From Candidatus Zixiibacteriota bacterium (lineage in GTDB: Bacteria; Zixibacteria; MSB-5A5; UBA10806), in assembly GCA_024641335.1 (NCBI GenBank), contig JAHEDG010000028.1, forward strand, positions 1 to 37,978: a stretch of 37,978 nt of DNA, given 5' to 3'. Each line of letters starts with the position of its first letter. Within the stretch, counting starts at the first letter, position 1. A program made the translations under genes and the position numbers. Shown in pieces: positions 1 through 37,978 of this stretch. The notes below the pieces were generated by a model. The model saw only the letters and a list, made by a program, of their open reading frames with translations. It did not search any database and was not told the origin of the DNA.

Positions 1-1
1 T

Positions 2-208
2 TTCGGCAAAACCGCGCTTATCGCTATCTTGAGCCAGGACGAGTGCGTGGGTATGAGGATTTATTACGCTAAAAAAGACGATGGAGAGCAGACCTTCGTG
101 CTGGTCGGCGTGAACGCCGCCGGCAATGATCTAACCGGCGGAGAAATAGCGGAAATTGCGTGGCCATGTCCCCCATTTTGTTCCGATACTAAGGAACTGA
201 TAAGCTAA
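2..208 (+). CDS. Hypothetical protein, C-terminal part (5' end outside window)
   Basis: The frame is open from the window edge and gives 68 residues before TAA at 206-208. It reads FGKTALIAILSQ, then a predicted beta-rich stretch (VGMRIYYAKKDDGEQTFVLV), then VGVNAAGNDLTG, and near the end a cysteine/proline motif WPCPPFC. From memory this resembles small hypothetical proteins of Bacteroidetes-type genomes that end in CPP-C motifs and often sit beside a membrane protein, as this one does (next gene 210 bases downstream, same strand). Function is unknown. The start and full length cannot be seen. Confidence 0.7.
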   Translation, partial: FGKTALIAILSQDECVGMRIYYAKKDDGEQTFVLVGVNAAGNDLTGGEIAEIAWPCPPFCSDTKELIS

Positions 209-418
209 AATACGGCAGTTTTTGCGGGCGGGTAAATGGCCGGGGCTTGTGTTTTCACCTTTTTTGCTCAACCCTGCGATAGGTTAGCTGAAAGAGAACC
301 CGGGTTTTTGTGGAGTGATTGCGCGATTCCAGGGAGCGGCAGGAAAACTCTTGCGGAAAACGCGATTTTGATTTAGATATCGTATTTGATCAAAACGATT
401 AGCGATTTTTGAGGGGAC
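209..418. other. Intergenic spacer with no recognised element
   Basis: These 210 bases separate the truncated hypothetical gene from the 7-TM gene. An ORF on the opposite strand crosses the region, but it has low-complexity composition and runs into the downstream gene, so I treat it as noise. The only clear signal is a ribosome binding site (GAGGGG at 411-416) for the next gene. Confidence 0.5.
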
Positions 419-1081
419 ATGAGCAGCTACTACCCGTTTTATTACGCAATGTTGATTTCGACACTTATCCCCATAATCATTGGGATTATTGGATTTCGCA
501 GGTTGGGGCCGGAGTTGAAAATTCTCTGGGGTCTGCTTGTTATCTCGGTTCTTGTCGACCTTTACACTTTTCGTAGAAGTACGGTTTATGGAGTAAACAG
601 CCAATCGGCGCACTTCTTTTATATCCTGATCGAATACTGCGTATACGCCTTTGTTTTTTCGTTCTGGCAGGATAAGCGGCTTATTAAGAATATGTTCCGT
701 TACAGCATGATATTTATAGTTCTTATAGGGACTCTTAGATTCTCTTCGATTAATAATGCGGGGAATTTCGAAAGCTTTTTCGCCTCTCTGACATCCGTTC
801 TATTTGTCATTATTTCGGCCTATACTCTTTTCGCACTTCAATTAGGGGATTTCGGCAGTATCTATAAGAACTTTCGATTCTGGATCTCGGCCGGGCTGCT
901 TCTATACGCCGCCGGAAGCATTGGTTTTTTAGCTTTCATTAATATCCACAGATCGACGACAGTGTGGATAGCCAATGTTATTGTGAACATCATCTCCTAT
1001 TTTCTTTATGGCACAGGGTTTATTTTCAATATCCGGGAGAAGGCCCGGAATACTGCCCTTCCATCGAAAAATATCGCTTGA
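419..1081 (+). CDS. Seven-transmembrane hypothetical protein
   Basis: A 220-residue integral membrane protein. Seven hydrophobic helices can be picked out, near residues 9-26, 38-56, 64-83, 92-110, 120-141, 153-172 and 181-203, followed by a short charged tail. GAGGGG ends two bases before the ATG. I see no catalytic or ligand-binding motif and no attached signalling domain. The layout resembles the stand-alone 7-TM proteins found beside small WPCPP-C proteins in FCB-group genomes, and the upstream partial gene is such a protein, so the two may work as a pair (inference). The stop overlaps a candidate groES promoter. Function is unknown. Confidence 0.8.
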   Translation: MSSYYPFYYAMLISTLIPIIIGIIGFRRLGPELKILWGLLVISVLVDLYTFRRSTVYGVNSQSAHFFYILIEYCVYAFVFSFWQDKRLIKNMFRYSMIFIVLIGTLRFSSINNAGNFESFFASLTSVLFVIISAYTLFALQLGDFGSIYKNFRFWISAGLLLYAAGSIGFLAFINIHRSTTVWIANVIVNIISYFLYGTGFIFNIREKARNTALPSKNIA

Positions 1082-1105
1082 CTCCTCCGACAAAATTTAT
1101 ATTCT
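1078..1105 (+). promoter_or_regulatory. Candidate sigma-70 promoter of groESL
   Basis: TTGACT (1078-1083) is followed after 16 bases by TATTCT (1100-1105). Transcription would start near 1112, just before the CIRCE operator at 1119, which is the usual arrangement. The -10 box is weak, so this is plausible rather than certain. Confidence 0.45.
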
Positions 1106-1118
1106 TGCGGAACAAAAT

Positions 1119-1145
1119 TTAGCACTCATCAGTATAGAGTGCTAA
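1119..1145 (+). promoter_or_regulatory. CIRCE operator (HrcA binding site)
   Basis: TTAGCACTC (1119-1127), a nine-base spacer, and GAGTGCTAA (1137-1145) form a perfect inverted repeat matching the CIRCE consensus. It lies 108 bases before groES, so the operon is predicted to be repressed by HrcA and induced by heat or unfolded protein. hrcA itself is not in the window. Confidence 0.97.
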
Positions 1146-1252
1146 CAAGTGAATGTAATCCGTTGTAATTCAACGGATAATCGGTGCCCGGACGAATAAC
1201 CTGACACCGGGATAAAGACTTAAATTTACCGTAATAAAGGAGGAATTCAAAA

Positions 1253-1537
1253 ATGCAAATCAAGCCATTGGCTGACCGCGTAGTGGTCAAACCGCTTGAG
1301 GAAGCGGAAGTTAAGAAGGGATCGATCATCATCCCGGATACCGCTAAAGAACGTCCCATGCAGGGCGAGGTAATCGAAGCCGGTCCCGGCAGGACCGAAG
1401 ACGGCAAGAAGATCGCTATGGAAGTAAAAAAGGGTGATAAGGTACTCTACGGAAAATACTCCGGAACCGAAGTTACAGTCGATGACACCGAATATCTGAT
1501 CATGCGGGAATCCGACATCCTGGCCGTCATTTCCTAA
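1253..1537 (+). CDS. groES: Co-chaperonin GroES
   Basis: A 94-residue protein of normal GroES length. It starts [14 protein letters not shown] and carries the mobile-loop region near residues 17-35 ([17 protein letters not shown]), the VIEAGPGR segment and the [12 protein letters not shown] segment of the family. It caps the GroEL ring and makes the closed folding chamber in the cytoplasm. AAGGAGG lies a few bases before the ATG. It is followed after 97 bases by groEL and preceded by a CIRCE site, so both genes form one heat-shock operon. Confidence 0.98.
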
Positions 1538-1610
1538 CGGCCGCGGCAACAAAAAGATATGGAGCCTCAGGCTCCGCTCCTACGGATCCGTTGGACCGTA
1601 AATGAGATAA

Positions 1611-3272
<1,662 letters not shown>

Positions 3273-3305
3273 AATCTGCTTGGCAGGTAGTTGCTTTAAA
3301 AGAGA

Positions 3306-3335
3306 GCCTCGATTTTTCAGTCGGGGCCTTTTTTT
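3306..3335 (+). terminator. Rho-independent terminator after groEL
   Basis: GCCTCGA (3306-3312) pairs with TCGGGGC (3321-3327) with one G-T pair and an eight-base loop, followed by a run of T from 3329. It ends the groESL transcript just before the convergent toxin gene. Confidence 0.85.
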
Positions 3336-3340
3336 ATATT

Positions 3341-3688
3341 CTAGAGATTGTCTTCTAATTCGGATAATATTTCTTCTATTTCCTTATTGCCTATATTTTC
3401 TATCTCTGATTTCAAATATATGAATAAGAGCCTAATGGTCTTACTTTCATCGTGTTTATGAAAGATTATTCGGCATCCCCCGCTTTTACCAATATTCGAT
3501 CCTGAAATGGGCATCCGGAATTTTCCAATTTGTCCGGCGAAGCCAGGAATGTAATCGGTCATAATATCGGGTTCAATTGATAAGAACTTTTTCGCCACTT
3601 CTATATCTTTATTTATGGTTTTATGTTTTTTGAAGATTTTCTTTACAAGTTTATTGAATTTGGGATGCTCAATAATAATATATGGCAT
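3341..3688 (-). CDS. RelE/ParE-superfamily toxin (HigB-like)
   Basis: A 115-residue basic protein starting MPYIIIEHPKFNKLVKK. Residues 67-76 (GKSGGCRIIF), then IRLLFIYLKSEIENI and a C-terminal EIEEILSELE helix, follow the core pattern of RelE/HigB-type ribosome-dependent mRNA interferases (GKSGG-R-IY, LL-IY-K-E). I start it at the ATG at 3688, seven bases after the antitoxin stop. A longer reading frame overlaps the antitoxin gene by 80 bases and adds no family-like sequence. No good Shine-Dalgarno is present, so translation is probably coupled to the upstream gene. Composition is clearly more AT-rich than its neighbours, which suggests transfer. The toxin family is solid, the exact target is not. 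Confidence 0.82.
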   Translation of the reverse strand: MPYIIIEHPKFNKLVKKIFKKHKTINKDIEVAKKFLSIEPDIMTDYIPGFAGQIGKFRMPISGSNIGKSGGCRIIFHKHDESKTIRLLFIYLKSEIENIGNKEIEEILSELEDNL

Positions 3689-3695
3689 TTTGAGG

Positions 3696-4328
3696 TTATT
3701 GAGTTTCTTTGAATGTACGTTCCACAAGTTTCCGAAATTTAGCTGATTTTGCCAGAAATTCCGTTTCTTTCTCATCGCTGACGGAAGACAGCGATTGATG
3801 TCTGTAAAGCGCTAGTTCATAATCAATATACCCTCCGACTCTTTTGCCATCGTCAGGCCTCGAAAGTATCCAGGGAATGTCGCGATGGGCTTCGTCTACT
3901 ATTTCGCGAGTATTATAGTTTTCAAAATTCGCGGCAACTCGTTCGAGTTCTTGCACTTCCTCGCTTGTAAATAACGATATGTCGAATTTTTCATTAGCGA
4001 GATATCTTTCCTGCTTTTTTGAATCGAATTTAATCCAGGATCTAGTTATAATTTTCTGGCTATTCATATAGTCTAAGGTGTTTTCTGCGCGGCTGGGTAC
4101 AGGCCCGTGAGAATACCAGACATACTTGTCATTTGTAATTGAATTCCCTGTTTTTTCGTAATACCCAAAATCCAGGAAATACAATAGCTTCATTAGTTTT
4201 GTTTTACCAAGATACTGATTATTTATCTTTTCAAGAAAGTATAGAATACTATGGATATACTTATCCCGATTTATATAAGAAGGCCATCTAAAAGCCTTTT
4301 TTTTCGAATTCTTTTTCTTAGCCGCCAT
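3696..4328 (-). CDS. Panacea-domain (DUF4065, SocA-like) antitoxin
   Basis: A 210-residue protein with a lysine-rich start and a Panacea domain: KTKLMKLLYFLDFGYYEKTG (residues 42-61) and the WYSHGPVP motif (71-78) are the hallmarks. Panacea proteins act as antitoxins for many unrelated toxins. SocA of Caulobacter is an adaptor that directs its toxin to ClpXP. The gene lies directly upstream of a RelE-like toxin gene (seven-base gap), as expected for a two-gene toxin-antitoxin operon. It has a consensus promoter 24 bases upstream and an AAAGGGA ribosome site. AT-rich composition matches the toxin gene and not the flanks. Confidence 0.87.
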   Translation of the reverse strand: MAAKKKNSKKKAFRWPSYINRDKYIHSILYFLEKINNQYLGKTKLMKLLYFLDFGYYEKTGNSITNDKYVWYSHGPVPSRAENTLDYMNSQKIITRSWIKFDSKKQERYLANEKFDISLFTSEEVQELERVAANFENYNTREIVDEAHRDIPWILSRPDDGKRVGGYIDYELALYRHQSLSSVSDEKETEFLAKSAKFRKLVERTFKETQ

Positions 4329-4351
4329 AAAATCTGTTCCCTTTCATTTTC

Positions 4352-4379
4352 ATTATAGTAGATTCGGCAATACTGTCAA
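4352..4379 (-). promoter_or_regulatory. Consensus sigma-70 promoter of the toxin-antitoxin operon
   Basis: On the minus strand TTGACA (4379-4374) and TATAAT (4357-4352) are separated by 16 bases. Both hexamers are perfect. The start site should fall near 4345, giving a leader of about 17 bases with an AAAGGGA ribosome site. I see no obvious operator palindrome over it. Confidence 0.88.
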
Positions 4380-4382
4380 TAT

Positions 4383-4516
4383 ATTAAACGAATTTAGGTG
4401 AACAAATGTTGCTCAAATTGAGAAGAACTGCGGGAAAACCAATATTAAAAGATCCTGCCGAATTGCCTGTATTACTCCCTCGCGCGATAACTCTTTGAAA
4501 ATCAACAAGATGCTGT
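4383..4516. other. Gene-free AT-rich segment, possible decayed or repeated sequence
   Basis: This stretch lies between the toxin-antitoxin promoter and the PEBP remnant. On the minus strand it can be read as a short open frame without a start or any recognised motif. It carries no hairpin terminator that I can see. Its position beside a transferred-looking operon and a broken gene copy suggests insertion or deletion scars. Confidence 0.3.
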
Positions 4517-4600
4517 CTACCAAATCGGCCGACCTTGCCGCCCGTAAGTCCCGATCAGCTCGCTTTTGGCCGGGATACGCCAGTCGATCGCCTTTTCAAT
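4517..4600 (-). pseudogene. Remnant of a second PEBP-family gene (C-terminal end only)
   Basis: Reading down from 4600 on the minus strand gives IEKAIDWRIPAKSELIGTYG, then R and a six-residue tail before TAG. The intact PEBP gene nearby ends IEKAIDGHILARAELIGKYG, then R and stop. Similarity also holds at DNA level, including ATTGAAAAGGCGAT in both. Upstream of 4600 the frame soon meets a stop, so only about 21 homologous codons survive. The fragment overlaps the end of the small cysteine-rich gene. I read it as the scar of a tandem duplication that lost most of one copy. Confidence 0.75.
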
Positions 4601-4781
4601 CCTCCTCGATCACTCTAAGCTGTCTTATAATAGTCGTACGGCAATCGGGACATCGGCAATTTTCGTCGCAGGTATGATCGCGCGGATCGGAGATATTAAC
4701 TCGATGCCCGCATCGGCACAGCTCCGCTTTCAGTGCACCGAAAAAATTCCTCGGATCGGATTTATCCGAATTATCTGCCAT
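4596..4781 (-). CDS. Small cysteine-rich, probably zinc-binding protein
   Basis: A 61-residue protein with cysteines at 22, 24, 38, 42, 44 and 47 and histidines at 26 and 36 (LCRCGHRV, DHTCDENCRCPDC). This spacing fits a compact zinc ribbon or knuckle. Its ATG lies inside the last codons of the PEBP gene (11-base overlap, ATGGCAGATAA), so it is probably translated by coupling. That overlap and the metal-ligand pattern are why I call such a short gene real. The C-terminus (TTIIRQLRVIEED) runs straight into the PEBP remnant. I do not recognise the family. Confidence 0.65.
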   Translation of the reverse strand: MADNSDKSDPRNFFGALKAELCRCGHRVNISDPRDHTCDENCRCPDCRTTIIRQLRVIEED

Positions 4782-5337
4782 ATTTGCCGATCAATTCGGC
4801 CCTGGCCAGAATATGCCCGTCAATCGCCTTTTCAATCTGCTTTTTGTCGGCGCCGGGAGCCAGATCGAGTTTCTTATCCAACGCGTAAAGCTTGAAGAAA
4901 TACCGGTGCGCCGGGCCTCTGGGCGGGCATGGTCCGCCGTAGCCGATCTTTCCCCAGCTGTTTTTGCCCTGCAGGCCGCCACGATCGATCTCGTCGGTTT
5001 TTGGCAAGCCCTCCGGCAGCCCCAACGTATCTGCGGGCAGTCCGTAGACTACCCAATGATCCCAGGTACCGACGGGAGCGTCGGGATCGTCGCAGATCAA
5101 TACCAGTTCCATCGTTCCATCGGGCGGTTTGCTCCAGGTCAATTCAGGCGAGATATCATCGCCATCACAGGTATATTTCACCGGGATCGTTTCGCCATGC
5201 TTGAAAGCGTCGCTGAAAATAGTCAGCGCCGGCATTTCGGGTTTTTCGCTTTTTTCGTCTTTCGGCCGCTCGGCCAGAACGAAGCTAAAGGAAGTCATAA
5301 CCGCGTATACTACGGATATTCCGGTAATTATTCTCAT
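4771..5337 (-). CDS. PEBP/YbhB-YbcL family protein, exported
   Basis: A 188-residue member of the phosphatidylethanolamine-binding (Raf kinase inhibitor-like) family. An N-terminal hydrophobic signal (MRIITGISVVYAVMTSFSFV) suggests export. The family signatures follow: KYTCDGDDISPELTW near 54-68, CDDPDAP and TWDHWVVY near 81-98, and GGPCPPRG with HRYFFKLYALD near 133-153, which line the anion-binding pocket. GGAGGAG sits three to four bases before the ATG. The end overlaps the small cysteine-rich gene. Bacterial PEBPs have no well-settled role. A fragment of a second copy lies 170 bases downstream. Confidence 0.93.
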   Translation of the reverse strand: MRIITGISVVYAVMTSFSFVLAERPKDEKSEKPEMPALTIFSDAFKHGETIPVKYTCDGDDISPELTWSKPPDGTMELVLICDDPDAPVGTWDHWVVYGLPADTLGLPEGLPKTDEIDRGGLQGKNSWGKIGYGGPCPPRGPAHRYFFKLYALDKKLDLAPGADKKQIEKAIDGHILARAELIGKYGR

Positions 5338-5412
5338 TTCTCCTCCCTGCTTATTTCATCCGAATTATCGGGGTTCATGACCTCGGCAGGCAAGTGAAAT
5401 CGACATTTAGCC

Positions 5413-5441
5413 TTGAACTAATCCGGCAGGGATAATAAAAT
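5413..5441 (+). promoter_or_regulatory. Promoter of the flavin reductase-like gene, near-leaderless
   Basis: TTGAAC (5413-5418), 17 bases, TAAAAT (5436-5441). The start codon at 5453 begins 11 bases after the -10 box, leaving a predicted leader of only a few bases, and no Shine-Dalgarno is present at the usual distance. Confidence 0.6.
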
Positions 5442-5452
5442 ATTCCCTGATC

Positions 5453-6007
5453 ATGAACAAAATCTTTTACCCGATTGATAAACGCCAATGGTCGCCGAGC
5501 CTGATACCGGGGCCGGTTGTCCTGATATCCACAGCCAATAAATCCAAAGAGCCTAATGTCGCGCCTAAGAGCTGGATTTCGATGGTTTCGTTCGAGCCGC
5601 CGATCCTCATGTTCTCCGGCTCAAAAGAAAATACTACCGAGAATAATATAATCGAAACCGGATGTTTCGCGGTCAACCTGGTCGATTCATCGATAGCGGA
5701 TACTGTTTTCCGATGTCTGAATTGGCATGGCCGGGAACGGATCGAGAAATGCGGATTCGAGCTAGTTCCTGGATCGGCTGTCGACGCTCCTTTAGTCGAC
5801 AACTGCAGGGCGCATCTGGAGTGCCGGCTGACAGAGACCAAAGAGGTCGGTTCGGGATATGTCATATTCGGCCAGATTGTGGCGGCCTCGATATGGGACG
5901 AGATCATGAAAGCGGAACTCGGGAGACGATATAAGATGCTGGATCAGGTGATGTTTTTGGAGGATGGGGTCCGAGGGAGAATTGATACATCCGTTAAGAC
6001 CGATTAG
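5453..6007 (+). CDS. Flavin reductase-like / FMN-binding split-barrel protein
   Basis: A 184-residue cytoplasmic protein of the flavin reductase-like (DIM6/NTAB) split-barrel family. N-terminal PGPVVLISTANKSKEPNVAP and SWISMVSFEPP (near 19-50), followed by MFSGSKENTTENNI and GCFAVNLVDSS, form the FMN-binding barrel seen in this family. A later stretch (VGSGYVIFGQIVAASI) is the family's second barrel strand pair. Such proteins use or bind FMN in oxidoreductions, with substrates that vary widely. It is a single gene, convergent with the downstream flavoprotein. It has no Shine-Dalgarno, and a promoter lies directly upstream. Substrate unknown. Confidence 0.88.
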   Translation: MNKIFYPIDKRQWSPSLIPGPVVLISTANKSKEPNVAPKSWISMVSFEPPILMFSGSKENTTENNIIETGCFAVNLVDSSIADTVFRCLNWHGRERIEKCGFELVPGSAVDAPLVDNCRAHLECRLTETKEVGSGYVIFGQIVAASIWDEIMKAELGRRYKMLDQVMFLEDGVRGRIDTSVKTD

Positions 6008-6022
6008 AGAAGTATTATTTCC

Positions 6023-7018
6023 TCACGCTCCTGCCGCGGTATCGCCCAAATAGCTCTCAATTATATGTTTTATTGATTCGTGCGCCGCCTTAAAGGCCCA
6101 GTTGATCGATCCGCCTGATGTTCCCGCGGTCAGATCGCCCGCTAAAAACAACCCTGGAATATTTGTTTCGTAACCATCCTTGATCACCGGAGTTTCCCCC
6201 TCGAACTCGATCCCGGCGCCTTTCAGAAAATCGTTGGGGGTGGAGCCGCCCAGACAATAAACAATATGATGGAATACCATAGGCTGATCATGGCCGGCGA
6301 ACGCGACCCGCGGCCCGGTTTTCGATCTTTCGACGCCGGTTATGATACTATTCCGGAAGATTGTTATTTTTTCGGCGGTTTCCAGCGACAGCAGGGCCTG
6401 GCGGTTGTCAGGATGCATGCGATGAAAATCCGAACCTCGGTATGAGAGAATTACGCTGTTGTTCTGTTGGGAAAGATATATCGCCCGTTCGGCGGCGGTA
6501 TCTCCTCCGCCGACAACCAAGACATCGGAATCGGCGATAGGGGCCGTTAGATCGAAATGGATCTTGCTTCTCATTGTTCTCGGCAGCGGATACTCCGGGC
6601 GATTGGGTTTGCCCAGGATGCCAATTGCCACGACACAGATCCCGGCTCTGTATTCCCCCTTGTCGGTGACCACGTCGAATTTACCGTCATCCGCAAGCCC
6701 GATCCGGGCGACTGTTTCGTTATAACGGATATTCATATCGTTTTCGAACAAGGCGTTATTGAAATACGACAGGCTGTCCGATTTGGAGATATCCCCGATC
6801 CGCATAATCCCGTGATGAATCGCGGTGAATCCCTTGTAATTGGCGGTAACTAGTTTATTATCAGGGTACTGTGTGATGATCGACCAGCAAATCCGATCAG
6901 TTTTCTCGATCACCATGACCTTATCTTTGGGAATTCCGGCGAAACGGGCTTCCACAGCCATGCTTATCCCGGCCGGTCCTCCGCCAATAATCAGTATTTC
7001 CAACTCTTCAGGCATCAT
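6023..7018 (-). CDS. YpdA-like FAD/NAD(P)H-dependent oxidoreductase
   Basis: A 331-residue thioredoxin-reductase-fold flavoprotein. FAD-binding GGGPAG is at residues 12-17, a second Rossmann motif (VLVVGGGDTAAERA) lies near 166-179, and the FAD C-terminal motif LFLAGD is near 291-296. The CxxC pair of true thioredoxin reductases is absent. This matches the YpdA type, known in Firmicutes as bacillithiol disulfide reductase, but I cannot tell whether bacillithiol is made here. The pattern WSIITQYPDNKLVTANYKG is typical of this branch. The next gene is divergent, about 190 bases away. Role is likely thiol or redox homeostasis. Confidence 0.85.
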   Translation of the reverse strand: MMPEELEILIIGGGPAGISMAVEARFAGIPKDKVMVIEKTDRICWSIITQYPDNKLVTANYKGFTAIHHGIMRIGDISKSDSLSYFNNALFENDMNIRYNETVARIGLADDGKFDVVTDKGEYRAGICVVAIGILGKPNRPEYPLPRTMRSKIHFDLTAPIADSDVLVVGGGDTAAERAIYLSQQNNSVILSYRGSDFHRMHPDNRQALLSLETAEKITIFRNSIITGVERSKTGPRVAFAGHDQPMVFHHIVYCLGGSTPNDFLKGAGIEFEGETPVIKDGYETNIPGLFLAGDLTAGTSGGSINWAFKAAHESIKHIIESYLGDTAAGA

Positions 7019-7171
7019 CCTATAAATTACGATATTGGCCTGAAAGTTCCGGGGGGTCTATTTCTATAAACCTCAAATTCGATAGTTTCGAGAATGCGCG
7101 GGAAATGATAATGCTCAAATAGGACCATCAGCCGATAGAAAAAGCTCGTGTAAAAAATACTCATAAATGAA

Positions 7172-7201
7172 TTGACTACATAAACCGATTCATCATATAA
7201 T
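7172..7201 (+). promoter_or_regulatory. Promoter of the response-regulator gene, leaderless
   Basis: TTGACT (7172-7177), 18 bases, TATAAT (7196-7201). The ATG at 7208 is seven bases downstream of the -10 box, where transcription itself should start. No Shine-Dalgarno exists before the ATG, so the mRNA is probably leaderless. Confidence 0.8.
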
Positions 7202-7207
7202 TATCGC

Positions 7208-8569
7208 ATGGTGGATAAGCCGAAAGTGCTGATTATTGATGATGATAAGGGGATTATCGATTCCTTATCGTCTCTGTATAAAGACAACGGCTATATCCCA
7301 TCCGCCGTCCGAACAGGCAACGCCGCCCTGGAACTGGCCTCCGACAACCGCTTCGATTTGATAATTCTCGATATCGGCCTGCCTGATATCGATGGTATCG
7401 AAATACTGAAGATTCTGAAAACACAGAGAATCGCCGCTCCGATCATTATAGTTTCCGGACAAGCTTCTATTCAAAGAGCCATCGAAGCCACCCGGCTCGG
7501 CGCCTTTAACGTAATAGAAAAGCCACCTGATCCAGCTCAGCTTCTGCTGGATTCACGTATCGCGGTGAAACAACGTTCTTTGGAATCGGAGGTTGCCAAG
7601 CTCCGCCAGTCCCTGCTTTCGCAAAACGATCTTATCGGTCAATCGGAGTCGATAGGTTCTCTGCGGGAAAAGCTGAAACGGATAGCCTCGACTGATAGCC
7701 GGGTTTATATTTTGGGAGAACCCGGTTCGGGCAAAGAAATGGCCGCCAAGTTCATTCATTACTCCTCGGAGCGAGCCACCGGTCCCTTTGTGGCAGTCAA
7801 CTGCGCGGCCATTCCGGGAGAGCTTTTCGAATCGGAGCTTTTCGGACACGAACGGGGAGCGTTCACAGGAGCCATAGCCCGCCAGGACGGCAAATTTCAG
7901 GCCGCTGACCGCGGTACCTTATTCCTGGACGAAATAGGTGAACTCAGGTCTGATCATCAGGCCAAACTGCTCCGGGCTATCGAGACATCGTCTGTACAGA
8001 GAGTAGGATCTCCCAAAGATATCCGGGTCGACACGCGGATTATCGCCGCCTCAAACAAGGATATTCAACGTCTTACCAAGGAGGGCAAATTCCGGGAGGA
8101 TCTATATTTTCGGCTCAATGTTATCCCGGTTATGATTCCGCCGCTTAAGGAGCATCTCGATGATATCCCTCTTCTGGCCCGTTTTTTTCTCGACGATCTC
8201 GGTTATGGCCGGATGCGTTTCGATCCGGGAGCTGTAATTACGCTGCAATCGTACGACTGGCCCGGTAATGTTCGAGAGCTGAAGAACATTGTCGAACGAA
8301 CAGCCGCCCTCAAATACGGCGATCTCATAACCGATTCCGATATTATGGAATCATTGGCTGGAACGAAGGGAGAACGCGATTACACGAAACCGGAACCGGT
8401 CACCAAGCCTTTGTCCCTGCGGGAGCATTTGAACCGTTTTGAAAAATCGCTTATGGAACAGATTTTAAAAGACGCAGAAAACAATATTACCAAAGCTGCC
8501 AAACTACTCAAAATGGATCGAGGAAACCTCTCCAAGAAACTAAAGAAATACGGATTGACCGGGCATTAG
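7208..8569 (+). CDS. Sigma-54-dependent response regulator (NtrC/NtrX type)
   Basis: A 453-residue three-domain regulator. The receiver domain (1-120) has the acidic pair at 11-12, phospho-acceptor D55 and K105. The AAA+ domain has Walker A GEPGSGKE (170-177), the sigma-54 contact loop GAFTGA (217-222) and Walker B TLFLDE (237-242). A Fis-type helix-turn-helix fills the last 28 residues (NITKAAKLLKMDRGNLSKKL). The receiver-to-AAA linker and the EKPPDPAQLLLDSRIAV segment look most like NtrX. It would activate RNA polymerase with sigma-54. No kinase is adjacent. The closest is the hybrid kinase at 13972-15963, which carries its own receiver. Confidence 0.96.
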   Translation: MVDKPKVLIIDDDKGIIDSLSSLYKDNGYIPSAVRTGNAALELASDNRFDLIILDIGLPDIDGIEILKILKTQRIAAPIIIVSGQASIQRAIEATRLGAFNVIEKPPDPAQLLLDSRIAVKQRSLESEVAKLRQSLLSQNDLIGQSESIGSLREKLKRIASTDSRVYILGEPGSGKEMAAKFIHYSSERATGPFVAVNCAAIPGELFESELFGHERGAFTGAIARQDGKFQAADRGTLFLDEIGELRSDHQAKLLRAIETSSVQRVGSPKDIRVDTRIIAASNKDIQRLTKEGKFREDLYFRLNVIPVMIPPLKEHLDDIPLLARFFLDDLGYGRMRFDPGAVITLQSYDWPGNVRELKNIVERTAALKYGDLITDSDIMESLAGTKGERDYTKPEPVTKPLSLREHLNRFEKSLMEQILKDAENNITKAAKLLKMDRGNLSKKLKKYGLTGH

Positions 8570-8623
8570 ACACTATAGTTACGACTGATATCAATTTATG
8601 GAATTTTCGGGAGCAGTCCCGGT

Positions 8624-9835
8624 TTATAATAGCAGATCGGTGTCTTTCGAATCGATATTGTTTTCGATTTGAGACGTTTGAGAATCAAGTTCCGCTATCC
8701 GCGGCTCGATACCGTCGGTTTTGTTGAGAGTCTCGATACCCGCGACCTGTCTGTCCAGCATTCTCGTTCTGGCGCCGACCATCTCGTCGAAGGCTTTGCG
8801 GGTATTGTCGATTCTGTCTCCCACAACCTTCATGGAATCGACAAACTTCTTCCACTGCGCCGCGAAGCCCCCCAGTAATGCCTGAATCTTCCTCGACGAC
8901 TGCTGGAGACTGAAATTATCCACCGCCTGGCGGATCAGGGCCAGCATGGCGTATAAGGTCAAGGGGGAGCAAAGAACCACTTTCTGGTTAAGCGCTTCAT
9001 CGAGTATGGCGTCGTCGTTTTCATGTATAAAAGCGTAAACCTGTTCATTGGGGATAAACACCAGAACATAATCAACAGTATTATCATCAGGATTGATATA
9101 ATCTCGTCCGGTGACTTCCTTGATTCTCTTGCGCACAGATGAAAGAAACTGTTTTTTGGCGTTTTCCTTCTCGATATCGCTGGGGGCCTTGAGATACTCG
9201 AGGTATTTATCAAGCGGGAATTTGACATCCATATTGACCTTAAGATCGTCGGGCAAGAGGAATGTAAAATCGGGTCTCGATCTGCCCCCTTCTATTGTCT
9301 GCTGCTTTCGGTAATTGATTCCTTCCCGAAGCCCCACGGCGCGCAATATATCCTCGGCCATCCGTTCGCCCCATTGGCCGCGGACCTGTGTCGACGATAA
9401 CGCCCGGTTTAATGATTCGGTTGTTTTGCGAAGATCCTCGCTCTGCCTGGCGATCTGCTCGATAGCCGAACTGACCTTGCCGTATTTCTCCGGCACCGCC
9501 AGGTTGATATCGGTCATCAGCTTCTGGACTTTCTCCAGCCGCTCCTGCATCTCTTTAGCCAGACTTCCCAGCGATTGATCGATCAGCTTCTTTTTCGATT
9601 CTAAATCGGCCGAGCTTTCCAATGTCTTGGCCTCCAGCATCTCTTTTGAAAGTTTCACCAGCTGGTCTGTCGATTGACCCATCACATCGAGAGAAACCGC
9701 CTTAAACGAATTCTCCATTTCCGCCTTCAATTGCTGATACTGCGTATCCATTCCGCCCTTGGAAAAGCGATTGACAAAAAACACTACGCCGGCGCCGAAC
9801 AACGCTCCCAATATGAATATTAATATCGGCGACAA
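8624..9835 (-). CDS. rmuC: DNA recombination protein RmuC
   Basis: A 403-residue RmuC. One N-terminal membrane helix (residues 3-22) is followed by a long coiled coil to about 140. The RmuC nuclease-like domain starts at VRGQWGERMAEDILRAVGL and continues through RPDFTFLLPDD, NMDVKFPLDKYLEYL and DYVLVFIPNEQVYAF. RmuC limits inversion of short inverted repeats in E. coli and is thought to be a nuclease. The start codon is TTG, five bases after AGGGGG. The aminotransferase-fusion gene lies upstream on the same strand. Confidence 0.95.
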   Translation of the reverse strand: MSPILIFILGALFGAGVVFFVNRFSKGGMDTQYQQLKAEMENSFKAVSLDVMGQSTDQLVKLSKEMLEAKTLESSADLESKKKLIDQSLGSLAKEMQERLEKVQKLMTDINLAVPEKYGKVSSAIEQIARQSEDLRKTTESLNRALSSTQVRGQWGERMAEDILRAVGLREGINYRKQQTIEGGRSRPDFTFLLPDDLKVNMDVKFPLDKYLEYLKAPSDIEKENAKKQFLSSVRKRIKEVTGRDYINPDDNTVDYVLVFIPNEQVYAFIHENDDAILDEALNQKVVLCSPLTLYAMLALIRQAVDNFSLQQSSRKIQALLGGFAAQWKKFVDSMKVVGDRIDNTRKAFDEMVGARTRMLDRQVAGIETLNKTDGIEPRIAELDSQTSQIENNIDSKDTDLLL

Positions 9836-9896
9836 TAAAACCCCCTGATCATATCGTTTTTCTATACCGCAATATACCGCGGCAGGATAATCCGCG

Positions 9897-12227
9897 TCAA
9901 ATCCCGATTATCCTGTTTATCCGCTTCTGAATTTCCTCCGGCGCGCCGGCTCCGATATTGATGAAATACGGTTTCGCCTTATTGAAAAGCTTTTCATAAA
10001 ACCGCTTTCGGGCATCCATTCTGTCGGTTCCCCTGACCAGAATATGAGGATTAAAAAACGGCTCCGATTTCATCATTCCCGCCTGCGATAAACCGTCCTC
10101 GCAAAAACGCAACGCTTCATCGATGGTTGGCTCCGAGACCATCGGGCTGATCGGATCGTTCTTCAAAAGCAATATCAGTTTTAGCGACGTTCTCTTGGTA
10201 TGTTTGGCCTCTCCGTCGATCCAGTACGGATCGAGCATGGCTCGGGATACCGGCGATCCCTCGTAGCAAAACGGCATTCCGGTGTCGAGGCCGCATCTAT
10301 CCTGTTTCTGGCAGGGGCCGTTGATACATTCCTCTTTGCTGGTAATAACATTCTCGCATTTCGATTTATCGAATAGCGGGGCGAAATCAGGATATTTTTC
10401 CACGAGATTGGTCTGCATATAAAATTTCCGTTCGGGCACGTCGGCAATGGCCTCATTTCCGATCCTGATAAATACGACATCATCGCTGACCAGCTTTGAT
10501 TCCGGATGACGCAGCAGGTTGGCAAAATAGGCCGCTTTACCGGTTCCCCTGGGAGCTATCAGGAGCAGGCCGTCGCCGCCGAAATCGAGACCCAGACCTC
10601 TGACCGAGTATGTGTCGGTCAGCCGCGACGAGATATCGTCGGCGATACCTATGGCCAGCGATCTCAACTGACCGTAATAGGCCGATTTGAATAAAACAGC
10701 CGTGCGCGACTCGCTGTTGTAATAAGCTCTCGGCTCCCGGCCGGGTACCCAGCCGACGGCGTAAATGATTCCGTGAGGCTCGAGATCAGTCTCCAGCTGG
10801 GCTGGATACCAGTTCTCCATCCAGAAATCGTATAGATGAGGCAGGTTGGTGCGAAGCTGCACAACCACTCCCTGAATATTGGCATTCCACTCGAAATAAC
10901 CGGCATTAGAAAGATGCGCCCGCGCCTCAGCCGTCAGAGCGTCCCGCAGCTCCGGCCCCACATTGGTTTCGGTCTCGACCAGATCCTTACGCATTGTTAC
11001 GGTATTATTCAGCGAAATTGCCCGGGCCGCCCTGGTAGGTTCCAGTTTGGCCAGCGCCGAGATAATTCTGTCCAGCGAATTCTCGATATTTTTCATCGAC
11101 GTCGCGTACGACAGCCTGATATACCCTTCGGAGCCGAACGCCTCTCCCGGCACCACTGCCACATGAGCGTGTTTCAGAAGATAATACGCCAGGCCGTAGG
11201 AATTGCGAATCTGCATGCCGTCATACTCTTTTTTGAAATATGACACCACGTTGGGGAAAAGATAGAACGCTCCCCGAGGTTCATAACAAGCCACGCCCGG
11301 GACACTCCGCAAACGATCGAGGGCGTAGTTGCGTCGGATCTGAAATTCGTTTCTCATCCGGCTGATCTCGTGCTGCGGTCCGGAAAGACCTTCAAGGGCG
11401 GCCATCTGTGAAATCGACGAGGCATTGGATGTATTATGCGACTGCACCTTCGACATTCCTGAAATCAGTTCGGTCGGGCCGGCCGCGTAACCGATCCGCC
11501 AGCCGGTCATGGAATACGCCTTGGATACGCCGTTGATGATTACCGACTGTTCCTTCATTTTTTTATTCAGCGAGGCGAACGATACGAACTCGAAACCGTC
11601 ATAAACCAGCTTTTCGTATATCTCGTCGGATATGACCAGTATCCCCTCGTCGGCGACAATCTCGGCCAGCTCCAGAAGCTCGTTTTTTGTATAGCCACCG
11701 CCTGTGGGGTTCGACGGGTTATTGATTATCAGGGCTTTGGTCGACGGCGATATAGCCGAGGAGAGCTGGTCAGGCGTAAGGCGGAATCCGTTCTCTTCTC
11801 TGGTCTGGACAACCACCGACGTTCCTCCGGCCAGATTGACCATCTCCGGGTAACTCACCCAGTAAGGGGCCGGAATAATCACTTCGTCGCCCGGATTTAG
11901 TATGGCCATGCATAGATTGTACAAACAGTTTTTGGCTCCGGTCGAGACAATTATCTGATCGGGGCCGTACTCAAGATTGTTTTCTTCCTTGAGCTTTTTG
12001 GCAATAGCTTTGCGCAACGGCAGAATGCCGTCGTTGGATGTATACCTGGTAAAATTATTATCTATGGCTTTCTTGGCGGCTTCCTTGATATTCGCCGGAG
12101 TGGGAAAGTCCGGTTCGCCGACCGAGAGATCTATAACATCGATCCCCTCGGATTTCATGGCCGACGCTTTGGCCGAGATTTTCAGCGTGGGAGAAAATCC
12201 CACCCGCTGTACTCTATCCGATAACAT
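9897..12227 (-). CDS. Fusion of aspartate aminotransferase and HPr-kinase/PEPCK-like P-loop domain
   Basis: A 776-residue protein, about twice the length of a normal aspartate aminotransferase. Residues 1-395 are a complete class-I PLP enzyme: NNPSNPTG at 169-176, DEIY at 201-204, the PLP lysine K236 in VSKAYS, and R371 in IRLSYA for the substrate carboxylate. Residues 412-776 form a separate domain. GLLLIAPRGTGKAAYF (553-568) is a P-loop, and KLVSDDVVFI (578-587) matches the Asp pair that follows the P-loop in HPr kinases and ATP-PEP carboxykinases. ERKFYMQTNL (599-608) recalls their substrate loop. Five cysteines (624, 634, 639, 645, 654) follow. AAAAGGAT precedes the ATG. Activity of the second half is inferred from motifs only. 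Confidence 0.85.
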   Translation of the reverse strand: MLSDRVQRVGFSPTLKISAKASAMKSEGIDVIDLSVGEPDFPTPANIKEAAKKAIDNNFTRYTSNDGILPLRKAIAKKLKEENNLEYGPDQIIVSTGAKNCLYNLCMAILNPGDEVIIPAPYWVSYPEMVNLAGGTSVVVQTREENGFRLTPDQLSSAISPSTKALIINNPSNPTGGGYTKNELLELAEIVADEGILVISDEIYEKLVYDGFEFVSFASLNKKMKEQSVIINGVSKAYSMTGWRIGYAAGPTELISGMSKVQSHNTSNASSISQMAALEGLSGPQHEISRMRNEFQIRRNYALDRLRSVPGVACYEPRGAFYLFPNVVSYFKKEYDGMQIRNSYGLAYYLLKHAHVAVVPGEAFGSEGYIRLSYATSMKNIENSLDRIISALAKLEPTRAARAISLNNTVTMRKDLVETETNVGPELRDALTAEARAHLSNAGYFEWNANIQGVVVQLRTNLPHLYDFWMENWYPAQLETDLEPHGIIYAVGWVPGREPRAYYNSESRTAVLFKSAYYGQLRSLAIGIADDISSRLTDTYSVRGLGLDFGGDGLLLIAPRGTGKAAYFANLLRHPESKLVSDDVVFIRIGNEAIADVPERKFYMQTNLVEKYPDFAPLFDKSKCENVITSKEECINGPCQKQDRCGLDTGMPFCYEGSPVSRAMLDPYWIDGEAKHTKRTSLKLILLLKNDPISPMVSEPTIDEALRFCEDGLSQAGMMKSEPFFNPHILVRGTDRMDARKRFYEKLFNKAKPYFINIGAGAPEEIQKRINRIIGI

Positions 12228-12269
12228 ATCCGATCCTTTTTATCATCACTGTTGAATATGACGAGAGAA

Positions 12270-13664
12270 TTACGATTTCTCGCCTTTGTTACCGGATTGT
12301 TTTTTATCTTTATCCGTTGTCGACAGCTTCTCCACCAACTTTTTCAGATCGATGCCGGAGAGCGATTCCACCACGGTCGGAAGCTGGCCCAATACTTCGG
12401 CTACCTGTCCGGTCAGCTTGGACGCCCCTCCTCCGCCCGAATCGACCATAACGATTTTCTCGACTTTGCTCAATGGTTCGGAGACCGCGCGGGCCAGTTC
12501 CGGCAGTATTGAAATTAGCATTTCGTAAATGGCCGCCTGACTGTATTGCCCGTACGATTCCGCTTTTTTGAGCATTATCCCGGCTTCGGCTTCGCCTTCG
12601 AGCCTGATCGCGTTCGCTCTGCCTTTCGACTCCGCTTCCAGCTTGAACGTTTGAGCCTCGGTTTCCGATATTATTTGGTACTTGCGGGCGTCGGCTTGTT
12701 TCTTGATCGTCGATTCGAGTTCCTTTTCCCTGCGAAGGATCTCCTTTTCCTCGACCTTGATCGCCTGCTCTTTTTCCACCAGACGAACCTGGTATTCCTC
12801 TCGTTTCAATTGCTGGTTTATTTTCTGACGTTCCAGCTCATAGGCTAAATCGGAGGCGGCTTTTTTCTGATTGACCATGGCCTGGTATTCGGCCCGTTTG
12901 AGCTCGTAATCCCGGTTGGCTTCGGCTATCTGCGATTCGGCCCTGAACTTGGCTATATCGGCCTCCTTACGGGCTTCGGCCGCTTTCACCGTAGCGTCCC
13001 GTTCGGCCTCCGCCTCAGCTACCGCCGCTTCTCCTCTGGCCTGGGCGATTCGCGGTTTGCCCAATGCCTCGATATAGCCGGCTGTATCTGAGAGGTCCTT
13101 TAACGAATACGAAAGAATCACCAGACCCATCGCCGAAAACTCCTCCGAGGCCGCTTTCCTGACCCGTTCGGCGAACTCCTCTCGTTTTCCGAAAAGCTCC
13201 TCGACCGACATAGAACCCAGTCCGGCCCGCATATGCCCTTCGAGTATCTTGGAAGCTATATCTTTTATCCCCTGAGAACCCTTGCTCAAAAACTGCTCGG
13301 CCGCCATACGAATAGAGTATTCGTCTCCGCCGATCTTTATCTGAGCCTGACCGTGAGCGTTGACCTGTATCCCCAGCGCTGTGATGGCCTCGTTGCATTG
13401 CATATCGATTGTCATGACCTCCAAAGGAAGCACCTGGGCCGATTCCAGAAACGGTAAAACCAGAGTTCCGCCTCCTATGCGCGCCCGGTAACCGATCTTC
13501 CTCCTAACCCCATCCGGATCCGTAACCGTCCGTTTACGTCCCCCGGAAATAATGAGAACCTCATTCGGACCGACGTTGCGATATTGCCTGGACAGTAAAA
13601 TCAAAATAAAGGCGATTAAAACTACTATGACAAAAACCGATATCAATAGAGTGTTCAGCTCCAT
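12270..13664 (-). CDS. Flotillin-family SPFH protein
   Basis: A 464-residue flotillin-like scaffold protein. One N-terminal membrane helix (5-26) is followed by an SPFH/band 7 domain (about 28-190) and a long alanine/glutamate-rich coiled coil (about 200-365) containing the EAEAERDATVKAAEARKEAD type repeats of flotillins. A short C-terminal domain follows. Flotillins form membrane microdomain scaffolds that organise signalling and transport proteins. GGAG sits before the ATG. It lies 42 bases upstream of the aminotransferase-fusion gene on the same strand, so co-transcription is possible. No NfeD partner is visible here. Confidence 0.93.
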   Translation of the reverse strand: MELNTLLISVFVIVVLIAFILILLSRQYRNVGPNEVLIISGGRKRTVTDPDGVRRKIGYRARIGGGTLVLPFLESAQVLPLEVMTIDMQCNEAITALGIQVNAHGQAQIKIGGDEYSIRMAAEQFLSKGSQGIKDIASKILEGHMRAGLGSMSVEELFGKREEFAERVRKAASEEFSAMGLVILSYSLKDLSDTAGYIEALGKPRIAQARGEAAVAEAEAERDATVKAAEARKEADIAKFRAESQIAEANRDYELKRAEYQAMVNQKKAASDLAYELERQKINQQLKREEYQVRLVEKEQAIKVEEKEILRREKELESTIKKQADARKYQIISETEAQTFKLEAESKGRANAIRLEGEAEAGIMLKKAESYGQYSQAAIYEMLISILPELARAVSEPLSKVEKIVMVDSGGGGASKLTGQVAEVLGQLPTVVESLSGIDLKKLVEKLSTTDKDKKQSGNKGEKS

Positions 13665-13971
13665 ATCATCACTCCTTTTACCAACAGCCTGACGCTATAA
13701 AAATATCCGTTCACAAAAATCATCTCCGCCTTGCCCCTGAAATCCCGCCCCTGGAAATTTAATTCATTACAGGGAGCTAATCAATCGGTAAAGAACAGGC
13801 AATTAAGATATACGCTGAAAATAGAATAGCAATAAATTTATAACGTAATTCCATAAACATCGGGAGTATTGGGTCGAGCGAATCATAAGTTGGAAGCAGA
13901 TCGAATGATCTGACGGTTCGGGTAAGGCAGGTTTGGAAGAATAAAAAAACCGGAAATATGGATCTTTTATT
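13665..13971. other. Intergenic region with no recognised feature
   Basis: About 307 bases lie between the hybrid kinase (ending at 13972) and the flotillin gene, both on the minus strand. It should hold the flotillin promoter. I could not find a -35/-10 pair with acceptable spacing, a hairpin with a T-run, or an ORF worth keeping. Confidence 0.5.
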
Positions 13972-15963
13972 TTAGATCGGCTTTTCTAAAAAGGCGGTGG
14001 GAGCCACCGGCGCGATAAATTCTCTCGATACGATCAAGTCGTTGATTACCTTCGTAAGGCTTTCCATTTTGAATGGTTTCTGGAGAAACATTCGGCCGGA
14101 TTTTCTGAGAAAATCTCTGGTCAGGGGATTGACAATATCCCCGGTTACAAATACCATCCTCTGGGCCGCTGACGGTTTTTTTTCGGTCAGGACATCGTAA
14201 AGCTGCTCACCGTTCATCAGGGGCATTTTCATGTCGCATAGGATTACGTCATAATCCCTGGTCTGTATCTTATCGAGGGCCAGCTTGCCGTTTTTGGCCG
14301 TGTCGACAATATATCCGTCTCTCTCCAAAAGATTGGTTATCATATCGAGGATGGCCGATTCATCGTCGACAGCCAATATCCTCTTGTCGGCTTTTTTGGA
14401 TTTTTTCTGTCCCGGAAAATCAGCGGCATGGCCTGAATCGTCGTCGTCGGACACTGATGACGGCCCCGATACGATCGGAAGTTCGATAACGAACGTAGAA
14501 CCATCACTCTGATGGCTTTCGACATAAAACCTGCCGCCATGTTTTTCGATTATTCCGTAGGCGATGGAAAGCCCCAGGCCGGTTCCTTTGCCTAATTCTT
14601 TGGTTGTGTAGAACGGCTCGAATATTCTGCTGGCTATCTCGCGGGGAATTCCGGGGCCGTTATCGATGAACCTGATGAAAATCGTTTTCCCGACACTTTC
14701 AGAAGTAACTTTCATGATTTTATCGCCGGGATTGTTGGCCAGCGCGTGTTGGGCGTTATCGAGAATGTTTATAAATACCTGCTGAAGCTGGTGATAATCG
14801 CCCATGGTAGACGGCAGATATTGCTCGAATTCGCTGACTATTTCAATCTTGTTGGATTTGTAGTCATAGGTTTTCAGTTCCAGACAATCGCTGATTATAT
14901 CGTTGATTTTGATACAGGTTTTCCTTGACGGCGATTGACGGGCGAATGATAGAAGATTCTGGACAATTTTCTGGGAACGTTCCGCGGACCGGTAGATGAC
15001 TGATATTCTCCGCTTCAAATCCTCTTCGGGGTCCATTGCCAGAAGCAGCTGGGCATTGCCCATAATTATCGCCAGGGGATTATTCAATTCATGAGCCACG
15101 CCCGCAATTAGTTGTCCCAGGGCCGATAGTTTCTCGGTTTGATGAAGCTGCTGGGCGGCCATTTTCAGCTTTTCAGCCTCTTCTTTGACCTTTTGTTCCA
15201 GAGATTGATTGTACCCTTCCAATTTTTCCCTGGTGTGCGAAAGTTCCTCTATCATCACATTAAACGATCTGATCAAATCTCCTATCTCATCCTGCGGCTG
15301 TATCTCCGGAAGCGGCGAAAACTCACCGGCCGAGACATTGATGATTGCCCTGGAAAGATCCCTGATAGGCTTGATGATATTCCTGGTCGATATCCATATC
15401 GAAAAGGCCAGCATGCCGATCAGGATCAGGAAAAATGACAGCAGATGTTTTTCCATGAAAGCGTCGATAAGCAGCCGTCTGTCTTCCAGGGTCGAGGTCA
15501 TAACCAGGTATCCTTTTGGATTGGACTCCTGCCCATGAATATGGGGGATCGGTACCACGGCGATACATTTCCATATATCGCCGGTCAGATCGAGCTCCAG
15601 ATAATGATCCCTTTTTCTGATAGTATCCAATATCCGGTGATTATCGGAAACTTTATGTATTTCACTCTCATCCGATGAGGCCGTGATTTTTCCATTTATA
15701 TCCAGAACCGATATTTCATATATACTGTTATTGTAGGCTGAAATTTTGTCGATCAGCTGCTGCAAGCCGCGGCTGTCCTTAATGCCGTAATTATGGTCAA
15801 TTTCCAGAGATAAAAAATGCGCTATCGATTCCAATTCGCTCTTGGCCGACTGAAGCTGATATTCCTTTAATTCCGATCGATTCAGATAATAGCCCAGAGC
15901 TGACATGAATGATATAAACAGACATACGCCGATTATCGCTTTTGTCAAAAGGCTTATTCGCAT
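13972..15963 (-). CDS. Hybrid sensor histidine kinase with C-terminal receiver
   Basis: A 663-residue membrane kinase. Two helices (about 7-25 and 173-192) flank a periplasmic sensor domain of about 145 residues that looks like a double-Cache/PAS fold. A HAMP domain (193-245) and coiled coil lead to the HisKA domain with phospho-acceptor H291 in HELNNP. The ATPase domain has the N-box (NILDNAQHA near 399), DNGPGIP near 434 and GTGLGL (460-465). A receiver domain follows from 527, with phospho-acceptor D577 and K629. There is no DNA-binding domain, so a downstream phosphotransfer partner is expected elsewhere. The sensed signal is unknown. Confidence 0.95.
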   Translation of the reverse strand: MRISLLTKAIIGVCLFISFMSALGYYLNRSELKEYQLQSAKSELESIAHFLSLEIDHNYGIKDSRGLQQLIDKISAYNNSIYEISVLDINGKITASSDESEIHKVSDNHRILDTIRKRDHYLELDLTGDIWKCIAVVPIPHIHGQESNPKGYLVMTSTLEDRRLLIDAFMEKHLLSFFLILIGMLAFSIWISTRNIIKPIRDLSRAIINVSAGEFSPLPEIQPQDEIGDLIRSFNVMIEELSHTREKLEGYNQSLEQKVKEEAEKLKMAAQQLHQTEKLSALGQLIAGVAHELNNPLAIIMGNAQLLLAMDPEEDLKRRISVIYRSAERSQKIVQNLLSFARQSPSRKTCIKINDIISDCLELKTYDYKSNKIEIVSEFEQYLPSTMGDYHQLQQVFINILDNAQHALANNPGDKIMKVTSESVGKTIFIRFIDNGPGIPREIASRIFEPFYTTKELGKGTGLGLSIAYGIIEKHGGRFYVESHQSDGSTFVIELPIVSGPSSVSDDDDSGHAADFPGQKKSKKADKRILAVDDESAILDMITNLLERDGYIVDTAKNGKLALDKIQTRDYDVILCDMKMPLMNGEQLYDVLTEKKPSAAQRMVFVTGDIVNPLTRDFLRKSGRMFLQKPFKMESLTKVINDLIVSREFIAPVAPTAFLEKPI

Positions 15964-16215
15964 CTGATAGTTTCCCGGAAATACCCAATATTGTTCTTTC
16001 TACATATCATAACAAACCGATCCTAATATTCTCCAAGATCATTCTTTTCATTGATTTTCTTAATAAATATCGGCTGTCTGGATTCTCACTTTATCAAAGG
16101 ATATTGAAAAAGCAATAATGGGTCTTCTTTTCGATGATTATTTGTGTGGCACACTTGACAATTGATCATCGATTCGAGATTTATTTTTCCAAGCCGGCGC
16201 ATTCCTATTTCCTGG

Positions 16216-16243
16216 TTGTTATCCGGGCGGAAACTCATATATT
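16216..16243 (+). promoter_or_regulatory. Promoter of the UvrD-like helicase gene, leaderless
   Basis: TTGTTA (16216-16221), 16 bases, TATATT (16238-16243). The ATG at 16251 begins eight bases after the -10 box, and no Shine-Dalgarno is present. This also supports that ATG over an earlier in-frame start. Confidence 0.6.
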
Positions 16244-16250
16244 AACGGCC

Positions 16251-18464
16251 ATGACCGACCACCGATATTTAACCGAACTGAACCCTCGCCAGCAGGAAGC
16301 CGTTCTCCAAGTCGATGGCCCTCTTTTGGTTCTGGCTGGCGCCGGTTCTGGCAAAACCAAAGTGATCACTCATAGAATTGCCCATATTATAGCTTCCGGC
16401 AAGGCCGCGCCGAATCAAATTATGGCGGTAACCTTTACCAACAAGGCGGCCGGAGAAATGAAAAGCCGTATCTTAAATATCCTCGGCCCTGGCGCTCGAG
16501 GGGTGTTTATGTCCACCTTTCATTCGTTTTGCGCCAGAGTTTTGCGTGAATTTCCCGAACCATTGGGATTTTCCAGAAGTTTTTCCATTTATGATTCATC
16601 GGATACACTCGCTTTGATAAAGAAAATATATAAGGATAAAGGAATTCCCGAATCTCAGCCGTCCCACCGAATCGCCGCCTCCAGGATATCATCGGCCAAA
16701 GACAAACTCATCGGCCCGGAAGAGTACGCGGAAGAGGCAGGGGATTTTCTGGATATCAATATCGCCACAATCTACCGCGAATATCAGAAACGGCTGGTCA
16801 AGTTTCAGGCTATGGATTTTGATGATCTGCTGACAAAATCGGTTCAGCTTTTCGAGAAAAACCCGGAGATATTGAGTGTTTTTCATAACCGCTTCAAATA
16901 TCTGCTGGTCGACGAATATCAGGATACCAACCACGTCCAGTATCGGCTGGTCAACCTGCTGGCTCGAGCGAGCCGGAATCTCTGCGTGGTCGGGGATGAC
17001 GATCAATCTATTTATGGCTGGCGGGGAGCCGATATCAACAACATCCTCGATTTCGAAAAGGATTACCCCGAATGCAAGGTCATAATGCTCGAACAGAACT
17101 ACCGTTCCAGCCAGAATATCCTGGATGCCGCGGGAGACGTGGTGGCCGGAATACGGGGACGGAAACCGAAACGGCTTTTCACCGATAAAGCCGGCGGCGA
17201 GAAAATTACCCTGCTTTTGTGCGGCGACGAGGTCGACGAAGCCGATACCATTTCGGAAAAGATCCGTGCCGGCCTGGCGCTCGATAAATCAGCCTTTGAA
17301 TTCGCCGTGCTATACCGGACCAACGCCCAATCGAGAGTTCTCGAAGATGCCTTCAGATATAAAGGCCTGCCGTATACCATCGTGGGAGGAATAAGATTCT
17401 ACGAAAGGGCCGAAGTTAAAGATATACTGGCCTACCTTCGACTTCTGGTAAATCCTAAAGACAATGTCGCGTTGACCAGGATCATTAATGTCCCTAAAAG
17501 AGGGATAGGTAAAAGCAGTATCGAAAAGCTCGATGAGCTGGCCGCCGGAAAAGACGAACCGGTCATCGCTCTTTTGGCCTCATCGCTCGATCAGGTCGCT
17601 ATCAGAGGGAAGGCCAAAGCCGAACTCGAAAAGCTATCTGTTATAATGACCGAGCTGTCTTCGAAAATCAATGAGCTTCCCCCGCATGATATCGCCGCCC
17701 GACTGATAGAAAAGATAAAATATCTGGAGATGCTGGCCGAGGAGAATACCCCGGAAGCCGAGGTCAGGGCGGAAAATGTCAAAGAATTGGTGGCCGGGAT
17801 TATCGAATATTCCGAAAGGACGGAGACACCGTCACTGAACGGATTTTTAGAAGAGGTGGCTTTGATCACCGATATCGATACATGGGACGAGGCCTTAGGG
17901 TCGGTTACTTTGATGACCCTTCACGCCGCCAAAGGGCTGGAATTCGATTCGGTGTTTATCGCCGGCATGGAAGACGGGTTGATACCGTTGAAGAGAGGAT
18001 TCGACGACTCGGCAGATCTCGATGAGGAACGGCGTTTATGCTATGTCGGGATGACCAGAGCCAAGAACAAGCTGTTTCTCTCGATGGCCGGTTTCCGCAG
18101 ACGATGGGGAGACTATACAGGCGGACCATCGCTTTTTCTCAAGGATATATCCAAAGACCTTTTGGAGACCGAACGGTTCAACTACTGGAACGATTACGGA
18201 CGGCCGACGCAAAAGAAATTTAACGGCTTTTCGAATTCCGGCAAACCGAAGAGGGCGCCGGTTCCGGCTATCGAGCTGGACGATTACGATACCGAAAACA
18301 CCCTGCCTGTCGGTACAGTTGTGCTCCATGAGAAATTCGGCCGGGGGATCGTAACCGCCCGCGAGGGAGGCGGCGAGGATATGATGGTCAGTGTGAAGTT
18401 CGAGAGGGCCGGGGTCAAGAAGCTGATGCTGAAATACGCCAGCCTGGAGATTATCTCGAAGTAG
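16251..18464 (+). CDS. UvrD/PcrA-type DNA helicase
   Basis: A 737-residue superfamily 1A 3'-5' helicase. Walker A AGAGSGKT is at 29-36, motif Ia VTFTNKAAGEMKSR follows, motif II is LVDEYQDTNH, motif III GDDDQSIYGWRGA, motif IV EQNYRSS, motif V LMTLHAAKGLEF and motif VI YVGMTRAKNKL. The C-terminal segment (VGTVVLHEKFGRGIV) is the Tudor-like RNA-polymerase-binding domain of PcrA. It acts in repair, replication restart and transcription-coupled repair. I start at 16251 (MTDHRYLTELNPRQQEAV). Reading the frame from 39 codons earlier adds sequence absent from the family and would cover the promoter. Confidence 0.95.
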   Translation: MTDHRYLTELNPRQQEAVLQVDGPLLVLAGAGSGKTKVITHRIAHIIASGKAAPNQIMAVTFTNKAAGEMKSRILNILGPGARGVFMSTFHSFCARVLREFPEPLGFSRSFSIYDSSDTLALIKKIYKDKGIPESQPSHRIAASRISSAKDKLIGPEEYAEEAGDFLDINIATIYREYQKRLVKFQAMDFDDLLTKSVQLFEKNPEILSVFHNRFKYLLVDEYQDTNHVQYRLVNLLARASRNLCVVGDDDQSIYGWRGADINNILDFEKDYPECKVIMLEQNYRSSQNILDAAGDVVAGIRGRKPKRLFTDKAGGEKITLLLCGDEVDEADTISEKIRAGLALDKSAFEFAVLYRTNAQSRVLEDAFRYKGLPYTIVGGIRFYERAEVKDILAYLRLLVNPKDNVALTRIINVPKRGIGKSSIEKLDELAAGKDEPVIALLASSLDQVAIRGKAKAELEKLSVIMTELSSKINELPPHDIAARLIEKIKYLEMLAEENTPEAEVRAENVKELVAGIIEYSERTETPSLNGFLEEVALITDIDTWDEALGSVTLMTLHAAKGLEFDSVFIAGMEDGLIPLKRGFDDSADLDEERRLCYVGMTRAKNKLFLSMAGFRRRWGDYTGGPSLFLKDISKDLLETERFNYWNDYGRPTQKKFNGFSNSGKPKRAPVPAIELDDYDTENTLPVGTVVLHEKFGRGIVTAREGGGEDMMVSVKFERAGVKKLMLKYASLEIISK

Positions 18465-18617
18465 CTTTTTTATATTTTCGGTCAGGCGAGCGATATTTTG
18501 AATTTTTTCTGAATAATAATATAAAAAATCATGATGCTGGCTTTGCCTGAACATTACAGATTTCCTATAAATCCTAAAAATAGATTGACACGGTTCAGTC
18601 AAATTTTAATTTTATTA
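18465..18617. other. Gene-free spacer after the helicase
   Basis: This is an AT-rich stretch downstream of the helicase gene. I see no T-run hairpin terminator. A TTGACA at 18585-18590 has no -10 box at the right distance. Confidence 0.4.
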
Positions 18618-18646
18618 TTGATTTCCCACCGGAATGACTATATAGA
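18618..18646 (+). promoter_or_regulatory. Candidate promoter before a structured leader
   Basis: TTGATT (18618-18623), 17 bases, TATAGA (18641-18646). Each box matches four of six consensus positions. It would start a leader of about 120 bases before the ATG at 18774. Confidence 0.4.
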
Positions 18647-18690
18647 GGTTTGTCCCGGGTTGTTTTGATATTTTGAACTAAGAGAAGCAT

Positions 18691-18773
18691 CACGCGTCGC
18701 CGAGAGTAAACGTCAAAGGCGTTTGCGATATAGGATTTTCAGGATCGCAAACCTGATACCGTGGAGGGCAGTT
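18691..18773 (+). ncRNA. Putative structured 5' leader
   Basis: GTTTGCGAT (18721-18729) and ATCGCAAAC (18744-18752) form a perfect nine-pair stem with a 14-base loop. An alternative pairing, AAACG with CGTTT (18708-18724), would compete with it. The stem ends about ten bases before a ribosome site (GGAGGG) and an ATG. The layout suggests a cis-regulatory leader, but it matches no riboswitch consensus I know. Confidence 0.35.
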
Positions 18774-18827
18774 ATGACCGTCGAAAAAGTAAAGAAACCG
18801 GCCTCGAAATTCTCGACTATTGTTTAA
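18774..18827 (+). CDS. Mini-ORF of 17 codons (leader peptide or gene relic)
   Basis: ATG at 18774 with GGAGGG about eight bases upstream reads MTVEKVKKPASKFSTIV and stops. The strong ribosome site and the hairpin before it suggest translation. It may be a regulatory leader peptide or the start of a gene whose body is lost. An eight-pair stem with a four-base loop (CTTGAATA at 18845-18852 with TATTCAAG at 18857-18864) follows. Confidence 0.35.
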   Translation: MTVEKVKKPASKFSTIV

Positions 18828-18917
18828 TCCTTATCGGAACAATGCTTGAATATCACTATTCAAGTTGGAGTTAAGACTAAGACATAAAAACACGCGAAAC
18901 GCCGAAAGGAATCAGTC

Positions 18918-19115
18918 ATGGCTATTCTCAACGAGACCGATGTAAGGAATTCTTTCCAGGGCGCGGGAATAAAATTCGCCTTTCAATACAGAGCGTTTGG
19001 CTATGAGTTCGATTACAGATATATTTTTCCAAAAACCCCGGACATTCGCGGTCTGATCGGCAGTTCATTCGCCATGCGAATCTCCATGTCGGGCAAGATA
19101 CTGGATGCCTTTTAG
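18918..19115 (+). CDS. Short beta-rich ORF, possible relic of an outer-membrane barrel
   Basis: A 65-residue ORF with AAAGGA seven bases before the ATG. After MAILNETDVRNSFQGAG comes IKFAFQYRAFGYEFDYRYIF, an alternating aromatic/polar pattern typical of outer-membrane beta strands, then IGSSFAMRISMSG, and a terminal phenylalanine. This looks like the last hairpin of a PorV/PorQ-like or other barrel protein without its body. It could be a pseudogene relic or a genuine small protein. A CACGCG motif (18891) repeats one found exactly 200 bases upstream (18691). Confidence 0.4.
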   Translation: MAILNETDVRNSFQGAGIKFAFQYRAFGYEFDYRYIFPKTPDIRGLIGSSFAMRISMSGKILDAF

Positions 19116-19153
19116 CCTGTTTAACCGTTTGAATTCTTTACAGTCTGATAATA

Positions 19154-20371
19154 CTATTGGTCAGAATCCGGGCGCGACATCAGATATAGCTTATTGTCAA
19201 AAACATAAAACGGCGGCAGAACTCCCTCATATCCCTGATTTTCCAGATATAATCCGTAATTATTCTCGCTGATCACTGCCACCGCTTCGAAAACGTCGGA
19301 TTCGTTTAAGTGAAAAATACTATAGTGGTTGTAAAAAACCGAATATCTTCCCGTCGCCGTGGAATCATCGATAATCGCTGTCAGAATACCCTCGGCGGGA
19401 ATAGCGGGGAGCTCCGTCGGGTCGGCCGGATCGGAGAGATCCAGTACCAGATGGTTTTTGGGAAAATTCCGATAATCGCCTTCAGGCATGATAACCTTAT
19501 CGCCATACATAAACCCTGAGCCATAGGTAAAGAAATCTCCCGCGTAGATTTCGATAATATTCGCGGGATCGCCAGAATCGAAGATTACGGGATTAGGGGC
19601 ATTGTAGTTGAGGGATATGAGGTAATCCGAGGAGAATGTCACATAGTCCGAGTAGACTCCCCCTATACTATCCAGCCGCGTTATGAAGCTATCGCTGGAA
19701 TAAGAAAAAACCTCAATAATGCCGTATTGCGTCACGGCTATAATGGTATCCTTTTTAGCGAATGACCTGGAGTAGCCGGGGATATCGAGATTGTACAATT
19801 GTTCCGGGAAGTACGGATTTTGAATCAAATAAACGTAAATCCCGCTTTGAAAGGTAGAGTACCAGAGCGTATCGCCGTAGAGCTTTAACCTGGATACCGA
19901 GCCGGGCAGCGTTGTCGATGACAGCTCGGTAACATGGCTATCGTCGTATCCATAGATCCTGAATTTCCCAAGGTAATCCAAAGTCAGAATCATTTCCGGC
20001 TCGATGCTTATCAGGCTGCCCTCGATCTCCCCAATCTCGTCGAATTTCCATGGAGTCGGTTCAAGGGTATACCGGGTACGCCGCAATTCAGGAATATTTA
20101 TCGAAAAATAGTTGTTTTTGTAGATATCGGCTGAATAACCTGCGGCGGTTGAGGGAAGCATAGCCCAGCCGGCGCTATTGGTTTCCACCAGGTACCAATC
20201 CCAGTCAAACCCTCCGCTGATCCAGGCTCCGGCAATCGGCATACCCTGTGGATCGTTTACCCAGACAACAAAAGCACCGTTCCCCGGCGATGACGGTTTA
20301 TCGTCGCAGGCAAAAATCAAAGACACCAATACCGCGAGGAAGACAGCCAAATTCATTTTTCCCGTTTTCAT
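19154..20371 (-). CDS. Lipoprotein with carboxypeptidase-like and beta-propeller-like domains
   Basis: A 405-residue exported lipoprotein. The signal peptide ends in the lipobox SLIFAC, with C22 as the lipidated residue, followed by DDKPSSPG. Residues 30-95 (VVWVNDPQGMPIAGAWISG) look like a carboxypeptidase-regulatory/Ig-like repeat. From about 110 on, repeated blades such as LKLYGDTLWYSTFQSGIYVY, DTIIAVTQYGIIEVFSY and HLVLDLSDPADPTELP suggest an LVIVD-type propeller. It is probably anchored to the outer membrane. GGAGG lies before the ATG. No enzyme motif is visible. It stands alone between the relic region and the surface-polymer operon. Confidence 0.82.
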   Translation of the reverse strand: MKTGKMNLAVFLAVLVSLIFACDDKPSSPGNGAFVVWVNDPQGMPIAGAWISGGFDWDWYLVETNSAGWAMLPSTAAGYSADIYKNNYFSINIPELRRTRYTLEPTPWKFDEIGEIEGSLISIEPEMILTLDYLGKFRIYGYDDSHVTELSSTTLPGSVSRLKLYGDTLWYSTFQSGIYVYLIQNPYFPEQLYNLDIPGYSRSFAKKDTIIAVTQYGIIEVFSYSSDSFITRLDSIGGVYSDYVTFSSDYLISLNYNAPNPVIFDSGDPANIIEIYAGDFFTYGSGFMYGDKVIMPEGDYRNFPKNHLVLDLSDPADPTELPAIPAEGILTAIIDDSTATGRYSVFYNHYSIFHLNESDVFEAVAVISENNYGLYLENQGYEGVLPPFYVFDNKLYLMSRPDSDQ

Positions 20372-20468
20372 GATAATATCCTCCCTGGAAACAGATATGG
20401 GTTTCCCTGATATATTAACCTATAACATTATACAGACTGGAAACGGAATTATTCCCGGAAATTGGATT

Positions 20469-21722
20469 TCAATCGGATGATCTCGCTATTTCCTCGAATA
20501 CCCGCCGAGAGCTTTGGCCGTCCATATATAAATTGAATCGCGATCTGATCCTTGCCCTGGCCTCTTTGAATTCATCGGGGCCGTTGATAATCTTATCGAT
20601 GCTGCCGGTTAGCTGGTCCCAATCGCGGGCTTTCGGTCCGGGAGCTATCTCGTCGTAGCTGTAGTAAAGCTCCCTGTCGCCGGTTGTGTACTCTTCCAGA
20701 TCGAACGGGGTAAATATCATCGGCTTGCCGGTTAAAAGAAAATCGAAGATGACGCTGGAGTAATCGGTAACCAGAAAATCGACTAAGGTCAGGAGAGGGT
20801 AGATGTCTCCGCAAATATCGGAATCATTCAGAAATATAATATTGGAAAGTTCTTCGGGCTTCTTTTGGTGATGATATAGCTCGTAATGGTGATATTTTAT
20901 CAGCAGGATCGCGTCGATTCCGGCCAGATCATCGTTGGCTTTGTTCAGATCTCCGGGCAAAAGCGATTCGGAGCTGGCTATCCCTTCGCCGCGGTAAGTC
21001 GGCATATATATGCCGATTTTATGATTTTTCTTAAGCTCGAGAATTGTTTCCTTAAACGGAAATCCCTCGATCCGCTGAACGAAGAAAAGGTCGTTTCTGG
21101 GATATCCGGTTATTTTTATATTGGCCTTTGATGATCCGAAGGCTCCGGCATAGATATCTTGAACCTGTTCCGACGGCGCCATTATCAAAGCGTCGGAGAA
21201 ATCCCGGCCGAGAAACGGAAACAGCTTTCTTGATACTCTCATCGATAACGAGTTTCCGGTCTGATCCGCTTTATTGTCCCGGCCGATTTTTTTGATCGGG
21301 GTTCCGTGCCACAACTGAACGATTTTCGTCCGGGAGGAGGCGAATATATTAATATCGGTCATCCAGGTGGAAATCACCCCTGTTTTCGCTCTCAAGGAGA
21401 GCCAGGTTCCCATGAGGCCGTAAGTCCTGACCGCCCGGTACCCTTTATGCCTGATAAAATCGACCGTTTTGGTATTGGCGGAAAGCCAGACCGCTTTTAT
21501 TTCAGGGTGGTTTTCGTTGATATATTCGAAAAGATATTTGGAGTTATCGGAGTACTTCTCCCCCATCCATGAACCGAATACCCAGAGGGCGTTATTTTTC
21601 GGGATGAATATCGATATGAGATAAATGATATCGCCGATGACCCAGACCAGAAAGGTCAGGGCCTTTTCCCATGACGATAATTTTTTCCCGATCTGTATTC
21701 CGCGCATCGATAATATATCCAC
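20469..21722 (-). CDS. CDP-glycerol glycerophosphotransferase-like protein (TagB/TagF family)
   Basis: A 417-residue transferase. An N-terminal hydrophobic segment (21-40) is followed by the family core: QLWHGTPIKKIG (136-147, with H139 as likely catalytic histidine), ALIMAPSE, ITGYPRNDLFF, YMPTYRG and VTDYSSVIFDFLLTGKPMIF. The family moves polyol-phosphate units from CDP-linked donors to a lipid-linked acceptor in teichoic acids and some capsules. The first codon is GTG, 22 bases after the cytidylyltransferase gene. An ATG at 21707 is an alternative. It is last in a four-gene minus-strand operon, and the upstream gene could make its CDP-linked donor. Confidence 0.9.
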   Translation of the reverse strand: MDILSMRGIQIGKKLSSWEKALTFLVWVIGDIIYLISIFIPKNNALWVFGSWMGEKYSDNSKYLFEYINENHPEIKAVWLSANTKTVDFIRHKGYRAVRTYGLMGTWLSLRAKTGVISTWMTDINIFASSRTKIVQLWHGTPIKKIGRDNKADQTGNSLSMRVSRKLFPFLGRDFSDALIMAPSEQVQDIYAGAFGSSKANIKITGYPRNDLFFVQRIEGFPFKETILELKKNHKIGIYMPTYRGEGIASSESLLPGDLNKANDDLAGIDAILLIKYHHYELYHHQKKPEELSNIIFLNDSDICGDIYPLLTLVDFLVTDYSSVIFDFLLTGKPMIFTPFDLEEYTTGDRELYYSYDEIAPGPKARDWDQLTGSIDKIINGPDEFKEARARIRSRFNLYMDGQSSRRVFEEIARSSD

Positions 21723-21744
21723 TTCGGAGCGGCGCGTCCGAAGA

Positions 21745-22488
21745 TTAAAAATCCTTGAGGATTATATTTTTCATTATATCGACATCGGGATGGAAATCGA
21801 CCTCTTTCCAGTCGGCGGTATCGATTTCGGTCTGGCTTATAAACACGCCGTCGTCGATCAGAGAATTGAATATTTCCAGCCAGAATTTACCGAGATACTC
21901 TTTGTTTTTTATCAATTCGACGATCTTATTGACGAACAGCTTTCTGCTTTTCTCTCCCTTGACCAAAGCCAGCCCGACCGATTCGGCGTCGGTATTCTCC
22001 GGCCGTATAAGCTTGCCGATCTTCGTCACCCGGCCGTTATCTCCGAGGGTGACTTTCATATCGTCATCGTCGTACTTATCTTTGTAGTCGATAGTAATCT
22101 GAATCATCTCGGCATTGTCGGAAATGATCTTGCCGAAAACGCTGTTTTTGTAAATATTATCTCCATTGGTCAGCATGAAATCGGACTGGAGCATATGGTG
22201 ATGAGCCGTCCAGGCGGAGACCAGATTATTGCTGACATCATAAAACGGGTTGTATGTGACCTTTATCGGTATTCGCGCATGATAATCTCTGATCTTGGCC
22301 TCGATCTGTTCGGATTTATAGCCGGTGATAATAATGATCTCATCGAATAAATCGTTCTTGATGGCGCTTTCGATCTGCCGTTCGAGTATCGTAGTGCCGT
22401 CAGTGAATGTCAGCAGGGATTTCGGGGTATTTTTAGTCAGCGGCCAGAGCCTTTCCCCTTTGCCGGCCGCCAGTATGAACAGTTTCAT
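21745..22488 (-). CDS. LicC-like sugar/choline-phosphate nucleotidyltransferase
   Basis: A 247-residue nucleotidyltransferase. The N-terminal signature LAAGKGERLWPLTKNTPKSL (6-25) binds the nucleotide, and NPFYDVSNNLVSAW and MLTNGDNIY are typical of the phosphocholine cytidylyltransferase (LicC) branch. Such enzymes activate phosphocholine or a related alcohol phosphate with CTP. GGAGGT is before the ATG. It sits between asnB and the glycerophosphotransferase-like gene, so its product could be the donor for the latter (inference). The substrate cannot be read from sequence. Confidence 0.88.
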   Translation of the reverse strand: MKLFILAAGKGERLWPLTKNTPKSLLTFTDGTTILERQIESAIKNDLFDEIIIITGYKSEQIEAKIRDYHARIPIKVTYNPFYDVSNNLVSAWTAHHHMLQSDFMLTNGDNIYKNSVFGKIISDNAEMIQITIDYKDKYDDDDMKVTLGDNGRVTKIGKLIRPENTDAESVGLALVKGEKSRKLFVNKIVELIKNKEYLGKFWLEIFNSLIDDGVFISQTEIDTADWKEVDFHPDVDIMKNIILKDF

Positions 22489-22510
22489 ATTAACCTCCCG
22501 CCTCGCGGCG

Positions 22511-24427
22511 CTAATCGAAGTACTCCCGGAACCATAGCTCCAAATTCAAAAGCATCCAGACCTTAAGCCCCGAACCGTGCTCCCTGAAGAGATCGGGACG
22601 GCCGAGGAACTTTTCCAGGCCGTTTATATTATAAAAATTCCGCTTTTTAGCTCTTTCGTCAAGCATTATCTCTTTCGCGAAACTATTGAACTTCGCCCCG
22701 AACCAGAGATGAACAGGAACCGGAAAACCGACTTTTTTTCTATCGACGATTCCGGCGGGAAGAGAATCTTCGTATGATCTTTTCAAAATATATTTCGGTA
22801 TATCGTATTTCTCGCTGATCTTGTCGCTGATAGTTTCAGCCGCCTGTTTCTTGGCCTCCGCCGATCTCCATTTCAGTTTGTATTCCGACGGTATGGACAT
22901 GGCGAACTCCACCAGCCGATGATCGGTAAAGGGCACGCGAGCCTCCACCGACGCCGCCATCGAAGTCATATCGACTCTTTGGAGAAGCCCGACTATATGT
23001 ATTTTTTCGAATACCCACATGTACTGATCGTAGATATCCAGATCAGCGGTTTGCTGAAACAATCTGGCGAATATAGCTTTCTGATCGGAGTCATTATTAA
23101 GCGCCGCGATTATTTCGGTGTTGAGAAAAGCGGTTTTATCGTCCCAGTTTATATAGTTATAAAGATACATGAAATGATCTGAAGGCGAGGGGAATTCCCG
23201 GCCGCCGTATTTTTTAAAAAGCTCATTTCTCAAAGCGCTGTTCATATCGGCCGAAGCTGTATTTTTCATTCGGATATAATCGTACGGGCTGCGGAAGATT
23301 CGTCCGTAACCGCCGAATATCTCGTCGGCTCCCTCGCCGGAAAGAACGACCGTGATATGCTTTTTCAGTTCGCGCGACATAACGTGCAGGGCCGGCTCGT
23401 TGGCCACTCCGAGAGGAGCGTCTTTATAGCGTATTAATTTCAGCATATTATCGATATAATCTTCGGCTCCGAGCAGAATCTGTCTATGATCGGTATGGCA
23501 ATGATCGGCGACCCGGCGGGCATGCTCGAACTCGTTGTACCCTTTCTCTTCGAAGCCTATAGTAAAAGTTTTCACCGAAGTTTCGCCTTTTCGTGACATA
23601 ATCGAGGTAATAACGCTCGAATCGAGGCCGCCGCTCAAATACGCCCCCAACGGCACATCGGAAATCATCCGGTAACGGACCGCGCTTTCCAGAAGCTCCC
23701 GTATATTCTCAATATAGAACTCCTCGCCGAAGTCCTCTTTAATCTCATAAATCGGAAGATCCCAGTATTGATGGAGCTTAACGCGGGCAGAATCGATTTT
23801 AAGATAATGACCCGGCGGAAGGGACAGGATATTTTTAAACATGGTATTTTCGCCGATCGGATACCTATAGCTTAAATAGCTCGAGATGGCGGTGGTATCG
23901 GGCTCGGGGATAAATCCGGGGTAGAGCAGTATGGCCTTTATTTCCGAAGCGAATATGAGTTTGCCGTTGAACAGCGTGTAATAAAGAGGTTTGATTCCTA
24001 TTCTGTCCCGAACCAGAAAAACCTGTTCGCTGGTTTTATCATATATGGCGAACGCGAACATGCCTATGAAATTTTCGAGACAATCGATGCCGTTCTCCAG
24101 GAAAGAATTGAGTATAACTTCAGTATCCGATTCAGATCTGAATTTATATTCGCTGGCGGCCAATTCCTTTCGAATTTCCCTGAAGTTATAAACCTCGCCA
24201 TTGTGAATAATTCCGGCCCGATCTTCGGTATCGAACATCGGCTGCCGTCCGCGGACGCTTAGATCGAGAATCTTCAGCCTGCGATGTCCCAGGGCTATCC
24301 GGCGGTCTGTGTAAACCCCGGAATCGTCGGGGCCCCGATGTTCTAAAGAATCGGTCATCTTCCGGATAACGGGAATGCGGATCGGTTCGCCCGGCTCGAG
24401 ATTTATTATACCGGTTATTCCGCACAT
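22511..24427 (-). CDS. asnB: AsnB-type glutamine-dependent amidotransferase
   Basis: A 638-residue class-II glutamine amidotransferase/asparagine synthetase. Catalytic C2 follows the initiator Met (MCGITGIIN), with RGPDDSG near 31-37 and HNGEVYN near 75-81 in the glutaminase half. The synthetase half has the ATP pyrophosphatase loop SGGLDSS (265-271) and LSGEGADEIFGGYGR. Its length and C-terminal part fit AsnB. In a polysaccharide operon such enzymes often amidate a uronic acid rather than aspartate. This is the more likely role here but unproven. It overlaps the flippase gene by 13 bases, and GGAGAG lies nine bases before the ATG. Confidence 0.93.
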   Translation of the reverse strand: MCGITGIINLEPGEPIRIPVIRKMTDSLEHRGPDDSGVYTDRRIALGHRRLKILDLSVRGRQPMFDTEDRAGIIHNGEVYNFREIRKELAASEYKFRSESDTEVILNSFLENGIDCLENFIGMFAFAIYDKTSEQVFLVRDRIGIKPLYYTLFNGKLIFASEIKAILLYPGFIPEPDTTAISSYLSYRYPIGENTMFKNILSLPPGHYLKIDSARVKLHQYWDLPIYEIKEDFGEEFYIENIRELLESAVRYRMISDVPLGAYLSGGLDSSVITSIMSRKGETSVKTFTIGFEEKGYNEFEHARRVADHCHTDHRQILLGAEDYIDNMLKLIRYKDAPLGVANEPALHVMSRELKKHITVVLSGEGADEIFGGYGRIFRSPYDYIRMKNTASADMNSALRNELFKKYGGREFPSPSDHFMYLYNYINWDDKTAFLNTEIIAALNNDSDQKAIFARLFQQTADLDIYDQYMWVFEKIHIVGLLQRVDMTSMAASVEARVPFTDHRLVEFAMSIPSEYKLKWRSAEAKKQAAETISDKISEKYDIPKYILKRSYEDSLPAGIVDRKKVGFPVPVHLWFGAKFNSFAKEIMLDERAKKRNFYNINGLEKFLGRPDLFREHGSGLKVWMLLNLELWFREYFD

Positions 24428-25701
24428 AACGGGATCTCTCCGGATAACGGTATGAATTTTCTGACCGCGTAGAGTCTTATAATTATCACCACCATCTGGG
24501 TCAGAACCGAAATCGCTGTTACCAGGTAAACGTTCATGATCGGTATGACGGCCAGAAGCAGGACCAGATGAGCGACCGAGGCTATTATTACGCTGTAGTT
24601 GACATATTTGGCTTGACCCATGGCGCCCAGCAAAGGATAGCCGAGCAGGATGGCCGGGACTATTATGGCGCTCAATATGGAGAATATCCGCAGAAGCCCG
24701 ACGGTGACCTGGAAACCATCTCCGTATAATACCTTTACAATAACTCCGCTGAAAATAAACACCAGGCCGCTTATCGCCAGGTTGGCTAACGATGAATAGG
24801 TGAAAATTCTTTTATAAAATCTAAGATTACGAGCCTTGCACATATATGGGTATAGGGCGGTGGTCAGGGGAGTGTAAAGAGTCCATAGGGCGGTAAAAAG
24901 TTTCTCGGCGGCCGAATAGAACCCAGCTATGCTGTTGCCCAGGAAAAGCCCTATGACAAATGTATTGCTGTTGGTGTACACCGAAACCGATACCCGCGAG
25001 AGAAAATACTGAGAGCTTCTGCTGAAATGACCGTAGACCCCGGAAACAGTCGGCCTGACCGCGGGCAGTTTGAAATCGGCGAATATGGTATAAAGCGAGA
25101 TTACGCCAGCGATAATATAGCCCAGCGAATTGAATATCGGAACATAGATATAATCGCTTTCGCCCCTGACGAAGACGAAGATCAGTATAGTGAATATCAT
25201 TTTGGCCGCGATATTCAGGACGGTAATATATTTCATCCGCTCCATCCCCTGGAAAAACCAGACCGGAAAAAGCACGTTGCCGATCACCATCCCGAATGTG
25301 TAGAAATACAAGAGCCGGTCGGCGGAGAATTTACCTATGGAGAAAACCATAACCGTCAGGATCGCTGCGCTTATCAGAAGGAGGATAATTCTGGCTATCA
25401 TAACCGAAAAAAAGATTTCGGAGATCTTCTTTTTGTCATCCCGGAACACGGAGATTTCCCGGGTCGCGGAGAGATTGAAACCGTATTCTGTTATCAGACC
25501 GAAATAAATGACAAATGACGACGCGAACATGACCAGGCCGAATTTCTCGACACCCAAAACTCTGGCCAGGTATGGAAGAGTAACCAGAGGCAGTATATAA
25601 TTGACAATCTGCAAAAGGGAAAGCGAGACGAAATTCTCCGCCAATCGTCCGAGGTCCTGATCTTTCAGGCCGGTTCTTATTTTATCCAGAAGTTTTTTCA
25701 A
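24415..25701 (-). CDS. Polysaccharide flippase (Wzx/RfbX family)
   Basis: A 428-residue membrane protein with about twelve hydrophobic helices, starting with LLQIVNYILPLVTLPYLARV, the usual first helix of Wzx-type flippases, and containing GVEKFGLVMFASSF and FLGNSIAGFYSAAEKL. It moves lipid-linked repeat units across the inner membrane. It is first in the operon with asnB, the cytidylyltransferase and the glycerophosphotransferase-like gene. The start codon is a TTG at 25701 without a clear Shine-Dalgarno. The next in-frame Met is far inside the protein, so the TTG is kept, but the start is uncertain. Confidence 0.93.
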   Translation of the reverse strand: MKKLLDKIRTGLKDQDLGRLAENFVSLSLLQIVNYILPLVTLPYLARVLGVEKFGLVMFASSFVIYFGLITEYGFNLSATREISVFRDDKKKISEIFFSVMIARIILLLISAAILTVMVFSIGKFSADRLLYFYTFGMVIGNVLFPVWFFQGMERMKYITVLNIAAKMIFTILIFVFVRGESDYIYVPIFNSLGYIIAGVISLYTIFADFKLPAVRPTVSGVYGHFSRSSQYFLSRVSVSVYTNSNTFVIGLFLGNSIAGFYSAAEKLFTALWTLYTPLTTALYPYMCKARNLRFYKRIFTYSSLANLAISGLVFIFSGVIVKVLYGDGFQVTVGLLRIFSILSAIIVPAILLGYPLLGAMGQAKYVNYSVIIASVAHLVLLLAVIPIMNVYLVTAISVLTQMVVIIIRLYAVRKFIPLSGEIPLCAE

Positions 25702-25852
25702 GTATTACAGCGCCTTCCCCGACAGAATTTATTTGAGCAAAATGACTTAGAACGGCTTATATGTCAAGGAGTTAATCGGGGAGATCGAAGTTCGGCTTAT
25801 TGCCATCGGATACGGTATTGGGAATATTATGAGAATGATATTCATAAATATA

Positions 25853-25881
25853 TTGACAGTGGAGATATCAGTCTCTTTAAT
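25853..25881 (+). promoter_or_regulatory. Strong promoter of the cytochrome c gene
   Basis: TTGACA (25853-25858), 17 bases, TTTAAT (25876-25881). The -35 box is also the left arm of an inverted repeat, TTGACA ... TGTCAA (25885-25890), which spans the promoter and could be an operator. Confidence 0.75.
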
Positions 25882-25915
25882 TAGTGTCAAACTTTTAGAC
25901 TAAAGAGGTGAGTAA

Positions 25916-26491
25916 ATGAGAATTCTTTCAATTGTTTTTGGGGTTATCGGGGCCGCGCTGACCGTACTGGCCTTAACGGTAATTTCAGGCTGCGAAAGCC
26001 CCGGGAAAGCGGTTGTTAATCCGATCGAGCGGGGCGAATATCTGGTTACTATGAGCGGCTGTCATGATTGCCATTCACCGAAAATTATGACCGAAATGGG
26101 GCCGGAGCCCGATCCCGCCCGTTTGCTTTCGGGTCATCCGGCCAACGAGAAACTGGCGGAGATTCCCGTCGATTTGATCGGGCCGGATAAATGGGGCGCC
26201 ATAACCAACAACAATCTAACCGCCTGGGCAGGTCCCTGGGGTGTTAGTTTTGCCGCCAACCTGACACCGGACGAGGTAACTGGTACCGGCGCCTGGACCG
26301 AAGAATCGTTTATTCAGATTATGCGCACGGGAAAACATCTCGGAACCGGACGACCGATTCTTCCTCCTATGCCCTGGTTTAATTTGGCTAAAGTCAGCGA
26401 TCAGGATCTTAAGGCAATTTTCGCCTACCTGCAGTCGTTAAAGCCGATTGAAAATATGGTACCGGCACCTATTCCCCCGTCGGGCAATTAA
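25916..26491 (+). CDS. Monohaem cytochrome c lipoprotein
   Basis: A 191-residue exported protein. The signal ends in VISGC, so C26 is probably lipidated. Haem motif CHDCH is at 49-53, and PPMPW (150-154) supplies the likely axial Met152. Residues 40-53 (GEYLVTMSGCHDCH) and the C-terminal helix DQDLKAIFAYLQSLKPI follow class-I cytochrome c. The insert between them is larger than in small cytochromes, resembling c-type subunits of alcohol or aldehyde dehydrogenases. AGAGGTGAG precedes the ATG. It would carry electrons at the cell envelope. No partner oxidoreductase is adjacent. Confidence 0.92.
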   Translation: MRILSIVFGVIGAALTVLALTVISGCESPGKAVVNPIERGEYLVTMSGCHDCHSPKIMTEMGPEPDPARLLSGHPANEKLAEIPVDLIGPDKWGAITNNNLTAWAGPWGVSFAANLTPDEVTGTGAWTEESFIQIMRTGKHLGTGRPILPPMPWFNLAKVSDQDLKAIFAYLQSLKPIENMVPAPIPPSGN

Positions 26492-26518
26492 GATTTTTCA
26501 AGAACCATTCTACCGTCA

Positions 26519-26545
26519 GGCCTGCTCACCAATCATGGGCAGGCC
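26519..26545. terminator. Hairpin between convergent genes, possible terminator
   Basis: GGCCTGC (26519-26525) pairs perfectly with GCAGGCC (26539-26545) across a 13-base loop. It lies between two converging genes, but neither side has a clear T-run, so terminator function is uncertain. Confidence 0.35.
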
Positions 26546-26567
26546 CGGCAATTTGGCCACAAATTAT

Positions 26568-27032
26568 TCATAATCGGGAGACAATCAACGCGGCAATATA
26601 TTCGGAGTTTTCTATTTTCTTATCCTTTACAGGGTAAGGATCGATTCTGATCAGCTCGACCTGGTAACTATCGAATCCTGTCCTGGCTTGATCCGGATAC
26701 CCTTTTCGGTTTATCAGGCTGGCCGGGAATACAGGCCGGCCGATCCGCGATATCTCTATCGATATCACCGCCTGACCTTCCCAGACACAAACAGCCCCCT
26801 CAGGGCAACGGGAATCTTCGGTAACGGCCGCGAACAAAATTTCCATTCTCTCTGATTCAAAGCGAGCCTTCTCTCCGATCCTGAGCTGAAATTCCCGGTC
26901 CGTAACGGCCGTAATCATCGACGATTTGGACTTATCCGGTTTTCGATGTATCGAATCGACACAGCCTGAAAAAAGCCAAACCAATGAAATTATCAAAGGC
27001 AGCGAGAATCTTGAGAATATTTCTTTATTCAT
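26568..27032 (-). CDS. Small hypothetical lipoprotein
   Basis: A 154-residue lipoprotein from the ATG at 27032. The signal MNKEIFSRFSLPLIISLVWL ends at the lipobox FSGC, with C24 lipidated. The body has FQLRIGEKARF and the motif EDSRCPEGAVCVWEGQAVI, a pattern I recognise from widespread FCB-group lipoproteins of unknown role (DSRCP-x4-C-W-G-A). The two cysteines may form a disulfide. An earlier ATG at 27041 lies too close to the -10 box of a minus-strand promoter (27043-27071), which supports the start at 27032. Convergent with the cytochrome gene. Confidence 0.78.
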   Translation of the reverse strand: MNKEIFSRFSLPLIISLVWLFSGCVDSIHRKPDKSKSSMITAVTDREFQLRIGEKARFESERMEILFAAVTEDSRCPEGAVCVWEGQAVISIEISRIGRPVFPASLINRKGYPDQARTGFDSYQVELIRIDPYPVKDKKIENSEYIAALIVSRL

Positions 27033-27042
27033 AACTGCCATA

Positions 27043-27071
27043 ACTATCGGCGATAAAACCCAGTATGTCAA
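27043..27071 (-). promoter_or_regulatory. Promoter of the small lipoprotein gene, near-leaderless
   Basis: On the minus strand TTGACA (27071-27066), 17 bases, GATAGT (27048-27043). The -35 is perfect, the -10 matches four of six. The ATG at 27032 lies ten bases beyond the -10 box, and there is no Shine-Dalgarno. Confidence 0.55.
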
Positions 27072-27165
27072 TTCAAAATATCGGTTTGTCTTAATCGATC
27101 GGTCTTAGAGCGATGCCATATTTCGATAGCTATATCCGATCGATTTGATTAGAATTACCGGGCGA

Positions 27166-27987
27166 ATGAGATACCCGACTGGAAAAATTTACGATCGACC
27201 AGGTATGACATTTTTTATAGCCGTTCTTTTGCTTCTGGCCTCGCCGATCGTTTCATTCGATAATGCCACGGCCGGAGAGAACGGAAAGGGATCAGCCGGG
27301 AAAAGCTCAAACCGTAAATTCATTATTCGTTCGGCCCTGACAGCGGGAGCCGGCGCCGCGTTATTCATTTTCGATGGAGAGTTGAACGAACTAAGCCAAA
27401 AACCGAGGCTTCATGGCTCGGCAGCCGATCGATTTTTCGATATCGTCGAGAATTTCGGACGGGAGCCGGGGGTTATGATCTCGGTTCCGGCCTTTATCGG
27501 GTATGGGCTGATCGCCAAAAATGAGAAAAGCCTGAGAACCGGAGGGGAGCTGGCGGGCGTGATCCTGGGCGGCCAGGGGATAACCTGGGCCGTAAAAAGA
27601 ACATTCGGCAGAAAACGTCCCTTCGAATCGGATTCGCCGTATCGGTTTTTTGACGGGGGAAGCTCATTCTATTCGGGTCATACCATAACGGCTTTTACCA
27701 TATCCGCGATCATCTCGATCAATTATCCTCGTCAGAATCTCGCTTTTCTCGGAATTGATCGGGAGGCGCCGCTGGTTCCGATAGCGTTGTATTCATTGGC
27801 CGGGCTGGTCGGTCTGCAGCGGTTGTATAGCGACGCCCATTGGGCGTCCGATGTTTACGCGGGAGCGCTGGCCGGGTACGGAGCCGGCCGGCTGGCGGTT
27901 TATTTCGGCAAAAAGCTCGATATCGGTTTTCTGACTGTCGTTCGGGGCGGGGCTCCGATCGTCGCCGTATCGCTTCGCTTCGATTGA
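27166..27987 (+). CDS. PAP2-family membrane phosphatase, exported
   Basis: A PAP2 (phosphatidic acid phosphatase type 2) protein of 273 residues from ATG 27166, or 260 from ATG 27205 (MTFFIAVLLLLASPIVS, a clean signal peptide). A TTG at 27145 is also in frame. The three PAP2 motifs are present: KRTFGRKRP, YSGHT, and RLYSDAHWASDVYAG, with the catalytic histidine in SGH and the second in the HWASD block. It would remove phosphate from a lipid carrier or lipid such as undecaprenyl pyrophosphate or phosphatidic acid on the outer side of the inner membrane. Start choice is uncertain. Confidence 0.88.
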   Translation: MRYPTGKIYDRPGMTFFIAVLLLLASPIVSFDNATAGENGKGSAGKSSNRKFIIRSALTAGAGAALFIFDGELNELSQKPRLHGSAADRFFDIVENFGREPGVMISVPAFIGYGLIAKNEKSLRTGGELAGVILGGQGITWAVKRTFGRKRPFESDSPYRFFDGGSSFYSGHTITAFTISAIISINYPRQNLAFLGIDREAPLVPIALYSLAGLVGLQRLYSDAHWASDVYAGALAGYGAGRLAVYFGKKLDIGFLTVVRGGAPIVAVSLRFD

Positions 27988-28057
27988 TAAATTTACAGGT
28001 TTTTCCCGGCTAATATTGCCCCTTGACAAAATCAATCATAACTCCGAAACATGCCGC

Positions 28058-28750
28058 ATGGCAAAAAAGAGAATCGAATACCCGGGAGCTATGATCAACA
28101 TGGCCGACCCGGAAAAACACTTCGCCTTCCACGATCAATGGATGCGCGACTATTATCTGGGAGCGATCAAGTCTATCCTGGAGATAAAGCAGATCGAGGG
28201 AAAAGTACTGGATATCGGCAGCGGCCCCGGAGCGTTTGGGATACTCCTTTGCGAACGCACGGAGTTTACCAGTGTCATAGGCCTGGAGCAATCGAATACC
28301 TTATTGCGAGTCGGGGAGGCGGTATCGTCGCGCTACGGCTATACCGGCCGGATATCGTTCAAGATCTGGGAGAACGACAGCCTGCCTTTTGCCGATAACG
28401 AATTCGACGCCGTGGTCAGTTTATCGTCGATGCACCAATGGAAAGAGCCGGCTAAGATATTGGCTGATATCGAAAGAGTAAAGAAAAAGGACGGTCTGGT
28501 ATATATCTCCGATTACCGCCGGGATCAATTCCGGCTGCCGTTTTATTTTTACGCCAGGAAAATGCGCCTGAAGTTCGGTAAAGAGATATCGTCGAACCTG
28601 AAAAACGGCCTGCGGGCAGCGTATACGTCGGAGGAGATCAGGGACCTTCTGGAAAACCTGAACTTGACGCAATGGCATCTGGAGAAAAATCATCGATGGT
28701 TCAACCTGATGTTTCCGTCGAAAACCGCGAGCGAGAATTTAGGAGAATAA
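28058..28750 (+). CDS. Class I SAM-dependent methyltransferase
   Basis: A 230-residue methyltransferase. Motif I, VLDIGSGPGAFG, is at residues 50-61, an acidic ribose-binding position follows in VIGLEQS, and LPFADNEFDAVVSLSSMHQW is the type-11 methyltransferase core. The C-terminal part with a basic stretch (FYFYARKMRLKFGKE) probably shapes the substrate site. I chose ATG 28058 (MAKKRIEYPG). A TTG 42 bases earlier overlaps a TTGACA box. The substrate is unknown. The following PLP-enzyme gene is on the same strand 32 bases downstream and may be co-transcribed. Confidence 0.9.
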   Translation: MAKKRIEYPGAMINMADPEKHFAFHDQWMRDYYLGAIKSILEIKQIEGKVLDIGSGPGAFGILLCERTEFTSVIGLEQSNTLLRVGEAVSSRYGYTGRISFKIWENDSLPFADNEFDAVVSLSSMHQWKEPAKILADIERVKKKDGLVYISDYRRDQFRLPFYFYARKMRLKFGKEISSNLKNGLRAAYTSEEIRDLLENLNLTQWHLEKNHRWFNLMFPSKTASENLGE

Positions 28751-28782
28751 AACGGCCGGGACGATCAGGCCGGGAGGATTTT

Positions 28783-29775
28783 ATGAATATCGAGCTTCCA
28801 CCACGTTTTTCTTTCTCGCAGCTACCCACTCCGCTGGAATCGCTGCCTTTGTCCCCGGCCCCGGAATCAAGGATAGAGATTTTCATAAAGCGCGACGATC
28901 TGACCGGATCTGTTTTGTCGGGCAATAAGATACGAAAACTGGAATTTCTGTTTTACGATCTGGTTTCCAAAGGGGCTGATACGGTTATAACCTGCGGCGG
29001 AGTCCAATCCAATCATTGCCGGGCGGTAGCGGCACTCAGCGCCACATCGGGGATTCAATGTCATCTTGTTCTGAAAGGGAAAGAGCCTAAAACTCCGGAC
29101 GGCAACTACCTTCTTTCCCGTCTTTTCGGGGCTAAGGCGAAATTCATCACGGCCGCGCGGTATGAATCGGGAGTCGATTCCGTAATGGAAAATCTGGCCG
29201 CCGTTTACAGGAAGAAAGGGAAAAAGCCGTATATTATTCCGGAGGGAGGCTCTGATCCGCTGGGAGCCTGGGGATATATCAAGGCCTTGCGGGAGATAAA
29301 AACGCAGGTCGATCAGGCAAATATCGATATAGACGCCATTTGTTGCGCGGTCGGTTCCGGCGGGACCTATGCGGGGCTCTATCTGGGAACCAGGATTACA
29401 GGTTGGGACGTGAGTATATTCGGTGTGGCTGTGGCCAGAAATACACAGTATTACCAGAAACGGATCTACGATATCTGTATCGCGGTGGAAAAGGATCTTG
29501 GCCAGTCTCTTAATATCGATCCGGAGGAATTCGATATCGATGACAGTTTCATCGGTCCCGGGTACGCCAGGATCGGACCGGTCGAAACCGACTTCATTAG
29601 GAACGTAGCCAAGAATTCCGGGATACTGCTCGATCCGGCTTATACGTCGAAGGCGCTCCTGGGGTTATTCACCCGGGTGGCTGAAGGCAAATTCAAGAAT
29701 GGTTCGAATATACTGTTTATTCATACCGGCGGGCAATGGGGACTACTTCCGTTCAGAGGGAAATTGGGCCTGTAA
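28783..29775 (+). CDS. PLP-dependent D-cysteine desulfhydrase/ACC deaminase family enzyme
   Basis: A 330-residue fold-type II PLP enzyme. IKRDDLTG (35-42) and GNKIRKLEFL (47-56) carry the PLP lysine, K52 by family alignment, and GGVQSNHCR (72-80) binds the cofactor phosphate. YIIPEGGSDPLGAWGYI and AVGSGGTYAGL match the family. Members split D-cysteine to pyruvate, ammonia and sulfide, or open the ring of aminocyclopropane carboxylate. The residues that decide between them are not clear enough to call. GGGAGGA lies five bases before the ATG, which rules out a longer in-frame start. Confidence 0.9.
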   Translation: MNIELPPRFSFSQLPTPLESLPLSPAPESRIEIFIKRDDLTGSVLSGNKIRKLEFLFYDLVSKGADTVITCGGVQSNHCRAVAALSATSGIQCHLVLKGKEPKTPDGNYLLSRLFGAKAKFITAARYESGVDSVMENLAAVYRKKGKKPYIIPEGGSDPLGAWGYIKALREIKTQVDQANIDIDAICCAVGSGGTYAGLYLGTRITGWDVSIFGVAVARNTQYYQKRIYDICIAVEKDLGQSLNIDPEEFDIDDSFIGPGYARIGPVETDFIRNVAKNSGILLDPAYTSKALLGLFTRVAEGKFKNGSNILFIHTGGQWGLLPFRGKLGL

Positions 29776-30053
29776 AAGGCCCGGAATTATGGACTTTTCG
29801 GATAGATTTTTCCGGAGGCGGTTGCAATTAATAGGCAATTCAATTCACAATAACGCAGTTTTAGCTTGCCATAAATACGGTCTCCAATTATATTGTCCAG
29901 AGGCATTGAACGGCCCTCATTGAATGGACGTAAGTAATTACCTGATAAGGAATTGGTGTCGGCTCTGCGGGGCCTTGGCAAGAGAATATATGATCGGAGG
30001 CATAGGGTTTGCTTTAATCACGGTAAAAGAGACAAAGTAAACTCGGGGGTCGA
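29776..30053. other. Intergenic spacer
   Basis: This spacer of 278 bases separates the PLP-enzyme gene from the orphan gene. A perfect six-pair stem (GGGCCT/AGGCCC) straddles the end of the PLP gene but has no T-run. I see no promoter or ORF worth keeping apart from GGGGG before the next start. Confidence 0.4.
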
Positions 30054-30674
30054 ATGTTAACAAACGGATTGGAAAGAGGTTTTACAGACATAACCTTGAC
30101 GCTTTTGAGAAATCCCAAAGTCGGCAAGGATAAGATGGGCTGGTATATCTATACGTTGAGCGAAAACGCCAAGGTTTATTTCGATACCTTTTACAGATTT
30201 TTGGAAAATACCGAAGTCAAATGTCTGAGAGAGCTCAAGGATCTTGAAGATAAGATCAATTCCACATCCGAGGAACATGGCGAAACACTGTCGTATTACC
30301 GTGCCCGCAAGATAATTGTCGAGCAGATAGTCAAGCACCTTTATCTCTGCTATACCGATTCGAAAAACCTGTCGTCGATCATGACTCCCTGGTGTTTCGG
30401 AACAGTGGTATTGGAGAAGATCGAGATTTACCGCGACAGAATCTCCAAAGGTCTGGTGCAGGATCGCAATATCCCCGAGTACCCTTATTACGTGCTTCAA
30501 TATATTGATGAAATTTATAAGAAATCACTCCTCGAGCTTTTCGGATTCCCTGAAAAGGCGTTATCCATGCGCTGGCAGTATTCGGAGCTTTTGAAGAGAT
30601 ACAGCAAGGTGCTTTCCAACGTGACCAACTCCCTGCAAAGCGTCCTGACAATGATCAAAAGTCAGGGTATATAA
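30054..30674 (+). CDS. Orphan helical protein, function unknown
   Basis: A 206-residue soluble protein with no motif I recognise. It is mostly predicted helix, with charged heptad-like stretches such as CLRELKDLEDKINSTSEEHG and SNVTNSLQSVLTMIKSQGI. Cysteines are at 58, 99 and 114. GGGGG (30045-30049) precedes the ATG. It is followed by a strong terminator and has no partner on the same strand, so it is a single-gene transcript. Composition matches its neighbours. It may be a lineage-specific gene. Confidence 0.75.
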   Translation: MLTNGLERGFTDITLTLLRNPKVGKDKMGWYIYTLSENAKVYFDTFYRFLENTEVKCLRELKDLEDKINSTSEEHGETLSYYRARKIIVEQIVKHLYLCYTDSKNLSSIMTPWCFGTVVLEKIEIYRDRISKGLVQDRNIPEYPYYVLQYIDEIYKKSLLELFGFPEKALSMRWQYSELLKRYSKVLSNVTNSLQSVLTMIKSQGI

Positions 30675-30701
30675 AGAATTACTCTCTCTTTTTTTGGGTA
30701 G

Positions 30702-30727
30702 CCCCGCCTTCCGGCGGGGTTTTTTTT
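30702..30727 (+). terminator. Strong Rho-independent terminator
   Basis: CCCCGCC (30702-30708), loop TTCC, GGCGGGG (30713-30719), then eight T. A perfect seven-pair GC stem with a tetraloop. It closes the orphan-gene transcript and insulates the following cassette. Confidence 0.97.
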
Positions 30728-30781
30728 AAGGGTAAAAATCTCGTTTTTCGCCGAACTTCCGGAAAATAACTAAATATTCTC

Positions 30782-30810
30782 TTGCCAAAAGCTTTTTCCC
30801 AAGCTATTGT
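30782..30810 (+). promoter_or_regulatory. Candidate promoter of the amidoligase cassette
   Basis: TTGCCA (30782-30787), 17 bases, TATTGT (30805-30810). It lies about 55 bases after the terminator and 38 bases before the ATG of the small ORF at 30848. Confidence 0.5.
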
Positions 30811-30847
30811 AACTCCCGCAAAATTATGGCAGGGCGGAAGCCGAAGT

Positions 30848-30979
30848 ATGACATTGGATAGCGAAGAACCTAATAACAACAGCGAAATCCCCATAGACGG
30901 TATTTCCAAACGTTTATTATCCGTTGGTGTTTCGCGGCTTGTTTTATTGTTTCATGTCGGGTTGTTTCGAGTGGCATGA
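30848..30979 (+). CDS. Small 43-residue ORF at head of the amidoligase cassette
   Basis: The ORF encodes MTLDSEEPNNNSEIPIDGIS followed by a more basic and hydrophobic half ending in SRLVLLFHVGLFRVA. GGAAG lies seven bases upstream of the ATG, and a candidate promoter is at 30782-30810. Its stop overlaps the start of the RLAN gene as ATGA (30976-30979), the usual sign of translational coupling. An acidic N-terminal half with a compact C-terminal half would suit a substrate or leader peptide for the following ligase, but I have no homolog to support this. It could also be a chance ORF. Confidence 0.4.
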   Translation: MTLDSEEPNNNSEIPIDGISKRLLSVGVSRLVLLFHVGLFRVA

Positions 30980-31626
30980 AAAACAGGCGCGTCGAAAAAT
31001 CGTCACTGATCGCGGAAGCGATCCGGCATAATTATCTGGCTTTGGCCGAAGATAAAATCAATATAAATTTGTCCGGGAAATACGGCTACCTCGAATCGGC
31101 ATATTATTTTTCCCAGGACCTGGAAAACCGGCAAGAGACTGTCCGTCCTACCTGTAAAGAGATTCTGGACGCTTATATCGTCCCGGTATCGCTGGAAAAA
31201 GCCAAGCTGGCCGGAATCGGTATCCCTAATTATTATCTTACCAACGGCTATTTCGAGCCGCCGGTCATCATCGATCCGATCAATCCGTTTATGTGGCGAA
31301 GCAGTATCATATTGAAATCTTCCAGGAAGGCACAGATCGCGAAATCACTGACCAGAAATTACACTTACGCTATCTGCTGCCAGGAGCTGCCGCCGTTATC
31401 GAAGGTAGTTACCTTTCATGCCGTAATGGGCTGGAGCGTATCGGAACGGTACAGGAAAATCGCTGAGGCGATCTGGAAGATCTTCTCGATCCCTGTCGCC
31501 ACTGTCAGGATAATAATCACCGACGACGACGGCATTATTTTCAGCAGCATTTCCGATCTGGCATTTGAAAGTCTCAATATGCGGGAGCTGGCATATTTGC
31601 AGGAGAGGATCACCTGGGCAGAATAG
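30976..31626 (+). CDS. RLAN-domain protein (RimK-like ATP-grasp N-terminal domain)
   Basis: A 216-residue protein matching the domain that normally precedes the ATP-grasp half of RimK-family amidoligases. The segment INLSGKYGYLESAYYFSQDL (near 35-54) corresponds to the conserved IN-L-Y-YL-YY-S block, and VRPTCKEILD follows it. The end IIITDDDGIIFSSISDL also matches. In most genomes this domain and the ATP-grasp are one protein. Here it ends in TAG at 31624, and the ATP-grasp frame runs on in the -1 frame. The start overlaps the small ORF by ATGA. It probably pairs with the ATP-grasp protein. Confidence 0.85.
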   Translation: MKNRRVEKSSLIAEAIRHNYLALAEDKININLSGKYGYLESAYYFSQDLENRQETVRPTCKEILDAYIVPVSLEKAKLAGIGIPNYYLTNGYFEPPVIIDPINPFMWRSSIILKSSRKAQIAKSLTRNYTYAICCQELPPLSKVVTFHAVMGWSVSERYRKIAEAIWKIFSIPVATVRIIITDDDGIIFSSISDLAFESLNMRELAYLQERITWAE

Positions 31627-32498
31627 GGGTTTACATAGAAAGATATACCGTTTCCCGCTCCGAGGAAATGGAAGCGCTGATGAAATTCGGGCAGGTCGCT
31701 CGTCGTCAGGGGCATGATGTCGATTATCTTTTCCGTCCGGATATGTATAAGATACCGCAATATGACGCTATCTTCATTAGGGCTCTGACCGATCCGTTGA
31801 ACTCGTCATATATCGCCGCCAGGATAGCGGAACTGCACGGTGTCCGGGTTATCGACGATCCGGCGTCGATTTTTATCTGTTGCGATAAGGTCAATATGTA
31901 CAGCCATCTTCAAGGGGCGAATGTACCGATCCCGGATACCTTGTTTTTCCAGAAATCGGACCTCACTATAAAAAAGGGAGCCGAACTGCTCGAGAGTATC
32001 GGCAGTCCTTTTGTCCTGAAAGCCCCCAACAGCAGTTTTTCCATGTATGTCGAGAAAATCGAAACCGCAGAGGCCTTTGTTAAGATCGGTCATCGTTTTC
32101 TAAGGCGGGCCGACCGGATAGTGGTTCAGAAATTCATCCGCTCCGAGTACGATTGGAGAGTCGGCGTTCTCGGCGGAGAGCCGCTCTATGTTTGCCAGTA
32201 TACCATACCGAAGAAACAGTGGAAAGTACTGACATACGTGGAAAACGGCCGGATTATCTACGGCCCGGTAAAGGCGTTCGAGCTTGAAAACGCCAATCCT
32301 CGTTTGTTGGAAACGGCAGTACGGGCCGGCTCGGCTATCGGCGACGGGCTTTATGGAGTAGATCTCAAACAGGTCGGTGATGATTTCGTTGTCATCGAGG
32401 TCAACGATAACCCGACTATCGCCGCCAACGAGGAAGACCGCAAGGCTCCTTTGCTTTATGAAAAAGTTGTCCGCTACCTGATGAAGGAGCGGGGATAG
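31614..32498 (+). CDS. RimK-like ATP-grasp amidoligase (separate from its RLAN domain)
   Basis: An ATP-grasp ligase of 294 residues if started at CTG 31614, or 276 at ATG 31668. The motifs are FIRALTDPLNSSYIAARIAE, DDPASIFICCDKVNMYSHL, PFVLKAPNSSFSMYV, EYDWRVGVLGGEPLYVCQY and the metal-binding GDGLYGVDLKQV and IEVNDNP. These match, in order, the catalytic half of RLAN-RimK proteins that join amino acids or peptides through an acyl-phosphate. The longer start restores the first strand RIGVYIERYTV, which the family has, and GGAGAGG (31602-31608) lies five bases before the CTG. An ATG start would cut that strand off. Confidence 0.88.
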   Translation: MGRIGVYIERYTVSRSEEMEALMKFGQVARRQGHDVDYLFRPDMYKIPQYDAIFIRALTDPLNSSYIAARIAELHGVRVIDDPASIFICCDKVNMYSHLQGANVPIPDTLFFQKSDLTIKKGAELLESIGSPFVLKAPNSSFSMYVEKIETAEAFVKIGHRFLRRADRIVVQKFIRSEYDWRVGVLGGEPLYVCQYTIPKKQWKVLTYVENGRIIYGPVKAFELENANPRLLETAVRAGSAIGDGLYGVDLKQVGDDFVVIEVNDNPTIAANEEDRKAPLLYEKVVRYLMKERG

Positions 32499-32503
32499 CG
32501 ATC

Positions 32504-32968
32504 TTGCGGGCGGTAATCAGAATCGGCGGTATAAGCGATCTGGATTCCCTGGTGGAATTGGAAACCAGGGGATTTCTATTCGATAGATTCGATCGCGGCC
32601 AATACCGCTACCTTCTCACCAGGGCGAACTCCACGGTCTATATACTCGAACATGAAAACAGGATCGCGGGAACGGCTGTCATGCTCTGGAGGAAGAATTC
32701 GTCGGCCGGACGTTTATATAACATCGTGGTCGATCCGGAATATCACGGACGCGGTTTCGGAAAGATGCTTATGGAAGCCTGCGAAAGGGAAACTGTCAGG
32801 AGAAAACTGGTGGAGATTTCGCTGGAGGTGCGGGTTGATAATCTATCCGCCATAGCTCTTTATGAAAAGCTCGGTTTTAAAACCGCCGGACTGCTCAAAG
32901 GATATTATTCCGACAACTCCAACGGCCTTAAGATGATCAAGAAGCTCGGCTCAATACCTTATAGATAA
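32504..32968 (+). CDS. GNAT-family N-acetyltransferase of the amidoligase cassette
   Basis: A 154-residue acetyltransferase. IRIGGISDLDSLVELETRGF starts the fold, and NIVVDPEYHGRGFGKMLMEA carries the acetyl-CoA binding loop (RGFGK). VDNLSAIALYEKLGFK is the usual RimI-type C-terminal motif. In other genomes such a GNAT, often fused to a C39-like peptidase domain, sits beside the RLAN-ATP-grasp protein. Here the peptidase part is missing. The start is TTG, after GGAGCGGGGA, five bases beyond the ligase stop. The end overlaps the convergent glycosyltransferase gene by ten bases. Confidence 0.87.
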   Translation: MRAVIRIGGISDLDSLVELETRGFLFDRFDRGQYRYLLTRANSTVYILEHENRIAGTAVMLWRKNSSAGRLYNIVVDPEYHGRGFGKMLMEACERETVRRKLVEISLEVRVDNLSAIALYEKLGFKTAGLLKGYYSDNSNGLKMIKKLGSIPYR

Positions 32969-34125
32969 TTCGCGGCCTGGGTTTGGCCTGAAGAGATTTC
33001 GTCAATTAAGGCTTTCAGCTTCGCGGCCGATTTAGCGACATCGAATCGCTCCGCGGCCTCGGCCTTAAACGTTTCGAACTCTTTTTTCAAATCGCTCCGG
33101 GTCATGGCGGCGGCCATAGCCGACGCCAGCGGTTTTGATTCGCCGGTTGGGATAACTATAGCCGGGGTATTTATTACGACTTCACCCAATCCCAAACAGT
33201 CACTGGCGATAAGCGGAACTCCGGCGCAGAGAACCTCGCAGGCCAGAAGACTTAATCCTTCGAAAATCGACGGCATCAAGATGGCATCGCACCCTTTCAT
33301 CGCCTCGGATATGTCGGGCCTGAACTCAAGAAAACGAAAATAATCTGAGAGGCTTTTTCGGCTGATATCGGACGAGTAAACCGAGTCGTCGCCGGAGCCG
33401 ACTGTCAGGACAACGAATTTTCCGAAGGGGTTTCCGGACTTAACCAGCATAGCGACCGCGTCGATAATATGGTTGAATCCCTTCTGCGGAGTGAACCGTC
33501 CGAAAAAGCCGAATATGAATTTATCTATAGCAATGCCCGATTCTTCCCGCAGCCTTCGGCCGGCATCGGGAGATTCCCCGGAGAAACGTCCGATGTCTAT
33601 CCCGTTTTTGATGACCACCCATTTGGTATTCGACCGGTATTTTTCAGGCACAGATTTTTTGAAATGCTCCAGAACATCATTACCCACCCCGTGCGCCGCT
33701 TTCAGGCTTCCGATGGTTTTGCGAAACAGCAGTTTTTTGAGTCTGCCGGAGAATCCGCGAAAATAATGATCATAGACAGAGCCGTGGACAGTGAGCAGAT
33801 GAGGGATTCTGAAAATTCGGTTTATCAGGTAGATATGCGAGGCGGCTATGTAGTCCTGGCTATGAATCAGGTCGTATCTGTTCTTTTTCAGGAGATTGAA
33901 TGCCCGCAGGAAGAGTAAGTTTTTACCGAAAAACGGTTGGGCCCAGACCGTTTTCATCCCAGCGGCCCGCATATCGATTTCGAACTGTTCTTTTTCGAAC
34001 GTCGGGTTGGCCAGGATAGTTATTTCGTAACGGTCCTTTGGAAAATAGCGAAAATTATAAAGCAGAAATGTCCGCAGCCCGCCCCATGGCCAGAGTGTTG
34101 TTATCAGTATTCTGGTTTTTTTCAT
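32959..34125 (-). CDS. Glycosyltransferase family 4-like protein
   Basis: A 388-residue GT-B glycosyltransferase. The N-terminal half starts MKKTRILITTLWPWGGLRT and includes DLIHSQDYIA and HLLTVHGSVYDHYF. The C-terminal nucleotide-binding half has VVIKNGIDIGRF, FGFFGRFTPQKGF, DAILMPSIFEGLSLLACEVL and GVPLIASDCLGLGEVV, including the donor-binding glutamate in the EGLSLLACE motif. It transfers a sugar from a nucleotide donor to a lipid or saccharide acceptor. I begin at ATG 34125. A TTG 18 codons earlier has no support. It is convergent with the amidoligase cassette. Confidence 0.93.
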   Translation of the reverse strand: MKKTRILITTLWPWGGLRTFLLYNFRYFPKDRYEITILANPTFEKEQFEIDMRAAGMKTVWAQPFFGKNLLFLRAFNLLKKNRYDLIHSQDYIAASHIYLINRIFRIPHLLTVHGSVYDHYFRGFSGRLKKLLFRKTIGSLKAAHGVGNDVLEHFKKSVPEKYRSNTKWVVIKNGIDIGRFSGESPDAGRRLREESGIAIDKFIFGFFGRFTPQKGFNHIIDAVAMLVKSGNPFGKFVVLTVGSGDDSVYSSDISRKSLSDYFRFLEFRPDISEAMKGCDAILMPSIFEGLSLLACEVLCAGVPLIASDCLGLGEVVINTPAIVIPTGESKPLASAMAAAMTRSDLKKEFETFKAEAAERFDVAKSAAKLKALIDEISSGQTQAANYL

Positions 34126-34280
34126 ACGGGCGACACCCCGACACGCGAGTAAATCATAATATGTGGAAGTATATGGCAACGGGCGTAAAAGTAAAGCAGG
34201 ATTTGGAGAAAAGAGACTCCATTAGAGGACGGCATTTACCCACGGAAGCGATATGGCGAAGAGATTCCCGCCAATGACTA

Positions 34281-35516
34281 TCAGCTCATTCTGCGTTCGG
34301 CGATTTCCTTTTCCCAGTTGAATCGGGCGGTAAACTGCATAATTACGAACAGGGTAAGGACGCAGCAGGCTGTGATCGCCAGCCCGGTGAAACCCTCGAG
34401 GAAAAAGGCGTAAGAGAAGAGCACCAGGTACACGAATTGTGACAGGCCTATCTCCAGAAAGGCGAAGCGCAATCCTATAACGAGACGCATATAAGAAATC
34501 ACCAGAAAGATCGAGACCGCCGAACATATAGCGAACGCGAGATGCAGGTCGATATGATCCACGAGATAAGCTAAAAGCAGATGGAAACTGAAAAACGACG
34601 CCGCGATGAAGAAATAGTTCATCGGATGGATTTTGATTTTTCTGACAATGGTTATGATGAACATCAGAAACATGAAAAGAAACAGCGAGACCGGCGCGAA
34701 ATAACTTACCTTGCTGACAAACGGACCGGGGTTGAGCTTCTTAGGCATTTCCATGCCGATTTGAATTCCGGATATCAGGTTTGTGTATTCCCAGGTCAGA
34801 TTCCAGCCGCTATCGGTTTTCTCTTTTCCAAGGGGCGCTATACCGTTTTCGGGGAAATTGATATCGTCGAAATCGGTGGTCATGGTCATTTTGAAATTCT
34901 TTATCTGGGAAACACCGTCGCCGAACAGATACCACCATTCGTCCATCCCCTGCGCGCTGTAACTGATTTTGATCAGCCTGGTTTCATCCGGCTCGAGCGG
35001 CAGTTGTAATGTTATCATTCCCGATTCGGGGGATAGTTTATCCACCGGCTTACCGTCGACGGTCATTATGAAATTATCGTAGATACCGTCCCTGTTGGGA
35101 AAGGCCCAGGTGAAGAAAAAATCATAGCTTTTCGCCTGGTCGTTTTTGATCAGATATTCGCCGGAAAAGTCGACGCCGTAAGTCGAATACCAGAGCAGTC
35201 CCTTTTTCCGGTATTCCAGGTTCAGTCCGACGGCGATATCGCTTTTTTCGAGAGTGGCTTGATAGTCCTGAGTCACGATTTCTTTCTCCACGGTCTTCTT
35301 GCCGTCGACGGTTCGCTCGACCTCTTTCTCGCTATCGACCTGATACTGAACGTTCGGGGCTTTTTGCATTTGGACGCTGCCCCAGAGCTGTGCCACATCT
35401 TTTTTGAGGTTTCTATCCTGCACTCTCGATCTGGTATCGGTAACCCCTCCCAGGATAATCCAGGCGAGAGAGGTCATTATGAAAATGAATACCAATGCTC
35501 CTATTTGCTTTGCCAT
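34281..35516 (-). CDS. CreD-like inner membrane protein
   Basis: A 411-residue membrane protein. One N-terminal helix (6-24) is followed by a large extracytoplasmic beta-rich domain (about 30-265) and five or six helices from 266 to 398. The N-terminal stretch NLKKDVAQLWGSVQMQKAP and the C-terminal block FLEGFTGLAITACCVLTLFV with IMQFTARFNW follow the CreD (inner membrane protein of the CreBC system) pattern. Its function in envelope stress is poorly known. GGAAGGAAA precedes the ATG. No creB/creC lie nearby. The large domain is less conserved, so I call it CreD-like rather than CreD. Confidence 0.78.
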   Translation of the reverse strand: MAKQIGALVFIFIMTSLAWIILGGVTDTRSRVQDRNLKKDVAQLWGSVQMQKAPNVQYQVDSEKEVERTVDGKKTVEKEIVTQDYQATLEKSDIAVGLNLEYRKKGLLWYSTYGVDFSGEYLIKNDQAKSYDFFFTWAFPNRDGIYDNFIMTVDGKPVDKLSPESGMITLQLPLEPDETRLIKISYSAQGMDEWWYLFGDGVSQIKNFKMTMTTDFDDINFPENGIAPLGKEKTDSGWNLTWEYTNLISGIQIGMEMPKKLNPGPFVSKVSYFAPVSLFLFMFLMFIITIVRKIKIHPMNYFFIAASFFSFHLLLAYLVDHIDLHLAFAICSAVSIFLVISYMRLVIGLRFAFLEIGLSQFVYLVLFSYAFFLEGFTGLAITACCVLTLFVIMQFTARFNWEKEIAERRMS

Positions 35517-35683
35517 GTCAGTTTCCTTCCGTAAATATCGGTTTTATGCCAGAGGTAAGCGCATATGATGTTATTCGAACTTTAGCCGGAACAAATCGCC
35601 GTATTCGTACCATTCAGCGCTTATTATAAGGGGATATGACTGGATTGTTCCAGGGAAATCTCCCTGAACAAATATCTCCAGTC

Positions 35684-35712
35684 TTGACCTGCGGGTCTCC
35701 AACTCCTATCTT
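35684..35712 (+). promoter_or_regulatory. Promoter of the Sir2 gene, leaderless
   Basis: TTGACC (35684-35689), 17 bases, TATCTT (35707-35712). The ATG at 35722 begins nine bases after the -10 box, so transcription should start at or just before it. No Shine-Dalgarno is present. Confidence 0.7.
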
Positions 35713-35721
35713 TCAGTCAAC

Positions 35722-36471
35722 ATGGCTATTGATTTTTCAGAGAGGTTCGAGCGGGTTTTAGCTGACGCTAAAACAGTTGTCGTTTCCACCGGCGCGGGGA
35801 TCTCCGCCGAATCGGGCGTGCCGACATTCCGAGGGGAGGACGGCCTCTGGAAGAAATTCCGAGCCGAAGAACTGGCTACTTTCGAGGCGTTTCAGGCCAA
35901 TCCGCGGATTGTCTGGGAATGGTACAGTTACCGCCGGGAGATAATAAACAAGATCAAGCCGAATCCGGGGCATTACGCCGTGGCCGAAATGGCCGGACTG
36001 TTCGATAATTTCCACATCATCACCCAGAATGTCGACGGGCTTCATAAGCTGGCCGGCTCCGAGGACGTAGTGGAGCTGCACGGCAATATCAAACGCAACC
36101 TCTGCGTTGACTGCGGAAAGATGAATTACGATGAGGAATTCGAAGCGATCCCTCCGCTGTGTTCATGCGGGGGGCGGCTTCGTCCCGACGTGGTCTGGTT
36201 TGGGGAGATGCTTCCGGCCGGGGCTATCGAGCGGGCCTTTAAGGTTTCCAAATCGTGCGATCTTTTATTCACCGTGGGAACGTCCGGCATAGTACAACCG
36301 GCCGCGTCGCTTCCTCCAACCGCCAAACAGCACGGAGCCTTTGTAGTGGAGATCAATATAGAGCCTACCGAGCTGACCTTTATAGTCGATCAGCATTTCC
36401 GTGGAAATTCGGGGGAGATTCTACCGTTTATAGTCAGAAAAATCAAAGAGATAAGGGGAATAAAATCATGA
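35722..36471 (+). CDS. Sir2-family NAD-dependent protein deacylase (CobB/SIRT5-like)
   Basis: A 249-residue sirtuin. NAD-binding GAGIS is at 24-28, PTFRG at 34-38, TQNVDGLH at 101-108, and catalytic H120 in ELHGN. Zinc cysteines are C128, C131, C147 and C149. Y68 and R71 form the YxxR pair that in SIRT5 and CobB binds succinyl or malonyl groups, so it is probably a desuccinylase as well as a deacetylase (class III). It starts a two-gene operon. Its stop overlaps the next ATG (ATGA, 36468-36471). Confidence 0.95.
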   Translation: MAIDFSERFERVLADAKTVVVSTGAGISAESGVPTFRGEDGLWKKFRAEELATFEAFQANPRIVWEWYSYRREIINKIKPNPGHYAVAEMAGLFDNFHIITQNVDGLHKLAGSEDVVELHGNIKRNLCVDCGKMNYDEEFEAIPPLCSCGGRLRPDVVWFGEMLPAGAIERAFKVSKSCDLLFTVGTSGIVQPAASLPPTAKQHGAFVVEINIEPTELTFIVDQHFRGNSGEILPFIVRKIKEIRGIKS

Positions 36472-37214
36472 TCGATCAAATTGCCGATAAACTATCCGGG
36501 CTCCCGGAGAAAACCGGACGGACCGTGGCTCAATTCGTTCACAAGATGACCGAAGCGTTCGGTGAACGAGTCTATTCTATATTACTTTTCGGCTCCGCGG
36601 TCGGAGAGGATTTCATCGAGGATAAATCTGATATCAATACCCTGGTGATTCTCGATGTTGTCAAGGTGTACGATCTGGAGATAATGATGGAAGCCGGGCG
36701 GAAGCTGTTTAAGAAGGGGCTGGCGATTCCTTTGATATTCGAAAAAGGACATATTGTCTCGTCCCTCGATACTTTCCCAATAGAATTCTCCGATATGAAA
36801 CGCCGCCATATAGTTCTGCTCGGAGCTAATCCTCTGGAAAACGCTGTGGTCGAGCAAAAGAATCTCCGTTACCAGTGCGAACGAGAGCTGAAATCCATCG
36901 TGGTCAATCTCCGTCGGGGGTTCTTGCGTACCGACGCGCAAAGAGATAATATAGAAAAGCTGCTTGACGGTTCCATAGCTTCCACGCTGGCCGCCTGCCG
37001 GGGATTGATCTGGATGAAGGGCAAAACCCCGCCGGATGACGTAGCCGATATGCTGGCCGATATCCGCGAAACCTACAATGTCGATATCACCGCCATTGAC
37101 CGGGTATGGCGTTTGCATAAAGGGCAGTCCGGCGCGACCGCTTTGTTAGAGGCAGTTTTCGACGATTATATCCGCAATATCGCCGACCTGGCGGCGGTGG
37201 CGGATAAACTCTAA
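36468..37214 (+). CDS. Nucleotidyltransferase-fold protein, active site possibly altered
   Basis: A 248-residue protein whose N-terminal domain resembles the DNA polymerase beta-like nucleotidyltransferase fold. LLFGSAVGEDFIEDKSDINT (39-58) aligns with the G-S ... D-h-[DE] motif, but the last acidic residue is Asn (D55-I-N57). This may reduce or abolish catalysis. The C-terminal half is helical (IASTLAACRGLIWMK). Overlap with the sirtuin gene (ATGA) and AAGGGGA upstream show translational coupling, so it may work with or regulate the deacylase. I do not know its substrate. A longer in-frame reading overlaps the sirtuin gene and is rejected. Confidence 0.72.
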   Translation: MIDQIADKLSGLPEKTGRTVAQFVHKMTEAFGERVYSILLFGSAVGEDFIEDKSDINTLVILDVVKVYDLEIMMEAGRKLFKKGLAIPLIFEKGHIVSSLDTFPIEFSDMKRRHIVLLGANPLENAVVEQKNLRYQCERELKSIVVNLRRGFLRTDAQRDNIEKLLDGSIASTLAACRGLIWMKGKTPPDDVADMLADIRETYNVDITAIDRVWRLHKGQSGATALLEAVFDDYIRNIADLAAVADKL

Positions 37215-37256
37215 TCCGCACGGCTTTAGCTCTTCGGGGTGACGATTATTTAAAAC

Positions 37257-37978
37257 TTATGAAACCATGCTCATTCCGGCGATCCGGCTGGTAGTCCAGG
37301 CGTTCTGAAAATTGAATCCGCCGGTGATACCGTCGATATCCAGAACTTCGCCGGCGAAATAAAGTCCCGGGCAGAGTTTGCTTTGCATAGTCCTGAAATC
37401 GACTTCCTTGAGGTCGACTCCGCCGCAGGTTACGAATTCCTCTTTGAACTCCCCTTTGCCGCCGATAGCGAACTTAGCGGCTGTCAATTCAGAGGTTATC
37501 GAGGTCATGACTGTTTTTGTCAGGTCGGCCCAGACTGTATTCTCGGCGACACCGCAATACTCGGCTATGCGGCTCCAGTATCTTTTGGGAGATACTGCCG
37601 GGCTCCAGAGCCGAACATGCTTTTTACCGTTTTGCTCTTTGTAGGCCAGGAGTTCCCGGTAGAGCTCTTCCGAATTGCGATCGGGCAGGAAGCTGACGGT
37701 CATTTCGGCCCGGTAATTATTCTCATGAAGGAAACGGGCGCCCCAGGCCGAAAGCTTGAGAATGGCGGGGCCGCTCAATCCCCAATGAGTGATAAGCAGA
37801 GGCCCGGTCTGTTCAATCTTTTTCTTTCCCCTGCCCGATAAGGCAAGCCGCACAGCCGGGAAACTGGTTCCGGCCAGACCATCGAGGCGACGGTCTTTTA
37901 TATCGAAGGTAAACAGCGAGGGAACTCCCGCCACGATATTATGTCCGAGGGCCTTAGCCAGCCGATGCCCCTGCGAGA
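37257..37978 (-). CDS. HI0933/YhiN-family FAD-dependent oxidoreductase (5' end outside window)
   Basis: The C-terminal 240 residues of a flavoprotein. The frame runs past the window edge as SQGHRLAKALGHNIVAGVPS. LSGPAILKLSAWGARFL and the last motifs LYFAGEVLDIDGITGGFNFQ and NAWTTSRIAG are typical of the HI0933/YhiN family. The conserved glycine-rich FAD site should lie upstream, outside the window. Function in bacteria is not well known. It is convergent with the nucleotidyltransferase-fold gene. A downstream Met near 37934 would make a truncated product and is not the start. Confidence 0.92.
   Translation of the reverse strand, partial: SQGHRLAKALGHNIVAGVPSLFTFDIKDRRLDGLAGTSFPAVRLALSGRGKKKIEQTGPLLITHWGLSGPAILKLSAWGARFLHENNYRAEMTVSFLPDRNSEELYRELLAYKEQNGKKHVRLWSPAVSPKRYWSRIAEYCGVAENTVWADLTKTVMTSITSELTAAKFAIGGKGEFKEEFVTCGGVDLKEVDFRTMQSKLCPGLYFAGEVLDIDGITGGFNFQNAWTTSRIAGMSMVS

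Follow-up and report, generated by a model that had tools for sequence, protein, structure and literature searches.

A putative aspartate aminotransferase fused to a degenerate domain of predicted PEPCK fold, encoded beside a flotillin gene and often with a divergent PEPCK

A gene that joins a putative aspartate aminotransferase to a degenerate domain of predicted PEP carboxykinase (PEPCK) fold was found in a DNA stretch of 37,978 nucleotides from a Candidatus Zixiibacteriota bacterium; this whole stretch is called the window below. The fusion is real and old. In the reading we favour, which we think has about an even chance of being right, the C-terminal domain (C-domain) would carry out no PEPCK chemistry and would act as a docking or a sensing/regulatory module, the fusion being part of a three-part aspartate-oxaloacetate-PEP unit with a flotillin and a separate PEPCK of ∼610 aa. 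Both halves have known folds; their combination appears to be undescribed. Searches of the open-access literature (most subscription journals lie outside this coverage) turned up neither an aminotransferase joined to PEPCK nor this set of genes, and no pseudoenzyme of PEPCK fold. The first-pass annotation of the window, made from the sequence alone, had likewise known of no such fusion.

The fusion gene is a single uninterrupted frame of 776 codons starting from ATG on the minus strand; the plus-strand frame of the same interval contains many stops and is closed. The parts of the gene and its two flanking genes are as follows:

9897..12227, minus strand: fusion gene, 776 aa, putative aspartate aminotransferase plus degenerate domain of predicted PEPCK fold
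11043..12227, minus strand: residues 1-395, class I (putative aspartate) aminotransferase domain
11013..11042, minus strand: residues 396-405, low-confidence linker joining the domains (full-length model pTM 0.53; low pLDDT at 400-403)
9900..11012, minus strand: residues 406-776, predicted PEPCK-fold C-domain (AlphaFold, Foldseek, hhalign)
10803..10898, minus strand: residues 444-475 (YFEWNAN, QLRTN, ENWYP), N-lobe, the best-conserved stretch of the C-domain
10536..10556, minus strand: residues 558-564, APRGTGK, P-loop; Lys564 is kept and the next Thr/Ser is Ala565
10479..10496, minus strand: residues 578-583, KLVSDD, counterpart of PEPCK D268-D269
10425..10436, minus strand: residues 598-601, PERK; E599, R600 and K601 invariant in 53/53 homologs
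10266..10358, minus strand: residues 624-654, five cysteines, partly of low model confidence
12270..13664, minus strand: flotillin (SPFH/Band 7 plus flotillin domain), 464 aa, 42 bp upstream of the fusion, a conserved neighbour
8624..9835, minus strand: RmuC-family protein, 61 bp downstream of the fusion

The P-loop, the KLVSDD motif and the five cysteines were all found where the first-pass annotation had placed them. As a finding that would speak against a fusion it had named homologs with two separate genes and a missed stop; we looked for these, and at each of 90 loci with a C-domain the two halves lie in one ORF, finished chromosomes (CP070813, CP070742 and CP070674 among them) included. 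A missed stop, a frameshift or an assembly joint is thus ruled out. The packing of the two domains is not interpretable from the full-length model, given its pTM of 0.53. A metal site formed by the five cysteines was considered and rejected: the cysteines do not have the status of a strict motif, and several lineages miss two or more of them.

Residues 1-395, read earlier as a complete aminotransferase, indeed cover the whole of the class I model PF00155 (Pfam, E 7.5e-80). The domain has the PLP lysine (K236), the Asn/Asp/Tyr contacts (N173, D201, Y204) and the C-terminal substrate Arg (R371) of this class, all of them invariant in 31 aligned fusions. The closest solved proteins are bacterial aminotransferases, including Sinorhizobium AatA (6f77, E 7.4e-110); the match to this protein, as well as to Phormidium 1j32 and Thermus 1bjw, is full-length, with PLP lysine and substrate Arg shared, whereas these proteins end at about residue 400 and the fusion continues with a second folded domain. 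The best characterised relatives are aspartate aminotransferases, and the specificity may be for aspartate/2-oxoglutarate; NCBIfam scores, however, stay below the curated cut-offs (438.8 bits for residues 1-395 against the 617 bits of the aspartate transaminase model). With its conserved, intact-looking active-site residues this half is probably active as an aspartate aminotransferase. Annotation by homology of the first half alone would yield ‘aspartate aminotransferase’ and miss the second half, for which no Pfam or NCBIfam model scored above its cut-off; the present finding corrects such automated annotation.

The structure prediction that the first-pass annotation had proposed for the C-terminal half was run on residues 406-776 and gave a confident model (pLDDT 90.8, pTM 0.90) with the two-lobed PEPCK fold. 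All 50 listed Foldseek matches of the model in the PDB were PEPCKs, with no HprK among them; the top ones were the ATP-PEPCKs of E. coli and Trypanosoma (E 1.4e-17, TM-score of the query 0.70-0.76 over the whole domain, 0.76 for E. coli 1oen). HprK structures matched the C-domain weakly (E 0.004). Profile searches by sequence gave HprK matches for 26 of 47 C-domain homologs (best E 5.9e-8) and PEPCK matches for nine of the 47 (best 4.9e-5). None of the 47 matched PF01293 in Pfam, even at E 1, and the curated PEPCK score was not reached; the curated HprK scores were missed as well, the window protein obtaining 18.3 bits where TIGR00679 demands 240 and 13.1 where PF07475 demands 33.3. By hhalign, the C-domain aligned with a mixed profile of canonical and 610-aa PEPCKs at E 6.2e-7; the local profile alignment reaches E. 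coli PEPCK only from about residue 140.

On the evidence of the predicted model, then, the C-domain is a shortened PEPCK along its whole length, beyond the P-loop core common with HprK, and by fold PEPCK is its closer relative. The earlier placement in the HprK/PEPCK superfamily stands, while membership in the HprK family, the other option it had offered, is rejected: by sequence the P-loop core alone matches, and the curated cut-offs are missed. Weak hits in genome searches (E 1e-3 to 1e-6) were confined to that core (approximately profile positions 126-208) and fell in ORFs mostly of HprK size; they look like HprK and were rejected.

In comparison with ATP-PEPCK (PckA, PF01293; E. coli 1oen/1ayl), the C-domain has the predicted fold in common from one end to the other, and its motifs (ENV, kinase-2 Asp) follow in the same order; it differs in having ∼370 rather than ∼530-540 residues, structural-alignment identity of 13-16%, loss of the catalytic Lys213 and usually of His232, a P-loop that is often altered, and fusion to an aminotransferase. 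With HprK (TIGR00679/PF07475) it has in common a P-loop core detectable by sequence; however, the catalytic His of HprK is replaced in most members and the scores are far below the curated cut-offs.

The extent of residue loss was assessed in 53 C-domains (47 plus six from a deeper branch, ‘type II’), in E. coli PEPCK numbering. Residues were assigned from the deeper profile alignment; other alignments disagreed near K212/K213 and R333, and Lys213 was lost under every alignment tried. The equivalent of Lys213, a Mn2+ ligand, is kept in one C-domain and gone in 52; that of His232 is kept in eight and gone in 45; that of Arg333 is kept in 25. The P-loop Lys254 is kept in 36 and is Arg in 17, and the Thr255 position holds Thr/Ser in 40 and Gly/Ala/Gln in 13. 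The Asp269 equivalent (D583) is Asp in 50 of the 53; the first Asp of the pair (D582) is variable. None of the 53 combines Lys213, His232 and Lys254, or even the last two. The window protein has S523, R543, K564, A565, D582, D583 and R662 at the PEPCK sites; neither the Mn2+ site Lys213/His232/Asp269 (here S523, R543, D583) nor the P-loop pair Lys254-Thr255 (Lys564 followed by Ala565) is complete. The aligned region begins after Arg65 of the PEPCK N-lobe, and for the N-terminal part of PEPCK around this residue the 371-residue domain has no clear counterpart.

At the same time, 30 positions are invariant in all 53 sequences, including Y444, E446-A449, Q457-N461, E471, N472, P475, E599-K601, E625-N626, D666-P667 and W669. 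Constraint on the C-domain is therefore strong, but it falls outside the active site of PEPCK. Judged from sequence comparison, the loss of PEPCK residues combined with constraint elsewhere points to either a pseudoenzyme or an altered chemistry; what marks a pseudoenzyme, a homologous fold under selection whose catalytic residues are lost, is present here as far as the predicted fold and the residue census go.

In the same 53 homologs, the His232 position and the P-loop Lys are mutually exclusive: His occurs with an Arg P-loop, Lys with Arg (once Cys) at position 232. The two positions are residues 543 and 564 of the window protein (10599-10601 and 10536-10538), and the pattern looks like a coupled charge swap inside the former active site.

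A search for the C-half, with each species represented by a single genome, gave 80 loci, and more loci came from relatives of the window genome. By record titles, the hosts are Zixibacteria, Aminicenantes, Ignavibacteria and other Bacteroidetes, Calditrichota, Planctomycetota, TA06 and Acidobacteria. The fused C-part is present in 20 of 58 sampled genomes of the window's class, in 15 of 149 Acidobacteriota genomes and in one of 148 Bacteroidota genomes, the query genome itself. The first-pass annotation had suggested looking for the second domain both alone and with the aminotransferase; in all 90 loci it shares a reading frame with the aminotransferase, and no stand-alone copy was found in the species scan or in the genome searches of the class, Acidobacteriota and Bacteroidota. 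In a tree rooted on a pair of unfused aminotransferases of the window's class, the unfused enzymes of genome G007 (support 0.985) and of genomes G125 and G150 (support 0.991) fall within the clade of the fusions. Such nesting rules them out as ancestors; the C-domain was therefore lost there, at least twice.

The flotillin gene lies immediately upstream of the fusion on the same strand in 90 of 93 assessable loci, often with a gap of <50 bp. A nucleoside-diphosphate kinase gene is situated between the fusion and the ∼610-aa PEPCK gene in up to 18 loci, mostly of Zixibacteria, a placement that fits nucleotide use by this PEPCK. Outside the family-level clade of the window, the RmuC gene directly after the fusion is not conserved. 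Elsewhere in the window, where no RNA families or tRNAs were found, a 405-aa ORF without Pfam or NCBIfam match (19154-20371) adjoins minus-strand genes for a teichoic-acid-type glycerophosphotransferase, asparagine synthase and a polysaccharide exporter.

Of 102 loci examined, 71 encode the divergent ∼610-aa PEPCK along with the fusion (loci, not independent genomes, are counted here, as some represent the same genome reached twice); its gene is either downstream of the fusion or divergent from the flotillin side (L104, L105, L109, L122, L123). The protein matches PF01293 (2.7e-23) and the NCBIfam model NF006821, PRK09344.1-3 (1.2e-81). It belongs to the same superfamily as the C-domain (hhalign E 6.6e-6) and occurs in the same loci and genomes; unlike the C-domain, it is stand-alone and keeps K213, H232, K254 and the other residues checked. 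Equivalents of Y207, K212, K213, H232, K254, D269, K288 and R333 are invariant in 29/29 partner PEPCKs, and both Asp residues of the motif QDDI are invariant too (MAFFT placed D268 one position off); no assignment was possible for Arg65. The intact-looking set of residues checked, Arg65 not among them, makes it probable that the ∼610-aa PEPCK is active. In the window's genome it is encoded on a separate contig (C79, 8287-10065, minus strand), outside the window, and a canonical PEPCK on contig C32; this genome thus has three PEPCK-fold proteins, the canonical one, the 610-aa one and the fused domain. The canonical PEPCK gene (L120 1-6303, C32) is near a carboxyltransferase-like gene.

Across genomes the fusion and the ∼610-aa PEPCK tend to occur together. 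In the window's class the latter was present in 17 of 20 fusion genomes and in none of 38 others (Fisher p 5.8e-12; weak PEPCK hits in four genomes belonged to another PEPCK type and were not counted), in Acidobacteriota in 12 of 15 and in four of 134 (Fisher p 4.8e-12); both p-values overstate independence, the genomes being related. Of the four acidobacterial exceptions, G216 has a contig that breaks off within a fusion-type aminotransferase, of which residues 1-62 are left, and G125 and G150 have the ∼610-aa PEPCK together with an unfused aminotransferase of the fusion type. The sole sampled genome of its order in which the C-domain was lost, G007, has no ∼610-aa PEPCK either and possesses a GTP-PEPCK instead. 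Complete fusions without the ∼610-aa PEPCK were seen in G001, G002 and G004 (of the window's family), in G191, G226 and G152, and in the genomes of loci L006, L018, L020, L032, L039 and L075. Fusions without the ∼610-aa PEPCK, along with genomes that have this PEPCK and an unfused aminotransferase (G125, G150), indicate that docking to PEPCK is not the whole function of the C-domain. In G002 (locus L124, 96% complete), neither ATP- nor GTP-PEPCK was detected, and no flotillin adjoins the fusion; this genome is a test case for a C-domain acting alone.

In the three-part unit, the aminotransferase half of the fusion would interconvert aspartate and 2-oxoglutarate with oxaloacetate and glutamate, and the separate ∼610-aa PEPCK would interconvert oxaloacetate and NTP with PEP, CO2 and NDP. 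The degenerate domain may dock onto the partner PEPCK, take up a ligand (nucleotide, oxaloacetate or PEP) or do both, and in this way pass on or gate the flux of oxaloacetate; the flotillin, as a membrane scaffold, may anchor the unit. This scheme starts from the fusion, the predicted fold, the residue losses, the neighbourhood and the co-occurrence; from them we infer the two enzyme activities, the physical interaction, the membrane placement and the direction of flux. The 30 invariant residues, a sign of strong selection for something, and the joint absence of C-domain and ∼610-aa PEPCK from G007 argue for the unit; the nearly invariant Asp583 and Lys564, kept in two thirds of the homologs, argue against it, as nucleotide binding or some other phosphotransfer is possible. 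One could speculate further that the PEPCK-derived pseudoenzyme, fused to the aminotransferase, recruits the intact PEPCK paralog and the flotillin to the membrane, aspartate and PEP being exchanged on a membrane-attached assembly; this extended version we consider unlikely.

The first-pass annotation had suggested that the product of one half could be substrate of the other, with transamination linked to PEP formation or phosphorylation in one protein. A bifunctional enzyme whose C-domain converts the oxaloacetate made by the first half into PEP is improbable in our estimate. It would agree with the PEPCK fold, with oxaloacetate being the product of the first half, with G002, where the fusion is the only candidate detected, and with the presence of Asp582-Asp583, Lys564 and Arg662 in the window protein; however, Lys213 is gone in 52/53 and His232 in 45/53 C-domains, the P-loop Lys has become Arg in 17/53, Thr255 is Ala in the window protein, and the N-terminal part of PEPCK that bears Arg65 has no clear counterpart. 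Besides, a gene for a PEPCK that keeps every catalytic residue checked (Arg65 not among them) usually adjoins, and a canonical PEPCK is also encoded in the genome of the window. The handing-over of product to substrate probably fails within the protein and may hold between the fusion and its PEPCK partner; the link between oxaloacetate and PEP as such has gained independent support from the genomic context, with the ∼610-aa ATP-PEPCK adjoining in most loci and co-occurring across genomes.

The C-domain might also be an active phosphotransferase of new specificity, an HprK-like protein kinase/phosphorylase or a small-molecule kinase, perhaps acting on the aminotransferase, the flotillin, the PEPCK or another protein. 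The retention of the P-loop Lys (36/53) and of the kinase-2 Asp (50/53), the weak matches to HprK profiles (best 5.9e-8) and structures (E 0.004) and the invariant polar residues E599, R600, K601, R459, N461, N472, E625 and N626, which could form a new active site, are consistent with such an activity; yet Arg replaces the P-loop Lys in 17/53, the Ser/Thr after it is Gly/Ala/Gln in 13/53 (Ala in the window), most members have Arg where HprK has its His, and HprK is absent from the 50 listed Foldseek matches, all PEPCKs. We regard the phosphotransferase as somewhat unlikely. Quite improbable, to our mind, is a C-domain that merely regulates or oligomerises the aminotransferase, for instance as a nucleotide or PEP sensor, with PEPCK and flotillin as neighbours by shared regulation rather than by contact. 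The persistence of the fusion in genomes without the ∼610-aa PEPCK would be expected in that case, as would the loss of the C-domain at least two times while the aminotransferase stayed; but in several phyla the neighbourhood has survived reshuffling of its genes, and co-regulation does not usually require that much.

The fusion would be a natural union, where aspartate, oxaloacetate and PEP meet, of an enzyme and an apparent decayed copy of the next enzyme of the pathway, the two having been retained together across several phyla with few cultured members. Through it one can ask in concrete terms whether pseudoenzymes of PEPCK fold regulate genuine PEPCKs, and whether flotillins of bacteria organise enzymes of central metabolism.

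Some loci show a further C4-dicarboxylate link. The ∼610-aa PEPCK gene in L115 (2930-4799) and L116 (4190-6047), and the fusion gene in L105 (3371-5259), adjoin a gene for an acyl-CoA carboxylase-type carboxyltransferase together with a small biotin-carrier-like gene; PF01039 was matched in the carboxyltransferase genes of L115 and L105.
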